Shown here in pieces: positions 1-64,000 of a stretch of 64,000 bases of DNA. Source of the DNA: Noviluteimonas gilva. GTDB taxonomy: Bacteria; Pseudomonadota; Gammaproteobacteria; Xanthomonadales; Xanthomonadaceae. The stretch spans positions 434,001 through 498,000 of the forward strand of contig NZ_WOXT01000002.1 of the NCBI RefSeq assembly GCF_009740395.1, given 5' to 3'. How positions within the stretch are numbered: position 1 is the first letter of the stretch; each line of letters begins with the position of its first letter. Position numbers and translations under genes: made by a program. The notes under the pieces were generated by a model. It saw only the letters and a list, made by a program, of their open reading frames with translations, made no database searches and had not been told where the DNA came from.

Positions 1-84
1 AGGCTGGAAGCGCGCCGGCTCCGACGTCGGCGGCGGGTTGCCGGTGGCGGGCTTGGCGGGCGCCTGATCTTTCCAAAGGGCCAT
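1..84 (-). CDS. N-terminus of bactofilin-like protein (partial)
   Basis: Only the first 28 codons lie in the window; the gene continues past base 1. The protein starts MALWKDQAPAKP and goes on into a proline/alanine-rich stretch. Bactofilins (polymer-forming cytoskeletal proteins) of xanthomonads have a short start of this kind (M-A-x-W-K-D) followed by a disordered proline-rich leader before the beta-helix core. That similarity is from memory, and the core domain is outside the window, so the family call is tentative. The start codon is the only ATG in frame. Confidence 0.4.
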   Translation of the reverse strand, partial: MALWKDQAPAKPATGNPPPTSEPARFQP

Positions 85-253
85 GGGCTGGAGTCCTGCT
101 GCTTTGAGGGAACCCGGAGGCTAGCACTCGTCACGCGCCGATGACGCTGCCTCTTGGGGAGCGATCTTCAGGCGCGGGACAGGTAACTTTTTTGCGTCGC
201 GCATTCATCGGTGCGCGCGATCACATTCGCGCGCCGAACGTGCGACGCACGAC

Positions 254-1861
254 TCACATGCGGAAAATGCCGAACCGCCCCTTTTCGATCGGCGCATTGA
301 GCGCCGCGGCGAGCCCGAGGCCCAGCACGCGACGCGTATCGGCCGGATCGATGATGCCGTCGTCCCACAAGCGCGCGCTCGCGTAATACGGATTGCCCTG
401 CGACTCGTACTGGTCGCGGATCGGCGCCTTGAAGGCTTCTTCCTCGTCGGCCGACCAGGACTTGCCCGACGCTTCGATGCCGTCGCGCTTCACCGTCGAC
501 AACACGGAGGCTGCCTGCTCGCCGCCCATCACGCTGATGCGCGCATTCGGCCACATCCACAGGAAGCGACCGCCGTACGCGCGGCCGCACATCGCGTAAT
601 TGCCCGCACCGAAGCTGCCGCCGATCACCACGGTGAACTTCGGCACGTGCGAGCACGCCACCGCCGTCACCATCTTCGCGCCGTCCTTCGCGATGCCCGC
701 GTTCTCGTACTTGCGGCCGACCATGAAGCCGGTGATGTTCTGCAGGAACACCAGCGGGATGTCGCGCTGGTTGCACAACTCGATGAAGTGCGCGCCCTTG
801 AGCGCGCTCTCGGAAAACAGGATGCCGTTGTTGGCGATGATGCCGACCGGATAACCGTGGATGTGCGCGAAGCCGCATACCAGCGTCTTGCCGTAGCGCG
901 CCTTGAACTCCTGGAATTCGCTGCCGTCGACGATGCGCGCGATCACCTCGCGGATGTCGAACGGGCGGCGCGTGTCCTTCGGCACGATGCCGTAGAGCTC
1001 CTCGCTCGCGAACAGGGGCTCGCGCGAAGGCTGCGTCGCCACCTGCACGGTCTTGCTGCGGTTGAGGTGCGCGACGAGGTTGCGCGCGATCTGCAGCGCA
1101 TCGCGATCATCTTCGGCGAAGTGGTCGGCCACGCCGGAGACCGACGTGTGTACGTCCGCGCCGCCGAGCGATTCGGCATCGACGACTTCGCCCGTCGCCG
1201 CCTTCACCAGCGGCGGGCCGCCGAGGAAGATCGTGCCTTGCTCGCGCACGATGATCGATTCGTCGCACATCGCCGGCACGTACGCGCCGCCCGCGGTGCA
1301 CGAGCCCATGACGACGGCGATCTGCGGGATGTTTTCCGCGCTCAGCCGCGCCTGGTTGTAGAAGATCCGGCCGAAGTGTTCCTTGTCGGGGAAGACTTCA
1401 TCCTGCAACGGCAGGAACGCGCCGCCGGAGTCGACGAGGTACACGCACGGCAGGTTGTTTTCGCGCGCCACTTCCTGCGCGCGCAGGTGCTTCTTGACCG
1501 TCATCGGGAAGTAGGTGCCGCCCTTGACCGTCGCGTCGTTGGCGACGATCACGATTTCCTGGCCGTGCACGCGGCCGATGCCGGCGACGATGCCCGCGGC
1601 GGGCGCCGCGCCGTCGTACATGCCTTCGGCGGCGAGCGGTGCGATTTCGAGGAAGGGCGAGCCCGGGTCGAGCAGGGCGGTGATGCGATCGCGCACCAGC
1701 AGCTTGCCGCGCTCGGTGTGCTTGTCGCGCGCCTTGGCGCCACCGCCTTCCGACACGCGCTGCAAGCGTGCGTCGAGTTCTTCCACGAGTGCGCGGTGAT
1801 AGGCCGCGTTGTCCTGGAAATCCTGCGAGCGGGGGTCGAGGCTGGAGACGAGTGCGGGCAT
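254..1861 (-). CDS. liuB: Methylcrotonoyl-CoA carboxylase beta (carboxyltransferase) subunit
   Basis: A 535-aa biotin-dependent carboxyltransferase that would move CO2 from carboxybiotin to 3-methylcrotonyl-CoA in leucine breakdown (cytosolic). The acyl-CoA carboxyltransferase fold is evident from [17 protein letters not shown] near residue 150, [16 protein letters not shown] near 190 and [18 protein letters not shown] in the C-terminal half. The inserted LPLQ segment and overall length match MCC rather than propionyl-CoA carboxylase. The ATG at 1861 gives the usual N-terminus ([12 protein letters not shown]); an upstream in-frame ATG at 1936 would overlap the terminator of the next gene. The biotin-carrying alpha subunit is not in the window; isovaleryl-CoA dehydrogenase on the same strand supports the pathway call. 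Confidence 0.93.
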
Positions 1862-1940
1862 GTCGCTTCGCTTGGAGTGCAATGCCGTGAAGGATAACCG
1901 GCCGTGCCTCGCCTTCGCCGGATTCGGGCCGCCCAAAAAG

Positions 1941-1962
1941 AAACCCGCCTTTCGGCGGGTTT
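1941..1962 (-). terminator. Intrinsic terminator after alanine-rich lipoprotein gene
   Basis: A 9-bp perfect stem (AAACCCGCC / GGCGGGTTT) with a 4-base loop. Read on the minus strand it is followed by CTTTTTGGG. It lies 27 bases past the stop of the lipoprotein gene and separates it from liuB. Confidence 0.85.
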
Positions 1963-1988
1963 CGGGTCTTGCTCGAAAAATCGAAGAA

Positions 1989-2348
1989 TTACTTCTTCAC
2001 TTCTTCGTTGGCTTCGGTCGCGGCGGCTTCGGCCGAACCGGCGACGTCCTTGGCGGCTTCGGCCGTCGACGCGGCGGCGTCGGTGGCGGCAGCGGCGGCG
2101 GTGTCGGTGGCTTCGGTCACGGCAGCGCCGGTCTCGGCAGCGGCTTCACCGGTGGCGGCGGCAGCGGCGTCGACGCCTTCGGCGGCGGCGGTGCCAGCAG
2201 CGTCGGCGGCGGCGGCAGCCTGGTCGCCAGCGGCGGCGGCGGCGTCGGCAGCCTGGGCGGCTTCAGCCTGGGCGGTCGGGGTTTCGTTCTTGCAGGCCGC
2301 GAGAGCGAGGACGCCGGCGGCGAGGAGGACATAGAGCTTCGTGTTCAT
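1989..2348 (-). CDS. Alanine-rich small lipoprotein
   Basis: A 119-aa predicted lipoprotein. The signal peptide ends in a lipobox LAAC with the lipidated cysteine near residue 19, followed by about 100 residues that are almost all alanine with scattered E, D, T and G. The low-complexity tail should form extended helix in the periplasm. It has its own ribosome site (the plus-strand sequence after the start reads TCTCTCCTGGAGG on complement) and its own terminator, so it looks like a monocistronic, possibly highly expressed envelope protein. The next gene upstream (2570-2965) encodes a similar protein, so they are probably paralogues. Function unknown; strong alanine bias makes homology searches unreliable. 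Confidence 0.8.
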
Positions 2349-2479
2349 GGAATCTCTCCTGGAGGAGTTGTCTGAAGGATGCTAACGGGTCAGGCAACGC
2401 CAGTGCGCGTGGCAGTCCGGTCGCGTTTCGGCCGGCTTCATTCGTTCACTGACTACGACTGCTGGTCTAACAAGAAAAA

Positions 2480-2499
2480 GCCGCCGGCGAACCGGCGGC
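2480..2499 (-). terminator. Intrinsic terminator after second alanine-rich lipoprotein gene
   Basis: An 8-bp stem GCCGCCGG / CCGGCGGC. On the minus strand the stem is followed by a CTTTTTCTTG tract (2473-2479 region). It lies about 70 bases downstream of the lipoprotein stop at 2570. Confidence 0.8.
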
Positions 2500-2569
2500 C
2501 TTCGCATTGTAACCACAATTCAGCCCCGTGAAGGCCAGCGTGAATGCGGGGTACGACTGGCGATCCCGA

Positions 2570-2965
2570 TTACTTCTTGGCGGGGGTCGTGGCGTCGTTG
2601 TTGGTCTTGGCATCGGCCGAGGCAGCGGCTTCTTCAGCCGAGTCCTGCGCCTGTTCGGCGGCGTCGGCCGCGTTCTCGGCGGCGTCGGCAGCGTCGTCGG
2701 CGCCGGTCGCGGTCGGGTTGGTCGCAGCAGCGTCGGCCTGCGTGGCAGCGGCGTCGGCGGCGGCAGCGGCCGTGTCGGCAGCGGCCTGGGCCGAGTCGGC
2801 GGCAGCGGCGTCGCCCGTGGCGGCGGCGTTGTCGGCGGCCTGCTGGGCTTCGCCCGCAGCCTGACCGGCTTCGGCGGCGGAGTCGGCAGCCTGTTCCTTG
2901 TTCGTGCACGCGGCCAGGGCGAGACCCAGGGCCATGGCGAGCAGAGCCTTATTGATGGTGGACAT
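2570..2965 (-). CDS. Alanine-rich small lipoprotein (paralogue)
   Basis: A 131-aa predicted lipoprotein starting MSTINKALLAMALGLALAAC, with the lipobox cysteine at residue 20. The rest is alanine-rich with D, E, Q and ends in KTNNDATTPAKK. The start at 2965 has a good Shine-Dalgarno (AGGAAGAAA read on the minus strand). An upstream ATG at 2995 would add ten residues before the signal peptide and is less likely. Same architecture and strand as its neighbour 1989-2348; both carry private terminators, which argues against one operon and for tandem duplication with independent expression. Confidence 0.8.
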   Translation of the reverse strand: MSTINKALLAMALGLALAACTNKEQAADSAAEAGQAAGEAQQAADNAAATGDAAAADSAQAAADTAAAAADAAATQADAAATNPTATGADDAADAAENAADAAEQAQDSAEEAAASADAKTNNDATTPAKK

Positions 2966-3104
2966 GTGTTTCTTCCTCGTCGTTAGGATGGGCAACGCGC
3001 TTTGCGCGCCAATATCAATCTCAACCGGCGGTTGTCGCGTGTCAAGTGTCTTGGCCGGAAACTTTCAGCTTCGTCGTTCTACTCTTCACGCAAGTTCGAC
3101 GGCT

Positions 3105-4280
3105 TCACGCAATTTCAACAGCGATGGCCGTCGCTTCACCACCGCCGATGCACAGAGCGGCAACGCCACGCTTGCCACCACGCGCTTTCAACGCATGCAA
3201 CAAGGTGACGATGAGGCGGGCACCGCTGGCACCGATCGGATGACCGAGTGCAACCGCGCCGCCGTTGACGTTGAGCTTTTCGTGCGGGATGCCGAGCTCG
3301 CGCATCGGCGCCATCGCCACGCACGCGAACGCTTCATTGACTTCGAACAGGTCCACCTCCTCGGCCTTCCAGCCCGCCTTCCCAAGCACGTTCGCAATCG
3401 CAGTCACCGGCGCGGTGGTGAACCACTCCGGCGCTTGCGAATGCGTAGCGTGCGCGACGATGCGTGCGAGCGGCGTGAGGCCGCGTTTAACGGCTTCTTC
3501 AGATGACATCAGCACGGTCGCGGCGGCGCCGTCGTTGATGGAGGAGGAGCTTGCGGCGGTGATCGTGCCGTCTTTCTTGAACGCAGGTTTAAGCGTGGGG
3601 ATTTTCGCGGCGTCGATCTTGCCCGGGCCTTCGTCCGTATCGATCGTGACATCGCCCTTGCGGCCGGCGACGACGACGGGAACGATTTCCGCCTTGAACG
3701 CGCCCGACTGCACGGCGCCCTGCGCGCGACGCACGCTCTCGGCCGCGTACGCATCCTGCTCTTCGCGGGTGAAGTTGTATTTGCCGACGCACATCTCGCC
3801 GAACACGCCCATCGCCTGGCCGTCGTAAGGATTGACGAGGCCGTCGGTCTGCATGTGGTCGAGCATCGTGACCGCACCGAACTTCGTACCGGTGCGCGAA
3901 CCGTTGAGCAGGTGCGGCGCGTTGGTCATCGACTCCATGCCGCCGGCGACGACGACATTCGCCGAACCGGCCTTGATCAGGTCGTGCGCAAGCATCACGG
4001 CTTTCATGCCCGAGCCGCACACCTTGTTGATGGTCATGGCGCCGGCGGCGGTCGGGATGTTCGCGCCGATGGCGGCCTGTCGTGCGGGCGCCTGGCCGAG
4101 GCCGGCGGGCAGCACGCAGCCCATGATCACGTCGTCGACCTGGTCGGGCGCGACGCCCGCGTGGTCGAGCGCGCCCGAGATCGCGGCGGCGCCGAGGGTC
4201 GTGGTGGGAACGCCGGTGAACTGGCCCAGGAGGGCGCCGATGGCGGTGCGCTTGGCACCGACGATGACGATGTCGGACAT
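3105..4280 (-). CDS. Acetyl-CoA C-acetyltransferase (thiolase)
   Basis: A 391-aa biosynthetic/degradative thiolase that interconverts two acetyl-CoA and acetoacetyl-CoA. All catalytic residues are visible: acyl-accepting Cys88 in NKVCGSGMK, His347 in GHPIGASGAR and Cys377 in CIGGGEA. These positions match the well-studied 392-residue Zoogloea enzyme almost exactly. The start MSDIVIVGAKRTAIG at 4280 is the family-typical N-terminus; the frame stays open upstream but without support. Here it sits between isovaleryl-CoA dehydrogenase and liuB on the same strand, so it likely processes acetoacetate-derived units from leucine breakdown, though a role in polyhydroxybutyrate or mevalonate supply cannot be excluded. 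Confidence 0.93.
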   Translation of the reverse strand: MSDIVIVGAKRTAIGALLGQFTGVPTTTLGAAAISGALDHAGVAPDQVDDVIMGCVLPAGLGQAPARQAAIGANIPTAAGAMTINKVCGSGMKAVMLAHDLIKAGSANVVVAGGMESMTNAPHLLNGSRTGTKFGAVTMLDHMQTDGLVNPYDGQAMGVFGEMCVGKYNFTREEQDAYAAESVRRAQGAVQSGAFKAEIVPVVVAGRKGDVTIDTDEGPGKIDAAKIPTLKPAFKKDGTITAASSSSINDGAAATVLMSSEEAVKRGLTPLARIVAHATHSQAPEWFTTAPVTAIANVLGKAGWKAEEVDLFEVNEAFACVAMAPMRELGIPHEKLNVNGGAVALGHPIGASGARLIVTLLHALKARGGKRGVAALCIGGGEATAIAVEIA

Positions 4281-4378
4281 GGTGGGGATTCTCGGGAGGG
4301 CAGGCCGGCAAGGTGGTGCCGGGTCGGTCCCGATTCTAGGTCCGTTTGTTGCAGTGCCGCAAACCTCACGGTCTGCGG

Positions 4379-5536
4379 TCAGAACTTCCCGTCGAACAAC
4401 TCCCGCCCAATCAACATCCTGCGGATTTCGTTGGTGCCCGCGCCGATGGCGTACAGCTTGGCATCGCGCAGGATCCGCCCGGTCGCGAACTCGTTGATGT
4501 AGCCGTTGCCGCCCAGGGCCTGGATGGCCTCGAGGGAGACCTGCACCGCGGCTTCGGTGGCGTGCAGCAGGCACGCGGCCGAATCGATGCGCGACTTGTG
4601 CCCCGCGTCGAAATCGCGACCCACTTGGTAAGCGAACGCGCGCGAGGACTGCAGCGCCGTGTACATGTCCGCGATCTTCGCCTGCATGATCCCGAACGTG
4701 CCGATCGCTTCGCCGAACTGCTTGCGCTCGCGCACGTAGGGCAAGGCGATGTCCATCGCGGCCTGCATCAAACCGATCGGGCCACCGGTGAGCACGAGGC
4801 GCTCGGTGTTCAGGCCCGACATCAACACCTTGACGCCCTTGTTCACTTCACCGAGGACGTTGTCCTTCGGAATCTCGCAGTTCTCGAACACCAGCTCGCA
4901 CGTGTTGGAACCGCGCATGCCCAGCTTGTCGAGCTTCTGCGCCGTGCTGAATCCCTTCATGCCCTTTTCGACGAGGAAGGCCGTCATGCACGCGCTGCCC
5001 GCATCCTTGCCCGCGGTGCGCATGTAGACGATCAGCACGTCGGCTTCGGGGCCGTTGGTGATCCACATCTTGTTGCCGTTGGCGACCCAGACATCGCCGC
5101 GCAATTCGGCCTTGCACGCCATCGAACCGACGACGTCGGAACCGGCACCCGGCTCGCTCATCGCGAGCGCGCCTTTCCATTCGCCGCTGCACAGCTTCGG
5201 CAAATACTTCTCGCGCTGCGCCTGCGTGCCGTTGGCGTAGAGGTTGCTCACGCACAGGTTCGAATGCGCGCCGTACGACAGACCGACCGAACCCGATGCG
5301 CGCGAGATCTCTTCCATCGCGACCAGGTGCGCCAGGTAGCCCATGTCGCTGCCGCCGAGTTCGCCCGGCACGGTCATGCCGAGCAGGCCCATCTCGCCGA
5401 GCTTCAGCCACAGATCCTGCGGGAAGACATTTTCTTCGTCGATCTTCGCCGCGCGCGGCGCGATTTCGGCGTCTGCGAAGCGGCGGACCGCGTCGCGCAG
5501 TGCATCGATGTCTTCACCCAGCGGAAAAGCGCGCAT
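4379..5536 (-). CDS. liuA: Isovaleryl-CoA dehydrogenase
   Basis: A 385-aa FAD-dependent acyl-CoA dehydrogenase oxidising isovaleryl-CoA to 3-methylcrotonyl-CoA. Seen: [13 protein letters not shown] (FAD-contact loop), the WITNG segment, and [15 protein letters not shown], whose Glu aligns with the helix-G catalytic base specific to isovaleryl-CoA dehydrogenases (other acyl-CoA dehydrogenases carry the base near the C-terminus). The C-terminal [15 protein letters not shown] is typical. Length and start ([11 protein letters not shown]) fit the family. It lies upstream of the thiolase with a 98-base gap and downstream of leucine dehydrogenase, so the block converts leucine carbon towards acetyl-CoA. 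Confidence 0.92.
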
Positions 5537-5567
5537 TACCGACCTCGTCTTAGTTCTGGTGGAACAG

Positions 5568-5584
5568 CCCCTTTAGTAAAGGGG
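5568..5584. promoter_or_regulatory. Perfect 17-bp palindrome upstream of isovaleryl-CoA dehydrogenase
   Basis: CCCCTTTA-G-TAAAGGGG, a perfect 8-bp dyad 32 bases upstream of the liuA start. Position suits an operator, but the word also resembles short palindromes that recur in such genomes, and it does not match the known LiuR (MerR-type) dyad. Could be a hairpin repeat instead. Confidence 0.3.
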
Positions 5585-5624
5585 CGCCGCGACAGCGGCG
5601 GGATTTGGCCTGCAAGCCCCGGGG

Positions 5625-5681
5625 CCCAAAGTTTGCCGAAGCAAACTTTGGGGGGCGTTGATTCCGCAGGAATCAATGCCC
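5625..5681. repeat. Two adjacent perfect hairpins at the 3' end of leucine dehydrogenase
   Basis: First hairpin 5625-5652: 12-bp perfect stem CCCAAAGTTTGC / GCAAACTTTGGG with loop CGAA. Second hairpin 5653-5681: 13-bp stem starting GGGCGTTGATTCC with loop GCA and one G.T pair; its right arm covers the TGA stop of leucine dehydrogenase. Neither has a T-tract on the minus strand, so they are not ordinary intrinsic terminators; they may protect the mRNA 3' end or be dispersed repeats. Confidence 0.6.
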
Positions 5682-6773
5682 GCGGATGCGGCCCTGGAAG
5701 CGCGGCTGCGCGCGGCCCAGCGGCAGCTTGAGCTTGCCGATCGCGCTGATGCGCTCTTCGGCGAGGCGGTCGGCGGCCTTGTAGGTCGGGATGCCGTCGC
5801 GGTCGGAGATTTCATAGATGCGCGCGAGGTTGTGGTAGATCGTGCGCATCATGCGCATCGCGCGTTCGCGGTTGTAACCGTCGATCTCGAGCGACACGTT
5901 CATGACGCCGCCCGCGTTCACCGCGTAGTCCGGCGCGTAGACGATGCCGCGCTTCTCGACTTCATCGCCGATCTGCGTGTTCGCCAGCTGGTTGTTGGCG
6001 GCGCCGCAGATGACCTTGGCCTTCAGGCGGGGCAGCGTCTGCTCGTTGACCGTCGCGCCCAGCGCGCACGGCGAGTAGACGTCGGCCGGCACGTCGTAGA
6101 TCTCGTCCAGGCCCACGGCTTCGGCGCCGTATTCGCTGACGGCCTTGTCGACGAGCGCCTTGTTGATGTCGGTGACGAAGATCTTCGCGCCGCGTTCCTT
6201 CAGCAGCTTCACGAACTCCATGCCCACGTGGCCGAGGCCCTGCACGGCGTAGGAGTACTTGCCGACTTCTTCGTCGCCGTACTTCTTGTTGAGCGTGGCC
6301 ATCAGGCCCTGCAGCGTGCCGTAGGCGGTGAACGGCGAGGGGTCGCCCGAACCACCGTGCACCTGGTGCACGCCGGTGACGTACTCGGTCTCGCGGTACA
6401 CGAATTCCATGTCGTTGACGTCGATGCCGACGTCTTCGGCCGTGATGTAACGGCCGCCGAGCGATTCGACGAACTGGCCGAAGGCGCGGAACAGCGCTTC
6501 GGACTTGTCCTTCGCCGGGTCGCCGATGATGACGGCCTTGCCGCCGCCGATGTTCAGGCCCGCCACCGCGTTCTTGTACGTCATGCCGCGCGAGAGGCGC
6601 AGCACGTCGTTGAGCGCGTCGGCCTCGGTCTTGTACGGCCACATGCGCGTGCCGCCCAGCGCGGGGCCGAGCACGGTGTTGTGGATGGCGATGATGGCCT
6701 TCAGGCCCGCATCCTTGTTGTGGCAGAACACGACCTGTTCGTGGCCGTAGGTGTCGAGGGTTTCGAAAATCAT
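5673..6773 (-). CDS. ldh: Leucine dehydrogenase (Glu/Leu/Phe/Val dehydrogenase family)
   Basis: A 366-aa NAD-dependent amino-acid dehydrogenase that deaminates branched-chain amino acids to 2-oxoacids. The substrate site includes Lys67 in RGMTYKNAVAG and catalytic Lys79 in NIGGGKAV, with GGTRMWPY near 41-47. The nucleotide fold has VQGLGHVGMEF near residue 175. Size and motifs fit leucine rather than glutamate dehydrogenase. The gene starts the minus-strand leucine block: 2-oxoisocaproate would go through the branched-chain dehydrogenase complex (not here) to the isovaleryl-CoA dehydrogenase next door. Its stop lies inside a hairpin. Confidence 0.9.
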   Translation of the reverse strand: MIFETLDTYGHEQVVFCHNKDAGLKAIIAIHNTVLGPALGGTRMWPYKTEADALNDVLRLSRGMTYKNAVAGLNIGGGKAVIIGDPAKDKSEALFRAFGQFVESLGGRYITAEDVGIDVNDMEFVYRETEYVTGVHQVHGGSGDPSPFTAYGTLQGLMATLNKKYGDEEVGKYSYAVQGLGHVGMEFVKLLKERGAKIFVTDINKALVDKAVSEYGAEAVGLDEIYDVPADVYSPCALGATVNEQTLPRLKAKVICGAANNQLANTQIGDEVEKRGIVYAPDYAVNAGGVMNVSLEIDGYNRERAMRMMRTIYHNLARIYEISDRDGIPTYKAADRLAEERISAIGKLKLPLGRAQPRFQGRIRGH

Positions 6774-6996
6774 CGGGAGCTCCGGTCGTGCGCCGCCTGC
6801 ATGCGCGTGATACGCGTCACAGGGACACCGACAAGTCGAGGTAAGTCGTTGAGAATCCTGGAGACTGCGGGCGAGGAGCGCGGCGTGGCGCCCTCCGCAG
6901 GCGGCGCAGTCTACTCCAATCGCCCGGATCGGTCCCGTGTCGGCACCGCTACACTCGTCTTCACGACTTCATTCTCATAACCCCCGGGATCGACCG

Positions 6997-8517
6997 ATGG
7001 AACCGCAGTCCCTGCAGGCTTGGCAAACCGCCGAGCGCCTGCTGAACGCGCAACAGACCGCACAGGCGCGCGAGGCCTACGCGGCCCTCGCCGAAGATCC
7101 CGAGATGGCGCCCATGGCGCACCTTCGACTGTCCCTCATCAATGGACGCGAAGGCCGGCTGCGCGACGCCACTCATCACGCCCTGAAAGCCTGGGAAGCC
7201 CGGCAGTCCGACGCCGACCTGCTCGACATGATCGCCAAGCGCCTGTACGCCGTGGGCGAGATGGAATTGGCCGCGAGCGTTGCGACCTACGACAGCGTAT
7301 TGACCGCCGGCACCCCGACGATCCACGCCGACCTCGGCAAGCTGATGTCGTTCGCGTACCTGCCGAAGCAAGCCCTGCAATTGGCGCAACGCGCGCTCGA
7401 ACTCGGGATGGAGACCGCGCCGATCCACCACCTGATCGGCACGTCGCTGCAGCAGACCGGCGACCTGGACGGCGCCGAAGGCGAATTCGAAGCCGCGCTC
7501 GCCGCGCACCCGGATTACGCGCACGCCGCGTGGGCGCTCGCCACGCTGCGCAACTGGACGCACGCGAACAACCATGTCGAACGCCTGCGCGCCGACGTGG
7601 CCCGCGTCGGCGAAGCACACGCCGAATCCGCGCTGTTCCACTACGCGTTGTTCAAGGAACTCGACGACCTCGGCGAGTACGCGCAAGCGTGGCCCATGCT
7701 CGAAACCGCACTGCGCCTGCGCCGCGCGACGATGCGCTACGACAACGCCGATACGCAGGCTTTGTTCGCGTATCTCGGAACGCTCGATGCGGGCACGTCG
7801 ACGTTCGAACCACGCGAAGGCGACCCCACGCCGATCTTCATCGTCGGCATGCCGCGCTCGGGGCAGACCTTGCTTGAACAAAGCCTCGGCGCGCATTCGC
7901 AAGTCGCCGCCGGCGGTGAGTTGCGCGAGTTCACGCAACAACTGCGCTGGATGGTCGATCGACAAGGCCCGCCGCAACCCGACGTGTGGTTGGCGAAGGG
8001 CGCGGCGAACATCGACTTCGCCGAACTTGGTCGTCGCTACCTCGACCATGTGCGCTGGCACACGCAGGACAAGCCGTACTTCACCGATGCGCTGCCGGTG
8101 AATGCACTCAACGTCGGCTTCATCGCCCGCGCGCTCCCGCACGCGAAGTTCCTGCACGTCACGCGCGACCCGATGGACACGTGTTTCTCGAGCCTGAAAG
8201 AACACTTCCCCGGTTTCTACGGCCACACCTACGACCAGGGCGAGATGGCCGAGTACTACAAGGGCTATCGCCAGTTGATGGCGCATTGGCGTCGTCTGTA
8301 TCCGGATCGCATCCACGATGTGCGGTACGGCGAGTTGACGATCGACCCGCGTCGCGTGGCGGAAGACGTGCTCGAATTCCTGAGCTTGCCGTGGGAAGAC
8401 GGGGTGGTGCAGGAAGCGCCGCGTGCGAAGGGGAAGGGGGCTTGGCGGAATTATGAGGGGCAGTTGGCGCCGTTGAAGAAGGCGTTGGGGTCTTATGGGT
8501 ATTCGGCTCGCGATTGA
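6997..8517 (+). CDS. TPR-repeat sulfotransferase family protein
   Basis: A 506-aa protein with an N-terminal half of tetratricopeptide-like helices (roughly residues 5-250) and a C-terminal sulfotransferase domain. The 5'-phosphosulfate loop is FIVGMPRSGQTLLEQ near residues 282-296 and the 3'-phosphate motif is VTRDPMDTCFSS around 388. Such TPR-sulfotransferases transfer sulfate from PAPS to tyrosine or other acceptors; the substrate here is unknown. The loop has Gln where most family members have Thr or Ser (PRSGTT), which may change cofactor handling. The ATG at 6997 was chosen because the next upstream ATG (6937) precedes unconserved sequence. Monocistronic, divergent from ldh across a 223-base promoter region. 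Confidence 0.8.
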   Translation: MEPQSLQAWQTAERLLNAQQTAQAREAYAALAEDPEMAPMAHLRLSLINGREGRLRDATHHALKAWEARQSDADLLDMIAKRLYAVGEMELAASVATYDSVLTAGTPTIHADLGKLMSFAYLPKQALQLAQRALELGMETAPIHHLIGTSLQQTGDLDGAEGEFEAALAAHPDYAHAAWALATLRNWTHANNHVERLRADVARVGEAHAESALFHYALFKELDDLGEYAQAWPMLETALRLRRATMRYDNADTQALFAYLGTLDAGTSTFEPREGDPTPIFIVGMPRSGQTLLEQSLGAHSQVAAGGELREFTQQLRWMVDRQGPPQPDVWLAKGAANIDFAELGRRYLDHVRWHTQDKPYFTDALPVNALNVGFIARALPHAKFLHVTRDPMDTCFSSLKEHFPGFYGHTYDQGEMAEYYKGYRQLMAHWRRLYPDRIHDVRYGELTIDPRRVAEDVLEFLSLPWEDGVVQEAPRAKGKGAWRNYEGQLAPLKKALGSYGYSARD

Positions 8518-8530
8518 GGGCTCGATCCCC

Positions 8531-8575
8531 CTCAATCGCGCTTTGCGCGATTGATCCCCCTTGGAAGGGGGATGA
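8531..8575. repeat. Pair of short hairpins after the sulfotransferase gene
   Basis: CAATCGCGC-TTT-GCGCGATTG is a 9-bp stem at about 8533-8553, followed by ATCCCCCTT-GG-AAGGGGGAT, a second perfect dyad. They separate two convergent genes (sulfotransferase and MocR) and have no clear T-tract. Confidence 0.5.
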
Positions 8576-8585
8576 ACGCACTGCT

Positions 8586-8620
8586 CCCTCCCCTGCTTGC
8601 AGGGGAGGGCTGGGGAGGGG
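8586..8620. repeat. GC-rich gene-end palindrome, copy 1
   Basis: Stem CCCTCCCCTGC / GCAGGGGAGGG (11 bp) with loop TT, followed by CTGGGGAGGGG. The element directly abuts the TAA stop of the minus-strand MocR gene. Same stem as copies at 12106, 17037 and 47975; only the loop differs. Confidence 0.8.
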
Positions 8621-10066
8621 TTACGCTTTTTCGAGCGCGCGCTTCAGCGCCTTCAACCGCATCGTGATCTCTTCCGCATCGATCACGCCATACCCAAACA
8701 CCACCGCCGGCGCCGCCAACGGCGCCATCGCATATTCGGCGATCGACTGCGCGCCGGGCGTGTGCTCGCGCATCAACTGGAAGAACCGATGCGCGTTGTC
8801 CGGATCGCGTAACCGCGCCGCCGTATGCATGCCGGCCTCCGAAGGAATCGGATCGAGCCACTTGTCCATCGACTCCAATCCCGCGAACAACGCCGCACGC
8901 CGCTCCGCATAAATCCCGCGCATCTTCCGCACGTGCCTCGCCATGTGCCCATCGCGAATGAACTGCGCCAGCACCGTCTGCGTGATCGCATCGCTGTGCG
9001 AATCCACGCACGTTTTCACCTGCGCGAGCGGCGCACGCGCCCACGGCGGCGCGACGATGAAGCCTTTGCGCAGCGCCGGGAACAAACTCTTCGAAAACGT
9101 GCCGACGTAGAACACGATCCCGTCGCGATCCAGTGTCTGCAACGCATCCAGCGGCCGACCCCCGAACCGAAACTCGCCGTCGTAGTCGTCTTCGATGATC
9201 ACCGCGTTGCGTGACCGCGCGTAATCCAGCAACGCCATCCGCCGCCGCAACGACAGCGCCGCCCCCGTCGGCGATTGATGCGACGGCGTGACCATCACGA
9301 TGTCGACATCGTTGTCGCCCAGGCATTCGACGCAAAGCCCTTCATCATCGACACGCATCGGCACCAACTCCGCGCCGACCGCCGCGAATGCCGCACGCAG
9401 CGACGGATAACCCGGATTCTCCACGGCCACGCGCGTCTTGCCGGGCGTGACCAACAAGCGCGCCAACAGGTCGAACGCCTGCTGCGCCCCCGACGTCACG
9501 ATCACGTCGTCCGCCGTGCAAGCCACCGCACGCGCGAACGCCACGTGCTGCGCGATCGCCGTGCGCAGCACCGGCAAGCCTTCGGACGGCGCATACCGAA
9601 ACGGTTGCTTGGCGAACGCCTGCAGCGCCTGCGCCGTCAACCGCCGCCACAATGCATGTGGGAAATGCCGGTGATCGCCGACACCCAACCTAAAGCTGCA
9701 CTCCGGCAATTCGCGCGCCGCCATCTGTGGCATGAAGGGCGTGCGCCAGAACGGCGCTAGCCGTGCATCTTCGACAGGCACCGGCGCATCGGGCTTGCGC
9801 ATCGCGCGGCCGCGCACATCGGCGACCACCGCCTTCGCGCCACGCCGCGGCATCACATAACCCTCGGCGACCAACAAGTCGTACGCACCGACCACCGTGT
9901 TACGCGCGATGCCGAGCTCAGCCGAAAGCGTGCGCGACGAGGGCAGGGCCGCTCCGGCCGCCAGGCGCCCGTCGAGGATCGCCGCCCGCAACTGCTGGTG
10001 GAGCGAACCGGCGAGATGACCGGCCGACCCCGTCAAATCGGGGGCGAAGGGGAGAACTGGTTCCAT
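8621..10066 (-). CDS. MocR-type regulator (GntR HTH fused to aminotransferase-like domain)
   Basis: A 481-aa transcription factor of the MocR/PdxR class. Residues about 10-80 form a winged helix (LPSSRTLSAELGIARNTV), and the rest is a fold-type I aminotransferase domain with the PLP lysine in GTFSKSLFPALRKG near residue 322 and the cofactor-contact DYDGEFRF upstream. Such proteins usually sense PLP or an amino-acid adduct and control a divergent gene. Here the divergent partner is the GST/metallo-beta-lactamase/cupin operon, 79 bases away, with a 7-bp dyad between them, so it probably controls that operon. The 3' end touches a dispersed palindrome. Confidence 0.88.
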   Translation of the reverse strand: MEPVLPFAPDLTGSAGHLAGSLHQQLRAAILDGRLAAGAALPSSRTLSAELGIARNTVVGAYDLLVAEGYVMPRRGAKAVVADVRGRAMRKPDAPVPVEDARLAPFWRTPFMPQMAARELPECSFRLGVGDHRHFPHALWRRLTAQALQAFAKQPFRYAPSEGLPVLRTAIAQHVAFARAVACTADDVIVTSGAQQAFDLLARLLVTPGKTRVAVENPGYPSLRAAFAAVGAELVPMRVDDEGLCVECLGDNDVDIVMVTPSHQSPTGAALSLRRRMALLDYARSRNAVIIEDDYDGEFRFGGRPLDALQTLDRDGIVFYVGTFSKSLFPALRKGFIVAPPWARAPLAQVKTCVDSHSDAITQTVLAQFIRDGHMARHVRKMRGIYAERRAALFAGLESMDKWLDPIPSEAGMHTAARLRDPDNAHRFFQLMREHTPGAQSIAEYAMAPLAAPAVVFGYGVIDAEEITMRLKALKRALEKA

Positions 10067-10080
10067 GAACTCTCTCCGAA

Positions 10081-10101
10081 CTGGCCCGGACGCTGGGCCA
10101 G
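10081..10101. promoter_or_regulatory. Dyad between MocR gene and GST operon
   Basis: CTGGCCC-N7-GGGCCAG, a perfect 7-bp inverted repeat in the 79-base divergent spacer. Position suggests an operator for the MocR protein, but it could also act as a hairpin in either leader. Confidence 0.4.
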
Positions 10102-10145
10102 ATTAGCGCGACCCTGCATCCATGGACACCCCATCGGAGGACCCG

Positions 10146-10835
10146 ATGCTCGACCTCTACTACGCCAAGTCGCCCAACGGCATGAAGCTCGTGTTGTTCA
10201 TGGAAGAACTCGCCGAACTCGGCGGACAGATGCCCGCGCATCGCTTCCATCTCGTGCGCCTCTCGCGCGGCGAACAACACAAACCCGACTTCCTCGCGAT
10301 CTCCCCGAACAACAAGATCCCCGCGATCGTCGACAACGCCCCCGCCGACGGCGGCGCACCGCTGCCGATCTTCGAATCGGCCGTGATCCTGGAATACCTC
10401 GCCGACAAGACCGGCGCCTTCCTCGCACGCGACCAACGCACACGCATCGAAACGATGCAGTGGGTCGTGTGGCAAGTCGCCGGCCTGGGCCCGATGGCCG
10501 GCCAATCCGGCTGGTTCCGCACGCACGCACACCAACGCGATGCGTTTGCGATGGAGCGCTACACGAAGGAAACCGCGCGCCTGTACGGCGTCCTCGACCG
10601 ACGCCTCAATGGCCGCGAATTCATCGCCGGCAACGCGTATTCGATCGCCGACATCGCCTGCTACCCGTGGATCGTCTCGCACAAGGGCCACGGACAAAAC
10701 CTCGACGACTTCCCCAACGTCAAACGCTGGTTCGAAGCCCTGAGCGCACGCCCCGCGACGCACCGCGCCTTCGCCGATTACGTCGACGTCTACGCCAATC
10801 CCAAGTTCTCGCTGATCGACGAGGCCCTCGCATGA
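10146..10835 (+). CDS. Glutathione S-transferase family protein
   Basis: A 229-aa cytosolic GST of the YfcG/Nu type. The N-terminal thioredoxin-like half starts MLDLYYAKSPNGMK; the cis-proline motif is NNKIPAIVD with the glutathione-binding FESAVILEYLAD after it, and the C-terminal helical half follows. YfcG-like proteins have disulfide-bond reductase or peroxide-related activity. The ATG at 10146 has GGAGG at 10136-10140 and matches the family start, so it is preferred to the ATG at 10122. First gene of an operon with two ATGA overlaps downstream. Confidence 0.88.
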   Translation: MLDLYYAKSPNGMKLVLFMEELAELGGQMPAHRFHLVRLSRGEQHKPDFLAISPNNKIPAIVDNAPADGGAPLPIFESAVILEYLADKTGAFLARDQRTRIETMQWVVWQVAGLGPMAGQSGWFRTHAHQRDAFAMERYTKETARLYGVLDRRLNGREFIAGNAYSIADIACYPWIVSHKGHGQNLDDFPNVKRWFEALSARPATHRAFADYVDVYANPKFSLIDEALA

Positions 10836-11635
10836 GCACCGCCTGGATCTGCACCACCTGCGCCACGCAGTACGCACCGAGCGACACCCCGCCCACGCAT
10901 TGCCCCGTGTGCGAAGACGACCGCCAGTACGTCGCGTGGGAAGGCCAGCAGTGGACGACGCTCGAAACCCTGCAACGCGAACGCACGCTCCGCATCGGAG
11001 ACGACGACGGCCTGCTCGGCATCGACATGCCCGGCTACGCCATCCCGCAACGCGCACTGCACCTGCGCACCGACGGCGGCAACATCCTGTGGGAGTCGTT
11101 GGGCCTGGTCACCGATGAAGCGGTGAACGCACTGAAGGCGAACGGCGGCGTGGACTGCATCGTCATCTCGCACCCGCACTTCTACTCGTCGATGGTCGAA
11201 TGGAGCGAAGCCCTCGGCGGCGTCGGCATCCTGCTGCACGCAGCGGATCGCGAATGGGTGCGCCGCCCGTCGAACGCGATCCAATTCTGGAAAGGCGACA
11301 CGCTCGCGTTGTCGAACGACGTCACCCTGATCAACGTCGCTGCCCACTTCCCCGGCAGCACCGCGTTGCATTGGAAGAACGGCCCGCGCGGCGAAACCCT
11401 GTTCCCCGGCGACAGCCCGCACGTCACGCAGGACCGCAAACAAGTCAGCTTCATGCACAGCGTGCCGAACTTCACCCCGATGAAACCTTCTTCCGTCCGA
11501 CGCATGCGCGCGCTGCTCGCGCCCTACGACTACAAAGACGTCTATGGCTTCTCCCGCGGCCGCAACATCCTCGGCAACGGACGCGAAGCGGTGGAAGCCT
11601 CGTTCGACCGCTTCTTCCAACTGGTGGCGGCATGA
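10832..11635 (+). CDS. Metallo-beta-lactamase-fold protein with N-terminal zinc ribbon
   Basis: A 267-aa protein. The first 27 residues hold two CxxC pairs (WICTTCATQY and THCPVC), a rubredoxin-like or zinc-ribbon knuckle. The rest looks like a divergent metallo-beta-lactamase fold: VISHPHFYSSMVEW stands where HxHxDH is expected, and only part of the ligand set is obvious; LFPGDSPHV is a later ligand loop. Metal content and substrate are therefore uncertain. Its start overlaps the GST stop by four bases (ATGA), and its stop overlaps the cupin start likewise, so all three should be co-translated. Co-expression with a GST suggests thiol or electrophile chemistry. Confidence 0.72.
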   Translation: MSTAWICTTCATQYAPSDTPPTHCPVCEDDRQYVAWEGQQWTTLETLQRERTLRIGDDDGLLGIDMPGYAIPQRALHLRTDGGNILWESLGLVTDEAVNALKANGGVDCIVISHPHFYSSMVEWSEALGGVGILLHAADREWVRRPSNAIQFWKGDTLALSNDVTLINVAAHFPGSTALHWKNGPRGETLFPGDSPHVTQDRKQVSFMHSVPNFTPMKPSSVRRMRALLAPYDYKDVYGFSRGRNILGNGREAVEASFDRFFQLVAA

Positions 11636-12102
11636 ACGCCTTCCTCCATGACGCCCTCCGCGGCGCGCTCCCCTCGCGCGCCGTCGCGACCGCCGACCTC
11701 CCCTGGGTGCCCGCAACCGAACCCGGCAAATGGGCGAAGCCCCTGCAATTCCTGGGCGACCGCGGCTTCGTCGAACTCCTGCGCATGTCCCCCGGCACCG
11801 TGATGCCGCTGCACCGCCACACCGGCGAAGTGCACGTCCACCAACTCACCGGCCACCGGCAACTATGCAGCGGCGAAATCCTCGGCCCCGGCGACTACGT
11901 GCACGAACCGGCGGGCAACGTCGACTGGTGGAAAGTCGTCGGCGACGACGACATGGTCGCGTTCGTCGTCGTCACCGGCGAAGTCGAATTCATCGGCCCC
12001 GGCGGCGAAGTGCGTGCAGTCGCGAACGCCTGCACGCAACGCGCCGAGTACATCCGCTACTGCGAAGAACAGGGCATCCGCCCCCGCGACCTCGACGCCT
12101 AG
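11632..12102 (+). CDS. Cupin-domain protein
   Basis: A 156-aa single cupin. The metal-binding motif 1 is MPLHRHTGEVHVHQLTG (three histidines and a glutamate) near residues 62-78; motif 2 is GDYVHEPAGNVDWW. ChrR-like and acetylacetone-type dioxygenase cupins look like this. Starts on the ATGA that ends the previous gene. Last gene of the GST operon; a GC-rich palindrome begins immediately after its stop. Substrate unknown. Confidence 0.78.
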   Translation: MNAFLHDALRGALPSRAVATADLPWVPATEPGKWAKPLQFLGDRGFVELLRMSPGTVMPLHRHTGEVHVHQLTGHRQLCSGEILGPGDYVHEPAGNVDWWKVVGDDDMVAFVVVTGEVEFIGPGGEVRAVANACTQRAEYIRYCEEQGIRPRDLDA

Positions 12103-12105
12103 TCT

Positions 12106-12143
12106 CCCTCCCCTGCAAAAGCAGGGGAGGGCCGGGGAGGGGT
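12106..12143. repeat. GC-rich gene-end palindrome, copy 2
   Basis: Same 11-bp stem as copy 1 (CCCTCCCCTGC / GCAGGGGAGGG), loop AAAA, followed by CCGGGGAGGGGT. Starts 4 bases after the cupin stop codon. Confidence 0.8.
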
Positions 12144-12175
12144 GCCCTTGGCGCGCCACATTGCATACTCGTCGC

Positions 12176-12634
12176 ATGCCAAATCCCCTCATCGCCCGCG
12201 ACCGCTGGACCACCGACGACTTCGCGTCGCTCTCCTGGCACGACACGACGATTCACGCCTTCAAGCTCGTCGACCAGAACCCCGAACTCGGCACCTCGGA
12301 CCTCGAACTCGACATCGACGTCCTGCTCGAATGGCGCAAGCGCGACGACGGCACGTTCGACTTCGTGGTCGCTCCTGCGACCCTGCGCTTCCACCAAGTC
12401 TTCGGCCTGCGCTTCTCGATCGATTTCGTGGCCGTCTCCGGCGCAGTCACGGGCTTCCAGATCGAAGGCATCGAACGAGCACGCGTCCCCGATGCCCCGG
12501 CGAGTGACGAGTCCTCGCACTGGCGGCTGCCGATCATCTGGCCGAGCGGCGTCCTCGAGTTTCAATCGCCCGGGTTCACCCAGTGGCTGACCGGGGCACC
12601 CGTGGTGAGCCAAAGCCAATCCCTGCCGCGGTAG
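12176..12634 (+). CDS. Conserved-looking protein of unknown function
   Basis: A 152-aa soluble protein with no recognised domain. It has no signal peptide or membrane segment. The composition is balanced, with an N-terminal LSWHDTTIHAF and a C-terminal PIIWPSGVLEFQSPGFTQWL that look like structured beta-rich protein. The ATG at 12176 gives MPNPLIARDRW and follows a dispersed palindrome by about 30 bases; further upstream in-frame codons run through that repeat and are not supported. Probably monocistronic. Confidence 0.65.
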   Translation: MPNPLIARDRWTTDDFASLSWHDTTIHAFKLVDQNPELGTSDLELDIDVLLEWRKRDDGTFDFVVAPATLRFHQVFGLRFSIDFVAVSGAVTGFQIEGIERARVPDAPASDESSHWRLPIIWPSGVLEFQSPGFTQWLTGAPVVSQSQSLPR

Positions 12635-12672
12635 TGGAGTACGCTCTCCCCACGACCCTGGGGAGGGGACCG

Positions 12673-13185
12673 ATGCGCACCTTCGCACTCGTCTTGTCGT
12701 TGAGCCTACTCACCGCCTGCGCGTCGCAACCCGACGCCCCCGCGCCCGACACCCCCACCGCAGCCGAAGCCCGCGACGACAGACTCGACATCGCCGAGCA
12801 AATCTTCCGCTCGCTCCTCGGCAAGAACGAAGCCACGGACCTGGCGAACGACAAGCCGGCCGTCCTTTGCCTCGATGGCAAACACTCGCCGAACGACGCC
12901 TTCATGGCACGCTTCAAAGACGTCGCCCCGCGCGTGCATCGATGCGCCGACGGCAAGACCGGAATGCTCAAAGGCACCCGCATGCCCGAATTCCAACTAC
13001 GCAAGACGAACGAACCGGCACTCCAGTTCGTCGTCAGCGACATCGACATCAAATCGCCCACGCACGCCACCGCGAGAGCCGAGTACTACGAAGCCGCCCT
13101 GAGCGCAGGCGGCTGGACCTTCGAACTCGACAAGACCGCCGCAGGCTGGGTCGTCACCAGCCGAAAGATGGACTGGATTTCCTGA
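12673..13185 (+). CDS. Predicted lipoprotein of unknown function
   Basis: A 170-aa protein with signal peptide MRTFALVLSLSLLTAC; the lipobox LTAC puts the lipidated cysteine at residue 16. A proline-rich linker (DAPAPDTPTAA) follows, then a globular part with three further cysteines (VLCLDGK, VHRCADGK). GGAGGGG-like sequence lies directly upstream of the ATG. The C-terminal TAAGWVVTSRKMDWIS ends like a compact beta domain. No family recognised. Confidence 0.72.
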   Translation: MRTFALVLSLSLLTACASQPDAPAPDTPTAAEARDDRLDIAEQIFRSLLGKNEATDLANDKPAVLCLDGKHSPNDAFMARFKDVAPRVHRCADGKTGMLKGTRMPEFQLRKTNEPALQFVVSDIDIKSPTHATARAEYYEAALSAGGWTFELDKTAAGWVVTSRKMDWIS

Positions 13186-13250
13186 GGGAACTGCCTCACG
13201 CCGGACCCTCTCCCCAACCCCTCTCCAGAGGGGCTAACGCCGTCGCCCCA

Positions 13251-13416
13251 CGAAAACGATCGGCTTCCTGCAAAGCTCGCTTTGCAGCCCCCAATGAACG
13301 CGCGGGCGAAAGCCCACGATCGAAGCGACCCGCAAGGTGATGCCCCAGCGTGGTGTGTTTCGAACTTTTTTCCCAAAAAAGTTCGGAACACACCACGTTC
13401 GGGCGGCGCGCCAATC
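13251..13416. repeat. 165-bp structured repeat, copy A
   Basis: Begins CGAAAACGATCGGCTTCC and ends in CGCGCCAAT. It contains a 9-bp hairpin (CTGCAAAGC / GCTTTGCAG) and a second, 22-bp hairpin at 13350-13396 with loop CCC and one G.T pair. A second copy lies at 20603-20767 with nearly identical flanks. The long-hairpin arms differ in sequence between the copies but remain self-complementary in both. Together with a palindrome-like CCCTCTCC segment at 13206-13233 it fills the 324-base gap before icmF. Confidence 0.85.
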
Positions 13417-13509
13417 GGCCCCAGGCGGGCGGTCCCGAAAGAGGGGAGGCCTTTAACGCCCCCAGCGCTACAATGCGGAATTAGCCAGAACCGTACTGAG
13501 CGCGCCCCC

Positions 13510-16500
13510 ATGAGCACCCCCGCCACCGAAGTCGCCACGTCCCCCCAGACCGAAACGAGCCCGCTCCGCTTCGTCACCGCAGCGAGCCTGTTCGACGGCC
13601 ACGACGCCGCGATCAACATCATGCGGCGCCTCATCCAGGGCCAGGGCGCGGAAGTGATCCACCTCGGCCACAACCGCTCGGTGGAAGACGTAGTCCGCGC
13701 AGCCCTCCAGGAAGACGCAGACGCCATCGCGCTCTCCTCCTACCAAGGCGGCCACGTCGAATACTTCAAGTACATGGTGGACATGCTCCGCGAACGCGGC
13801 GCGAGCCACATCCGCGTCTTCGGCGGCGGCGGCGGCACGATCACCCCCGAAGAAATCCGCGAACTGCAGGACTACGGCGTCGAGCGCATCTACCACCCCA
13901 ACGACGGCATGCACATGGGCCTGGTGGCGATGATCGAAGACGTCGTGCGCCGCGCGCGCGCTGCGCGCGGGGAATTGGGAACAGGGAATGGGGAATGGTC
14001 AGTCGGTCCCGCGATCGATGACGAGATCTCCATCGGCCGCGTGCTGAGCGCGCTCGAAGACCAGGAGTTCACCGAATCCGAACTGGTGAAGCTGCGCAAA
14101 CAGTGGTCGCAGAGCGCCCATTCCCCATTCCCTATTCCCCATTCCCCTTCCACCCCCGTCATCGGCATCACCGGCACCGGCGGTGCCGGCAAATCCTCGG
14201 TGACCGACGAACTCCTCAACCGCTTCCTCGCCTCCTTCCCCGAAATGCGCATCGCCGTGATCTCGGTGGATCCCACGCGCCGCCGCACCGGTGGCGCGCT
14301 GCTGGGCGACCGCATCCGCATGAACTCGCTGCGCAGCAAGCGCGTCTTCATGCGCTCGATGGCCACCCGCCGCCAACACATGGCGACGAACGTCGTGCTG
14401 AAGGACTGCATCGCCTTCCTCAAGTCCCTCGGCTACGACATGGTGATCGTCGAAACCGCGGGCATCGGCCAGAGCGATTCGGAGATCGTCGACCTCGTCG
14501 ACTTCCCGATGTACGTCATGACCAGCGACTTCGGCGCACCGAGCCAGCTGGAAAAGATCGACATGCTCGACTACGCCGAGCTGATCGTGCTCAACAAGTT
14601 CGACAAGCGCGGCGCCGAAGACGCACTTCGCGACGTACGCAAACAATGGAAGCGCAACCGCGTCGCTTTCACGACGAAAGACGAAGACCTCCCCGTCTAC
14701 CCGACCATCGCCAGCCAGTTCAACGACCCCGGCATCAGCTGGATGTTCGCGAACCTCACGCGCCTGCTGCGCGAAAAGCTGGGCCTGCCGGACGACAAGT
14801 GGACCCCGCACATCGACACCACGCTGAAGGAACCGCGCGCCACCGTGCTGATCCCCGGCGCCCGCGTGCGTTACCTGGCCGAAATCGCCGAACAGGGCAG
14901 GGGCATCAACAGCCGCATCGAATCGCAGAGCGAAATCGCGGATCGCGCGCAGGCGTACTGGCAATCGCTGCATGCGCTTGAAGACAAAGCGTTGCCGAAC
15001 GCCTTGGACCTCTTCGCGACCGACGCTCTTCTCCCTCTCCCTCCGGGAGAGGGCCGGGGTGAGGGTCCGCACGGAGTCGACGCCTCCATGCTGACGCTCC
15101 GCCAGCGCTACCAAGACGCCATCCAGTCCCTCGACAGCGACGCGCTGAAACTCCTGCGCACTTGGCCCGCCCGCCTGAAGTCCATCACCGACGACTTCAA
15201 CGAATACAAAGTCCGCGACAAGGTGATCCGCGTCGACAACTACCGCGAATCCCTCTCGCACCAGAAGATCCCGAAGATCGCCGCCCCCACCTACAAGAGC
15301 TGGGGCGAACTCCTCACCTTCCTGCAGAAAGAAAACCTGCCGGGCGACTACCCCTACACCGGCGGCGTGTACCCCTACCGCCGCACGGGCGAAGACCCGA
15401 TCCGCATGTTCGCCGGCGAAGGCACGCCCGAACGCACCAATCGCCGATTCCATTACCTCAGCGTCGGCCAGCCCGCCGCGCGCCTGTCCACCGCGTTCGA
15501 CTCGGTCACGCTGTACGGCGAAGACCCCGCCGTGCGCCCGGACATCTACGGCAAGATCGGCAACTCCGGCGTCAACATCGCCACGCTCGACGACATGAAG
15601 AAGCTGTACTCCGGCTTCGACCTGTGCGCGCCGACGACCTCCGTCTCGATGACGATCAACGGCCCCGCGCCGATCATCCTCGCGATGTTCATGAACACCG
15701 CGATCGACCAGCAAGTCGAGAAGTACCTGCGCGAAGAACAAACGCGCTGGGACGAAGCGCACGACCGCATCGAGAAAATGTTCGAAGGCCGCAAGCGCCC
15801 CGAATACAGCGGCATGCTGCCCGAGACGAACGACGGCCTGGGCCTCGGCCTGCTGGGCGTGACCGGCGACCAGGTGATCGACGCCGACACCTACGCACGC
15901 ATCAAGGAACACACCCTCAAGACCGTGCGCGGCACCGTGCAGGCCGACATCCTGAAAGAAGACCAGGCGCAGAACACCTGCATCTTCAGCACCGAGTTCG
16001 CCCTGCGCATGATGGGCGACATCCAGCAGTACTTCGTCGACAAGCAAGTCCGCAACTTCTACTCGGTGTCGATCTCCGGTTACCACATCGCCGAAGCCGG
16101 CGCGAACCCGATCTCCCAGCTCGCCTTCACCCTGAGCAACGGCTTCACGATCGTCGAGTACTACCTGGCCCGCGGCATGAAGATCGACGACTTCGCGCCC
16201 AACCTGTCGTTCTTCTTCAGCAACGGCATGGACCCCGAATACACCGTGATCGGCCGCGTCGCCCGCCGCATCTGGGCGAGAGCGATGCGCGAACGCTACG
16301 GCGCCGGCCCGCGCAGCCAGATGATGAAGTACCACATCCAGACGAGCGGCCGCTCACTGCACGCGCAGGAGATCCAGTTCAACGACATCCGCACCACGCT
16401 GCAGGCGCTGTACGCGTTGTTCGACAACTGCAACAGCCTGCACACGAACGCCTACGACGAAGCGATCACCACGCCGACCGAAGAAAGCGTGCGTCGCGCC

Positions 16501-17025
16501 GTGGCGATCCAGATGATCATCAACAAGGAACTGGGCCTCAACTTCAACGAGAACCCCTGGCAGGGCAGCTTCATCGTCGACAAGCTGACCGACATCGTGG
16601 AAGAAGCGGTCTACAAGGAATTTGAAGCGATCAGTGAGCGCGGTGGTGTGCTGGGTGCGATGGACACGATGTACCAGCGCGGGAAGATCCAGGAAGAGTC
16701 GTTGTATTACGAGCACAAGAAGCATGATGGTTCGCTGCCTCTCATCGGCGTCAACACGTTCCTGCCGAAGGATCACGGTGGGGACATCGTCACGGAGATC
16801 GAGTTGATTCGGTCTACGGAAGGGGAGAAGGGGCAGCAGATCGAGAATGTCGCCAACTACCAGGCGCTGCGGAATGGCGACACGGGGCTGGGGTTTCTGC
16901 AGAAGACTGCGCGGGATCGCCAAAACGTCTTTGCTTCGCTGATGGAGGCGGTGAAGACGCACAGCCTTGGGCAGATCAGCCACGCCTTGTACGACGTTGG
17001 TGGCGAATACCGCCGCAACATGTAA
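13510..17025 (+). CDS. icmF: Fused isobutyryl-CoA mutase (IcmF)
   Basis: A 1171-aa adenosylcobalamin enzyme that rearranges isobutyryl-CoA and butyryl-CoA, with its own G-protein chaperone built in. Domain order: B12-binding domain at about 20-150 with ligand His31 in LFDGHDAAI; a MeaB-like GTPase from about 215 with Walker [10 protein letters not shown] and [12 protein letters not shown]; then the mutase barrel from about 600, starting near [17 protein letters not shown]. The length is slightly above usual because three repeat-derived stretches are read in frame, at 13969-13998, 14117-14147 and 15031-15070, all in interdomain linkers. Start at 13510 precedes the folded domain directly. Fits valine/branched-chain metabolism along with the leucine genes upstream. 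Confidence 0.95.
13969..14147. repeat. 30-bp inverted repeat pair inside icmF
   Basis: Left arm 13969-13998 starts GGGGAATTGGGAACAGGG; right arm 14117-14147 is its reverse complement at 28 of 30 positions. Each arm is itself a run of GGGGAAT-like units. The arms are translated as [10 protein letters not shown] and [10 protein letters not shown] and flank about 120 bases of normal linker before the GTPase domain. Confidence 0.85.
15031..15070. repeat. Palindromic repeat read in frame inside icmF
   Basis: CCCTCTCCC-TCC-GGGAGAGGG (15033-15053) followed by CCGGGGTGAGGGT. The same layout (G/C palindrome plus GGGGTGAGGG tail) is seen in the gene-end palindromes of this window, although the sequence differs. 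It is translated as [15 protein letters not shown] between the GTPase and mutase domains. Confidence 0.8.
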
Positions 17026-17036
17026 CGCGCTTCGCT

Positions 17037-17076
17037 CCCTCCCCTGCGAATGCAGGGGAGGGCTGGGGTGGGGTTG
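17037..17076. repeat. GC-rich gene-end palindrome, copy 3
   Basis: Stem CCCTCCCCTGC / GCAGGGGAGGG, loop GAAT, followed by CTGGGGTGGGG. Lies between the convergent icmF and the minus-strand gene at 17083, 12 bases after the icmF stop. Confidence 0.8.
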
Positions 17077-17082
17077 CATCAG

Positions 17083-17499
17083 CTACGTCGGTAACTCGAT
17101 CCCGAACTGTTCGAACGCTTCCCGCAAGTAAGGACGTGTGTACTTGATCTCGGGATCAGTGCCCTCGGGGTCTGCGCTGTGGTCGTACTCGCCTTCGTCG
17201 AAGGCGACAAAGACATCCCAGGCGAAGGTGCCGTCCGCCAGGTCGAAATCCGACCAGGCGAACAAGCTGTTCATGGCCTTGTCGGCCCAGTAGAAATCCA
17301 TCCGCCCGGCCAGATACTCACGCGCCACGTGCAATGCAAAGGTGTCGTAGAAGTCGTCGCGCATGAGCGAGAGCTCAACCAACGTCGCGTCGATATCTTC
17401 GTCCATCAATGGATTCGGCCGCGGGATGTCGCCTTGAAAGAGCGCCATGAGTTCCGCCACGAAAGCGTGGAGGGCGAGAGCATCGCGGACATCGTGCAT
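17083..17499 (-). CDS. Acidic protein of unknown function
   Basis: A 138-aa acidic soluble protein without signal peptide. It starts MHDVRDALALHAF at 17499; the frame is open to 17577 but that part reads as low-quality arginine/proline sequence. It contains conserved-looking aromatic clusters (MDFYWADKAMNSLFAWSDFD; FAWDVFVAFDEGEYDH) and ends near FEQFGIELPT. No family recognised. Convergent with icmF across a palindrome. Confidence 0.55.
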   Translation of the reverse strand: MHDVRDALALHAFVAELMALFQGDIPRPNPLMDEDIDATLVELSLMRDDFYDTFALHVAREYLAGRMDFYWADKAMNSLFAWSDFDLADGTFAWDVFVAFDEGEYDHSADPEGTDPEIKYTRPYLREAFEQFGIELPT

Positions 17500-17616
17500 C
17501 TCAATGCGCCTCAAACCTGTCGGGCGGATCGGCCCGCTCAAGCCGGCATCTTGCGTGCGCCCGGGCTGCCGCGCCACCCTAGGCTGATGCGACAGCCACC
17601 TCCCGCGGGAAACCGA

Positions 17617-18114
17617 ATGCCCATCTTACGCATCGCGTTGTTGACCTTGTCGCTGGCGACCGCAGCCTGCTCGCAGTCGAACACGCCCCAGACCGCGGAA
17701 GACCCCAGCGCCCACCTCACGATGGAAGACATCTCGCCCACCATCAAGTTCGTCGCACCGAGCACTTGGGCGAATGGCAAGACCTGGCGCTTCACCGAAC
17801 GCGACAAGCAAGGCAACGTCGTCCGCACGAGCGTCCTGCGCATCACCGACAAGCGCGCGACCTCCTGCATGGCAGGCGAATGGCGGCGACTGGAAGTGAT
17901 CGAGGGCGATGCCAAATTTCCCGCACCTGCGTGGGGAGAGTTGGGAGGCAAGCCGACGGTCATGCTCTCGCCTGAAGCGTGCGACAACTATTACGTTTAC
18001 GTCGGTGCCTTCATTGGCGACGCGTTCGAAGGGCATGCCGAGTGGCTGGGCCTGGGGCGCGCGGACGACTTCGGTGCGGTCCGCGGCGAGCCGGTGTCGT
18101 CGGCGACCAAGTAA
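17617..18114 (+). CDS. Predicted lipoprotein of unknown function
   Basis: A 165-aa protein with signal peptide MPILRIALLTLSLATAAC; the last four residues form the lipobox. The mature part contains two cysteines (RATSCMAGEW, SPEACDNYY) that could pair in the periplasm, and ends GEPVSSATK. An upstream ATG at 17587 would only lengthen the positively charged start. No domain recognised. Upstream gene is divergent; downstream gene at 18171 follows after 56 bases, perhaps in one transcript. Confidence 0.65.
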   Translation: MPILRIALLTLSLATAACSQSNTPQTAEDPSAHLTMEDISPTIKFVAPSTWANGKTWRFTERDKQGNVVRTSVLRITDKRATSCMAGEWRRLEVIEGDAKFPAPAWGELGGKPTVMLSPEACDNYYVYVGAFIGDAFEGHAEWLGLGRADDFGAVRGEPVSSATK

Positions 18115-18170
18115 TCGGAGAGGCGTGCTCGCAGATTGCGCGCACGCAGAGGCCGGACCATCATGCGGCC

Positions 18171-18653
18171 ATGACCCAGACAGACCCGCGCAAACGCTTC
18201 TTCAACGAAGAAGGCGGCATGCTTCCGCCGTTCGTCGACCCCGCATGGCGCGGGTGCCTGATCGATCGCGATCGGTACGCCGCCACGAACATGCCCGAGA
18301 TGTTCTTCGAGGCGATCCTTGCGGTAGCCGCACCCTCCGAATTGCGCTTCGCGCGCTACACGCCGGACCACCCCGTGGAGACGCTGCCGGCCAACTGGAC
18401 CGCATTCCGCGACCACGTATTCGTCCGCGAGAATTGGTCGCTGGAATTCGTCATGTTCGACGCTTCGGAGCAATGGGCCATCCTGGCGGACCCGGACGTC
18501 ACCGTCTTCGGTGCAGCCCCTGAACTAGCCGACCGCATCGACGCGTACTTGGCGAAGAAGGGAACGAGCCTGGTGAAGATGACCGACGATGAATATGGAC
18601 CGCTCGATCCTGCGACGCAGCCGGGCTCGGGAACGCGGAGCCGAGCGGGATGA
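18171..18653 (+). CDS. Protein of unknown function with an antisense-derived tail
   Basis: A 160-aa soluble protein starting MTQTDPRKRFF. The body (to about KMTDDEYGPLD, residue 144) looks structured, with WSLEFVMFDASEQWAILADPD. The last 15 or so residues (ATQPGSGTRSRAG) are encoded opposite the coding sequence of the truncated MocR gene at 18630-19050, so they were probably acquired when that gene was broken. No family recognised. Confidence 0.55.
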   Translation: MTQTDPRKRFFNEEGGMLPPFVDPAWRGCLIDRDRYAATNMPEMFFEAILAVAAPSELRFARYTPDHPVETLPANWTAFRDHVFVRENWSLEFVMFDASEQWAILADPDVTVFGAAPELADRIDAYLAKKGTSLVKMTDDEYGPLDPATQPGSGTRSRAG

Positions 18654-19050
18654 CGTCGCGCGAGGCCGTGGCCTGCAAGGTCGCGTAGATCAGGTCGGTG
18701 ATCGCGACCGCGCGCGGCGCGGTATCCGGATTCGACAAAGTGCGCGGCTCGGCGGCCACGTGCGCCGGCGCTTGCGCGACGAAGTACCCCGACCGCGGAC
18801 GCGCACGCACCAGCCCGCGGGCTTCCAACAGGTAATAGGCTTCGAAAACCGTCGCCGGACTCACGTGGCGGCTGGCGGTGAGCTGGCGCACCGAGGGCAG
18901 TCGATCACCCGAGCGCAACGAGCCGTTGGCGATGGACGCGGCGATATCGGCGGCCAGCGCCGCATACAGGGTGATGCCCTCTGATCCGGTCGAATCCGCG
19001 CCGTCTGAGTCTGTCGGGGCGCCGGGCGCCTGCCTATCCTTCCGGGCCAT
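18630..19050 (-). pseudogene. Truncated MocR-type regulator (N-terminal remnant)
   Basis: The first about 140 codons encode a GntR-type winged helix (GDRLPSVRQLTASRHVSPAT, then FEAYYLLEARGLVRARPRSG) and the linker that normally leads into the aminotransferase domain (RDVIPLGSAFPSPA). After that the frame continues only to 18499 with arginine/serine-rich, non-homologous sequence and overlaps the plus-strand gene 18171-18653. The PLP-binding domain is missing, so this is a remnant; a DNA-binding-only product remains possible. Its ATG (19050-19048) overlaps the ATG of the divergent gene at 19049. Confidence 0.7.
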
Positions 19051-19258
19051 GAAAACCCTCGTGATCGTCGCGTTCCTGGCCGTGATCCTCTACAACCTCG
19101 GCGCGGGCCTCTATTACATGCTCGTCGACGATTCCAGCAGCAAGCGAACCGTCAACGCCTTGACCAAGCGGATCGCATTGTCCGTCATGTTGATCCTCGG
19201 CGTCGTGCTCGCGAGCGCGATGGGGTGGATCGACCTCCATGGCGTCAATCCGGGCTGA
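19049..19258 (+). CDS. DUF2909-type twin-transmembrane protein
   Basis: A 69-aa inner-membrane protein. Two hydrophobic helices (about 3-25 and 41-60) flank a short basic loop with SSSKRTVNALTKRIALSV. This matches the DUF2909 twin-transmembrane family, often found near cytochrome oxidase assembly genes; here the neighbourhood is different. The start codon overlaps that of the divergent MocR remnant by two bases, which means the promoters must lie within the opposing coding sequences. Function unknown. Confidence 0.72.
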   Translation: MKTLVIVAFLAVILYNLGAGLYYMLVDDSSSKRTVNALTKRIALSVMLILGVVLASAMGWIDLHGVNPG

Positions 19259-19285
19259 GCCAAAAGAAGGCAATCCGAAGTAGCA

Positions 19286-19306
19286 TCTCCCCTGCCCAAG
19301 GGGAGG
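19286..19306. repeat. Short hairpin before the Mrr-like gene
   Basis: CTCCCCTGCCCAAGGGGAG forms a 7-bp stem (CTCCCCT / AGGGGAG with short loop) between the DUF2909 stop and the Mrr-like start. GGGGAGG inside it also provides a ribosome site about 8 bases before the ATG at 19317. Confidence 0.45.
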
Positions 19307-19316
19307 CGCGCATCGC

Positions 19317-20057
19317 ATGTCCAGTCTGAAACCCGTCGCGCATCGGCGAACGGATGCGCTCGCACAAACGCATTGGGCCGCGGTCGAGCGCCTGCTTGCC
19401 GAGCATTATCGAAACGCCGGATATACGGTCGATCATTGCGGCACGGGCGCCAACGGTTCGAAGTTCGATGGCGGCATCGACCTGAAGCTGCGTCGCGACG
19501 ACGCGTACATCGTCGTCCAGTGCAAACACTGGAACGCATTGAAAGTGCCGCACAACGACGTGCACCAGTTACTCGGGATCATGGTCAATGAAGGCGCCAC
19601 GGGCGCCATCCTGGTCACGAGCGGCGAGTTCTCGCGCGCTGCGATCGAAGCGGCAACGCGGCATGGCCATGTACAGCTCATCGACGGCGACGACCTGCGC
19701 GAGATGCTCGGGCCACTGCCTGGCCCGCCGGCATCGGTGGATTCCGGATCGAACTCGCGATTGACGTACGTCGTGCTCACCCTCTTTGCACTCGCGACGC
19801 TCGCAATGGTGTCCTTCATGGTGCTGGCGCAGTTCCACCGGTTGGTGGACCGCGCCGCGCAGCCGCTGCCGACGGGTGAACCGATCATGCTTCAGCCGCA
19901 AGTCGTACCGAATGCGGGCGACGGCGACGTATTGGACACGTCGCCGATCCCGATGGAGCAGCCCGACCATCTGGAGCCAACGCCGGAGGAAATCCGCGAG
20001 TCGCAACGAAAGGCCGACGAAGCGATCACGGTCATCAAGGCCACTCCCGAGATTTAG
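19317..20057 (+). CDS. Mrr-like restriction endonuclease domain with membrane anchor
   Basis: A 246-aa protein. Residues about 15-130 carry the Mrr-type PD-(D/E)xK nuclease core: FDGGIDLKLRRDD followed by YIVVQCKHWN, giving the D...QxK catalytic set. A single hydrophobic helix follows at about 148-170 (LTYVVLTLFALATLAMVSFMVL is the core), then a 70-residue acidic/proline-rich tail ending ITVIKATPEI. So the nuclease would be tethered to the inner membrane on the cytoplasmic side. Mrr-like domains cut modified DNA; cytoplasmic membrane anchoring is seen in some defence or DNA-uptake-control proteins. The 3' end overlaps the convergent HNH gene by four bases. Confidence 0.8.
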   Translation: MSSLKPVAHRRTDALAQTHWAAVERLLAEHYRNAGYTVDHCGTGANGSKFDGGIDLKLRRDDAYIVVQCKHWNALKVPHNDVHQLLGIMVNEGATGAILVTSGEFSRAAIEAATRHGHVQLIDGDDLREMLGPLPGPPASVDSGSNSRLTYVVLTLFALATLAMVSFMVLAQFHRLVDRAAQPLPTGEPIMLQPQVVPNAGDGDVLDTSPIPMEQPDHLEPTPEEIRESQRKADEAITVIKATPEI

Positions 20058-20431
20058 CCAGGTGAGTAGCCTGCTGTGCGTTGCCGATGACCGATCCACT
20101 TCATCGTTGGCCACTTCCCGCGCGCAACCCTCGAACGGACGAACGCCCGATAGTGAATGTCATCCAGAGGCCTGCGCCTGCGGTGGCGAGATCGATTGCA
20201 GTAGCAGCAAGCAGCGACGATGTTGTCGCGGCGATTCGTCCCGCCGTCCTGCTTCGCTTGCATGTGTTCGGCGGTCGCTCGACATTGGCTGCGCTGCTTC
20301 CGCGTCAGTTGCGGCCAGGCCAACGCAAACGCTCGCTCATCATCTAACCAGATCGGGCAAGCGCAGTAGTGGCAGCGCCCCTTCTGGGCGTTGAATGCGC
20401 GGAGGCGATTGTTTTGTATGGATTTGCTCAT
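20054..20431 (-). CDS. HNH endonuclease
   Basis: A 125-aa nuclease with a zinc-bound HNH core. A first CxxC (GRCHYCACPIW) near residue 20, then ATAEHMQAKQDGGTN with the catalytic histidine and the GG-x-N of the fold, RRDNIVAACCYCNRSRH with Asn and the second CxxC. A basic C-terminal tail follows. Small stand-alone HNH proteins occur in restriction systems, phages and mobile introns. It is convergent with the Mrr-like gene and preceded by a strongly structured leader (20433-20508). Confidence 0.85.
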   Translation of the reverse strand: MSKSIQNNRLRAFNAQKGRCHYCACPIWLDDERAFALAWPQLTRKQRSQCRATAEHMQAKQDGGTNRRDNIVAACCYCNRSRHRRRRPLDDIHYRAFVRSRVARGKWPTMKWIGHRQRTAGYSPG

Positions 20432-20432
20432 T

Positions 20433-20508
20433 GTCGGTTCTCAAGTTGGTCGGAGAATCCGGCTGCCCTGAAAAGGGACGATCCGGAAACCCGACGGCTA
20501 GAACCGAC
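20433..20508. other. Long imperfect hairpin upstream of the HNH gene
   Basis: Nested complementary blocks form one 76-base hairpin: GTCGGTTCT (20433) with AGAACCGAC (20508), then GTCGG with CCGAC, TCCGG with CCGGA, and CCCT-GAAA-AGGG at the tip. It begins 2 bases upstream of the HNH start and would be in its leader RNA. Could be a regulatory structure or an independent small RNA; no family recognised. The rest of the 392-base gap to 20823 (20509-20602 and 20768-20823) shows nothing else apart from the repeat copy B. Confidence 0.5.
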
Positions 20509-20602
20509 CGGGCGAAACACCCGAGGCGAGAGCCTATGGGGCGAGCACGTTATACATCAGGTTGCGGCGCACAATCGACTAACGAGCGAGCGCTTCGCTC
20601 CT

Positions 20603-20767
20603 CGAAAACGATCGGCTTCCTGCAAAGCTTGCTTTGCAGCCCCGAAGGAATGCCCGGGCGAAAGACCACGATCGACGCGACCCGAATGGTGATGCCCCAG
20701 CGTTGATAGTTTCAAATTTTCTCCCAAAAAATTTGGAACTATCAACGTTCGGGCGACGCGCCAATAG
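20603..20767. repeat. 165-bp structured repeat, copy B
   Basis: Starts CGAAAACGATCGGCTTCC like copy A and ends CGACGCGCCAAT. The short hairpin CTGCAAAGCTTGCTTTGCAG is kept. The long hairpin is 20702-20746: 21-bp arms, loop CCC, one G.T and one mismatch. Compared with copy A many arm pairs are changed on both sides so pairing is kept. Flanking blocks GTGATGCCCCAGCG and CGTTCGGGCG are identical in both. Confidence 0.85.
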
Positions 20768-20823
20768 GTTTAAGGCGCGCTTTACCCCTCCCCCAAAAGG
20801 AGAGGGGCTTCAAGCGAACTCGT

Positions 20824-21645
20824 TCAGCTCTTGAAGAACTCGAGCAGATCCTTGTTGATCACATCCGCATGCGTAGTCGCCATCCCGTGCGGGAATCCCT
20901 TGTAAACCTTCAGCGTGCTGTTCTTCAGCAACTTGCTCGAAAGCGGCGCCGAATCGGCGAACGGCACGATCTGATCGTCGTCGCCGTGCATCACCAGCGA
21001 AGGAATGCTGATGTTCTTCAGGTCCTCGGTGAAATCCGTTTCCGAGAACGCCTTGATGCACTCGTAGTGCGCGTTGACCGCACCCATCATCCCCTGGCGC
21101 CACCAATTCGCGCGGACCGACTCGATGATCGGCGTGCCCGCGCGATTGAACCCATAGAAGGGAATCGGCACGTTCCAGTACAACTCCGCGCGATTGGCCG
21201 CCAGGTCCTTGCGGAACCCGTCGAACACCTCGATCGGCGTGCCGCCCGGATTCTTGTCGGACTTGACCATGATCGGCGGCACCGCGCCGAGGATGGCGAC
21301 CTTGGCGACACGCTCCTTGCCGTGCCTGGCCACGTAATGCACCGCTTCACCGCCGCCGGTGGAATGGCCGACGTGGATGGCGTCGCGCAGATCGAGCTTT
21401 TCCGCGAGCGCGGCGACGTCCGCGGCATACGTGTCCATCTCGTGGCCACCGGAGGTTTGCGACGAGCGGCCGTGCCCGCGGCGGTCGTGCGCGATGACGC
21501 GGTAACCCTGCATCAGGAAGAACTGCATCTGCGTGTCCCAGTCGTCGCCCGACAGGGGCCAGCCGTGGTGGAAGACGATGGGTTGGCCCTTGCCCCAGTC
21601 CTTGTAGAAGATCTGGGTGCCGTCTTGCGTGGTGATGTAGGACAT
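20824..21645 (-). CDS. Alpha/beta hydrolase, non-heme chloroperoxidase type
   Basis: A 273-aa alpha/beta hydrolase of the arylesterase/perhydrolase group. Motifs: oxyanion region FHHGWPLSGDDW, nucleophile elbow HVGHSTGGGEAVHY, acid in VMHGDDDQIVPF and catalytic His in GFPHGMATTH. These enzymes hydrolyse esters and can form peracids, hence the name. The start MSYITTQDGTQIFYKDWG at 21645 is the family-typical one; codons upstream to 21756 are not conserved. Faces the ECF sigma gene across 140 bases on the same strand. Confidence 0.9.
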   Translation of the reverse strand: MSYITTQDGTQIFYKDWGKGQPIVFHHGWPLSGDDWDTQMQFFLMQGYRVIAHDRRGHGRSSQTSGGHEMDTYAADVAALAEKLDLRDAIHVGHSTGGGEAVHYVARHGKERVAKVAILGAVPPIMVKSDKNPGGTPIEVFDGFRKDLAANRAELYWNVPIPFYGFNRAGTPIIESVRANWWRQGMMGAVNAHYECIKAFSETDFTEDLKNISIPSLVMHGDDDQIVPFADSAPLSSKLLKNSTLKVYKGFPHGMATTHADVINKDLLEFFKS

Positions 21646-21783
21646 ATGCGTTTCCTTGGGGGGAGGTCGCGTGGGGCGACACCGATAACGTAATCCTCCG
21701 GGGTGAACGCTGGTAGGCATTGCGCGTGATGCAATGCGTTGCGCGTGGCGCATCAATGAAACGGATGAGTGAAACGCGCCGCG

Positions 21784-22674
21784 TCAGGCGACGCGCAGGT
21801 GTTGATGTGCGCGGATGCGCGCGAGTTTTTCCGGATTGCGTTGCACGTAGACGCGCTGGATGTGTTCGCCGTCGCTGACGAAGGATTGGGCGGACTCCAG
21901 TTCGCCGTCGAGGTAACGCAGCACGCCGATGGTGCCGTTGATCTCCACCAGTTCGATGCGCAGATGGTTTTCTTCGCGGCGCAAGGTGGGCGCGAACAGG
22001 AGTTGCGCGATGCGCTCGCCGCCGACCATCGGCTTCGGGAAACTGTTGACGAAGCCGCCGCCGTCGCCGACCAGCACCGCCGATTCGGACATCATCGATT
22101 TCAGGCCGGTGAAGTCGCCACGCGCGAGGGCGTCGGCGAAGCGACGCATCAGGCTCTGGTGCGCTTGTTCGGTCACGAGATAACGCGTGCGGTCTTCGGC
22201 CAGTTGCCGCTTCGCGCGATGGACGATCTGCCGCGTGGCGGCTTCGGTCTTGCCCAGCGTCTTCGCGATGTCCGCGTAATCGGCTTCGAAGACTTCATGC
22301 AGCAGGAACGCGGCGCGCGCGTCGGGTGCGAGGCGTTCGAGCACCGTGAGGAATGCGATCGACAGGTCGTTGGAGATCTCGTTGACCTGTTCCGGCGTTG
22401 CAGGGCCGTCGGTGAGGACGGGTTCGGGCAGCCAGATGCCGACGTATTGTTCGCGTTGCGCGTGCGCCGAGCGCAGGCGATCGATCGCGCGGCGCGTCGT
22501 GGTCGCGATCAGCCAGGCTTCGGGGTTGTCGATCGCGGTCTTGTCCGCCTCGTGCCAGCGGAGCCAGACGTCCTGCACCACATCCTCGGCTTCGGCGGAG
22601 GAACCCAGCATGCGATAGGCCGCGCCGATCAGGCGCGGCCGTAGCGATCCGAAGAGGTCGGTGGCGTCTTCCAT
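21784..22674 (-). CDS. ECF41-type sigma factor (SigJ family)
   Basis: A 296-aa RNA polymerase sigma factor. Region 2 is at about 10-75 (YRMLGSSAEAEDVVQDVWLRW), the WLPEP linker motif at about 95, region 4 at about 120-170, and a C-terminal SnoaL-like domain with DGGG near 215 and NPEKL near the end. This layout is that of group ECF41, where the C-terminal extension controls activity instead of an anti-sigma factor. ECF41 genes are usually next to carboxymuconolactone-decarboxylase-type or redox genes, and such a gene lies here at 23173. The start MEDATDLFGS at 22674 was chosen over ATG 22710. Confidence 0.9.
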   Translation of the reverse strand: MEDATDLFGSLRPRLIGAAYRMLGSSAEAEDVVQDVWLRWHEADKTAIDNPEAWLIATTTRRAIDRLRSAHAQREQYVGIWLPEPVLTDGPATPEQVNEISNDLSIAFLTVLERLAPDARAAFLLHEVFEADYADIAKTLGKTEAATRQIVHRAKRQLAEDRTRYLVTEQAHQSLMRRFADALARGDFTGLKSMMSESAVLVGDGGGFVNSFPKPMVGGERIAQLLFAPTLRREENHLRIELVEINGTIGVLRYLDGELESAQSFVSDGEHIQRVYVQRNPEKLARIRAHQHLRVA

Positions 22675-22735
22675 ATCGATTCGACGATTTGGAAAGACGC
22701 ATTGTGACATCCACTGCGCCCGCGGGGCGCGCCGG

Positions 22736-23158
22736 TCACTCCACCGGAATGAGTGCCGGCTTGTCGATGTCCTTCACCAGGGTCACGACGAACTTCGCGG
22801 GCTTGTTTTGGCTGGCGTTGCGCCCGACGGTGTGGATGTCGTTCGTGCCTTCGTGGAAGGTCTGGCCGGGGCCGAGCGGAACCTCGGGCTTGCCTTCCAC
22901 GCCCAGCACGATGTTGCCTTCGAGCACGTAGACGAAGGCGTGGGCATCGTGGCGGTGCTTATGTTCGACGGCGCCCGGCGGATACTCCACGAGCAGCATC
23001 AACGCTTCCTTGCCGGGGAATTCGGGCAACGGCTGAGTCATCAGCGGCGTGACCTTGGGCTCGGGCGGCGGCGTGTTGCCGGCCGATTGCGAAGCGCTCA
23101 CAAAGCCGATCGCCAACCCGGCGACCAGCAGCAGGGAGACGAGGGTGCGAGTAGGCAT
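22736..23158 (-). CDS. Secreted cupin protein
   Basis: A 140-aa cupin with an N-terminal signal peptide (cleavage after about residue 25, SASQSA). The cupin motif 1 is VEHKHRHDAHAFVYVLEG with metal ligands, and motif 2 is GQTFHEGTNDIHTVGRN. Same strand as the ECF41 sigma gene upstream in coordinates and 14 bases from the AhpD-like gene stop, so AhpD-like and cupin probably share a transcript with the sigma factor downstream. Periplasmic location; substrate unknown. Confidence 0.82.
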   Translation of the reverse strand: MPTRTLVSLLLVAGLAIGFVSASQSAGNTPPPEPKVTPLMTQPLPEFPGKEALMLLVEYPPGAVEHKHRHDAHAFVYVLEGNIVLGVEGKPEVPLGPGQTFHEGTNDIHTVGRNASQNKPAKFVVTLVKDIDKPALIPVE

Positions 23159-23172
23159 GGCGACTCCTCCGA

Positions 23173-23652
23173 TCAGGACAGGTTGGCGCGCGTCAAACCG
23201 TAGGCCTTGTCCATCGAGCCGGGCACCGACGCGAAGCCGACGCTGACGCGATTCCAGGCATTGATGGCCATGACGCAGAACGTGAGGTCGGACAACTCTT
23301 TCTCCGACAACTCTTCGCGCACCGCGTTGAACGTCGCCTGCGGCACGCCGTGCGGTGGCAGCGTGGTGAGTGCTTCAGTCCATTCCAGCGCCGCGCGCTC
23401 GCGCGGGGAGAACAGCGTGGATTCGCGCCACACCGCGATGTGGTACAGCCGCAGCGGCCGCTCGCCGTGGATCGTGGCTTCCTTGCTGTGCATGTCGACG
23501 CAGAACGCGCAGCCGTTGATCTGCGAGGCGCGGATATTGATGAGGTCGATGATCGTCGTTTCGATCGTGCCCTTGTGGGTGAGCAGGCTGAACTCGACGA
23601 ACTTCTTGACCAGTTCGGGCGAGGTGGCGTTGTAATCGATGCGCTGGGTCAT
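23173..23652 (-). CDS. AhpD/carboxymuconolactone decarboxylase-family protein
   Basis: A 159-aa alkylhydroperoxidase-like protein. The redox motif is INGCAFCVDMHSKEA (CxxC plus His), typical of the AhpD core; SEKELSDLTFCVMAINAWNR is the C-terminal helix of the family. It likely reduces peroxides or acts as an antioxidant scaffold. Start MTQRIDYNA at 23652. This gene family is the best-known neighbour and target of ECF41 sigma factors, here 0.5 kb away on the same strand, with the secreted cupin between. Confidence 0.9.
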   Translation of the reverse strand: MTQRIDYNATSPELVKKFVEFSLLTHKGTIETTIIDLINIRASQINGCAFCVDMHSKEATIHGERPLRLYHIAVWRESTLFSPRERAALEWTEALTTLPPHGVPQATFNAVREELSEKELSDLTFCVMAINAWNRVSVGFASVPGSMDKAYGLTRANLS

Positions 23653-23796
23653 GGGAGCAAGTTCCGTGGGGCGAATGTTGAGACGCAATCTAGGCTCGCT
23701 GCCGCGCCTGCGGTAGCCGTTCGTCCGGACACGGGCTGTTGCGCACGGCGCACCAATCGCCTGTCACAGGCGCGTGCGCCCAATCGTCTTCAAGGC

Positions 23797-24048
23797 ATGG
23801 ACCAGCCTCCCTCGGCGCGCGTGTGGTCGGAATTCCTGACCTTGCTCGCGCAACTGCCGCCGACCACGCGCGTGGTGTTCCTGCTGCACGCGGTGTTCGA
23901 TGCGAGCGATACGGAAGTCGAACGCCTGACCGGCGTGCAGAAGGACGCGTGCGAACAGCACCTGGCGGAGGCGCGACGCATCGTGCGTGCATTCGTGCGC
24001 GCGGAAACCGATCCGAAGGACCAGCCTCAAGAAGGTAAGACCACATGA
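23797..24048 (+). CDS. Orphan sigma region 4-like small protein
   Basis: An 83-aa protein that resembles only the region 4 (promoter -35 recognising) part of an ECF sigma factor: LAQLPPTTRVVFLLHAVFD then VERLTGVQKDACEQHLAEAR. The segment is most like region 4 of ECF41 proteins such as the one encoded at 21784. No region 2 is present upstream. The stop overlaps the LysR start (ATGA), so the two are translationally coupled. It may be a remnant of a sigma gene kept as a small regulator, or a leader protein for LysR. Confidence 0.6.
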   Translation: MDQPPSARVWSEFLTLLAQLPPTTRVVFLLHAVFDASDTEVERLTGVQKDACEQHLAEARRIVRAFVRAETDPKDQPQEGKTT

Positions 24049-25082
24049 GCCCCTTGTTGCAGTCGCGCGACCCCGCGCACGACCTCCTCACCCACAGTCT
24101 GTCCACGAGTTACGCCGGCGTCGTGGCCTTCCTCGCGGTGGCCACCGAAGGCAGCTTCGCGCGCGCAGCCGACCGGCTCGGCATCGGCCGCTCGGCAGTG
24201 AGCCGCAGCGTGCAGAAACTGGAAGGACAGCTGGGCGCGCGCTTGTTCTCGCGTACCACGCGTTCGACGTCGCTGACCGCGGAAGGCGAGCGCTTCTACG
24301 ACGGCTGCCGGCCCGGCGTCGAACGCATCCTGCTGGCGATGGAAGAAATGCGCGAACTGCGCGAGGGCGCGCCGCGCGGGCAACTACGTGTGTCGGCAAC
24401 TTGCGGCTTCGGTCGCAAGGTCGTCGCGCCGTTGCTGTCGCGGTTTCGCGCGCTGTATCCGGAGGTCGAGGTGGAACTCGTGCTGGATGAGCGGCCGTTC
24501 GATCTGGTGAACGATCGCATCGACGTCGCGTTTCGCGAAGGCTCGCTCGAAGACAGCCAGGTCATCGCCAAGCAACTGATTCCGATGCAGATGGTGGTGT
24601 GCGCGTCGTCGGAGTACGCCGCGCGCCACGGCTTGCCCGAGTCGATCGACGATCTCGCGCAACATCCCTGCATCAACCAGCGCGCGGCCAGCGGTCGGCT
24701 GCAGCCGTGGTGGTTCAAGGCCGATGGCAAGTCGACGTCGGCGACGCCGCACGGTGGACTCACCTTCAACGACGCCGAGCTCACGCTGGAGGCTGTGTTG
24801 CGCGGGGACGGCCTTGCGCAGTTGCCGGCCTACCAGGCGTGCGATGCCCTGCACGACGGTCGATTGGTGAGCTGCATGCGCCAGTACGCGCCCGACGACC
24901 GCGGCCATTACCTCTGCTACCTCAGCCGCGAACAGTTGCCCAAGCGCGTGCGCGCGTTCATCGATTTCATGACGACGGAGATCCGCCGGATCGACCTCGA
25001 CACCATGCCGCGCGATTGGTGCGCGGAAAGCAACACGCTGGCGCCGACGGCAGGGCTACTCGCCAGCGCCAACGATTCCTAG
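24045..25082 (+). CDS. LysR-type transcriptional regulator
   Basis: A 345-aa LysR protein. The winged helix is at about 22-85 (FLAVATEGSFARAADRLGIGRSA and the following recognition helix) and the effector domain follows with the usual two-lobe pattern. The first 20 residues and the last 30 extend beyond the core. Starts inside the ATGA shared with the sigma region 4-like gene. It is followed by an NmrA-like reductase and an OsmC gene in the same direction (31-base gap, then ATGA overlap), which are its likely targets or operon partners. Confidence 0.9.
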   Translation: MSPLLQSRDPAHDLLTHSLSTSYAGVVAFLAVATEGSFARAADRLGIGRSAVSRSVQKLEGQLGARLFSRTTRSTSLTAEGERFYDGCRPGVERILLAMEEMRELREGAPRGQLRVSATCGFGRKVVAPLLSRFRALYPEVEVELVLDERPFDLVNDRIDVAFREGSLEDSQVIAKQLIPMQMVVCASSEYAARHGLPESIDDLAQHPCINQRAASGRLQPWWFKADGKSTSATPHGGLTFNDAELTLEAVLRGDGLAQLPAYQACDALHDGRLVSCMRQYAPDDRGHYLCYLSREQLPKRVRAFIDFMTTEIRRIDLDTMPRDWCAESNTLAPTAGLLASANDS

Positions 25083-25113
25083 CATCGACTTCACGAATCC
25101 CAGGAGTGCGCAC

Positions 25114-25884
25114 ATGAAGATCCTCGTCATCGGTGGAACCGGCCGCATCGGCAGCAAGGTGGTGCAGCGCCTGCGCGACCAGGGACACGACGTCACCGCC
25201 GCGGCGCCGCAGACGGGCGTCGACATCCTCACGGGCGACGGCCTCGATGCTGCGATGCAGGACACCAATGTCGTCGTCGACCTGTCCAATTCCCCGGCAT
25301 TCGATGAAGCCTCGGCGACGGCGTTCTTCGAGACGGCCGGGAAGAACATCGTGGCCGCGGAGAAGCGCGCAGGAGTCGCGCATCACGTCGCGTTGTCGGT
25401 CGTCGGCACCAACACGCGCGCGAATGGCTACTTCCGTGCGAAGGACGCGCAGGAAGCGCTGATCCGCGAATCGGGCATCCCGTACACCATCGTGCACTCC
25501 ACGCAGTTCTTCGATTTCCTGCCGGGCATCATCCAGTCGGCGACGGAAGGCAACACGGTGCGATTGCCCTCGGCGCTGGTGCAGCCGATCGCGGCGGACG
25601 ACGTCGCCGATGCGGTGGGGCGCGCGGCATTGCAGACGCCGGCGAATGCGAGCCTCGACATCGCCGGCCCGGAACGTGCACCGCTGTCAGAGCTGGCGCA
25701 TCGCTTCATGGAACGCGTGAAGGATTCGCGCGACGTGATCGCCGATCCGCACGCGCTGTATTTCGGCGGCGAGGTGTCGGACGCAACGCTCGTGCCTGCG
25801 GGGCAGGCGTGGCAGGGCGCGCTCGATTTCGATCGGTGGTTCGCGCAGTCGGACTATGGCCGTAAGCCATCGGCCAACGCATGA
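25114..25884 (+). CDS. NAD(P)H-binding NmrA/SDR-family reductase
   Basis: A 256-aa atypical short-chain reductase. The Rossmann motif is LVIGGTGRIGSKVVQ at residues 4-18. There is a catalytic-like VALSVVGT but no clear YxxxK, as usual for the NmrA/atypical SDR group. Often such proteins act as redox sensors or quinone/oxidised-flavin reductases. GGAG-like site upstream; stop overlaps the OsmC start by four bases. Confidence 0.85.
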   Translation: MKILVIGGTGRIGSKVVQRLRDQGHDVTAAAPQTGVDILTGDGLDAAMQDTNVVVDLSNSPAFDEASATAFFETAGKNIVAAEKRAGVAHHVALSVVGTNTRANGYFRAKDAQEALIRESGIPYTIVHSTQFFDFLPGIIQSATEGNTVRLPSALVQPIAADDVADAVGRAALQTPANASLDIAGPERAPLSELAHRFMERVKDSRDVIADPHALYFGGEVSDATLVPAGQAWQGALDFDRWFAQSDYGRKPSANA

Positions 25885-26381
25885 CCCCGCTCACGCCCCC
25901 GTCGACGCAGTTGCTGGACAAGTTCTTCGGCGACGAAGCGCAAGCGCTGTACACCGGTCGCGTCGTCGTGACCGGTGGCGAGGCGGCGCATGGGCGTGCC
26001 TCGGGGGTCGTGCGGACCGGTGACGGGACGCTGCTTGCGCAACTGCGCCTGCCGACCGAATTGGGCGGGCCGGGCGGCGGCAGCAATCCCGAAGAACTGC
26101 TGGCCGCGGGTTACGCGGCGTGCTTCCACGGCGTCATGAGCTTGCTTGCCACGCGTTGCGGCGTGGTGGTGCACGACGCGAGCGTGGAAGCATCGGTGAC
26201 ATTCGCGCGCGACCCGATCGACGGCCTGTTCCTGTTGTCGGCGGAGTTGCACGCGCATTTGCCGGGTGTCGAACGCGGCCTCGCCGCGGAGCTCGTGCGG
26301 CAGGCCGAACGCTTCTGCCCGTACGCCAAGATGTTCCGCCAGGGCATCGAACACATCGTGGTCCTGGCACCTGAAACCTAG
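25881..26381 (+). CDS. OsmC/Ohr-family peroxidase
   Basis: A 166-aa organic hydroperoxide resistance-type protein. The two redox cysteines are in AAGYAACFHG (about 76) and ERFCPYAKM (about 139), the signature of Ohr; the Arg and Glu that activate the first cysteine lie in the N-terminal domain. It would detoxify organic peroxides with a lipoyl reductant. Starts on ATGA with the reductase stop. Ends 10 bases before the cytochrome b gene, suggesting read-through. Confidence 0.9.
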   Translation: MTPLTPPSTQLLDKFFGDEAQALYTGRVVVTGGEAAHGRASGVVRTGDGTLLAQLRLPTELGGPGGGSNPEELLAAGYAACFHGVMSLLATRCGVVVHDASVEASVTFARDPIDGLFLLSAELHAHLPGVERGLAAELVRQAERFCPYAKMFRQGIEHIVVLAPET

Positions 26382-26390
26382 GTTGCTGCC

Positions 26391-27689
26391 ATGGCATTGC
26401 ATTACGAGAAGATCCGCCCCACCAATCGCGTGCTCGCCTGGATCGAGGACCGCATTCCGCTGCTGTCCTTCACCGCCGCGCACACGACCGACTACTACGC
26501 ACCGAAGAACCTCAACGTCTGGTACTACTTCGGCGTGCTGGCGGGCGTGGTCCTGGTGAACCAGTTGGTGACGGGCATCTTCCTGACGATGCACTACACC
26601 CCGTCGGCGGCCGGTGCGTTCGACTCGGTCGAGCACATCATGCGCGACGTGGAGTGGGGCTGGCTGATCCGCTACATGCACTCAACGGGCGCGTCGCTGT
26701 TCTTCATCGTGGTTTACCTGCACATGTTCCGCGGGTTGCTGTACGGCTCGTACAAGAAGCCGCGCGAGTTGGTGTGGATACTCGGGATGCTGGTGTACCT
26801 GGTGTTGATGGCCGAAGCCTTCGTCGGCTACGTGCTGCCCTGGGGCCAGATGTCGTTCTGGGGTGCGAAGGTGATCATCTCGCTGTTCGGTGCCATTCCC
26901 GTCGTGGGCCAGGGCCTGACCGAATGGATCATGGGCGACTACCTGCCGGGCGATGCCACGCTCAACCGGTTCTTCGCGCTGCACGTGATCGCATTGCCGC
27001 TGGTGTTGTTGTTGCTGGTCGTGTTGCACGTGCTGGCGTTGCACGAGGTCGGATCGAACAACCCCGACGGCGTGGAAATCGAAGACACGCCCGGGGCGAA
27101 CGGCAGGCCGCTGGACGGCATCCCGTTCCACCCGTACTACTCGTTCGAGGATCTGCTGGTCACCAGCGTGTTCCTGATCATCGCCGCGTTCGTGGTCTTC
27201 TTCGCGCCGACCTTCGGCGGCTGGTTCCTGGAGCACGACAACTTCGTCGAAGCCAACAAGCTGGTCACGCCCGAACACATCAAGCCGGTGTGGTACTTCA
27301 CCCCGTTCTACGCGATGTTGCGCGTGGTGCCGCACAAGTTGCTCGGCGTGGTCACGATGTTCGCCGCAATCGGCGCGCTGTTCCTGATGCCGTGGCTGGA
27401 TCGCGGCAAGGTGAAGTCGATCCGGTATCGCGGGCTCGGGTACAAAGTGGCGCTCGGGATGTTCGCGGTTGCGTTCGTGTTGCTCGGCGCGATCGGCGCG
27501 GGCGCGGCGACGCCGGCGATCGCGGCCGTGCTGGGGCAGGGCGTCAACGTCGCAGCCGTCGAAAACGGGCTTGGTCGCGTGCTGGTGGCCGCGTATTTCG
27601 GCTTCTTCGGTTTCCTTTGGGTGTACACCGCGTTCGGCATCGAGCGGACCAGGCCGGTCCCGACGCGCGTGGGATCGCCGCACACCTGA
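26391..27689 (+). CDS. petB: Cytochrome b of bc1-type complex, without Rieske or c1 partners
   Basis: A 432-aa polytopic membrane protein with the N-terminal four-helix bundle binding two hemes: His97 and His111 on one helix, His198 and His213 on the other (spacing x13 and x14). The Qo motif is PVWY in HIKPVWYFTPFYAML, the variant common in beta/gammaproteobacteria. The QoQi module continues to a C-terminal helix. In the usual pet operon it is flanked by petA and petC; here its neighbours are an OsmC gene 10 bases upstream and a bestrophin gene 16 bases downstream. So it is either a second, repurposed cytochrome b or part of a stress-linked membrane electron step. Confidence 0.88.
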   Translation: MALHYEKIRPTNRVLAWIEDRIPLLSFTAAHTTDYYAPKNLNVWYYFGVLAGVVLVNQLVTGIFLTMHYTPSAAGAFDSVEHIMRDVEWGWLIRYMHSTGASLFFIVVYLHMFRGLLYGSYKKPRELVWILGMLVYLVLMAEAFVGYVLPWGQMSFWGAKVIISLFGAIPVVGQGLTEWIMGDYLPGDATLNRFFALHVIALPLVLLLLVVLHVLALHEVGSNNPDGVEIEDTPGANGRPLDGIPFHPYYSFEDLLVTSVFLIIAAFVVFFAPTFGGWFLEHDNFVEANKLVTPEHIKPVWYFTPFYAMLRVVPHKLLGVVTMFAAIGALFLMPWLDRGKVKSIRYRGLGYKVALGMFAVAFVLLGAIGAGAATPAIAAVLGQGVNVAAVENGLGRVLVAAYFGFFGFLWVYTAFGIERTRPVPTRVGSPHT

Positions 27690-27704
27690 TCGGGAGCTGA
27701 TGCC

Positions 27705-28712
27705 ATGTTGATCGATCGTTCCTACTCGCTGCCCGAGTTCCTGATGTGGACGCGGCGCAGTATCTACGTGCTGATCGTGGTCGCGACGGTGCCGGTGCTG
27801 TTGTACGAAGTGGCGGGGCTGCATTACCTGCAGATTCCCTTCGCCATCGTGTTCCTGCTCGGCACCACGGTGGCCTTGTCGGCCGGGTTCAAGAACCTGC
27901 AGACCTACGGGCGCATGCAGGATGCACAGATGCTGTGGGCTTCGATCGCCAGCGCCAGCCGCACCTTCGGCGCGAGTTGCCGCGACCTGGTGCCCGATAC
28001 GTTCGCGGCCAAGACCCTCATCAACCGGCACATGGCGTGGCTGGCGGCGCTGCGCCACGAACTCCGTAAGCACAAGCCGTGGGAGCAGCACGACAAGGCG
28101 AATTTCATCGAATGGAAGAAGTACTACACCGTGCCTGAGCATGCGCAGACGCTGACGTTCGAACTCTCGCGCTTCGTTGCGCCGGAAGAGGCCGCGCTGG
28201 TGCTCGAGTCGCGCAATCCGGCATGGCAAGTGCTCGCGATGCAGACTGCGGACGCGAAGCGGATGTTGGACGCCGGCGCGATTCCTGCCAACGCGTTCGC
28301 CGAGGTGCAACGTGCGACGCGCGAACTCGGCGAGCTGCAGGGCAAGGTCGAGCGCATCAAGAATTACCCGTATCCGCGGCAGTTCGCGTTCATCCATTCC
28401 TTGTTCGTCAAGATCCTGTGCGTGTTGCTGCCCTTCGGGATGATCGGCGAACTTGCGCGCGTCGGCAGCGGTCTCGGCGGCTGGGCCGGTGCGTACATGG
28501 TTTGGTTGGCGATTCCGCTGAGCCTGATCATTTCGTGGATGTATGTGTCCCTCGACGAGGTGGGGGCGAGCACCGAGAACCCCTTCGAGGGCGGCGCCAA
28601 CGACGTGCCGATCACGAAGATTTGCGAGGAGGTCGAATTGGACCTGCGGGAGATGCTGGGGGAAATCCAGTTGCCCGCGCCGTCGCGCCTGGAGAGCGGG
28701 ATCGCGATGTAA
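27705..28712 (+). CDS. Bestrophin-family anion channel
   Basis: A 335-aa membrane protein of the bestrophin/UPF0187 family. Pattern: helix 1 around residues 17-45, helix 2 around 40-60, long cytosolic helices, then two more membrane segments at about 240-290, ending with STENPFEG, a bestrophin-typical sequence, at about 290. Bacterial bestrophins conduct small ions (some cation-selective). It begins 16 bases after the cytochrome b gene, so they are likely co-transcribed. Start ATG at 27705 with GGAG upstream (CGGGAGCTG). Confidence 0.88.
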   Translation: MLIDRSYSLPEFLMWTRRSIYVLIVVATVPVLLYEVAGLHYLQIPFAIVFLLGTTVALSAGFKNLQTYGRMQDAQMLWASIASASRTFGASCRDLVPDTFAAKTLINRHMAWLAALRHELRKHKPWEQHDKANFIEWKKYYTVPEHAQTLTFELSRFVAPEEAALVLESRNPAWQVLAMQTADAKRMLDAGAIPANAFAEVQRATRELGELQGKVERIKNYPYPRQFAFIHSLFVKILCVLLPFGMIGELARVGSGLGGWAGAYMVWLAIPLSLIISWMYVSLDEVGASTENPFEGGANDVPITKICEEVELDLREMLGEIQLPAPSRLESGIAM

Positions 28713-28740
28713 CGCAGGCGCGTGCTACAACGGCACCGCC

Positions 28741-29589
28741 ATGCAGACCCCGCACCCTCTCGGCGTAATGGGCCACTCGATTCGCCAGCAGGCGACGGCC
28801 GACATCGCCCTGGCGCAGCTGCGGCCGACGATCCCCGAGCACGCCATCCATCGTCACCAGCACGGCGACATGCATCTGGTGTTGGTCCTCGCCGGCCCGT
28901 ACGCGAGCGATGCGCGCGGCATGCCGGCGGTGTGCGTGGAGCCGGCGCTGATCCTCAATCCGCCGGGCACGGAGCATCGCGATCGCTTCAAATCGCTCGA
29001 CGGGTTGTTCCTGACGCTGACGATGCCGCTCGATGCGTGGCGACGGTTTTCCGACGGCATCGAAACACCCGAGGGCCCGGTGCGGCTGGATCGCCGCGCG
29101 CTCGGTCGCGCGCTGCGCCTGATGCCGGAGTTGTGGCAGTGGGATGCGGCATCGCCGCTGGCGGTCGAGTCGATCGTCGGCGAGCTGCTCATGGATCGAC
29201 CGGCCGAACGCGCGAGCGAGCGTGCCGATGCGGTGCTCGATCGCGTCGTCGAACGGCTGGATGATGCGCTCGGCGATCCGCCTTCGATTCGCGAACTCGC
29301 CGCACTCGTGCACCTGCACCCGGTGTATCTCGCGCGCATGTTCCGGCGGCGGTTCGGGCAGTCGCCGAGCGACTGGATTCGGCAGCGTCGCTTGCATCGT
29401 GCGTTGTCGGCGATCGCGCGCGGACGCGCGGTGGCCGATGCGGCCTCCGCGTTGGGGTTCGTCGACCAGAGCCATCTGCACCGGTGTTTCGTCGCCGAGT
29501 TCGGCATGACGCCGGGCGCGTTTCGGCGCCTGGCGTTGGGGCGGAGCGAGGTTGCGCGGATACAAGATCGGCTGCTGCGGCGGTGCTAG
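28741..29589 (+). CDS. AraC-family transcriptional regulator
   Basis: A 282-aa regulator. N-terminal cupin-like sensor (residues about 10-140, HRHQHGDMHLVLVLAG); C-terminal AraC HTH pair: LAALVHLHPVYLARMFRRRFG near 195-215 and ASALGFVDQSHLHRCFVAEFG near 245. Separate from the bestrophin gene by 28 bases on the same strand; target unknown. The following gene is a serine hydrolase. Confidence 0.88.
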   Translation: MQTPHPLGVMGHSIRQQATADIALAQLRPTIPEHAIHRHQHGDMHLVLVLAGPYASDARGMPAVCVEPALILNPPGTEHRDRFKSLDGLFLTLTMPLDAWRRFSDGIETPEGPVRLDRRALGRALRLMPELWQWDAASPLAVESIVGELLMDRPAERASERADAVLDRVVERLDDALGDPPSIRELAALVHLHPVYLARMFRRRFGQSPSDWIRQRRLHRALSAIARGRAVADAASALGFVDQSHLHRCFVAEFGMTPGAFRRLALGRSEVARIQDRLLRRC

Positions 29590-29618
29590 CCTGCGGTCTT
29601 CCTCGAGGGAGATCGTCG

Positions 29619-30665
29619 ATGTCGCGTTGGTGCCTGGTGGCGATGTGCATGGGGTTCCCGTTGGCCGCGCAGGCGCAGGACGCGTTCGCGCCCGCGACAA
29701 GCGCAGTGGAAAACGGCGATTTCAAGGCGATCACGAGCGTGCTCGTGGCGCAGGACGGCAAGATCGTCTACGAACACTATTTCGACGAAGGCGGCGCGGA
29801 GGCGCGGCGCAATACGCGCTCGGCGACGAAGACCGTCGCGGGCATCCTCGCGGGGCTGGCGATCGAAGACGGCAAGATCAGCGGCAAGGATGCGCGCGTG
29901 TTCGACCTGCTGCCGCCCGCGCGTCGCCAGCACATGCAGAATCCCGATCCGCGCAAGGAAGCGATCACCGTCGAAGACCTGCTGACGATGTCGGCGCTGG
30001 TCGAATGCGACGACGAGAACCAGTTTTCGCGCGGCAACGAAGAGCGCATGTACCTGGTCGAGGATTGGGTGCAGTTCTGGGCGGACTTGCCGGTGCAGGG
30101 TTTCCCCGCCTGGATTTCGAAGCCCAAGGATTCGCCGCATGGGCGCAGCTTCCGTTATTGCACCGCGGGCGTGACGGCGCTGGGCGAAGTGGTACAGACC
30201 GCCGTCGGCGAACCCTTGCAGGACTACGCGCAACGGCGTTTGTTCGGACCGCTGGGAATCGAAAAGCCGGAATGGCAGTTCGCGCCGCTGGGCTTGGCGC
30301 AGGCCGGCGGTGGGCTCGGGTTCCGCACGCGCGATCTGTGGAAGCTCGGGCAGGTGTATCTCGACGGCGGACGCGCGAACGGCAAGCAGGTCGTCCCGGC
30401 GGCATGGGTGCAGGCGTCGTTGTCGGCGCAGGCTGCCGCGCGCGAGGAAGCCGACTACGGTTACCTGTGGTGGCTGATGAAGGTGCCGGTCGGCAAGGAA
30501 GTCCGCACGTATCCCGCGATGGCGGGCATGGGCGGCAATACCGTGTTCCTCGTGCCCGACAAGCGCGCGGTCGTCGTGATCACGACGACGAACTACAACG
30601 AACGCCAGCCGCACCTGCTCACGTTCAAGCTGTTCACGGAGAAGCTGTTGCCGGCGATGAAGTAG
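29619..30665 (+). CDS. Secreted serine hydrolase (class C beta-lactamase fold)
   Basis: A 348-aa periplasmic or secreted enzyme. The signal peptide ends near residue 19 (AAQAQDA). The serine-beta-lactamase motif SxxK is SATKTVAG near 68-71; the YxN-type second motif is FRYCTAGVT and the third element near the C-terminus is GMGGNTVFLVPDKR (KTG-like position replaced by a G-rich loop). Such proteins act as esterases or D-aminopeptidases rather than true beta-lactamases. Follows the AraC gene by 29 bases, perhaps under its control. Confidence 0.85.
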   Translation: MSRWCLVAMCMGFPLAAQAQDAFAPATSAVENGDFKAITSVLVAQDGKIVYEHYFDEGGAEARRNTRSATKTVAGILAGLAIEDGKISGKDARVFDLLPPARRQHMQNPDPRKEAITVEDLLTMSALVECDDENQFSRGNEERMYLVEDWVQFWADLPVQGFPAWISKPKDSPHGRSFRYCTAGVTALGEVVQTAVGEPLQDYAQRRLFGPLGIEKPEWQFAPLGLAQAGGGLGFRTRDLWKLGQVYLDGGRANGKQVVPAAWVQASLSAQAAAREEADYGYLWWLMKVPVGKEVRTYPAMAGMGGNTVFLVPDKRAVVVITTTNYNERQPHLLTFKLFTEKLLPAMK

Positions 30666-30727
30666 GGCGGTCACATTCGCCGCTGGCGGGCGTCCCTGTC
30701 ATCGAACTCCCACAGGAAACGCCCGTC

Positions 30728-30946
30728 ATGCCCTGGCTCCGCTGGTTGCTCGCCGCTTTCGCCATAGCCTCCCCGGTGATTTTCCTCGCGCACATGCTGC
30801 GCGATCGCCCGCTGCATTACGCCATCAGCGAGGCGCTGGTCTGGGGCGGGATCACTGCGTGGGTCTACGTGGTCGGCCGCATCTACAACGCGCGCCGCGG
30901 ACGGAAGTGCGCGCTGTGCGAGGAGCCTTCGCGCGGCGGGGAGTAG
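30728..30946 (+). CDS. Small membrane protein with C-terminal CxxC
   Basis: A 72-aa protein with two hydrophobic segments (about 3-22 and 34-52) and a basic tail RRGRKCALCEEPSRGG containing CxxC, which could bind a metal or a thiol partner on the cytoplasmic face. An ACAGGAAACG site lies just before the ATG. No family recognised. Confidence 0.5.
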   Translation: MPWLRWLLAAFAIASPVIFLAHMLRDRPLHYAISEALVWGGITAWVYVVGRIYNARRGRKCALCEEPSRGGE

Positions 30947-30974
30947 GATCGCGGCGCCCACGAGGAGGAGCGCC

Positions 30975-31232
30975 ATGGCCACCCGCAAGCGTACGACCCG
31001 GACTGTTGCTTCGCGCAAGCATGAAGTGCGCGCCGAATTGACCAACGTGGAGTTGGTGAAAGCGAAATCGGCGCTGCGGCTGGAGGTCTTCGTGCGCCGC
31101 GAGAAACTCGGCGAACTCGAAGTCGGCCGCGGTTCGATCTACTGGCGCGGCGCGAACCGACACTTGCGCAAGCGCATCGATTGGACGCGGTTCGCGGAGA
31201 TGATGGATGGGCTTGCGTATGGCGGGCGGTGA
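30975..31232 (+). CDS. Small basic protein of unknown function
   Basis: An 85-aa strongly basic cytosolic protein. It starts MATRKRTTRTVASRKHE and contains KLGELEVGRGSIYWRGANR, a beta-hairpin-like core, then RKRIDWTRFAEMMDG. GAGGAG lies 8 bases upstream of the ATG. Such size and charge suit a nucleic-acid-binding protein, but nothing proves it. Monocistronic or paired with 30728-30946. Confidence 0.65.
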   Translation: MATRKRTTRTVASRKHEVRAELTNVELVKAKSALRLEVFVRREKLGELEVGRGSIYWRGANRHLRKRIDWTRFAEMMDGLAYGGR

Positions 31233-31286
31233 GCGATCCTGGCGCGTTCACCTTACGATTTGAACTCAACCGCGCATTGACGTAGC

Positions 31287-31934
31287 GTGCCCTTCGGGCG
31301 TAGGGGACGTCCGTTGGGGAAATGCGTGGAAGATCCAGCTGATCTGAAGTTCTCGGTGCGGCCCGATGTGAGGCCGCAGCGCAAGTCATCGAGTCGATCG
31401 ACTTTCCATTGGTGGTTGCTGTTGGCGCTTGGCGCACTTGTCTTCCTGCTCGTACGCGGGATGCTCGCGCGCGGCGCGGAGACGGCAGGGCATTCGGAGG
31501 ACGCGTCGCTGGTGACGCAGCTTGCGCCCTCCAGCGAGGCGCTCGTCGACGAGATTCGCGTTGATCCAACACCGACGGTCTACAAGTGCGTCGGAAAGGG
31601 CGGCGCCGTTTCCTTCCAGAGTTTTCCTTGCGCCGCGGACGAGTCGACGCGCGCTGCATACGACGCACAGCCCGATACGCAACGCGACATCGAGATCGCC
31701 CAGGCGAAGCGGGACGTTGCGGTGCGGCGAGCCAAGGTGATGTCGCGTATCGCGGGTACGGACAGGCCGACCTACACCGTCGCGTCTTCGTCGAACTTCG
31801 ATGCAGACCGTGCACGATGCGAAGCTGCGAAGGCGCATCGGGAAGACACGTTGCGCAGGGTCGGGCTCCGGCGGACCTACGACCTACTGCAGCGGCTCGA
31901 CGAGATGGTGCGCGAGGCCTGCAAGGGCCAGTAA
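31287..31934 (+). CDS. Membrane-anchored DUF4124-like protein
   Basis: A protein of up to 215 residues; the GTG at 31287 and the GTG at 31326 (VEDPADLKFS) are both possible starts. One membrane helix (HWWLLLALGALVFLLVRG) is followed by a periplasmic domain with TVYKCVGKGGAVSFQSFPCAADE, which resembles the DUF4124 motif common in xanthomonads (YxCxxxxGxxxYxxxPC). A coil with repeated charged residues follows. Function unknown. Confidence 0.65.
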   Translation: MPFGRRGRPLGKCVEDPADLKFSVRPDVRPQRKSSSRSTFHWWLLLALGALVFLLVRGMLARGAETAGHSEDASLVTQLAPSSEALVDEIRVDPTPTVYKCVGKGGAVSFQSFPCAADESTRAAYDAQPDTQRDIEIAQAKRDVAVRRAKVMSRIAGTDRPTYTVASSSNFDADRARCEAAKAHREDTLRRVGLRRTYDLLQRLDEMVREACKGQ

Positions 31935-32087
31935 CGCACGCGTTATCCCGTCACATTCCTGGCCCGTTCGGGCAAATCTCCTACCCAGTCAACTTTGTTC
32001 GACCTGCACCCGCTTGCCCCAAAGGACGAATGACGTGGGCGCGTTTGGCGCGCACCTTCCCGTCACACCTGATGGAAGGCAATCGCC

Positions 32088-32432
32088 ATGCAAGATTTCG
32101 ATACCCGCCCCGATTTCGTCTGCGCCAGCGACAACGCGCTCAAGAGCCTGCGGGCGGTGTTCCTGCTCACGGGGCGCTCGGCCGACGAGGCTCTGCACGC
32201 GGCGGCGTCGGTGGTCGCGACGCTGCTCGATCACGGTGGCGCTGGTTGGATCGAGCGCTTGATCGAATCGCAGACCTCGACGCAATTGCGCGAGATGGCG
32301 CGATTCGCGGCGCGCGACCTGGAGGCGCGCGAAGTGGATGCACGCACGCGCGCGCAGACCTTGCTGGTGTGCCTGGCGCGGCAGGCGCTGGCGGCGGACG
32401 TGTTCGACGCCGTCGCCGCGCGGGCGAATTGA
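32088..32432 (+). CDS. Protein of unknown function
   Basis: A 114-aa alanine-rich helical protein without signal peptide. ATG at 32088 follows a GGAAGGCAATCGCC site. It has regular amphipathic helices (LREMARFAARDLEAREVD). The stop overlaps a possible TTG start of the next small gene. No family recognised. Confidence 0.55.
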   Translation: MQDFDTRPDFVCASDNALKSLRAVFLLTGRSADEALHAAASVVATLLDHGGAGWIERLIESQTSTQLREMARFAARDLEAREVDARTRAQTLLVCLARQALAADVFDAVAARAN

Positions 32433-32710
32433 GGCGCGTTGTCGTGTGTGCCGTCGATGCGGTCGATGTCGCGCAGGTGTGTTGGGCGTTGCGCCGGGGA
32501 CACTCAGCGCGCGTGGGGCGCGTGGTGCTGCGGCCCGACCTCCTGCGCGACATCATTTGGCTGCGCGACCCGGCGGGCGAAGTGGAGATCGCCGCGACCG
32601 CGATCGATGAAGCCGGGTGCCTGGCGGCGTTGCAGGGCGCGGTGCGGTATTGCGTCGACGGGCCCTGCGGGGAAGGCGAGTCGTTGCGGCCTTCCGTGCG
32701 ATTCCGTTAA
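32429..32710 (+). CDS. Possible small protein, TTG start coupled to previous gene
   Basis: A 93-aa candidate beginning at TTG 32429, which overlaps the TGA of the upstream gene (TTGA), or at GTG a few codons later. Contents: MRRVVVCAVDAVDVAQVCWA, then RGHSARVGRVVLRPDLLRD, a cysteine-containing, beta-alpha-like pattern. It overlaps the convergent gene at 32707 by four bases. No family recognised; codon usage is normal but proof is lacking. Confidence 0.4.
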   Translation: MRRVVVCAVDAVDVAQVCWALRRGHSARVGRVVLRPDLLRDIIWLRDPAGEVEIAATAIDEAGCLAALQGAVRYCVDGPCGEGESLRPSVRFR

Positions 32711-33225
32711 CGCGCCGCGCGTTCGCGCCATTCGGTGCGCACGTAACGCATGTTGCGGCGTTCGACCCAACCGTCCTTCGTTTTCTCGCGCGTCACGACG
32801 CGATAGCCGTCCTTCCCATCGGGCCGGTAGCTGCTTTCGAGTTCGATGACGCTGCCGTCGGGGGAGACGTGCCGCTCGGGGATCGTCGCGCCATCGGCGG
32901 TCTGCACGAAGTACCCCTCGCTCACCGCGCCGGTGCTGGTGAAGTAGTGGTAACGCACGCGCTTGTTCGCATCGTCCCAGCTGAAGACCGTCTGTCCTTC
33001 GTAAACCGGGTCGGAGCCTTCCACGACGTGCCAGTTGCCGACCAGCTTGCCGCCGTACAGCGATTCGAAACACTGCACGTCGGCCTGCTTGCCGTCTGGG
33101 AAGTCCGCGCGCCAGCAATGGCCGACGAGGAAGGCGATGGGTTCGAAATGCGGGTCGAGCGTCGCTTCGGACGCACGCGCGCCGAAAACGGTGAGCGCGG
33201 CGGTCAGCAACAGGGCGGTGCGCAT
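32707..33225 (-). CDS. Secreted protein, DUF1579-like beta barrel
   Basis: A 172-aa exported protein; signal peptide to about residue 18 (VFGARASEA). The mature part (FEPIAFLVGHCWRADFPDGKQ... then YEGQTVFSWDDANKRVRYHY) is a beta-rich lipocalin-like fold in which antiparallel strands alternate with turns, resembling DUF1579-type domains. Two cysteines (GHCWRA, VQCFES) could form a disulfide. Function unknown. Confidence 0.65.
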   Translation of the reverse strand: MRTALLLTAALTVFGARASEATLDPHFEPIAFLVGHCWRADFPDGKQADVQCFESLYGGKLVGNWHVVEGSDPVYEGQTVFSWDDANKRVRYHYFTSTGAVSEGYFVQTADGATIPERHVSPDGSVIELESSYRPDGKDGYRVVTREKTKDGWVERRNMRYVRTEWRERAAR

Positions 33226-33276
33226 GGCGGTCGGCTCCCGGCGTTCGGATGACGGGAGCTTACGCCTGGCGGCCGC

Positions 33277-33648
33277 TCACTTCAGGGAGTGCAGCCCGAT
33301 CATGTTGCCCTCGGTGTCCAGCCCCAGTGCGATGAAGCCGTACTCGCCGATGGAGAACTTCTCCTTGTGGATCCGGCCGCCCTGTTCGGTCAGGCGCCTG
33401 GCTTCCACGGCGCAGTCCTCGCACATGAAGTAGACGATCGTGCCCATGCCGCCGGACGGGGCGCCGGCCATGTAGACGAGGGCGCCGGCCGCGCCTTGGC
33501 CTTCGGGTTCCATCGGAAATGCCCACATCTGCACTTCGTCGCCGGTGCCCAGGTGTTCGAGCGTGGTCTGGAAGACGCCTTCGTAGAAGGCTTTGGCGCG
33601 TGGAAGATCCTGCACGTAGATTTCGAACCAGCCGACCGGATTGGCCAT
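33277..33648 (-). CDS. VOC-family protein (glyoxalase/bleomycin-resistance fold)
   Basis: A 123-aa VOC protein with one betaalpha-beta-beta-beta unit pair. Features: GWFEIYVQDLPRAKAFYEGVF at the start, IVYFMCEDCAVEARRL in the second half and LGLDTEGNMIGLHSLK at the end. Metal ligands are incompletely obvious. MANPVGWFEI at 33648 is the family-like start. Role unknown; separate from flanking genes. Confidence 0.88.
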   Translation of the reverse strand: MANPVGWFEIYVQDLPRAKAFYEGVFQTTLEHLGTGDEVQMWAFPMEPEGQGAAGALVYMAGAPSGGMGTIVYFMCEDCAVEARRLTEQGGRIHKEKFSIGEYGFIALGLDTEGNMIGLHSLK

Positions 33649-33677
33649 GGCGTTGCCTTTGGATTGGGGGAAGGAAG

Positions 33678-33956
33678 TCAGTCGAAGATTTCGCTCAGCC
33701 AGCTCTTCTTGTGCTTGTAGTAGGGCTTGCCGTGATGTTGGTGATGCTGCTGGTGTTGCTGGGGATGCGGCGAATACGCCGGCTGCGCGGCCTGGGGTTG
33801 CGGCGCGGGTGCGGCGGCGCTTCCGGCACGTTCGAGGAGCTTGTCGAGCTCGCCGCGATCCAGCCACACGCCGCGGCACGTCGGGCAGTAGTCGATTTCG
33901 ATGCCCTGGCGATCGGTCATCAGGAGGGTGGCGTCGGGGCAATGGGGACAGCGCAT
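33678..33956 (-). CDS. TFIIB-type zinc-ribbon protein
   Basis: A 92-aa protein with a clear zinc ribbon: MRCPHC near the start and DYCPTCRGVWLDRGEL, the zf-TFIIB signature. A proline/glutamine/histidine-rich linker (HPQQHQQHHQHHGKP) and a C-terminal KKSWLSEIFD follow. Start at 33956, where a zinc ribbon of this type normally begins. Histidine cluster could bind metal. Function unknown. Confidence 0.85.
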   Translation of the reverse strand: MRCPHCPDATLLMTDRQGIEIDYCPTCRGVWLDRGELDKLLERAGSAAAPAPQPQAAQPAYSPHPQQHQQHHQHHGKPYYKHKKSWLSEIFD

Positions 33957-34071
33957 GCGGAACACCTGTTTCGGGGGAGCACCGACGTTAGCCGGTTCGC
34001 GGCCGGAAGTTGTCAGGGTTTTGGAAAGGCTCGCGTAGGATGTATGCGGGGATTGGTGCAGGAATATTCGG

Positions 34072-35646
34072 ATGCGGACGTTCGGAATCTGGTTGGCGGG
34101 CTTGATGGCCCTGGGGACCTTCGTTGGCGGCGCGCGCGCGGAGGCGGCGACGTCCATTGCGGCCCGCGAGCAGGTCGAGGCGGCCGCGGCGACGGCGTAT
34201 CGCGACGCGCTCGCGCGTTTCGATGCCGCGCAGGCCGCCGCGCCCGACGATGTCGCGCTCGCGATCGAGCGATGCACTTTCAGCGACGGGTACACCGACG
34301 TGGAGTACGGCACGTACGTCGAGTCGGCACAGGCGGATGCCGCTGCTTGCCAGGCGCAGCTCGACAAGCGTTTCCCCAACGCGCCGGAAGTCGTGTTGTT
34401 CAAGCTCGATCGCGTGTATGGCGAGAAAGACGCCGTGCAGGGCATGGAGCGATGGCTCCCCGCGTCGGAGCAATGGCCGCCCAAGTTGCGCGCGCGCCTG
34501 TACGCGAACCTTGCGAACCTGGATGCCGACAAGGCGGACGACTACGCATTGAAGGCCCTGCGCCTCGACGAGGACGCCGCCATCGTCCCGACGCGCCTGG
34601 CACGGGCGTGGCTGCACGCCGGCCAGCCGGACAAGGCCGCCGCGGCGATCGAGGAGATGAAAGACGCCGACTTCGAGCCCTATCGCGAATTGCGCTTCGA
34701 CATCGCCCTGGCGCGCAAGGACTGGCCCGCGGCGGTCGCGACGCTCGACGTCAGCGATACTTCGCAGCTCTATCCGAACCTCAAGCGTTTCGGCCAACTC
34801 GCCGTCGCGGCCCCTTCGACCTTGCTGTCGGGCCAGATGCCGGTGTTGTTGTTCGCCGTGATCGCGATGGGCCTGGGCCTGGCCGCGCTGCCGCTGTTGC
34901 TGCTCGTTCCCGTGCATTACCGCGGCGTCGCGCGTCGCCTGCAACACCGGATATCGCAGGCGCCGCTCCCGCGCGTCACGCTGTGGCACGCGTGGTACGG
35001 CGCGGCGATCGCGCTCGCGGTGCCCACGGTGCTGATGGTCTTCGTCGCGCCGCAAATGCTCGACGGCGGCGGCGCGCGCATGGGGCCGGCCTTGTTGACG
35101 CTGATGCTGTGGACGATGTGCGTGTCGCTGCTGTTGATGCTGCCGGTGCTCGGCGTGTTCGGACGACGCGGCTTGCTCGGCGATCGCGCCATGTGGCGCG
35201 CGACATGGAAGCGGATCCTCGCGTACTGGGCCGTGCTGCTCGTGATCGTGTTCGCGCTCAACGCGCTGTTTGCGGTGACCGGCGTGGACACTTCGACCGA
35301 GCAGACGAAGATGGTCGCCGCGCTCGCCGAACAGGCGAAGGGCACCTCCGGCGTGATGCTGACGCTGTGCATCGTTGCGTTGCTCGGACCGATCTTCGAG
35401 GAGCTGGTGTTTCGCGGCCTATTGCTCAATGGCATGGCGCGGCACCTGGACTTCCGCTGGGCGAATGGCATCCAGGCGTTCCTGTTTGCTTGCATGCACA
35501 CCGATCCGCCGCGCTTCGTGTTTTATTTCGCGATGGGGTTGTTCGGCGGTTGGCTCGTGCGCCGCACCGGATCGATCGCTCCGGCGATCGCGCTGCATGC
35601 GATCAACAATGCATGGGCGATCGGGTTGCTGATCGCGGTGACCTGA
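34072..35646 (+). CDS. CPBP intramembrane protease with TPR-like periplasmic domain
   Basis: A 524-aa protein that fuses an exported helical domain to a membrane protease. Signal peptide at 1-23, then TPR-like helical repeats to about residue 250 (ALKALRLDEDAAIVPTRLARAW and so on), then about eight membrane helices. The CPBP (Abi/Rce1) motifs are visible: GPIFEELVFRGLLLNG near residue 443 and ACMHTDPPRF, then ALHAINNAW, giving the E-E-R, H and H/N metal site. Rce1-type glutamyl proteases cleave membrane-embedded substrates; bacterial ones often give self-immunity to peptides. The fusion suggests a periplasmic sensor domain. Confidence 0.85.
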   Translation: MRTFGIWLAGLMALGTFVGGARAEAATSIAAREQVEAAAATAYRDALARFDAAQAAAPDDVALAIERCTFSDGYTDVEYGTYVESAQADAAACQAQLDKRFPNAPEVVLFKLDRVYGEKDAVQGMERWLPASEQWPPKLRARLYANLANLDADKADDYALKALRLDEDAAIVPTRLARAWLHAGQPDKAAAAIEEMKDADFEPYRELRFDIALARKDWPAAVATLDVSDTSQLYPNLKRFGQLAVAAPSTLLSGQMPVLLFAVIAMGLGLAALPLLLLVPVHYRGVARRLQHRISQAPLPRVTLWHAWYGAAIALAVPTVLMVFVAPQMLDGGGARMGPALLTLMLWTMCVSLLLMLPVLGVFGRRGLLGDRAMWRATWKRILAYWAVLLVIVFALNALFAVTGVDTSTEQTKMVAALAEQAKGTSGVMLTLCIVALLGPIFEELVFRGLLLNGMARHLDFRWANGIQAFLFACMHTDPPRFVFYFAMGLFGGWLVRRTGSIAPAIALHAINNAWAIGLLIAVT

Positions 35647-35648
35647 CG

Positions 35649-36053
35649 TCAGCCGGCGCTCGCGTTGAAGATCATGCGCGTGCCGGCATCGTCTCCGAGC
35701 ACCGGTTGCAGGCGGATCTCGACGCGTTCGCCGTCGCGTTCCCAATGCAGGCTTACGGCATCGCGGCGGGTATCGTCGGCCACCACGCGGTAACCGCGTT
35801 GCGCCATCGCACCGCGATAGAACGCCGCGGTGGCATGCATCGCATCGGGCACGTACCAACTGCTGCCGAAGGTGTGCGTGGTCAATCGGCGACTGGACGC
35901 GGGCACGGGAAAGTCGGCTTGTGCGCGCACCGCGGTGCGGTGCGGCACGACGGTGGCGCCAACCGAAAACGACTGCGCAATTGCGGGCGCGCAGACGGCG
36001 CTCGCGATCAACACTCCGACGATACAACGACGAACGAACATGCGACGCTCCAT
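35649..36053 (-). CDS. Secreted protein of unknown function
   Basis: A 134-aa exported protein. The likely mature start follows APAIAQSFS; the ATG at 36053 or the one at 36041 (MFVRRC) could start it. The mature part contains SSRRLTTHTFGSSWYVPDAM and AFYRGAMAQRGYRVV, a pattern similar to short periplasmic lysozyme-inhibitor or DUF-type folds, but nothing is diagnostic. Convergent with the CPBP gene by three bases. Confidence 0.55.
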   Translation of the reverse strand: MERRMFVRRCIVGVLIASAVCAPAIAQSFSVGATVVPHRTAVRAQADFPVPASSRRLTTHTFGSSWYVPDAMHATAAFYRGAMAQRGYRVVADDTRRDAVSLHWERDGERVEIRLQPVLGDDAGTRMIFNASAG

Positions 36054-36271
36054 GACGGCGTGCAGGATCGTGATTTGCGACGTCGATGCGTGCGGCCCAG
36101 GTCACAGTCCGCCGAATGTCATGCCGTCGCTGCGGGTGAATGATTCAGCGCCGGCACACGTTGCGTCCACGTGACGGCACGGCGCCTGTGACGCGCGGTG
36201 GCGGATGGCTGTAGAGCTTGATCCGACGCACGTTGGCCTGGCGAAGACACGCGGCGGGCGAGGATCGCCGC

Positions 36272-36991
36272 ATGCGCCGGTTCGTGCAGTCGTTTTCCGA
36301 AGAGAGTCTCCCGCGCGGCGTGCCTGCCGCGCTGGTCGCAGCGCTTGCCGCGTGCCCGGATCGCTTCAACATCGCGGTGCGCAAACCCGCAGCGGTGATC
36401 CTTGATCGCGGTGAGGGCCTCGTCGTCGAAGATTTCGACTGGGGCCTGATCCCGAGTTGGTCGAAGTTGCCCGAGACGAAATACACGACGGTGACCGCGC
36501 GCCTGGACCGCGCACCGCGCAGCCGGATCTTCAAGCGCCCGTGGGAGCAGCGACGCTGCGTCGTGCCCTTGAATGGCTATTACAAGTGGGATCGCAGCGT
36601 TTCGCCGCCGCAGCCGTACTTCATCCAGTCGCAGGCGGGGCAGGTGTTGTTCGCGGCAGGCTTGTGGGATCACTGGCACCGCGAGGAGCCGCACGTGTTT
36701 TCGTTCTCGGTACTGACCGCGGGCAATGCGGCGATTCCGGCGCCGTTGGTGCCGGATGGGCCGGTGTTCGTGGAATCGGCGAAGATCGCCGACTGGATCG
36801 AAGGGCCGTGGTTCCCGCAACGTTTCCTTGCGCGCATGCCGCAGCCTGCGCTCGAGGCGTATCCGGTGTCGCGCCGCATCCGCTCACGCGACGAAGACGA
36901 CTACACCCTCCTGGATCCCGTGGATCCGCAGGAGGATGCAGTCGCCACCGTGGGCTTCGGCGATGTCGCCGACGATGAAGACGACGCGTGA
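36272..36991 (+). CDS. SRAP (YedK/HMCES) homologue lacking active-site residues
   Basis: A 239-aa protein with the SRAP fold: RFNIAVRKPAAVIL, WGLIPSWSK, the RRCVVPLNGYYKW strand and the C-terminal YPVSRRIRS. Genuine SRAP proteins crosslink abasic sites in ssDNA through the N-terminal Cys2 (MCGRF), with Asn in the INAR motif, Glu in the F/W-E-W motif and His in the IHDRMP motif. Here these positions are MRRF (no Cys), TVTAR (Thr), YYKW (Lys) and IPAPL (no His), so all four are gone. The fold should still bind DNA but not crosslink. The start at 36272 was chosen because it aligns with the family start. Confidence 0.85.
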   Translation: MRRFVQSFSEESLPRGVPAALVAALAACPDRFNIAVRKPAAVILDRGEGLVVEDFDWGLIPSWSKLPETKYTTVTARLDRAPRSRIFKRPWEQRRCVVPLNGYYKWDRSVSPPQPYFIQSQAGQVLFAAGLWDHWHREEPHVFSFSVLTAGNAAIPAPLVPDGPVFVESAKIADWIEGPWFPQRFLARMPQPALEAYPVSRRIRSRDEDDYTLLDPVDPQEDAVATVGFGDVADDEDDA

Positions 36992-36994
36992 GCG

Positions 36995-38203
36995 TCAGTA
37001 CTGCTGCAGGCCCAGCACCGACTGCAACACGCTGGTCAGGATGACCGCGATGTTGTCATTACCGTCGTTGCTGTCGTACATGTCGCGATCGCCGTAGTAG
37101 GTGCCGTAGCGATAGTCGTTGCCGTACGAATCCTGATAACCGCGACGGAAGCCTTCTCGGAAGTAGTAGTTGTACTCGCTGCGGTCGACGTAATAGCCGT
37201 TGTAGCCGTAGCTCGCATCCTGGTAGGCGTAGTTGTTGCGCCAGTCGCTGCGCCAGTTGTCGCGGCGGTCGGCGATGCCGGCGCGCACGCCCATTTCATA
37301 GCCCTGGCGGACGGCCTGTCGCAGCATGTCGGCCTGGTAACGGTTGGCGTCGTAGTAGCGGCCATCGCGGGCGTAGCGATACGACACCGGCGCGTAGAAG
37401 TACGGATCGCGCGAATAGCTCGGCGCCGACCAACGCTGCTGCTGCGCGAGCTGCTGCTGCCAGTACCAGCGCTGGTACGCGTACTGCTGCGCACGACGCT
37501 GCGCCTGCAGCGCCGCGATGCGGTTCTGCTCGGCGACGCGGCGCGAGGCCATGTAGTTGCGATAGTCCAGTTCACGCTGGCGCTGCAGCTGGATCATGCG
37601 CTGGCGCTGGGCTTCGGTGACGCGGCGCTGTTGATCGGCCGCGCGATGCGCCTGTCGGCGATCGGCGTCGCGCTGGAGATCCGCACGACGCTGCGCGTCG
37701 CGACGGGCGTCGGCCTGGCGACGTTGCGCCTCGTTGCGGGCTTCGGCGTGGCGGCGTGCTTCGGCCTGGCGGCGCGCGTCGTTCTGACGGTGCGCATCGG
37801 CCTGGCGGCGCTCGGCATCGCGACGTACGTCGGCCTGGCGACGCTCCGCATCGCGATGCTGCGCCTGCTGGCGCTGCGCGGCTTCACGACGCTGCTGCGA
37901 CTGCTGGCGTTCCTGCGCCTGGCGATGCTCCGCCTGTTCGCGCTGGCGTTCCATGCGGCGCTCCGACTGCTCGCGCTGCTGCGACTGGCGGCGCTCGTTG
38001 TCGGCGCGATGCTGCGCTTCCTGGTGCGGGCGCTGCGGGGCCTGCGCCTGCTTCTTCGCCGGCGCCTGCGCCTGCTTCTTCGCCTTCTCGTTGTCCTGTT
38101 GGTGTTTGTCGTTCTGGCGCGCCGACGCATCGGGCGCAACGAGGCCGCCGGCAAGGACGAGGCCGATGGCACCTGCGAGAATCGCACTGCGATGGAAACG
38201 CAT
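36995..38203 (-). CDS. Secreted Q/R-rich coiled-coil protein
   Basis: A 402-aa exported protein. Signal peptide ends near residue 28 (DASA/RQN). Residues about 30-250 are a long, arginine/glutamine/alanine-rich charged helix (units such as RRQADARRDAQRR repeat), and residues about 260-400 are rich in Y, R, N, D and G (YYDANRYQADML, GYNGYYVDRSEY). Heptads suggest a coiled coil; the tail resembles adhesive or matrix-binding tyrosine-rich sequence. No known domain. Divergent from the antiporter gene. Confidence 0.7.
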   Translation of the reverse strand: MRFHRSAILAGAIGLVLAGGLVAPDASARQNDKHQQDNEKAKKQAQAPAKKQAQAPQRPHQEAQHRADNERRQSQQREQSERRMERQREQAEHRQAQERQQSQQRREAAQRQQAQHRDAERRQADVRRDAERRQADAHRQNDARRQAEARRHAEARNEAQRRQADARRDAQRRADLQRDADRRQAHRAADQQRRVTEAQRQRMIQLQRQRELDYRNYMASRRVAEQNRIAALQAQRRAQQYAYQRWYWQQQLAQQQRWSAPSYSRDPYFYAPVSYRYARDGRYYDANRYQADMLRQAVRQGYEMGVRAGIADRRDNWRSDWRNNYAYQDASYGYNGYYVDRSEYNYYFREGFRRGYQDSYGNDYRYGTYYGDRDMYDSNDGNDNIAVILTSVLQSVLGLQQY

Positions 38204-38352
38204 GACGCACCTATGGGGTTGGTGGACCTGCGTGCAGTTAGCGGCCGTGGCACTGAATCGATTCTGAGAATTCGCGTGAAGCCCCTGACGCGTTCAGCCG
38301 TTGTAGAGTCGTGTCGACGTGACCTTCGCGTGAATCGAGGACCCCCTGCAGG

Positions 38353-40053
38353 ATGGACCACGGCCTGACGCTCATCTCCACGCTCGCGACCGCCTTCGGC
38401 GCGGCGTTGATCCTCGGCTTCATCGCCGCGCGCCTGCGCTTGCCGGCGCTGGTGGGCTATCTGTTGGCGGGCGTCCTGATCGGGCCCTTCACGCCCGGGT
38501 TCGTCGCCGACACGGGCCTGGCCGCCGAACTCGCCGAGATCGGCGTGATGCTGCTGATGTTCGGCGTCGGCCTGCACTTCTCGCTGCAGGACCTGCTCGA
38601 CGTGCGCAAGGTCGCGCTGCCCGGCGCGGTGCTGCAGATCGCGGCGGCGACGGGGCTCGGCGCGCTCGTCGCGCATTATCAGTTCGGCTGGACCTGGCCC
38701 GAGGCGATCGTGTTCGGCCTGGCCCTGTCGGTCGCCAGCACGGTCGTGTTGCTGCGCGCGCTCGAGGCGCGCGGCGTGCTGGATTCGATGAACGGCCGCA
38801 TCGCGGTGGGCTGGCTCGTCGTCGAAGACCTGGCGATGGTGTTGGTCCTCGTGCTGCTGCCGCCGATCGCCGGCGCACTGGGCGGCACGGCGGCCGAGGG
38901 CGACGGCAACATCTGGCTCGCACTCGGTACGACCTTGTTGAAAGTCGGTGCGTTCCTCGTCGTGATGCTGGTCTTCGGCCGCAAGTTCCTGCCGCGCGTG
39001 TTGTGGTGGGTGGCGCAGACCGGATCGCGCGAATTGTTCACGCTGGCGGTGGTGGCGTGCGCGGTGGGCATCGCGTTCGGTGCGGCGGAACTGTTCGGCG
39101 TGTCCTTCGCGCTGGGCGCGTTCTTCGCGGGCATGGTGCTGCGCGAATCGGAGTTCTCCCACCGCGCGGCCGAGGAGTCGCTGCCGCTGCGCGATGCGTT
39201 CGCGGTGTTGTTCTTCGTCTCGGTCGGCATGTTGTTCGACCCGATGGTGGTCGTGCAGGAACCGCTACGCGTGGTGGAAGTCGTGGCGATCATCGTGATC
39301 GGCAAGACGATCGTCGCCGCCGCGCTGGTGTTGCTGCTGCGCTATCCGCTCAACACCGCACTGACGGTCTCCGCCAGCCTGGCGCAGATCGGCGAGTTCT
39401 CCTTCATCCTCGCGGGCCTCGGTGTCTCGCTCGGCCTGCTGCCCACGGAAGGCAACAGCCTGATCCTCGCCGGCGCGATCATTTCGATCGCACTCAATCC
39501 GCTGCTGTTCGCCGCGGTCGAACCCTTGCAGCGCTGGATCCGCGAACGCTCCGCGCTCGCGCGAAGCCTGGAACAACCGGCCGACCCGATGGCCGCGCTG
39601 CCGACGTCCACCGACGCGAAGTACCTCTCCGGCCACGCGGTCCTCGTCGGCTATGGCCGCGTGGGCAAGCGCATCGTGCAGCAGCTGACCGCCAACGACA
39701 TTCCGGTCGTCGTCGCCGAGCAGAACCGCGAGCGCGTGGAGCAACTCCGGGAACAGGGTTACGCGGCGGTGTCGGGCGATGCCGCCGAAGCGACGACCCT
39801 GGTGCAGGCGCACATCACCGGTGCGCGCTGGTTGATCGTCGCCACGCCCGATACGTTCAGCGTGCGGCAGATGGCGGAAGTCGCGCGCACCCTCAATCCG
39901 AATATCGACATCATCGTGCGCAGCCATAACGAGGAAGAGGCGGGCCTGCTGGCGCGCGACCAGGCCGGCACGGTGTTCCTCGGCGAGGTCGAACTGGCGG
40001 ATGGCATGAGCGATTACGTGATCGAGCGGGCGAAGGGCCAGGGCAGTACCTGA
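38353..40053 (+). CDS. ybaL: KefB/YbaL-type K+/H+ antiporter with TrkA-N domain
   Basis: A 566-aa CPA2 antiporter: about 12 membrane helices (from residue 5 to 380) with GYLLAGVLIGPFTPGF, ALSVASTVVLLRAL and VSASLAQIGEFSFILAG, then a cytosolic RCK/TrkA-N domain (HAVLVGYGRVGKRIVQQL near 418). Length and organisation match YbaL/KefB proteins that exchange K+ for H+ under electrophile or osmotic stress. RBS GCAGG lies upstream of the ATG at 38353. Confidence 0.92.
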   Translation: MDHGLTLISTLATAFGAALILGFIAARLRLPALVGYLLAGVLIGPFTPGFVADTGLAAELAEIGVMLLMFGVGLHFSLQDLLDVRKVALPGAVLQIAAATGLGALVAHYQFGWTWPEAIVFGLALSVASTVVLLRALEARGVLDSMNGRIAVGWLVVEDLAMVLVLVLLPPIAGALGGTAAEGDGNIWLALGTTLLKVGAFLVVMLVFGRKFLPRVLWWVAQTGSRELFTLAVVACAVGIAFGAAELFGVSFALGAFFAGMVLRESEFSHRAAEESLPLRDAFAVLFFVSVGMLFDPMVVVQEPLRVVEVVAIIVIGKTIVAAALVLLLRYPLNTALTVSASLAQIGEFSFILAGLGVSLGLLPTEGNSLILAGAIISIALNPLLFAAVEPLQRWIRERSALARSLEQPADPMAALPTSTDAKYLSGHAVLVGYGRVGKRIVQQLTANDIPVVVAEQNRERVEQLREQGYAAVSGDAAEATTLVQAHITGARWLIVATPDTFSVRQMAEVARTLNPNIDIIVRSHNEEEAGLLARDQAGTVFLGEVELADGMSDYVIERAKGQGST

Positions 40054-40144
40054 ACCGCTCGCCGCACGGCATGACCGGAACGCACGCGGTCGGTCGTTGA
40101 TCCACAGGTCCCGGTTTTCCTTCGTACCTTTCCCGCGCCCGCAC

Positions 40145-41539
40145 ATGACCATGCCCTACGACGATCTCCTCTCGCGCGCCCACGCGCACGCCCTCGACTA
40201 TCTCAACGCCTTGCCCGAACGTCGCGTCGGTTCCACCGCCACGCGCGACGAACTGATGGCCGCTTTGCGCACGCCGCTCTCCGGCCCCGGCGAAGCCCCC
40301 GAAGCCGTCCTCGACCTCCTCGCATCGCAGGCCCCCCGCGGCGCGGTGGCCTGCAATTCGCCGCGGTATTTCGGCTTCGTGATCGGGGGCGCGACGCCGG
40401 TGTCGCTCGCGGCCGATTGGCTCGTCTCCACGTGGGACCAGAACGCGGGCATCTACGTGATCTCGCCGCTGGTGGCGGTCGTCGAAGAAGTCGCGGGCGA
40501 TTGGTTGCTCGACTTGTTCGATCTGCCGCGCGATTCCGGCGTCGGTTTCGTCACCGGTTGCCAGATGGCGAACCTGACGTGCCTCGCGGCCGCACGCCAC
40601 GGCGTGTTGCGGCGCGTGGGCTGGGATGTCGAGATAGATGGCTTGCAGGGCGCGCCGCGCATCAACGTCGTCGCGTCCGCCGAATCGCACATCACCATCG
40701 ATGTCGCGCTGCGTTATCTCGGCCTGGGCACCAAGTGCATCCAGCGCGTCGAATCCGATGCACAGGGCCGCATGAAGCCCGACGCGTTGCGCGCCAAGCT
40801 CGCGACGCTCGAAGGCCCGACCATCGTTTGCGCGCAGGCCGGCAACGTGAACACCGGCGCGTTCGATCCCTTGCGTGAAATCGGCGAGGCCTGCAATGCG
40901 CATGGTGCGTGGTTGCACATCGATGGCGCGTTCGGTTTGTGGGCGCGCGCGAGCGCCAGTTCGGAGCGGCGCGCGTTGATCGATGGCGTCGAACTCGCCG
41001 ATTCGTGGGCGACCGACGCGCACAAATGGCTCAACGTGCCCTACGACTGCGGCGTGGCGTTGGTGAAGTCGCGCGAAGACCATCGCGCGGCGATGACCAC
41101 GGCGGCGGCGTATCTGATCCAGACGCAGGGCGTGGAGCGCGATGCCGTCGACTGGGTGCCGGATTTCTCGCGCCGTGCGCGCGGCGTACCGACTTACGCG
41201 AACCTGCGTGCGCTCGGCCGCGACGGCATCGCGGACCTCGTCGATGGCCTGTGCGCGCGGGCGCGGCAGATGGCGCAGGGCCTTGCGGCGGAGCAGGGCG
41301 TTGCGATCCTGGCCGACGTCGTCCTCAACCAGGTGCTGGTGCGCTTCGGCGACGACGACGAACTCACGCGTCGCGTCGTCACCGGCGTGCAGCAGGAAGG
41401 CACCTGCTGGTTGAGTGGGACCAATTGGCAGGGAAAGGCCGCCATGCGGATCTCGGTGTCCAACTGGGCCACGAGCGAAGAAGACGCCGCCCGCAGCGTC
41501 GCCGCCATCCTCGGGGTCTGGCGCCAGGTCAGGGGCTGA
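40145..41539 (+). CDS. PLP-dependent group II decarboxylase-like enzyme
   Basis: A 464-aa fold-type I PLP enzyme of the pyridoxal-dependent decarboxylase family (tyrosine/aromatic/2,4-diaminobutyrate decarboxylase relatives). The PLP lysine is in SWATDAHKWLNVPYDCG near 298-303, the phosphate-binding GFVTGCQMANLTC near 137, and HIDGAFGLWARAS (Asp holding the PLP ring) near 263. Start MTMPYDD at 40145. Substrate cannot be read from sequence; could also be a sulfinate or cysteine-related decarboxylase. Confidence 0.85.
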   Translation: MTMPYDDLLSRAHAHALDYLNALPERRVGSTATRDELMAALRTPLSGPGEAPEAVLDLLASQAPRGAVACNSPRYFGFVIGGATPVSLAADWLVSTWDQNAGIYVISPLVAVVEEVAGDWLLDLFDLPRDSGVGFVTGCQMANLTCLAAARHGVLRRVGWDVEIDGLQGAPRINVVASAESHITIDVALRYLGLGTKCIQRVESDAQGRMKPDALRAKLATLEGPTIVCAQAGNVNTGAFDPLREIGEACNAHGAWLHIDGAFGLWARASASSERRALIDGVELADSWATDAHKWLNVPYDCGVALVKSREDHRAAMTTAAAYLIQTQGVERDAVDWVPDFSRRARGVPTYANLRALGRDGIADLVDGLCARARQMAQGLAAEQGVAILADVVLNQVLVRFGDDDELTRRVVTGVQQEGTCWLSGTNWQGKAAMRISVSNWATSEEDAARSVAAILGVWRQVRG

Positions 41540-41549
41540 AAAAAATTTC

Positions 41550-41573
41550 GGGACGCGTGTCGATCCGCGTCCC
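41550..41573 (-). terminator. Possible terminator hairpin after the decarboxylase gene
   Basis: GGGACGCG-N8-CGCGTCCC with an A-rich tract on the plus-strand left side (AAAAAAATTTCG). On the minus strand this gives a T-tract, so it could stop transcription of antisense read-through from the TonB receptor direction; on the plus strand it may be a leader hairpin. Confidence 0.4.
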
Positions 41574-41642
41574 GCCCGTTCGTCGAATGGGGTGAAACGG
41601 GCGCAATGCCCGCTTTCCTTCCCACCCCAAAGGAGTTCCACG

Positions 41643-42023
41643 ATGCGTTTCTTTTCCACCGTCCGCGTGCAGGAAAACAATGGCCAGGTCCCGAGCGAGC
41701 GCCTGATGGCCGAGATGGGCAAGCTCATCGAGGAGTTCATGGCCAAGGGCGTGCTGCTCGACACCGCCGGCCTTCGTCCGACGTCCGAAGGCGTTCGCCT
41801 GCGCAACAACCACGGCAAGCTCAGCCGCACCGACGGCCCGTTCACCGAGTCGCGCGAAGTGATCGGCGGCTACGCCATCCTCAAGGCCGACTCGCTGGCC
41901 GAAGCCATCAAGCTGACCGAGCGCTTCCTCGAAGTGCACGGCGACGAATGGAACGTCGAGTGCGAGGTGCGCCAGATCGAAGACATGGACGCCGATTGCG
42001 GGAACAAGGCCGTCGCGGCTTAA
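41643..42023 (+). CDS. YCII-related (DGPF-domain) protein
   Basis: A 126-aa protein of the YCII/DGPF family. Motifs: the N-terminal beta-strand MRFFSTVRVQENNG and the TDGPFTESREVIGGYAIL segment with the DGPF signature. A strong ribosome site (AAAGGAGTTCCACG) lies upstream. In many actinobacterial and proteobacterial genomes such proteins adjoin ECF sigma factors of the SigJ group; none is adjacent here. A paralogue is encoded at 60129. Confidence 0.85.
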   Translation: MRFFSTVRVQENNGQVPSERLMAEMGKLIEEFMAKGVLLDTAGLRPTSEGVRLRNNHGKLSRTDGPFTESREVIGGYAILKADSLAEAIKLTERFLEVHGDEWNVECEVRQIEDMDADCGNKAVAA

Positions 42024-42038
42024 AACTTCCCGCCGGCT

Positions 42039-44126
42039 TCAAAACTTGCCACTAAAAGTGATGCTGTAGATCGGGCCGATCGTCCGGTTGCGCATCTCGT
42101 GGAAATCGATGGGGCCCGTACGGCGGTCGACGTACACCGTGCGGTCCCACATCGACATCGCATCGCCCAGGTTGCTCGCCTGCAGGCGGATCGTCATGCC
42201 GAGGATGTTCTTGCGCTCGACGAACAGGTTGCCCCAGATCGGACCTTCCCACTGGCGGCCGACTTCGGTCAGGCGATAGTCGAGCTCGTAGTACGAATAG
42301 TCGATCGCGCCGCCCCAGGCCCAGTTGGTGTTGGGAATGTCGTGTCGCAGCGCGATGGAGGCCAGCTCGGCGAGGTTGTTGCTGATCGGACGGTCTTCGA
42401 ACGTCAGCGGATCCTGCACGCTGCTGTGTTCCATCTGCCAGGTCACGTCGAACTTCGCGCCCTTCCAGCCGAGCGGATCCATGTTGATCGTGCCCTTCCA
42501 CTCGAAGCCGTACACCGTCGCCTCTTCGAGGTTGCCGGGGCTTTCGCCATCCAGGCCGATGGGAATCGTGTCGACGATGTCGTCGATGCGCTGGCCGTAG
42601 GCGCGTAGCGTCGTGGTGCCCCACGCGCCGAGCTTGCGGTTGGCTTCGACCGACAACTCCCATGTCTGCGGCGGCACGAGATCCGGATTGCCGGCGTTGG
42701 CCTGGTCGTTGGTGAGGTTCACCGACGCGATGAAGTCGTAGAAGTTGAGCTGGCCCACGCGGCGTTCGAGCTTGAAGTTGTAGTCGGTGTTCTCCGACTG
42801 CTTCCACGCGAAGGAAACCAAACCCTTCGGCCGGCGGAACGTGCGCGTCAGGCCGCCTGCACCGACCTGTTCTAGGCGCGAGTACTCGCCGCCGAGGTTC
42901 ACCTGCATCTGCAGCTCCGGCGTGAGTTCGCGGCCGTAGCTGGTCATCAGCTCATAGCGATCTTCCTGCACCGTGGCCGTGCCGTTGGGCAGCGGCACGA
43001 GCACGAAATCTTCGTCGCCGGTGGACAAGGCCAGCGTCGAAGCACTCTCGAGTTTGTTGAACGCGTATTCGCCCGACACCTGCAGGTCGCCGCCGAAACC
43101 TTTCCAGCGGTATTCGCTGCGCGCGATGCGCTCGGTCTCGTTGCCGATGCGGCGGAAGCGCGCGCCGTCGGTGGGCGTGACGTCGTCGAGATAATCGTCG
43201 AACACCGTGTCGACCAGCGGATCGTGCGTGTAGCGATCCAGGCCGATCAACTTCAGGCGCCCCGGGCCGAGCTTGAACTCGTAGTCGCCGCCCAGTTCCC
43301 AGTTGTAGCCGCCTTCGTCTTCGAGCACGGTGCGGAAGCGATCGGGCACGGTGGGATCGCCGACGCGGATGCCTTCTTCGACGTAATCGAAGATCAGGCG
43401 CTGATAACGACCGTTGAAGTTGCCCTTGCCACCGTTTTCGGTCGTCCAGGCCAGCTGCGTGCTGAGCGTGGGGGCGTCGCTTTCGCCGGTCCATTCGTCG
43501 TTGCGGTTTTCGCGCACGGTGCCGTCGGCGTTGTAGATCACCGTCGGCCCGCCCGCGCCGCTGTGGTTGGCGTTGTTGGTGAAGCCGACCGTCCAGTCCA
43601 TGCGTCCGGCCGCGCCGCTGACCGAGACGTTGCCGCGCGTGATCTGCGGATTGGTGAAATCGCGGCGCACGTCGGGGCGCCATTCCCACTGGCCGCTGAT
43701 GCCGGCGGCCTTGGTGACCACGTTGGCGACCTGGCCCGACAGGCCCGGGATGTCGAGCGTCGCGCCGTCGACGATCTCGATGCGCACGACATTGCCCGAA
43801 GGAATGCGGCCCAACTGGCTGAGCACGTCGTTCGATTTCGCCGAAATGCGCTGCCCGTTGATCAGCACGTTGCCGGTCGCCTGGCCCAGGCCGCGTTCGA
43901 CCACCTGCGTGCGGATGACGAAGCCGGGCACCTGTTCCAGCATGTCCAGCGCGTTGTTGGGCGCGAAGCGGGTGAAGTCGTCGGGCGTGTAGGTGCGCGC
44001 GGGGTTTTCGACGGTGGCCTTCTCGGGCGGCGGCGCGGCGGCCTCCTGCGCGAGTGCGTTGGCGATGGACAGCGGCAACAGGGCCGCACTCAACACAGCG
44101 CCATGCAGGCGATTCGAACGACGCAT
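42039..44126 (-). CDS. TonB-dependent outer-membrane receptor
   Basis: A 695-aa beta-barrel receptor. Signal peptide ends near residue 27 (NALAQE). The plug domain follows (about 50-160: NNALDMLEQVPGFVIR, LINGQRISAKSNDV, IEIVDGATLDIPG), then a 22-strand barrel ending with the aromatic YSITFSGKF. It is on the short side for the family and the extreme N-terminus has no signalling domain. No fur-like box was seen; the promoter region contains a dyad and a direct repeat. Ligand unknown. Confidence 0.9.
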   Translation of the reverse strand: MRRSNRLHGAVLSAALLPLSIANALAQEAAAPPPEKATVENPARTYTPDDFTRFAPNNALDMLEQVPGFVIRTQVVERGLGQATGNVLINGQRISAKSNDVLSQLGRIPSGNVVRIEIVDGATLDIPGLSGQVANVVTKAAGISGQWEWRPDVRRDFTNPQITRGNVSVSGAAGRMDWTVGFTNNANHSGAGGPTVIYNADGTVRENRNDEWTGESDAPTLSTQLAWTTENGGKGNFNGRYQRLIFDYVEEGIRVGDPTVPDRFRTVLEDEGGYNWELGGDYEFKLGPGRLKLIGLDRYTHDPLVDTVFDDYLDDVTPTDGARFRRIGNETERIARSEYRWKGFGGDLQVSGEYAFNKLESASTLALSTGDEDFVLVPLPNGTATVQEDRYELMTSYGRELTPELQMQVNLGGEYSRLEQVGAGGLTRTFRRPKGLVSFAWKQSENTDYNFKLERRVGQLNFYDFIASVNLTNDQANAGNPDLVPPQTWELSVEANRKLGAWGTTTLRAYGQRIDDIVDTIPIGLDGESPGNLEEATVYGFEWKGTINMDPLGWKGAKFDVTWQMEHSSVQDPLTFEDRPISNNLAELASIALRHDIPNTNWAWGGAIDYSYYELDYRLTEVGRQWEGPIWGNLFVERKNILGMTIRLQASNLGDAMSMWDRTVYVDRRTGPIDFHEMRNRTIGPIYSITFSGKF

Positions 44127-44177
44127 CTGACAACCCCCGGAAGTTGCGAAAGAATGCAAAGCCCGAGGGCACGGCGC

Positions 44178-44261
44178 ACCGTGCCATCGGTCCCGGAGAT
44201 GGATGTTGCGTTGTGAGGTTTGGTTTAAGCGATATGCGCGACCGTGCCATTGGTCATGGCA
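44178..44261. promoter_or_regulatory. Candidate operator region of the TonB receptor gene
   Basis: Two direct copies of ACCGTGCCATYGGT at 44178 and 44241, 63 bases apart, and a perfect dyad TGCCAT-N5-ATGGCA at 44245-44261. The dyad overlaps the second copy. Position 50-135 bases upstream of the receptor start suits an operator; the regulator is unknown. Confidence 0.35.
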
Positions 44262-44283
44262 GATGTCGTCATGGAACGCGTCG

Positions 44284-44760
44284 TCAGTTCGTGCGCTTCT
44301 GCATGTCCTCGAGCCAGGCCTTGCCGCGGCGCTCCATTTCTTCCGGCGTCACTTCTTCCTTGTGCGTGCCGAGCATCCACTTGTGGCCGAAGGGATCGAC
44401 CACCGTGCCCATGCGATCGCCCCAGAACTGGTCTTCAGGGGGCTGCACGACCGTGGCGCCGGCCTTCACGGCCTTGTCGATCGCCGCGTCGGCGTCCTTG
44501 ACGTAGATCAGCATGCCGCCGGTGGCGCCACCGCGCGACTTGGGCGACAGCGCGCCCCATTCGGGGAATTCGTCGGAGAGCATGAAGCGCGAGCCGTCGA
44601 TGTCCATTTCGGCGTGCGCGACCTTGTCGCCCATCGGCAGGCGATAGGTTTCCTTCGCGCCGAACGCGTTCTTGTAGAAGTCCATCGCCTTGTTCGCGTC
44701 GTCGACCACGACCGACGGCGTCAGCGTGTGATAGCCGGAAGGCATGTACGAAACGGCCAT
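44284..44760 (-). CDS. VOC-family protein (PhnB-type glyoxalase fold)
   Basis: A 158-aa VOC protein. Seen: HTLTPSVVVDDANKAMDFYK (first unit), KVAHAEMDIDGSRFMLSDEF, and FWGDRMGTVVDPFGHKWMLGTH (end of the second unit). This resembles the PhnB/YP_001053 group of small-molecule-binding VOC proteins. Start MAVSYMPSGYHTL at 44760. Location between the receptor promoter and a divergent DksA gene. Confidence 0.88.
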   Translation of the reverse strand: MAVSYMPSGYHTLTPSVVVDDANKAMDFYKNAFGAKETYRLPMGDKVAHAEMDIDGSRFMLSDEFPEWGALSPKSRGGATGGMLIYVKDADAAIDKAVKAGATVVQPPEDQFWGDRMGTVVDPFGHKWMLGTHKEEVTPEEMERRGKAWLEDMQKRTN

Positions 44761-44886
44761 TGCTGGGCTCCATGGGTGGGGGAGGCGTGAATTTGCACGG
44801 GCGGTCGTTACGCGGCGATCACGGGCGCGTTGCATTCATGGGCCCGCGGGTATTCTTTCGTGCGTTGCGATGCGGAGGAGTGGTGC

Positions 44887-45153
44887 ATGGCCACCGGGTG
44901 GGCGGGCGACAACGCCGTCAACGACCAGATCGACGCGACCGTCAAGGACGGCGTCCAGCGCGTGCGCGATCGCATGCCGAAGGGACCCTCGCTCGAACAC
45001 TGCGAAGAATGCGGCGCGCGGATTCCCGAAGCCCGGCGTGAAGCCGTGCCCGGCGTGCACCTGTGCGTGTCGTGCCAGGAAGCGGCGGATCTCGAGGAAC
45101 AGGCCTTCAGCGGCTACAACCGGCGCGGAAGCAAGGACAGTCAACTGCGCTGA
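44887..45153 (+). CDS. DksA/TraR-type zinc finger protein
   Basis: An 88-aa protein with a four-cysteine zinc finger: HCEECGARIPEARR then HLCVSCQEAAD, as in YbiI/DksA family proteins. The coiled-coil tip of real DksA is missing because the N-terminal part is only about 50 residues, so it may bind the RNA polymerase secondary channel weakly or not at all. Start MATGWAGDNAV at 44887 (GGAGTGGTGC upstream). Followed after 16 bases by an alpha/beta hydrolase. Confidence 0.85.
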   Translation: MATGWAGDNAVNDQIDATVKDGVQRVRDRMPKGPSLEHCEECGARIPEARREAVPGVHLCVSCQEAADLEEQAFSGYNRRGSKDSQLR

Positions 45154-45169
45154 AGGAAAGGGGAAGGGG

Positions 45170-46180
45170 ATGGCCAGGGAGGCGCACAAACGCAGGGGCA
45201 TCAAGCGGACGCTGTTCGTGTGCGTGCTCGTGGTGCTCGCACTCGTCGCCTGGACGAAGCTTTCACCGTGGCCTTCGGCGTTGGCGATTCGCGCGGTGTT
45301 CGACATGGGCGGCGCGAAGATGGCGCGCAAGCTCGAAAAACACGTGCCGCCCGCGGGCGTCAACGAAATGCGCGACGTCAATTACGACGGCCGCGATGCC
45401 GATGCGAAGCTCGACCTCTTCGTCCCCGCCGGCAAGCCGCCGCGCACGACCATCGTGTGGATCCATGGCGGTGGTTTCGTCGCGGGTCGCAAGTCGGAAG
45501 TCGCCAACTACGCGCGCATCCTCGCGTCGAAGGGTTACGGCGTGGCGAGCATCGAATACGCGCGCGCGCCCGGGGCGCATTACCCCGTGCCGGTGGAGCA
45601 GGCCAATCGCGCGCTCGCATGGTTGTCGACCAATGCGCCGCGCTACGGAATCGGGCGCGATCGCTTCGTGCTCGCCGGCGATTCGGCGGGTGCGCAGATC
45701 GCGGCGCAACTGGCCAATGTCGCCACGAGTCGGGACTACGCGCGCGATCTCGGTATCCAGCCTGCGGTCGAGGCCGCGCGCATCGTCGGCGTGATCCTGT
45801 TCTGCGGTCCCTACGATGCGGCGCTGACGCGCACCTCGCGCGACGGCAAACCGTCGTGGTTCATGCGCTCGGTGATGTGGGCCTACATGGGGCGCAAGGA
45901 TTTCTGGAAGGATCCGCGCGTGGCGACGTTCTCCGTCGCGCGTTACGTGACGAAGGATTTCCCGCCCGCCTTCATTTCCGTCGGCAACGACGATCCGCTG
46001 CAGGCGCACTCCTACCTGCTCGCCGATGCATTGCGCGCGCAAGGCGTGCACGTGGATGCGTTGTTCTGGCCGGAAGACCACGCGCCGGGTTTGCCGCACG
46101 AGTATCAATTCGACCTGGATACCGCCGAGGGGCGCGAGGCGCTCAAGCGCCAGGAACAGTTTCTTTCGAGCCTGCGCTGA
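45170..46180 (+). CDS. Alpha/beta hydrolase with N-terminal membrane helix
   Basis: A 336-aa hydrolase of the hormone-sensitive-lipase/carboxylesterase class. The oxyanion motif is IHGGGFVAGRKSE near 104 and the nucleophile elbow is LAGDSAGAQIAA near 182; an acid and histidine follow (GNDDPLQAH, WPEDHAPG). The first 40 residues hold one hydrophobic helix (FVCVLVVLALVAWTKL), so it is probably anchored in the inner membrane. AAAGGGGAAGGGG precedes the ATG. 3' end overlaps the convergent NUDIX gene by 38 bases. Confidence 0.85.
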   Translation: MAREAHKRRGIKRTLFVCVLVVLALVAWTKLSPWPSALAIRAVFDMGGAKMARKLEKHVPPAGVNEMRDVNYDGRDADAKLDLFVPAGKPPRTTIVWIHGGGFVAGRKSEVANYARILASKGYGVASIEYARAPGAHYPVPVEQANRALAWLSTNAPRYGIGRDRFVLAGDSAGAQIAAQLANVATSRDYARDLGIQPAVEAARIVGVILFCGPYDAALTRTSRDGKPSWFMRSVMWAYMGRKDFWKDPRVATFSVARYVTKDFPPAFISVGNDDPLQAHSYLLADALRAQGVHVDALFWPEDHAPGLPHEYQFDLDTAEGREALKRQEQFLSSLR

Positions 46181-46631
46181 GCAGGGCATCGAGGCGGTCG
46201 AGCAATTCGCACTGCGATGCGAGCAACTTGACGCGCGCCTGATCGAAGGTGAACCACGCGGCGCGATCCACTTCCGGGAAGCGTTGCAGGCGGCCGCTGC
46301 GCGGTGGCCACTCGCATTCGAACTCGTTGCTGCGCAGGTGTGCGACATCGAAGTCGCCTTCCACGGCGAACGCGTGGACGAGCTTGCCGCCGCGTTGCCT
46401 GATCTGTCCGAGGGGGCGCAGGGCGCCTTGCAACGGCGAGCCGAGTTCTTCGGCGAACTCGCGTAGCGCGGTGGCTTCGTGCGATTCGCCGGGCTCGCCG
46501 CCGCCCTTGGGAATCGTCCAGGCACCGTCATCGCGATTGCGAAAGAACGGGCCGCCGGGATGCGTGAGCAGCACGCGCACGGCGTCTGCATCGCGACGCC
46601 ACAACAGGATGCCGCAGCTGGTATCGGGCAT
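46143..46631 (-). CDS. NUDIX hydrolase
   Basis: A 162-aa NUDIX protein with the complete box GGGEPGESHEATALREFAEELG at about 46-67 (G-x5-E-x7-R-E-x2-E-E-x-G). The fold is preceded by PDTSCGILLWRRDADAV, similar to NTP/ADP-ribose pyrophosphatases with C-terminal extension. It likely removes damaged or signalling nucleotides. Starts MPDTSCG at 46631; an 8-base gap separates it from the receiver gene upstream, so they may share one transcript. Confidence 0.88.
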   Translation of the reverse strand: MPDTSCGILLWRRDADAVRVLLTHPGGPFFRNRDDGAWTIPKGGGEPGESHEATALREFAEELGSPLQGALRPLGQIRQRGGKLVHAFAVEGDFDVAHLRSNEFECEWPPRSGRLQRFPEVDRAAWFTFDQARVKLLASQCELLDRLDALLSAGSKETVPGA

Positions 46632-46639
46632 CGCGCCGC

Positions 46640-47077
46640 TCAGGCGGCCACGGAAATCGCCGTGCCGATCCTGCGTTCCTTGTAGAGCAGGCGCACTTCG
46701 AGCAGGTTGCGCACGCGCAGCAGCAACTCTTCGGGATCGAAAGGCTTGCGCAGGAAATCCTTCGCGCCGTAGCGCAACGCCTGCGTGCGATGGCCCGATT
46801 CGGCGGTGAGCGCGAGCACCGGCAGATAGCCGTCGCGTTCGCACGGCTTGAGCGCTTCCATCACTTCGAAGCCGTCCATGCCGGGCATCAGCACGTCGAG
46901 CAGGATGGCGTCGAAATCCTGTTCGCGATGCAGGTCGAGCACGGCGTGTGGATCGGTGGTGCAGGTCACGCATGTGTAGCCGGCACTGGTCAACACCTGC
47001 TCCAGCGTGCGCAACGCATCGAAGTCGTCGTCGACGACCAGCACGCGGGCGGAAAGGATGTCGGCGGCGCTGATCAT
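46640..47077 (-). CDS. Stand-alone response-regulator receiver protein
   Basis: A 145-aa single receiver domain. The phosphorylation aspartate is in AILLDVLMPGMDGFEV (near residue 62), the acidic pair at VLVVDDD near 15-17, and the switch Lys in FLRKPFDPEE near 112. There is no output domain, so it acts as a phosphate relay or a protein-interaction switch. Start MISAADILSA at 47077. No histidine kinase is nearby. Confidence 0.87.
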   Translation of the reverse strand: MISAADILSARVLVVDDDFDALRTLEQVLTSAGYTCVTCTTDPHAVLDLHREQDFDAILLDVLMPGMDGFEVMEALKPCERDGYLPVLALTAESGHRTQALRYGAKDFLRKPFDPEELLLRVRNLLEVRLLYKERRIGTAISVAA

Positions 47078-47226
47078 GGACGGGTCCGGGAGAGGTCTCG
47101 CGTGGCGCCGACCATCGAACCTCGACAGTGAAATCCCGATGAAGCGGCCGTACGGAGGCACTGTGAAAGTGTGTCGTCGAACGTGAAACCAAATTCACGG
47201 ATGGGTTCGATAACATCGATCCTGAT

Positions 47227-47436
47227 ATGAAAAGTCGCGATCTCGACTTCGACTATCTGTTCCTGCTGGAAGCGTTGGAGCGCGGCGTGGTTCCCGCCGA
47301 CGAGCACGTGCAGACGCTGTTGGGAATGGGCCTGGTCGAACGCACCCCCGATGGGTTGACGCTGAGCATGGAGGCCCGCGTCAAGCTCGCCAACCTGCGC
47401 TCTTTGCTGCGGGAGCATCCGCTTCCCTACGGTTAG
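47227..47436 (+). CDS. Small protein of unknown function
   Basis: A 69-aa protein. Contents: MKSRDLDFDYLFLLEALERG, then VQTLLGMGLVERTPDGLTLS, a winged-helix-like layout (helices followed by a TPDGLTL-type wing). Divergent from the receiver gene. AT-rich upstream region with a ATTCACGGATGGGTTCGATAA-like sequence may hold a promoter. Could be a small DNA-binding regulator; unproven. Confidence 0.5.
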   Translation: MKSRDLDFDYLFLLEALERGVVPADEHVQTLLGMGLVERTPDGLTLSMEARVKLANLRSLLREHPLPYG

Positions 47437-47524
47437 CGAGCCGACGCTGGGAACGCTGTCCGTTACGGCCGCTTGCGCGCGTTGAGTCAGGCGTCAGGGG
47501 TTCGCGCAGGATGGGAGAACACAC

Positions 47525-47965
47525 ATGAAACGTCCGGTCGCCTGGCTCCTTGCCGGGCTGTTGTCGTTGCTCGCGCTTCCCGCGGTCGCGCAGGAGCGCG
47601 CGTGGTCGGAAGGCCCCGTCACCAACGTCAGCGCCATCAAGATCGTCGATGGGCAGTTCGAGAACTACATGGAGTACCTGAGCAAGAACTGGAAGGTCGT
47701 GATGGAGGAGGCGAAGAAGGCGGGCTACGTCCTCGATTACCACGTCTATGGCGCGCAGGCGCACAACCCGCAGGAAGCGGACGTGTACCTGGTCGTGACC
47801 TATCCGAACATGGCCATGCTCGATGGCATGGACGCGAAGATGCAGCCGATCCAGGAGAAGGTGACCAAGATGAACGTGCGGCAGGCCGACGAAGCCTCCG
47901 GCAAGCGCACAGTGATGCGCACGTTGATGGGCGAAGAATTACTGCGTGAGATCAATCTGAAATGA
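47525..47965 (+). CDS. Secreted protein of unknown function
   Basis: A 146-aa exported protein; signal peptide ends around AVAQERA (residue 23). The mature domain has KIVDGQFENYMEYLSKNWKV and DYHVYGAQAHNPQEADVYLVV, resembling dimeric alpha+beta barrel (ABM-like) folds such as antibiotic-biosynthesis monooxygenase proteins. No catalytic residues are assigned. Followed after 9 bases by a dispersed palindrome and the convergent xthA gene. Confidence 0.65.
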   Translation: MKRPVAWLLAGLLSLLALPAVAQERAWSEGPVTNVSAIKIVDGQFENYMEYLSKNWKVVMEEAKKAGYVLDYHVYGAQAHNPQEADVYLVVTYPNMAMLDGMDAKMQPIQEKVTKMNVRQADEASGKRTVMRTLMGEELLREINLK

Positions 47966-47974
47966 CGCTCTGCT

Positions 47975-48013
47975 CCCTCCCCTGCAAATGCAGGGGAGGG
48001 CCGGGGAGGGGTT
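47975..48013. repeat. GC-rich gene-end palindrome, copy 4
   Basis: Same 11-bp stem CCCTCCCCTGC / GCAGGGGAGGG as copies 1-3, loop AAAT, followed by CCGGGGAGGGGTT. It abuts the TAA stop of the minus-strand xthA gene in the same manner as copy 1 abuts the MocR stop. Confidence 0.8.
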
Positions 48014-48848
48014 ACGCCTTTCGCTTCGCCACTTTTTTCGCAGCCTTCTTCGCCCCGATCTCCACCCACGTCGGCGCGTGATCGCTCGCGCCCTTCAAGT
48101 CCCGCACCCAGCGATCCACGCCGGCGGCTTTCAATCGCGGCGCGAGGTCATCGCTCAACAGCAGATGATCGATCCGCAACCCCGCGTTGCGCGGCCAGTG
48201 GTTCCGGAAGTAATCCCAGAACGTGAAGATCTTCTCCTCCGGATGCAGCGTGCGCAGCGCATCGGTCCAACCTTGCGCAAGCAGCGCTTCGTAGCGCTCG
48301 CGAGTCTCCGGTTGCAGCAGCGCATCCTTGCGCCAGTGCGTCGGATCGTAGATGTCCAGCGCGTCGGTGGGCACCACGTTGTAATCGCCCGCCAGGACCA
48401 CGGGATGCTTGCTGTCGAACAAGGTTTGCGCGTGTTCGATGAAGCGATCGAACCACTGCAACTTGTAATCGAACTTCGGGCCCGGCCGCGGATTGCCATT
48501 GGGCAGATACAGGCAACCGACGATGACGCCGTGCGCGGCCGCTTCGAGATAGCGGCTCTGCGTGTCGTCGCGCATGCCGGGCAGGCCGCGGCGGCTCTCG
48601 ATGGGATCGCCGCCGCGCGCGAGGATGGCCACGCCGTTCCAGGACGGTTGGCCCATCCACAGCGCGCCGTAGCCCGCGTCGCGGATGGCCTCGATCGGAA
48701 AGCCCGCGTCGGCGGCCTTCAGTTCCTGCAGGCACGCGATGTCCGGCGCTTCCTTCTCCAGCCACTGCAGCAAGTGCGGCAAGCGCGAGCGGATGCCGTT
48801 GACATTGAACGTCGCGATGCGAAGGGATGCGTCCTTGCCTGCCGCCAT
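48012..48848 (-). CDS. xthA: Exodeoxyribonuclease III (XthA family)
   Basis: A 278-aa AP endonuclease/exonuclease of the EEP fold. Motifs: ATFNVNGIRSR near 11-21, CLQELKAAD (metal Glu), GDYNVVPTDALD and the final SDHAPTWVE with the catalytic Asp-His. It repairs abasic and oxidised DNA ends. Start MAAGKDASLR at 48848 overlaps the stop of the upstream gene (ATGA), so both are translated from one mRNA. A lysine-rich C-terminal tail (KKAAKKVAKRKA) is added. Confidence 0.9.
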   Translation of the reverse strand: MAAGKDASLRIATFNVNGIRSRLPHLLQWLEKEAPDIACLQELKAADAGFPIEAIRDAGYGALWMGQPSWNGVAILARGGDPIESRRGLPGMRDDTQSRYLEAAAHGVIVGCLYLPNGNPRPGPKFDYKLQWFDRFIEHAQTLFDSKHPVVLAGDYNVVPTDALDIYDPTHWRKDALLQPETRERYEALLAQGWTDALRTLHPEEKIFTFWDYFRNHWPRNAGLRIDHLLLSDDLAPRLKAAGVDRWVRDLKGASDHAPTWVEIGAKKAAKKVAKRKA

Positions 48849-49885
48849 CAGGAACTCGGTTGTGGAGGCGCGGAGCCGCGCGGTGCGGCGAAGGGTTCCA
48901 GATCGAATGTCGCGGGATCGTGGTGGACGACTTCCAGGCCCGTCGCGGTGCGCGTGGGCGTCGGTTCGGCCGTCTCGCCGGCGCGCTTGCGCACGATCTT
49001 CTCCACGTACGGGTCGCGCGCCAGCGGGGTGATCGGATCGGCGGGGAGGTGTGCGGCGCGGCCCGCAAGGCGTTCGAACTCGCCCGGGTCCTTCGCGCAA
49101 TTCATGATCACGTCCGGATGCTTGTAGTGCATCAGGCGCAAGCGTTGCTGCGAGTGCGCGTATTGCGCGCGATCCACGGCGGTGAACTTCTCGTAGAACT
49201 GCATCCCGAAGCGGCCATGCGGATCGACGCCCATCTCGCGTGCATCCATGTACGCATCGCCGCAATGCAGGTGCCAGCCGTTCTCCGCGCTGATCGCCAC
49301 GCCCGCGTGGCCGGGCGTGTGGCCCTGCAGCGGCAGCAACACGATCACATCCGGCGGCAAGCCGGTGAGATCGCGCACGCACGGCATGCCTTTCCACGGC
49401 ACGTCCGACAGCGCGTCGTACTGGATCCAGCGCGGCCGCGTATTCCATTGCATCGGCCGATAGCGTTGCTTGGCGCCCCAGTTGGCCTGCGCGGCCGCGT
49501 ATTCGACCTCCTTCGCGAACAGATGCACGCGGGCATGCGGGAAATCGTCGAGGCCGCCGGCCTGGTCGAAATCCAGGTGCGTGAGCACGATGTCGCGCAC
49601 GTCGTCGGCGCGGAAGCCCATGCCTTCGATCTGGCGCACCGCCGTCATTTCCGGGCGCAGGTCCGGCGCGAGCAATCGGCGCGCGGCCGGTGCGAGACGG
49701 CGCTCGGGATCCATGACATCGCCCATGCCCAGCCCCGTGTCGACGAGCAACAGGCCATCGCCGGTTTCGATCACCAGGCAGTGGCTCACGCATCGCCCGC
49801 GTGTCATCACGCCACGCGTGGTGCCGTCGATGAGTCGCCCACCGAAGGGGCGCGTGCTGATGCAGTTGAGCCGATGGATGCGCAT
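48848..49885 (-). CDS. Metallo-beta-lactamase-fold hydrolase, lactonase-like
   Basis: A 345-aa protein with an N-terminal MBL core of the AHL-lactonase type: LLVDTGLGMGD and VLTHLDFDQAGGLDDFP. The usual HxHxDH is HLDFDQ here, so two of the histidine ligands are replaced. Later ligands are present (LQGHTPGHAGVA, HLHCGDAYMDA). It could have a changed metal site or be inactive. Start MRIHRLNCIST at 49885. Overlaps xthA by four bases. Confidence 0.8.
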   Translation of the reverse strand: MRIHRLNCISTRPFGGRLIDGTTRGVMTRGRCVSHCLVIETGDGLLLVDTGLGMGDVMDPERRLAPAARRLLAPDLRPEMTAVRQIEGMGFRADDVRDIVLTHLDFDQAGGLDDFPHARVHLFAKEVEYAAAQANWGAKQRYRPMQWNTRPRWIQYDALSDVPWKGMPCVRDLTGLPPDVIVLLPLQGHTPGHAGVAISAENGWHLHCGDAYMDAREMGVDPHGRFGMQFYEKFTAVDRAQYAHSQQRLRLMHYKHPDVIMNCAKDPGEFERLAGRAAHLPADPITPLARDPYVEKIVRKRAGETAEPTPTRTATGLEVVHHDPATFDLEPFAAPRGSAPPQPSS

Positions 49886-50368
49886 GGGGGCTCGCGCGAA
49901 TGTGGGGGGCGGAGTTGGAGACAGGCTGTGGATCGAACGCGAAGTTCGCTGCAGTGCGGCCGTCGTCGTGCATGAGGGCGTTGCATGCTCTGCAATACGT
50001 CGCGTGCGTGAACTGAGCCGCGCAAAGCGACGGCACGGATGTTGCGGTGCACGAGATTTCGCGGAAAAAAGCCGGAAAAAAAGGCCTCGAAAGTTATCAG
50101 CGTGTTAAGCGAATGCAGATTAATGCGCTGTCCTCGTCACTCGTCTGAACCGAAACCAACATGAATGCGCTGATCGTGTTTGGATGAGTGATGAAGGGGT
50201 GAAACGACATCCGTGACGTGTAGAGTCCATCCACGCCATCACGAGACGTCGACATACACAACGACGCTCCAGCGTGATCGCCGCGTACCGACACTTCCGT
50301 CTTTGACTTGATCGACTAGCTGCTTATTGGGCGCAATTGTCGATCCGCCAACGAAAGGGGCTCAGACC
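49886..50368. other. 483-base gene-free stretch
   Basis: No reading frame with support. It is locally less GC-rich around 50060-50130 (GCGGAAAAAAGCCGGAAAAAAAGG then AAGTTATCAGCGTGTTAAGCG and similar). A possible sigma70 promoter for the next gene is at 50303-50330 (TTGACT, 16-base spacer, TATTGG). Nothing else recognisable. Confidence 0.5.
50303..50330 (+). promoter_or_regulatory. Possible promoter of the beta-helix gene
   Basis: TTGACT at 50303-50308, 16 bases, then TATTGG at 50325-50330. This would start transcription about 30 bases before the TTG start at 50369. Weak consensus; low certainty. Confidence 0.25.
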
Positions 50369-51505
50369 TTGAACAACACGAATCTCGTGCACGAAGTGCG
50401 CGAGGCAGGAATGCCTCGTCGCGAATTTCTCCGCAACTCGCTCGTCCTCGCCGTACCGCTCGTCATCGGCGGTGTGTCGATGCCGGCCTTCGCACTCACC
50501 ACGCCTCCGACGCGTGCGCGTGGCACTGCCGTTCGTGACGTGAAGAACTATGGTGCCGTGGGTAACGGCAGCCACGACGATACGGCCGGCATCCAGGCCG
50601 CGATCAACGCGCTGCCCTCCACCGGCGGCACGGTCACCATCCCGGCCGGCACGTACATGATCGACACGTCGAAGAAGATCAACCTGCGCAGCAAGATGCA
50701 CCTGAAGATGGCTGCCGGCGCGATCCTCAAGGCGAAGACCTCGTCGCTGTCGCGTCATTACCTCATCCACGTCAACGGCGACTCGGACGTCGAAATCTCC
50801 GGCGGCCAGCTCGTCGGCGACCGCGACACGCACCGTTACGGTTCGGGTACGCACGAATGGGGCCACGGCATCTCGATCGGCGGCGGCTCCACGCGCGTCA
50901 CGATCCGCGACCTGCGCGTGTCCAAGTGCACCGGCGATGGCGTCTGCATCGGCGGCAACGCGAACGATGTCGTCATCGCCAACATCGTCTCGACCAACAA
51001 CCGTCGCCAGGGCCTGTCGATCACCAACTGCGCGAACATCAAGGTCTACGACTCGGAGTTCAGCTACTCCAAGGGCACCTCGCCCGAGTGCGGCATCGAC
51101 ATCGAGCCGGACGAAGGTGGTTCGGCGCGTTCGATCCTCATCCAGAACTGCCGCCTGAACAACAACGCCAAGTACGGCTTCAACATCTGGAAGCGCACCT
51201 CGGGCGTCACCGTCACCGGGTGCACGATGGAACGCAACGGCAGCCTGGGCATGGGCACCAATGGCGTGAGCTCGCTGAAGGTCACCAACTGCACGATCCG
51301 CCTGAACTCGGCGACGGGCATCGTCTACAACACCGGCACCTCCGGCGTGACCCACAGCAACAACCTGTCGTACCAGAACTACACGCGACTGGGCGCCCGG
51401 ACCCGCACGCCGTTCACCATGACCGGCTGGTCCAGCAAGATCGAGCGCGACATCCTGTGGAAGAGCTCGTCCACGCGGACGATCGGCACCAACAAGTACC
51501 AGTAA
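50369..51505 (+). CDS. Tat-type secreted right-handed beta-helix protein
   Basis: A 378-aa exported protein. The N-terminus carries the twin-arginine signature MPRREFLRNSLVLAV and a hydrophobic h-region, so folding before export is implied. The mature part starts with VKNYGAVGNGSHDDTAGIQAAI, the standard pectate-lyase-3/GH28-type beta-helix start, followed by rungs with repeated N and S ladders (ITNCANIKVYDSEF; VTGCTMERNGSLGMG). Such proteins act on polysaccharides or form adhesins. TTG at 50369 has AAAGGGG about 9 bases upstream; the ATG at 50411 just before the RR motif is the alternative. Confidence 0.83.
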   Translation: MNNTNLVHEVREAGMPRREFLRNSLVLAVPLVIGGVSMPAFALTTPPTRARGTAVRDVKNYGAVGNGSHDDTAGIQAAINALPSTGGTVTIPAGTYMIDTSKKINLRSKMHLKMAAGAILKAKTSSLSRHYLIHVNGDSDVEISGGQLVGDRDTHRYGSGTHEWGHGISIGGGSTRVTIRDLRVSKCTGDGVCIGGNANDVVIANIVSTNNRRQGLSITNCANIKVYDSEFSYSKGTSPECGIDIEPDEGGSARSILIQNCRLNNNAKYGFNIWKRTSGVTVTGCTMERNGSLGMGTNGVSSLKVTNCTIRLNSATGIVYNTGTSGVTHSNNLSYQNYTRLGARTRTPFTMTGWSSKIERDILWKSSSTRTIGTNKYQ

Positions 51506-51546
51506 ACCGGTACCGAACACCCGGCGTTAGAACCGGGTTTCTGAAG

Positions 51547-51574
51547 CGGCGCCCTCCGGGGCGCCGTTTTTTTT
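51547..51574 (+). terminator. Intrinsic terminator after the beta-helix gene
   Basis: CGGCGCCC-TCCG-GGGCGCCG (8-bp stem) followed by eight T residues. About 42 bases past the stop. Confidence 0.92.
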
Positions 51575-51811
51575 GGGATTCCTCCTGATTTCCGGGCCCG
51601 AGCCGTGTTAAGGTTCGCCCCGCTCGCGCACGGCCGTAGCGTTTTCCCGGCCCCCGGGTCCCTTTTTGGCGGACCCACTCCGTACCTCTTTCGTTGCGCG
51701 ACACGCGCCGGCTGCCTGCCGGAGCGCACAAACTGACTCGACAGCGCGGTATCAGGGAAAGCTTCGAGTGCACGCCGCCATTGCGCGGCGTGCTTCACAT
51801 CGGAGCTTTAC
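51575..51811 (+). promoter_or_regulatory. Leader region of rhlE with hairpin
   Basis: The 237 bases before rhlE hold no gene. A 9-bp hairpin GCACGCCGC / GCGGCGTGC lies at 51770-51793, ending 8 bases before the ribosome site (CGGAG, 51801-51805). Long structured leaders are common for cold-inducible RNA helicases and could control rhlE. Confidence 0.4.
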
Positions 51812-53134
51812 ATGACGTTCGAAACCCTCGGGCTTTCGCCCGCGCTGCTGCGCGCGCTCGCCGACAACGGTTACACCACCCCCACGCCGATCCAGGCCGA
51901 AGCGATTCCGCTCGTCCTCTCCGGGCAGGACGTGCTCGGTGGCGCCCAGACCGGCACCGGCAAGACCGCCGCGTTCGGCCTGCCGCTGCTGCAGCGCCTC
52001 TCGGAAGGCAAGCCCGCCACCACCATCGGTCCGCGCAAGCCGCGCGCGCTGATCCTCGTCCCCACGCGCGAACTCGCGGTGCAGGTCGGCGACAGCATCA
52101 AGACCTACGGCCGCCACCTGCGCCTCAACGTGACCACGCTGTACGGTGGCGCCGGCATGCAGCCGCAGATCGACGCGTTCCGTCGCGGCGTCGACATCCT
52201 CGTCGCGTGCCCGGGCCGCCTGCTCGACCACCTGGAGCGCGGCACCGCCAAGCTCGACGCCGTCGAACTGCTGGTCCTGGACGAAGCCGACCGCATGCTC
52301 GACATGGGCTTCCTGCCGGCGATCAAGCGCGTGCTCGCGCGCGTGCCGTCGACCCGCCAGACGCTGCTGTTCTCGGCCACGTTCGAGTCCAACATCAAGC
52401 AGCTGGCGCTGGAGTTCATGAAGTCGCCGCAGCAGGTGCAGGTGGCCGCGCAGAACACGATCGCCGAAACGATCGTGCACCGCGCCCATCCGGTCGACGG
52501 CGCGCGCAAGCGCGACCTGCTGATCGACATCCTCGCCAAGCGCCACACCGAGCAGGTGCTCGTATTCGGCAAGACCAAGCACGGTTGCAACCGCCTGGCC
52601 GAACAGCTCGTGCAGGCCGGTTTGTCCGCGGTCGCGATCCACGGCAACAAGAGCCAGGCGGCGCGCCAGCGTGCGCTCAACGAGTTCAAGTCGGGCAAGG
52701 CCCGCGTGCTGGTGGCCACCGACGTCGCCGCGCGCGGCCTGGACATCCCGAACCTGCCGCTGGTGATCAACCACGACCTGCCGATGGTCGCCGAAGACTA
52801 CGTGCACCGCATCGGCCGCACGGGCCGCAACGGCGCGACGGGCGAAGCGCTTTCGCTGGTCTCGCCGGATGAAGGCGGCCTGCTGCGCCAGATCCAGCGC
52901 ATGTTGAAGGCGGAGATCCAGATGGATGCGGTGAAAGGCTTCGAGCCGAGCCGTCCGATCCGCCTGGACGCCACGCCGTTCAACAACGGCAAGCCGACGC
53001 AGCGTCCGCAGCGCGGGCATCGCCCGCACGGCAAGCCGGCCACCGCGCAACCGCGTCACGCGCATGCCGGTCCGAAGCAGCATCGCAGCGCGGCTGGAAA
53101 GCCGAGCGGCGGTCGTCGCGATTCGCGCGCGTGA
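51812..53134 (+). CDS. rhlE: DEAD-box RNA helicase RhlE
   Basis: A 440-aa ATP-dependent RNA helicase. Motifs in order: Q motif FETLGLSPALLRAL, GGAQTGTGKTAAF (I), PTRELAVQVG (Ia), LDEADRMLDMGF (II, DEAD), FSATFE (III), then in domain 2 VATDVAARGLDIPNLP and VHRIGRTGRNG (VI). The basic C-terminal tail (KPTQRPQRGHRPHGKP) is typical of RhlE. It unwinds RNA in ribosome assembly and mRNA turnover at low temperature. ATG at 51812. Confidence 0.95.
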   Translation: MTFETLGLSPALLRALADNGYTTPTPIQAEAIPLVLSGQDVLGGAQTGTGKTAAFGLPLLQRLSEGKPATTIGPRKPRALILVPTRELAVQVGDSIKTYGRHLRLNVTTLYGGAGMQPQIDAFRRGVDILVACPGRLLDHLERGTAKLDAVELLVLDEADRMLDMGFLPAIKRVLARVPSTRQTLLFSATFESNIKQLALEFMKSPQQVQVAAQNTIAETIVHRAHPVDGARKRDLLIDILAKRHTEQVLVFGKTKHGCNRLAEQLVQAGLSAVAIHGNKSQAARQRALNEFKSGKARVLVATDVAARGLDIPNLPLVINHDLPMVAEDYVHRIGRTGRNGATGEALSLVSPDEGGLLRQIQRMLKAEIQMDAVKGFEPSRPIRLDATPFNNGKPTQRPQRGHRPHGKPATAQPRHAHAGPKQHRSAAGKPSGGRRDSRA

Positions 53135-53156
53135 TAGCGCGGTAATCGCAGACAAG

Positions 53157-53190
53157 GAAAACGCCAGCCTCGCGGCTGGCGTTTTTTTTT
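53157..53190. terminator. Bidirectional intrinsic terminator
   Basis: ACGCCAGCC-TCGC-GGCTGGCGT (9-bp stem) with a T9 run after it on the plus strand (rhlE) and an A-run on the left that forms a T-tract for the minus strand gene at 53215. Confidence 0.9.
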
Positions 53191-53214
53191 GCCCCGTGGG
53201 AGGGCCTTGCTGCG

Positions 53215-55197
53215 CTATTGCGCGGAGCGCGCGAAGGGGGCGGGCTTCGCCAATCCCTTCTGCATCGCTTCGCCGATCAACACGTCGAGGTCCTTCTCGG
53301 CCTTCTTGGCGAGCTTTTCCTGCTGCTTGCCCAGTTCGCCCATCTGCTTGCCCAGGGCGTCCATCGGCTTGGCGGCTTCTTCCATCTGCGCGCCGATGCG
53401 TTCCATCGGTTCCTGGTTGCGCTCGAGCTTCTGCGATTCGCGCTCCAGGATCTTGCCCTGTGCGTCCATCTGATCGCCGAGCGCATCCATCTCGTCGCCC
53501 AGCTTGTCCATTTCGCGACCGAGCGCGTCCTGCTCGGCGTCGGTATCGGCCTTGCGTTGCTTCATCGCGAGCAACTGCTGGCGGCCGGCGAGTTCGCCTT
53601 GCTGTTGGCCGAGCGCGCCCATGCGTTCCTGCGCTTCCTGCATGGCGGGCGAGGGGACGTGCGTCTTCGACAGCGTTTCCATCTGCGCGCCGAGCGCTTC
53701 CATCTTCTTGCCGTGCACTTCCATCTGGTCGCCGAGCGCGGACATGCGGTTGCCCAGCGCGTCGCTGTCCTTCCACGCGGCCTGCGCGCGGGCCACGAGC
53801 GACGGATCGTCGATCACGAACGCCTTGCCGTCGCGGCGGAACCAGATGAAATCGCGCTGCAGGCTGCGCCTGGCGAGATCGATGTCGTCCATGTCGTCGG
53901 TGGAACCGGACATCGAGTAACCGTCGCGACCCTTGCGCACCAGCGCCCATGCGTTGTCGTCGTGACCATAGCGATGGACCTGCGCGAACGGCCCCGGCTC
54001 CGACGGTGCGGCGACGGGCGCGGCTGCATCGGCGGGTGCGGCGGTTGCCGCGGGCGACGGCGCGGCCGCAGGCGCTGCTTCCGCGGCCGGCGCGATCGAC
54101 GGCGCAGCAGCAGCGGAAGGCGCGGCAGCGATCGCAGGCGCCGCCGGTGCAGCGGCGGGCGTTTCGGCGGCGACCGGCGCGACGTCCGACGCCTTTCCGA
54201 TCTGCGCCTGCGCATAGAACGCGATGCACGCCGCGGCAATGCCGATCACGGGAAGCGCGATCCGCCCCGCGGGCAGGCGATGGCGCGGTTGCGGGCGAAG
54301 CAATTGCTGGATGCGGGACATCAGGTGGCCTCCGTGGGCGGCATGCGCGAGATGGGGAAGGGCGGGACGCGTGGCGTGCAGATCCGACAGCGTGGCGAGT
54401 GCGACCGCGAGGCGGCGCCCATCGCCGATGACATCGGCGGCGATCGCATCGGCGACGAGTTCGCGTTCGACGCGAATGCGATGCGACAACCACCAGGTGA
54501 CGGGATGGAAGAACAGCAGCGCTTCGGCCGCACGCTGCAGCAGGTTCACGAGATAGTCGTGGCGGCGGACGTGCGCGAGTTCGTGCGCCAGCAGCGCTTC
54601 GACGAGTTCCGACGGCATGCGCAACGCCACCGACATCGGCAGCAACACGACCGGGCGCCAGAAACCGGCGACGACGGGCGAATCGAGCGATTCGACCAGG
54701 CGCAGCGCAACACCGCGCATGCGAAAGCGCGTGGCGAGCGCATCGAGCGTCGACTGCCAGCGCGCCTGCAGCGGCGGCTGCGGCGACAGGCGCATGCGTT
54801 GCACCCACGCCACGCCGAACAGCGTGCGCAGGCAGAACACGCTCGCGCCCGCGGCCCACAGCGCGACGATCATCGGCTGCATCGTGGCCAGGCGCGCTTG
54901 CCAATCCAGCGGCGCGTCGTCTCCGGCGATGTTGCGCACCGTGCCGTCGGCGACCCAGGCCTGGAACGCGAGCGTGTCGGGCGCCGAATCGAGCAACGAA
55001 CGCAGCACGCTGATGATGGGGAGCAACGCGCAGGCGAGCAGGGCAAGGCAGGTGATCGCGTAGCGCACCTGCGGCTTCGAATGGCGCGTGACGCGCAACA
55101 ACAACGCGGCGAGCGCGCCGATCAACGCCCCTTGCCAGGTGAAATCGACGAGGGCCTCGCCGATCGCGGGAATCAGTTGGTCGATGAAGTCACGCAT
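53215..55197 (-). CDS. BlaR1/M56-family membrane metalloprotease with coiled-coil sensor
   Basis: A 660-aa membrane protease of the BlaR1 type. About four N-terminal membrane helices, the zinc motif HELAH in LLAHELAHVRRHD near residue 223, and the second ligand region ERELVADAIAADVIG. A further membrane helix near 320 is followed by a long proline/alanine linker, then a C-terminal domain of about 200 residues that replaces the usual penicillin-binding sensor with repeats of M-x-A-L-G-x-Q-M (GALGQQQGEL, DALGDQMDAQ, EALGAQMET). This should be a coiled coil. It would cleave the BlaI-type repressor upon a non-beta-lactam signal. Confidence 0.85.
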   Translation of the reverse strand: MRDFIDQLIPAIGEALVDFTWQGALIGALAALLLRVTRHSKPQVRYAITCLALLACALLPIISVLRSLLDSAPDTLAFQAWVADGTVRNIAGDDAPLDWQARLATMQPMIVALWAAGASVFCLRTLFGVAWVQRMRLSPQPPLQARWQSTLDALATRFRMRGVALRLVESLDSPVVAGFWRPVVLLPMSVALRMPSELVEALLAHELAHVRRHDYLVNLLQRAAEALLFFHPVTWWLSHRIRVERELVADAIAADVIGDGRRLAVALATLSDLHATRPALPHLAHAAHGGHLMSRIQQLLRPQPRHRLPAGRIALPVIGIAAACIAFYAQAQIGKASDVAPVAAETPAAAPAAPAIAAAPSAAAAPSIAPAAEAAPAAAPSPAATAAPADAAAPVAAPSEPGPFAQVHRYGHDDNAWALVRKGRDGYSMSGSTDDMDDIDLARRSLQRDFIWFRRDGKAFVIDDPSLVARAQAAWKDSDALGNRMSALGDQMEVHGKKMEALGAQMETLSKTHVPSPAMQEAQERMGALGQQQGELAGRQQLLAMKQRKADTDAEQDALGREMDKLGDEMDALGDQMDAQGKILERESQKLERNQEPMERIGAQMEEAAKPMDALGKQMGELGKQQEKLAKKAEKDLDVLIGEAMQKGLAKPAPFARSAQ

Positions 55198-55576
55198 CGT
55201 GCGTCCCCTCGTTGGTGGCGTCGAGCAACTTGCGGATCTCGTCGCGCTCGGCGTCCGAGACGTGCGCGTTGAGCGCCGCCAGCACCAGCCCCTTGCCGGA
55301 ACCGGCGAACGCCTTCTGGATGAAATCGGTGAGCAGGTGCGTCTGCAGCGCGTCCTGCGCCTGCGCCGCGGCATAGATGTGCGAGCGCTGCGTTTCGTCG
55401 CGCACCAGCAGGCCCTTGCCGTGCATGACCTGCGCCAGGCGCAGCACGTTGGCGTAGGTGACGGTCGGCTTGTCTTCCTGCATCGCCTGGTGGACGTCCT
55501 TCACGGTCGAAGGACCGATGCGCCAGAGCGTGTTGAGCAGGTCGAGTTCGGCGGCGGTGGGCTTGCGGTCGGTCAT
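55190..55576 (-). CDS. blaI: BlaI/MecI-family repressor
   Basis: A 128-aa winged-helix repressor. ELDLLNTLWRIGPSTVKDVH is the recognition part and TVTYANVLRLAQVMHGKGLL completes the helix-turn-helix, followed by a dimerisation helix. It represses its own operon with the overlapping M56 protease gene (8-base overlap at 55190-55197), and the double operator upstream at 55624-55653 fits its dyad class. Start at 55576. Confidence 0.92.
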   Translation of the reverse strand: MTDRKPTAAELDLLNTLWRIGPSTVKDVHQAMQEDKPTVTYANVLRLAQVMHGKGLLVRDETQRSHIYAAAQAQDALQTHLLTDFIQKAFAGSGKGLVLAALNAHVSDAERDEIRKLLDATNEGTHDA

Positions 55577-55623
55577 CGGTATGGCGCTGTGCGTTGGAGC
55601 GATAGTGGGCACGCTACGCCGAC

Positions 55624-55653
55624 TAGACCGAGTTGTCTAGACCATTTTGTCTA
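55624..55653 (-). promoter_or_regulatory. Double BlaI-type operator
   Basis: Two 16-bp dyads share a central overlap: TAGAC-N6-GTCTA at 55624-55639 and TAGAC-N6-GTCTA at 55638-55653. The centres are 14 bases apart. BlaI/MecI sites have TACA-N-TGTA or TAGAC-type half-sites. The region is 48 bases upstream of the repressor start and overlaps the promoter. Confidence 0.82.
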
Positions 55654-55679
55654 TGAAGGAAGTCATGGGCCGGATCGGA

Positions 55680-56530
55680 CTAGGCGGCGTCCGCGGTGTC
55701 CTGAATTCCCAGCGCTTTCAATGCGTTGCCGAGGGTTTGCCCGCTGTCGGCATCGAGCTTGAGCGTGGCGATGGCATCGGCGCGCGTCGTGCCGGAGGTG
55801 AGGATCGCCAGCGGCAGGCCGGCCTCGCGGGCACGCACGGCGAACCGATAGCCCGAATACACCATCAGCGAAGAACCGACGACGAGCATCGCATCGCTCG
55901 CCTGCAACGCCGCCTGCGCATCGAACACGCGATCGCGCGGCACGTCTCGCCGAAGAACACGACATCCGGTTTCAGCAGGCCTTCGCACGCATCGCAGTGC
56001 GGTGCGACGAAGGTCGTCGTGTCGATCGCGTCGAGGTCCGCGTCGCCATCGGGCGCGATCGCGGCGTCGACGGCCTGCGTCCATTCGGGATTGCGCGCGA
56101 TCAGTTGTTGTTGCACGTCATCGCGCGAAGACAACGCGCCGCACGCCAGACAACGCACCGCATCGATGCGTCCGTGCAGATCGATGACATCGCGGCTGCC
56201 TGCGCGTTGATGCAAGCCATCGACGTTCTGCGTCACGAGGCGTTCGACGCGTCCGTCGTGTTCGAGCGCGGCCAGCGCGCGATGCGCGGCGTTCGGCCGC
56301 GCGTGCGCGACCATCGGCCAACCGGCATGACTGCGTGCCCAATAGCGGGCGCGCGTGGCGGGTTCATGCAGGAAGGCCTGGTAGGTGACCGGCGGTTTGC
56401 GCTTCCAGTCGCCGTTGCGATCGCGATAGTCGGGGATGCCCGATGCGGTGCTGCATCCGGCGCCCGTCAGCACGAACACGCGTCGATGCGCATGCAACCA
56501 GTCGGCGAGGGCGTGTGCTTCGGAAGTCAT
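55680..56530 (-). pseudogene. Sirtuin (NAD-dependent deacylase), frameshifted
   Basis: From ATG 56530 the protein reads as a class III sirtuin: VLTGAGCSTASGIPDYRD (NAD loop), TQNVDGLHQRAG and DLHGRIDAVRCLACG (zinc module start), then PHCDACEGLLKPDVVFFGE. Shortly after this, near 55943-55946, one base is missing relative to expectation (the codons for GETVPRDR read GETCRAI), and the remaining domain continues in another frame as VPRDRVFDAQAALQASDAMLVVGSSLMVYSG to the stop at 55680. So it is a one-base frameshift gene or a sequencing error. Confidence 0.8.
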
Positions 56531-56629
56531 GTCTGTCCTGTTCGAAGGGATTGTCGCGCGCGCGACGTGAGCATGGCCGCCACGGCCGCTGCGGCATGAT
56601 CGCCACGCCTCCCGCCCGCGAGCCGCCGA

Positions 56630-57829
56630 ATGCGCAAGCGCCGTCCCTCCCTGTTGCGCTCGCGCGATGCCGCCGACAGCGGCAAGGTGGGGATGGTCGA
56701 GCTGTTTTTCGACCTCGTCTTCGTTTTTGCGGTCACCCAGCTTTCGCACACGCTGGTGGCCGACCTCTCGCTGAGTGGGCTGCTGCAGGTCGGCATGCTG
56801 CTGCTTGGCGTGTGGTGGGTGTGGATCGACACCTCGTGGGTGACCAACTGGCTGGATCCCGAACGCATCCCGGTGCGATTGGCGCTGCTGTTGTTGATGC
56901 TCGCCGGCATCGGCTTGTCGATCGCGATCCCGAAGGCCTTCGATTCGCGCGGGTTGTTGTTCGCGCTGTCGTACACCGCGTTGCAGGTCGGGCGCACGTT
57001 GTTCTTCCTGTGGGCCGTGCGTCGCGAACCGGTGCACATGCGGCGCAACTTCCAACGCATCCTGGTGTGGACCGTCGTGTTTTCCACGTTCTGGATCGCG
57101 GGCGCGATGACGACGCACGACGCACGCATGGTGTGGTGGGCGATCGCGCTGCTGATCGAATCGCTCGCGCCGATTTCGTATTTCTGGGTGCCGGGCCTCG
57201 GCAAATCGTCGATCGAGGATTGGGATGTCGAAGGCGCGCACCTGGCCGAACGCTGCGCCTTGTTCATCATCATCGCGCTCGGCGAATCCCTGCTCGTCAC
57301 CGGCATGACCTTCGCCGCGCGCGAATGGGGTCGTGCGACGTCGATGGGGTTCGTCAACGCCGTGCTGGGCACGATCCTGATGTGGTGGATCTACTTCGAC
57401 ACCGGCGCCAAGCGCGCGACCAAACGCATCGAACGCGCGGACGATCCGGGTCGCGAAGCACGCTCGGCCTACACCTACGTGCACGTGCTGATCGTCGGCG
57501 GCATCATCGCGTGCGCCGTCGCGGACGAGCTGGTGATCGCGCATCCGCATCACGGGCAGAGGCTGGAACTGGCGATCATCCTCGGCGGACCGATCCTCTA
57601 CCTGGTCGGCAACGCGACGTTCAAATGGATCACGAACGACCGCCGCGCGCCGCCCTTGTCGCACCTGGTCGGCCTGGGGCTGCTCGGTCTGCTGGCCTGG
57701 CCGACGTTTACGCACGTCCTCACGCCGCTGCACGTGGCGCTGCTGGCCAACGGTGCGTTGCTGGTGGTCGCGATCTGGGAATCGTTGGCGGTGCGCAAGG
57801 TCGCCGAAGCCCTGCTCGGCGACGAATGA
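56630..57829 (+). CDS. Low-temperature requirement protein A (LtrA) family
   Basis: A 399-aa polytopic membrane protein. The LtrA signature ELFFDLVFVFAVTQLSH is at residues 24-40. About ten to twelve hydrophobic helices follow. Members occur widely, first described in Listeria; precise function is unknown and may involve membrane adaptation. Start MRKRRPSLLRSRD at 56630, 100 bases from the sirtuin start in the divergent direction. Confidence 0.88.
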   Translation: MRKRRPSLLRSRDAADSGKVGMVELFFDLVFVFAVTQLSHTLVADLSLSGLLQVGMLLLGVWWVWIDTSWVTNWLDPERIPVRLALLLLMLAGIGLSIAIPKAFDSRGLLFALSYTALQVGRTLFFLWAVRREPVHMRRNFQRILVWTVVFSTFWIAGAMTTHDARMVWWAIALLIESLAPISYFWVPGLGKSSIEDWDVEGAHLAERCALFIIIALGESLLVTGMTFAAREWGRATSMGFVNAVLGTILMWWIYFDTGAKRATKRIERADDPGREARSAYTYVHVLIVGGIIACAVADELVIAHPHHGQRLELAIILGGPILYLVGNATFKWITNDRRAPPLSHLVGLGLLGLLAWPTFTHVLTPLHVALLANGALLVVAIWESLAVRKVAEALLGDE

Positions 57830-57890
57830 GGCCCTGCAACCGGGCCGGCGCGCGCAGTATCCGTTGGTGGAACCCGTCCGGATCGCCCCG

Positions 57891-59366
57891 ATGCTGCGTC
57901 TTGTCCTCGCGCTGTGCCTGCTTTGCCTGTCGTCCTTCGCCATGGCCGGCGACGGACAACCCAACACTTATCGGGTGGCGATCGACAACAAAGCCTGGCG
58001 CGCGCATGTCGTCGCCGATGTCTGGCAGGAAAGCGACGTGCTCTCGATGTTCAACATCATGTCGGCCGACGGCTTGCCGAACGGGCAGGCGGACCTGGTC
58101 GAAAACATGCGCGTCACCGATGCGAGCGGGGCGCCCGTCGCGCTGAAGAGCCTGGGCAGCGGCGATTTCGAAGTGCAGGGCAAGCGCCGGTTGCACCTGG
58201 ACTACACGGTGAAGCTCGAGCACGACACCCATCCCTGGCCCGCGGGCATGGAGGAGGTCAGCTATCGCACCGACGAAGGCCTGATGGTCACGGGTGCGGC
58301 GCTGTTCTTCGCCGACGGCGACGTGGCCTTCGCCGATCCGATCCGCGTGACGTTCGACTTGCCGAAAGGGTGGCGTGCGAACACGCCCTGGACGGAAGTC
58401 GACGCGCGCACGTTCGATGTCGCTTCGCGCCGCGAACTCACCAGCAATGCCCTGTTCCTCGGCACCGCGGATGCGAGCACGTTCGAAGCCGGCGGCGTGC
58501 AACTCACGCTCGTGCTCGGCAAGCGCTACCTGCCTGCGAAGCCGCGTTTCGAACGCCTGTTGCGCACGCAGCTCCAGAGCTATTTCGATCTGTTCGGCGG
58601 CGCGCCGCGCTCAAAGCGGTACCTGATCGTCATCAACGAGGACGCGAGCGGCGATGGCGGCGCGTTCGCGAGCAGCTTCAGCCAGTTCATCCAGGGCGAT
58701 GCCGACGCGCGCAACGAGGTGATCTGGGGCTATGTCATGGCGCACGAGCTGCTGCACTTCTGGAACGGGCTGACGATCGTGCCGACCGATTGGCACGAGG
58801 AGTGGTTCAAGGAAGGCGCGACCGATTACCTGACCATCGCCACGCTCGCGAAGAACGGGCTGATCGACGCGCCGCTGTTGTTCAAGCGCCTGGAGAACGT
58901 GCCGCGCCGCGCACTGATCGCCCGCCATGCGCAGGGACTGTCGATGACCGTGCGCGAGGCGGGCAAGGACAAGCAGCCCAATCGCCAGTTGGTCTACGGC
59001 GGCGGGAGCCTGGCGGCCCTGGCGCTCGACGTGGAGTTGCGCAAACGCAGCGCGGATCGGGTCGGTTTGCCGGATCTGTTGCGCGAAATGCGCCGCCAGT
59101 TCGGCCAGGCGGGTCAAACCTACGATCTGGACGACATCGTGCGCATTGCGGGCGAGTTGACCGATTCGGACTTCCGTCCCTTCCTCGCCCAGGCGGTCGA
59201 GAGCACCGGCGATTTCGACATTCGCCCCGCGTTTTCAGCACTCGGGCTGCGGATGGACAGCTTCGTCGAAGAGATGTACGTCAGCCGCGAACCCGGCGCC
59301 GGGCAGGCCGAACGCATGCGGTTCGATGCGATTTTCGTGCCGGAGGGGCCCCAAGGTACGAAATAG
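57891..59366 (+). CDS. M61-like (glycyl aminopeptidase-related) secreted peptidase
   Basis: A 491-aa exported protein; signal peptide ends near residue 18 (SSFAMAGDG). The HExxH zinc motif is WGYVMAHELLHFWNGL near 285, with the third ligand about 20 residues later in EEWFKEGATDYL. This arrangement resembles M61/M1-type peptidases. The N-terminal half is a beta-rich domain. Start MLRLVLALCLLCLS at 57891, preceded by a plausible ribosome site 9 bases upstream. Confidence 0.82.
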   Translation: MLRLVLALCLLCLSSFAMAGDGQPNTYRVAIDNKAWRAHVVADVWQESDVLSMFNIMSADGLPNGQADLVENMRVTDASGAPVALKSLGSGDFEVQGKRRLHLDYTVKLEHDTHPWPAGMEEVSYRTDEGLMVTGAALFFADGDVAFADPIRVTFDLPKGWRANTPWTEVDARTFDVASRRELTSNALFLGTADASTFEAGGVQLTLVLGKRYLPAKPRFERLLRTQLQSYFDLFGGAPRSKRYLIVINEDASGDGGAFASSFSQFIQGDADARNEVIWGYVMAHELLHFWNGLTIVPTDWHEEWFKEGATDYLTIATLAKNGLIDAPLLFKRLENVPRRALIARHAQGLSMTVREAGKDKQPNRQLVYGGGSLAALALDVELRKRSADRVGLPDLLREMRRQFGQAGQTYDLDDIVRIAGELTDSDFRPFLAQAVESTGDFDIRPAFSALGLRMDSFVEEMYVSREPGAGQAERMRFDAIFVPEGPQGTK

Positions 59367-59439
59367 TGGGGGGAGGGGGATTACAAATGGGCGCGGATTC
59401 CGGCAGGATGCGCGCCGGCCGCTTACCTTGTGTCCGCCG

Positions 59440-59646
59440 ATGCGCTTTCGTGTGTTGTCGATCCTGGTCGTTGCGTCCCTTGCCTTCGGTTGCGCTCACG
59501 AGCGCGGCTGGACCGGCAAAGGCGCCACGCCCTTCGACACCGCGCAAGCCGATTGCGATTCGAAGACCCGCGACCTCGATGTCGGTAAACCGCGCGAGGA
59601 TGCGTTCGACGATTGCATGGCCGGACATGGGTGGAAGCGGCCATGA
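59440..59646 (+). CDS. Small lipoprotein
   Basis: A 68-aa predicted lipoprotein; lipobox AFGC puts the modified cysteine at residue 18. The mature part is short, with two further cysteines (ADCDSKTR, DDCMAGHGW) that could pair. Many proteobacteria encode similar small lipoproteins with a DDCMxxxGW ending. Function unknown. Confidence 0.7.
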   Translation: MRFRVLSILVVASLAFGCAHERGWTGKGATPFDTAQADCDSKTRDLDVGKPREDAFDDCMAGHGWKRP

Positions 59647-59734
59647 CCCGCGGGGGACAACGCGAACATCACGACAGATCCCGTATTCCTGCAAGATTAA
59701 CCCTCGGGCGAAGTGCCCGGACGAGGAGGACTCC

Positions 59735-59998
59735 ATGCGTAACGAAACGAAGACCAAGCTCGCCCTGGCCTGTGGCGCGCTGATCGCCGTGGCCCTGGTT
59801 GGCTGCAAGAAGAACGAAGAAGCCGCTCCGGCCGCTTCGGCCACCGTCGCTGCCCCGGCCACCATGGCCGCCCCGGCTGCGCCGATGACCCCGGCCATGC
59901 CGTCGACCGCCATGCCGGCCGCTTCGATGACGGCCCCGGCCGCGTCGACCGCCGTTGCTCCGGCCGCCGCTTCGACGGCTGCTGCCCCGGCCAACTGA
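59735..59998 (+). CDS. Ala/Pro-rich small lipoprotein
   Basis: An 87-aa predicted lipoprotein. Signal peptide MRNETKTKLALACGALIAV with lipobox VGC near residue 24. The rest is alanine/proline/methionine/threonine-rich without fold. An AGGAGGACTCC site precedes the ATG, and a strong terminator follows, so it is a monocistronic, probably well-expressed envelope lipoprotein, of the same kind as those at 1989 and 2570 although its composition differs. Confidence 0.75.
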   Translation: MRNETKTKLALACGALIAVALVGCKKNEEAAPAASATVAAPATMAAPAAPMTPAMPSTAMPAASMTAPAASTAVAPAAASTAAAPAN

Positions 59999-60024
59999 TC
60001 GGCCCAGGCAACAAGCGACACGAG

Positions 60025-60055
60025 GACGGCGGCCGAAAGGCCGCCGTCTTTTTTT
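60025..60055 (+). terminator. Intrinsic terminator after the lipoprotein gene
   Basis: GACGGCGGCC-GAAA-GGCCGCCGTC (10-bp stem) and then seven T residues. 27 bases past the lipoprotein stop. Confidence 0.93.
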
Positions 60056-60128
60056 GTGCTTCCATGTCGATCCGCGCCACCCCCGTTCGTCGTCCTTGTC
60101 GTCACCCCCAACCACAAGGAGTTTCCCC

Positions 60129-60569
60129 ATGCGCGTCATGGTCATCGTCAAAGCCACGCCCGGTTCCGAAGCCGGCGCCCTGCCCACCGAAGAATTGCTG
60201 CGCGAGATGACCGCGTACAACGAGGCGCTGGTCAAGGCCGGCATCCTCCTCGCCGGTGATGGCCTCAAGCCTTCGAAGGACGGCGCGCGCGTCCGCTTCT
60301 CCGGCAAGCAGCGCACCGTCACCGACGGCCCGTTCGCCGAAGCCAAGGAGCTCGTCGCCGGGTTCTGGGTCTGGCAGGTGCGTTCGATGGAAGAAGCCAT
60401 CGAGTGGGTCAAGCGCTGCCCCAATCCGATGCCGAACGAAGATTCGGACATCGAGATCCGCCCGCTGTTCGAAGCCGAAGACTTCGGCGACGTGATGCCG
60501 CAGGAATTGCGCGATCGCGAGAAGCAGTTGTTCGAAGAGGCCGCCGCGCGCAACGCGTCGCGCCAGTAA
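60129..60569 (+). CDS. YCII-related (DGPF-domain) protein
   Basis: A 146-aa paralogue of the gene at 41643. Motifs: MRVMVIVKATPGSEAG, TVTDGPFAEAKELVAGFWVW with DGPF, and an extended C-terminus (RDREKQLFEEAAARNASRQ). An AAGGAGTTTCCCC site precedes the ATG at 60129. Followed by an exporter gene at 60595 after 25 bases, possibly in one operon. Confidence 0.88.
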   Translation: MRVMVIVKATPGSEAGALPTEELLREMTAYNEALVKAGILLAGDGLKPSKDGARVRFSGKQRTVTDGPFAEAKELVAGFWVWQVRSMEEAIEWVKRCPNPMPNEDSDIEIRPLFEAEDFGDVMPQELRDREKQLFEEAAARNASRQ

Positions 60570-60594
60570 TCCACGCAGGACATGGAACCCGCGC

Positions 60595-62052
60595 ATGCAA
60601 CTCGATGCCCGCCGCCGATGGTTCGCGCTGATGGTGCTGTGCCTGGGCGTGCTGATGATCGTGCTCGACTCGACGATCGTGAACGTCGCGCTTCCGTCGA
60701 TCAAACAGGACCTGCAGTTCAACGACGCCTCGCTGGTGTGGGTCGTCAATGCGTACCTGCTGACCTTCGGCGGGTTCCTGCTACTGGGTGGGCGATTGGG
60801 CGATCTGTACGGGCATCGGCGCTTGTTCCTCGCGGGCATCGTGGCCTTCACCCTGGCCTCGTTGTGGTGCGGGTTGTCGTCCTCGCAGACCGAACTGGTG
60901 ATCGCGCGCGCCGTGCAGGGTTTCGGCGGCGCGGTGGTCACCTCGGTCGCGCTGTCGCTGATCATGATGTTGTTCCATGAACCGGCCGATCGCGCGAAGG
61001 CGATGGGCGTCTACGGCTTCGTGTGCGCCGGCGGCGGCAGCGTCGGCGTGTTGCTCGGCGGCCTGCTCACCAGCGCGCTCGACTGGCACTGGATCTTCCT
61101 GGTCAACATTCCGATCGGCGCGATCGTGTTCTTCCTCTGCCTGCGCCTGTTGCCGGGCGGCAGCGGGCATGCGGCCGGCGGCAAGCTCGATGTCGCGGGC
61201 GCGGTGACCGTCACCGTCGGCATGATGCTCGCGGTGTACGCGATCGTCGGCGGCAACGAAGCCGGATGGACGTCGCCGACGACGCTCGGCCTGCTTGCCG
61301 CAGCGATCGTGTTGCTCGGTGTGTTCCTCGTCATCGAAGCGCGCGTGCGCGAACCGCTCATGCCGCTGTCGATGTTCAAGCTGCGCAACGTCGCCACGGC
61401 GAACGTCGTCGGCGTGTTGTGGGCCGCGGCGATGTTCGCGTGGTTCTTCCTCTCCGCGCTCTACATGCAGCTCGTGCTCGGCTACGGGCCGATGCAGGTG
61501 GGCCTGGCGTTCCTGCCGGCGAACCTGATCATGGCCGCGTTCTCGCTCGGGCTGTCGGCGAAGATCGTCATGCGCTTCGGCATTCGCGGGCCGCTCGCGG
61601 TCGGCTTGCTGCTCGCTGCCGCGGGGCTTGCGTGTTTCGCGGCCGCGCCGGTCGCGGGCGACTTCACCACGCACGTGCTGCCGGGGATGGTGTTGCTCGG
61701 CATCGGCGCGGGGCTTGCGTTCAATCCGGTGCTGCTCGCGGCGATGAGCGATGTGTCGCCGGCCGATTCGGGCCTGGCCTCCGGGCTGGTCAACACGTCC
61801 TTCATGATGGGCGGCGCCCTGGGGCTCGCCGTGCTCGCGAGCCTGGCCTCGGCACGCACCGCGTCGCTGCAGGCGGCGGGCGCCGATGCGGTGACCGCCC
61901 TCAACGGCGGATACCACGTGGCCTTCGTCATCGGCGCGGCGTGCGCGGCCTCCGCGGCCCTCATCGGTTGGGTCGTGATCCGAGTTCGGACGCCCGTCAC
62001 GGATTCACACGGGGCAGGGCTGCCGGCAGGGGATCAAGCAGCCGTTGAGTGA
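60595..62052 (+). CDS. DHA2-family drug:H+ antiporter (EmrB/QacA type)
   Basis: A 485-aa transporter with 14 predicted membrane helices. MFS motif A: GGRLGDLYGHRRLFLAG near residue 63; motif D1 LDSTIVNVALPSI near 24; motif C-like GGSVGVLLGGLLTS near 147. This is the pattern of DHA2 (EmrB/QacA) exporters. Preceded by the YCII gene. Substrate unknown; efflux of lipophilic drugs is likely. Confidence 0.9.
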   Translation: MQLDARRRWFALMVLCLGVLMIVLDSTIVNVALPSIKQDLQFNDASLVWVVNAYLLTFGGFLLLGGRLGDLYGHRRLFLAGIVAFTLASLWCGLSSSQTELVIARAVQGFGGAVVTSVALSLIMMLFHEPADRAKAMGVYGFVCAGGGSVGVLLGGLLTSALDWHWIFLVNIPIGAIVFFLCLRLLPGGSGHAAGGKLDVAGAVTVTVGMMLAVYAIVGGNEAGWTSPTTLGLLAAAIVLLGVFLVIEARVREPLMPLSMFKLRNVATANVVGVLWAAAMFAWFFLSALYMQLVLGYGPMQVGLAFLPANLIMAAFSLGLSAKIVMRFGIRGPLAVGLLLAAAGLACFAAAPVAGDFTTHVLPGMVLLGIGAGLAFNPVLLAAMSDVSPADSGLASGLVNTSFMMGGALGLAVLASLASARTASLQAAGADAVTALNGGYHVAFVIGAACAASAALIGWVVIRVRTPVTDSHGAGLPAGDQAAVE

Positions 62053-62157
62053 CGAACGGTCGTCACAGGACTGATCAGTGGAGCCGCGATCTCTTCCATT
62101 CGGGACGATGCCGCAGGCTTAATACGCCCACTAGCTCGCCTCTAAGGGGAAGGCAGC

Positions 62158-62793
62158 GTGGGGGAGATCCTTCAAGCACGTCGACGCGTTTTCGCGCCGC
62201 GCCAAACTGCGGCCGGGTTCACGCTCATCGAACTGATGGTCACGATCGTGGTGGCAGGCATCCTGCTGGCCGTGGCCGTTCCGCAGTTCGAGAGCACGAT
62301 CAACTCGAACCGCCTCGCCGGTGGGGCCAATGAGCTGCTGACGTCGCTGCAGACCGCGCGCATGGAAGCCATGCGCTTCAACCACCGCACCACGCTGTGC
62401 CTGAGCCGCAACCCGACGTCGACGACGCCGACCTGCGCCCCGGCCAACGCCAGCGATGCGACGGGGTTCATCACCTACATCGACATCAACGGCAACGACC
62501 TCTACAACACCGGCACCGACACGCTGGTGCGCCAGAGCACGCTGCCGCCGAACGTGCGGATCCTGCCGAGCGCCAGCCTGGCCACGGCCAACGGCAGCCA
62601 GGTGACCTTCCGCGCCGACGGTTTCGCCCGCAGCCCGCCCAACAACGACATGGCCACCGGCCGCATCGACGTGTGCCTGCCGGTCGGTCGCCCGGCGGAG
62701 AACGTCCGCCGCATCGAGATCGGTGTCGGCAGCCGCATGTCCGTCACCCGCGTCGACACCGATGGCGTTTGCGCCGCTCCCGGGAATCCCTGA
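62158..62793 (+). CDS. fimT: FimT/GspH-type pseudopilin
   Basis: A 211-aa minor pilin. The prepilin leader ends in the cleavage motif AAGFTLIELMV (G before F, with Glu at mature +5), after an 18-residue positively charged leader. The remaining body is the GspH-type domain with a cysteine pair (LCLSRNP, PTCAPANA). Start GTG at 62158 with AAGGGGAAGG before it. First gene of a minor-pilin operon; its stop overlaps the pilV start by one base. Confidence 0.9.
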   Translation: MGEILQARRRVFAPRQTAAGFTLIELMVTIVVAGILLAVAVPQFESTINSNRLAGGANELLTSLQTARMEAMRFNHRTTLCLSRNPTSTTPTCAPANASDATGFITYIDINGNDLYNTGTDTLVRQSTLPPNVRILPSASLATANGSQVTFRADGFARSPPNNDMATGRIDVCLPVGRPAENVRRIEIGVGSRMSVTRVDTDGVCAAPGNP

Positions 62794-63254
62794 TGAACCA
62801 GATCGCCTCCAATCGCCGCCCGCCCTCGCGCCGCACGCAACGCGGCGTCGGCCTGGTGGAAGTCCTGATCGCCGTCGTCGTGCTCGCCTTCGGCCTGCTC
62901 GGCATCGCCGCGATGCAACTCACCGCGCTGCGCAACAGCCAGAGCGCGCTGGAACGCAGCCAGGCGGTCGCGCAGACCTACGCGATCCTGGATGCGATGC
63001 GCGCCAACGACGACCTTGCGGTGCAGGGTCGCTACAACATCCCGGAAACGTGCGCCGTGCCGGATGCAGGCGACATCGTCGCCAACGATCTGCACCACTG
63101 GATGGAAACGATGCAGCGCGTCGACGTCCTTGGTCCGCGCGCGTGCGGAACGATCACGTGCGGTGCGCGCGAATGCAAGATCAAGGTGTCGTGGGACGAC
63201 ACGCGCGCCGGTGGCAGCGACAAAGAATTCGTTGAGACGACGACGCAGCTGTGA
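62793..63254 (+). CDS. pilV: Type IV pilus minor pilin PilV
   Basis: A 153-aa minor pilin. The prepilin cleavage motif QRGVGLVEVLIAVVVLAFG (G before V, E at mature +5) is at about residues 17-35, with the hydrophobic helix after it. The C-terminus has cysteines (RACGTITCGARECKI). TGATG overlap with fimT means translational coupling. It assists pilus assembly with FimT and PilW. Confidence 0.9.
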   Translation: MNQIASNRRPPSRRTQRGVGLVEVLIAVVVLAFGLLGIAAMQLTALRNSQSALERSQAVAQTYAILDAMRANDDLAVQGRYNIPETCAVPDAGDIVANDLHHWMETMQRVDVLGPRACGTITCGARECKIKVSWDDTRAGGSDKEFVETTTQL

Positions 63255-63262
63255 GGACCGAC

Positions 63263-64000
63263 ATGCCCATTCGCAACCGACACATCCGCGCACCGCGCGC
63301 CGTCCTCGGCTTCACCCTCGTGGAGCTGATGATCTCGCTCGTGCTGGGCATGATCGTCACCGCCGCGGCGCTGGCGATGTTCCTCGCCAACAAGCAGGTC
63401 TACAGCACCAGCGAACACCTCGGCCGCATCCAGGAAAACGTGCGCACCTCCTATGAGGTGATGTCGCGCGAAATGCGCGAGTCGGCCGGCAACGTGTGCG
63501 AAGCCAACGTCGACACGGTCAACGTGCTGCGCACGAACTCCAACTGGTGGACGAACTTCGACAACCGCATCCGCGGCTTCGACGGCGCGACCCCGTTCCC
63601 CGGCGATTCGTTCGGCACCACGGCCCCCGCGCGCATCGCGGGCACCGATGCCGTCGAACTCAAGGCCGGCCTGGCCGACAGCGTCGGCGTCGTGACGCAC
63701 ACCACCGGCCAGTTCACGGTCAACACCGTCAACCACGGTTTCCGCACCGGCGACATCGCGCTGGTCTGCGATTTCAAGCAGGCGACCGTGTTCCAGGTCA
63801 CTGCGGCCTCCAACGGCACGAGCAACGTCCTGCAGGCGGCCTACGCCGGTACGTTCGTCCCCGGCAACTGCACGACGGGCATGGGGTTCCCGCTCTCGTG
63901 CTCGATGACGGGCACGGTTTACATGTACCCCGCGCTCTCGCAGATCGCGCACGTGCGCATGTCGCGCTGGTACATCGGCGCGAACGCACGCGGCGGTCGC
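63263..64000 (+). CDS. pilW: PilW minor pilin (partial, 3' end outside window)
   Basis: At least 246 aa; the frame is open to base 64000. The prepilin leader is followed by LGFTLVELMISLVLGMIV (cleavage after G, Glu at mature +5) and the PilW body with SEHLGRIQENVRTSYEVMSREMRESAG and cysteine-bearing loops (LVCDFKQ, GNCTTGMGF). Starts 8 bases after the pilV stop. Further minor pilins (PilX, PilY1, PilE) usually follow. Confidence 0.9.
   Translation, partial: MPIRNRHIRAPRAVLGFTLVELMISLVLGMIVTAAALAMFLANKQVYSTSEHLGRIQENVRTSYEVMSREMRESAGNVCEANVDTVNVLRTNSNWWTNFDNRIRGFDGATPFPGDSFGTTAPARIAGTDAVELKAGLADSVGVVTHTTGQFTVNTVNHGFRTGDIALVCDFKQATVFQVTAASNGTSNVLQAAYAGTFVPGNCTTGMGFPLSCSMTGTVYMYPALSQIAHVRMSRWYIGANARGGR

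Follow-up and report, generated by a model that had tools for sequence, protein, structure and literature searches.

The closest described systems to the protein analysed here are Escherichia coli YedK (6NUA, 6NUH, 6KCQ, 8D2M) and the SRAP domain of human HMCES (5KO9, 6OEB). In the parts of the 2022 YedK paper on which we draw (PMC9436759), Cys2 is called invariant and the crosslink requires it, Glu105 is both essential and the most important of the other residues, and mutations of the active site reduce crosslinking without disrupting DNA binding; HMCES has the same catalytic set. With Cys2 changed to alanine, YedK retains the alpha-amine only and yields a trappable Schiff base together with AP lyase activity, the latter being 25-fold slower when E105Q is added (PMC9436759). 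Section 6 of PMC3765255 describes SRAP with an absolutely conserved Cys2, and passages of the same paper propose two pocket arginines, one of them R180 of 1zn6, as DNA contacts, and give umuDC, imuAB-dnaE2, dinB and ku/ligase as SOS- or repair-linked neighbours of SRAP genes. In what we saw of the open-access literature, to which our search was for the most part confined, we found no description of a natural SRAP without Cys2.

The locus considered below lies in a stretch of 64,000 nucleotides from Noviluteimonas gilva (contig NZ_WOXT01000002.1, positions 434,001 to 498,000), which we call the window and whose first letter is position 1.

The SRAP-B gene and its predicted structure

The open reading frame at 36272-36991 on the plus strand runs from ATG to TGA and encodes a 239-residue protein that we name SRAP-B. 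Two features describe its overall layout:

36272-36991, plus strand: SRAP-B gene, 239 amino acids plus stop, with AGGA 7 bases 5' of the ATG
36920-36988, plus strand: acidic C-terminal tail, residues 217-239, present in 48/48 proteins, with low pLDDT at 230-239

A previous sequence-only reading had recognised this gene as an SRAP/YedK homologue by its fold, and that assignment is borne out. In a profile search the protein matches the Pfam SRAP family PF02586 at 132.7 bits (cut-off 27.1), and its sequence also matches the solved chains of YedK, HMCES and BT_1218. An AlphaFold2 model built from 24 rows of the clade (mean pLDDT 91.7) superposes on YedK 6nuh with Z 24.2 and an rmsd of 2.8 over 213 residues, and Foldseek returns E 1.3e-15 for the model against 8d2m. 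The whole SRAP fold is shared with YedK (Z about 24, 23% identity) and the same fold with the HMCES domain (Z about 23). SRAP-B is securely placed in the SRAP superfamily.

We considered whether a hidden upstream start might restore the canonical MCGRF and rejected this. No such in-frame start was found in the window, which reads SLIRRTLAWRRHAAGEDRR 5' of the ATG, and in the relatives L039 and L041 the frame is closed by a stop codon 3 and 2 codons 5' of the ATG, respectively. Among 48 distinct SRAP-B proteins the start codon is ATG in 46, GTG in one and CTG in one.

In all 48 proteins the part after LLEP spans 18-27 amino acids with a net charge of -7 to -13; these counts come from full-length rows and supersede earlier ones made on rows cut at 239 amino acids. 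The first 215 residues carry a mean net charge of +3.1 in SRAP-B, against +0.2 in the canonical rows.

Distribution and selection

In the window's family, 56 of 395 sampled genomes have an SRAP-B match at E 1e-40 or better; among the better-quality genomes the figure is 54/352, with 13 of 54 genera represented. We read 48 distinct SRAP-B proteins, from 46 of the 56 carrier genomes plus two named loci. The frames of 47 carriers were read, 46 being intact and one (G279) having a stop, with the remaining nine left out. The G279 copy (L139, G279:C1:479627-480307) is interrupted at residue 32 by an in-frame TAA, and thus decay does sometimes remove the gene.

All 48 proteins share R2, R3, T75, K105, D162, the lack of His160 and the acidic tail. 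The search pattern required [MLV]RRF[VA]Q[AS], so that members with other N termini would be missed; the 37 rows taken by identity alone, without the pattern, also all carry RRF after the first residue. Forty-five of the 48 passed an additional TARL filter into the tree and the column comparison (L057, L136 and L138 were excluded). The canonical set of 67 rows was drawn with a pattern that fixed [MVL]C[GA]R and EW and admitted either N or S at position 75. Its invariance at Cys2 and Glu105 therefore follows from the selection itself, while that at positions 160, 162 and 40 does not. In a tree of the 45 SRAP-B and 67 other SRAP rows, the two sets fall on the two sides of one branch with an SH-aLRT of 100. 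The branch lengths either side of the midpoint root are 0.96 and 0.33; the tree is a quick, midpoint-rooted one that shows two groups and not which is older. The question raised by the sequence-only reading, whether the replacements are conserved as a group, can therefore be answered affirmatively: they define one clade and recur in 48/48 distinct proteins.

The clade appears confined to the family in the samples searched. Among 398 genomes of the order, no SRAP-B was found outside the family: three non-family genomes exceeded the threshold and the best reached 169 bits, against at least 303 bits for SRAP-B members, and four non-SRAP-B loci of this search carry MCGR. Among 369 genomes of the class, none was found outside the family and the best match was 153 bits; the N terminus is [MV]CGR in the 22 of 28 class loci at which it was read, with L102 (cut), L100, L101, L105, L111 and L122 outside that count. 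One exception, L126 (G625:C176), keeps MCGR but has Lys for Glu105 (FYKW) and two in-frame stops, and is a broken copy. A mobile origin was considered and rejected: no plasmid or phage record matches SRAP-B at 60% identity or more, and the hits below that level are other SRAPs.

SRAP-B has a patchy distribution within the family. It is found in 9/20 genomes of one other genus, and of the five genomes of the window's genus (the window's own included) it is missing from G002 only, where the exchanger gene that neighbours it elsewhere and the neighbour of that gene remain, with no trace of SRAP-B.

Nei-Gojobori dN/dS values for the window gene against three members of the same genus are 0.084, 0.156 and 0.151, compared with 0.098, 0.168 and 0.187 for three same-genus pairs of the canonical paralogue. 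Four more distant SRAP-B pairs give 0.155-0.294, estimates that are unsure at their dS of about 1 or above. By these ratios purifying selection on SRAP-B within the genus is strong, and neutral decay, the other condition under which the sequence-only reading would have been abandoned, was rejected on the low dN/dS together with the invariance of the replacement residues.

Lost, replaced and retained active-site residues

The positions discussed here (YedK numbering) lie in the window as follows:

36272-36283, plus strand: N terminus Met-Arg-Arg-Phe, with Met1 in place of the crosslinking Cys2; R2 and R3 in 48/48
36494-36496, plus strand: Thr75 for Asn75, 48/48, all four ACN codons used
36500-36502, plus strand: Arg77, the pocket-edge arginine, kept in 45/45 SRAP-B and 67/67 canonical rows
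36584-36586, plus strand: Lys105 for the key catalytic Glu105, 48/48 (AAG 23, AAA 25)
36725-36763, plus strand: rebuilt catalytic-His loop, motif NxAIPxPLxxDGP, with invariant columns in 24 rows
36749-36757, plus strand: Val160-Pro161-Asp162, His160 lost and Arg162 reversed to Asp; D162 in 48/48

The window protein has T75, K105, V160 and D162 and no Cys2, in agreement with what had been read from the sequence for the Asn, Glu and His positions. The same holds across the clade. Cysteine at position 2 occurs in 0/48 (the search pattern itself required RRF), T75 and K105 occur together in 48/48, and position 160 is occupied by V, T, S or W and never by H. Of the two pocket arginines, Arg77 is present and Arg162 is Asp in all SRAP-B read. 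Because the N-terminal cysteine is absent, it is near certain from the published work on YedK (parts of PMC9436759) that SRAP-B would be unable to form the thiazolidine crosslink.

The loss of Cys2 had been described as a substitution by Arg. The loss stands, but the substitution does not. Aligning MCGRF with M-RRF requires a one-residue deletion, and in the structural alignment residue 1 of the SRAP-B model falls on residue 2 of the SRAP chains in 14/15 rows. As a control, a model of the canonical paralogue (pLDDT 92.3) places its residue 2 on residue 2, likewise in 14/15 SRAP rows; the odd row in both alignments is 2icu. Because residue 1 aligns on 2 in the one model and 2 on 2 in the other, Met1, not Arg2, is predicted to stand at the Cys2 position, with Cys2 deleted rather than replaced. 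By the usual aminopeptidase rule, Met before Arg stays on.

It had also been claimed that every active-site residue is replaced. Cys2, Asn75, Glu105 and His160 are indeed gone, but the claim overlooked the change of Arg162 to Asp and the loss of Pro40, and Arg77 is kept. In the column comparison, the canonical-conserved positions gone in all 45 SRAP-B rows are Cys2, Pro40 (now K in 18, V in 14, S in 6 and others in 7), Asn75, Glu105, His160 and Arg162, the last being Asp in 45/45. Kept in 45/45 are Arg4, Asn37, Trp61, Gly62, Pro65, Trp67, Arg77, Gly102, Thr149, Pro164 and Trp175, and Trp106 is retained in 43 of 45; Arg4, Arg77, Trp61, Trp67, Thr149 and Pro164 are all found in YedK, whose Arg4 corresponds to Arg3 of SRAP-B. 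Around the lost histidine the loop has been rebuilt, with N152, A154, I155, P156, P158, L159, D162, G163 and P164 invariant in 24 clade rows, and the SRAP-B model lacks the short helix (157-160) that comes before this His in the canonical model.

R2, R3, T75, R77, K105, D162 and G163 each occur in 48/48 proteins. Because synonymous codons are mixed (CGN or AGA for Arg2, and as listed above for Thr75 and Lys105), the replacement residues are, on codon evidence, held at the protein level. By the published descriptions of the sites (parts of PMC9436759 and PMC3765255), Glu105 to Lys and Arg162 to Asp both lie within a single pocket or on its rim, the mapping of Arg162 onto YedK being our own, from R180 of 1zn6. 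We infer that Lys105 and Asp162 may touch each other.

Canonical and other SRAP types in the family

The sequence-only reading had proposed looking for a canonical YedK elsewhere in the genome, and one is present (G000:C3:16195-16824, 202.7 bits, starting MCGRF). It belongs to the same superfamily as SRAP-B, with 27% identity over the matched part, but it has MCGRF with the N, E and H residues in place. It lies close to a LigD gene, which fits the Ku/ligase context given in section 6 of PMC3765255. In 24 of the 56 carriers (counted by eye, and including G223, which is 76% complete) SRAP-B is the sole PF02586 match, and because of this SRAP-B is not just a modulator of a canonical partner.

Other arrangements and types were seen in the family. 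In three genomes of one genus (L157 and the matches of G200 and G184), SRAP-B and canonical SRAP are about 13-15 kb apart. A canonical subgroup (L069, L073, L076, L077, L078, L081) has MCARY for MCGRF, that is, Gly3 to Ala. A third SRAP type (L093-L096, in G377, G021, G128 and G136) is 315-335 amino acids long and starts MCYSA; like SRAP-B, these proteins are divergent SRAP paralogues, their own PF02586 matches being weak at about 70-90 bits, but unlike SRAP-B the four read keep Cys2, YNAR, FYE and GHDR and have a coiled-coil-like insert.

Gene neighbourhood

In the window SRAP-B is flanked on one side by an Rce1-like protease and on the other by an Na/H exchanger, which we take to be KefB-like, with two genes without a Pfam match; none of these neighbours is a repair gene, and umuDC, imuAB-dnaE2, dinB and ku/ligase are absent from among those scanned. 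This gene order is at least partly kept in the three further genomes of the genus that carry SRAP-B. The minus-strand gene at 36995-38203 encodes a Gln/Arg-rich and then Tyr-rich protein with no Pfam match; it adjoins SRAP-B in the genus and is still at that place in G002. Across 26 SRAP-B loci, ORF clustering found no neighbour common to all. In a scan of 76 flanking frames (of 87) at 19 loci (of 20, L172 having yielded no frame), none of the published SOS or repair kinds appears among the 25 of 34 Pfam families listed. SOS control was considered too: in 26 upstream regions, three LexA-type patterns come no closer than in shuffled ones, and such boxes are not enriched.

One association did emerge. 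Exonuclease III trims 3' ends, and a gene for it lies directly beside SRAP-B, divergently and about 120-310 bases from the SRAP-B start, in three of the 48 members, each of a different genus (G410, G152 and G163; the SRAP-B locus of G163 encodes the same protein as that of Pseudoxanthomonas gei). Each of the 48 had at least 1 kb of upstream sequence, and in 45 no exonuclease III is directly adjacent. The linked copy of G410 scores 223 bits against TIGR00195 (cut-off 182.6). GGDEF is as frequent as exonuclease III in the flanks, at 3 of 76 frames. A rough estimate gives about 0.1 adjacent pairs expected by chance in 48 members against the three seen, assuming three copies to a genome and some 2.4 kb in which a neighbour could lie, for a link that was noticed post hoc.

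All 12 genomes examined, the window's included, have three exonuclease III genes (loci L185, L188 and L190 belong here beside the window copy), and in the five genomes placed in a tree these fall into three paralogue types, one each. The linked gene is the same one of the three paralogue groups each time (support 84/81), and this group also holds an unlinked copy from G063 and the copy in the window:

48057-48824, minus strand: exonuclease III paralogue (TIGR00195; G000:C2:482057-482824), 11 kb from SRAP-B

In the window's genus the distance between SRAP-B and an exonuclease III gene is 11-12 kb in G000, G001 and G003; in G004 it comes to about 14 kb, provided that the one contig of that genome is circular. 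The copies of G001, G003 and G004 were assigned to the same paralogue by place and not by tree. In 4 of the 11 SRAP-B genomes whose exonuclease III genes were located (G063, G217, G331 and G122) none is near SRAP-B, and three of the 11 were picked because they are linked. A functional link between the window copy and SRAP-B is possible, and the adjacency in three genera is a hint of a role in repair. In G063, of a fourth genus, a gene for an AlkB-type 2OG-Fe(II) oxygenase (PF13532, 67.5 bits) lies 3' of SRAP-B on the same strand, about 110 bases past it by the likely ATG, with a hairpin-like stretch between them, as judged by eye.

Discussion

Taking the evidence together, we consider SRAP-B to be, with rather more confidence than doubt, a neofunctionalised pseudoenzyme whose most likely activity would be to bind single-stranded DNA without crosslinking. 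The fold is close to that of YedK, the replacement set is invariant with mixed codons on a fully supported branch, dN/dS is low and the groove residues are kept, and active-site mutants of YedK still bind DNA (as described in parts of PMC9436759). Of the carriers, 24/56 have no other SRAP, and repair genes adjoin SRAP-B in a few genera (exonuclease III in 3/48 members, the AlkB-type gene in a fourth genus). The conserved replacement set in one clade, the purifying selection and the canonical SRAP elsewhere in the genome uphold the sequence-only proposal of a retained function other than thiazolidine crosslinking.

On this account, an early change in the Lysobacteraceae/Xanthomonadaceae would have removed Cys2 and replaced the acid-base residues, and a new set (Met1 at the Cys2 position, Thr75, Lys105, Asp162, the rebuilt His loop and the acidic tail) would have been held since. 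The kept side of the groove, with Arg4, Arg77, Trp67 and Thr149, would bind single-stranded DNA, perhaps where it is abasic or nicked, while Met1, Lys105 and Asp162 would occupy the lesion pocket. The retention of Arg4, Arg77 and Trp67 and the adjacent exonuclease III in three genera make DNA binding plausible; that it is non-covalent and that Lys105 contacts Asp162 are guesses. We would guess too that the acidic tail either competes with DNA for the groove or docks a partner, and that SRAP-B acts alongside enzymes such as exonuclease III. Several points weigh against the DNA-binding pseudoenzyme. Arg162, a proposed DNA contact (in the relevant part of PMC3765255), is Asp, which counts against an unchanged DNA groove, and Pro40 is lost; 45 of 48 members have no adjacent exonuclease III, SRAP-B in the window has no repair gene next to it and there is no enrichment of LexA-type boxes; and a protein or small ligand could be bound equally well.

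A bolder alternative, which we regard as unlikely, is that SRAP-B is still an enzyme of abasic sites that works by an amine alone, with Lys105 (together with Asp162) or the alpha-amine of Met1 forming a Schiff base. It would then act as a lyase or form a transient crosslink, not a stable thiazolidine, and exonuclease III could clean the 3' end. Lys/Asp pairs operate in bifunctional glycosylases (Nth/OGG1), K105 and D162 are invariant, Met1 is predicted at the Cys2 position, and exonuclease III adjoins the gene in three genera. The residue that the lysine displaces is the very one in contact with the crosslinked AP site, and YedK C2A (8D2M), which like SRAP-B has an N-terminal amine without the Cys thiol, has Schiff base and lyase activity (parts of PMC9436759). 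However, that variant is engineered and, unlike SRAP-B, keeps Glu105 and His160; the 25-fold effect of E105Q on its lyase (PMC9436759, same parts) implies that the alpha-amine route should be less effective once Glu105 is gone, His160, a helper in opening the sugar ring, is also missing, and the side chain of a Met that stays on may obstruct the pocket. Were this alternative true, a suicide crosslinker would have become a turnover AP lyase within one fold, with a dedicated exonuclease III paralogue completing the break.

The charge reversals at 105 and 162, the loss of Pro40 and the rebuilt loop with its new invariant residues would also fit a pocket that had been retasked to a different ligand or to a partner protein, with nucleic acid no longer bound, and the acidic tail in all members read and the lack of repair genes beside SRAP-B in the window are consistent with this. 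Retention of Arg4, Arg77, Trp67 and Thr149 in 45/45, the positive charge of the first 215 residues relative to canonical rows and the exonuclease III link in three genera nevertheless argue against it, and we hold it to be improbable. The presence of a canonical SRAP in the same genome is what would allow SRAP-B to be its antagonist or competitor, a role that had been suggested from the sequence; as a general role this is disfavoured, since in 24 of the 56 carriers PF02586 matches nothing but SRAP-B, and we give it very little credence. That SRAP-B is a decaying pseudogene, as its absence from one same-genus genome and from 11/20 genomes of one other genus and the in-frame stop of the G279 copy might suggest, is scarcely believable given dN/dS of 0.08-0.16 in the genus, replacement residues that are invariant with mixed codons and a frame open in 46/47 genomes read.

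SRAP-B thus differs from YedK in having no Cys2, in N75T, E105K and R162D, in the loss of H160 and P40 and in its acidic tail. A natural clade that has long been kept without Cys2 and with two charge reversals in its pocket offers a ready-made test of SRAP functions other than crosslinking, and names such as SRAP peptidase or crosslinking protein would mislead when given to such genes.
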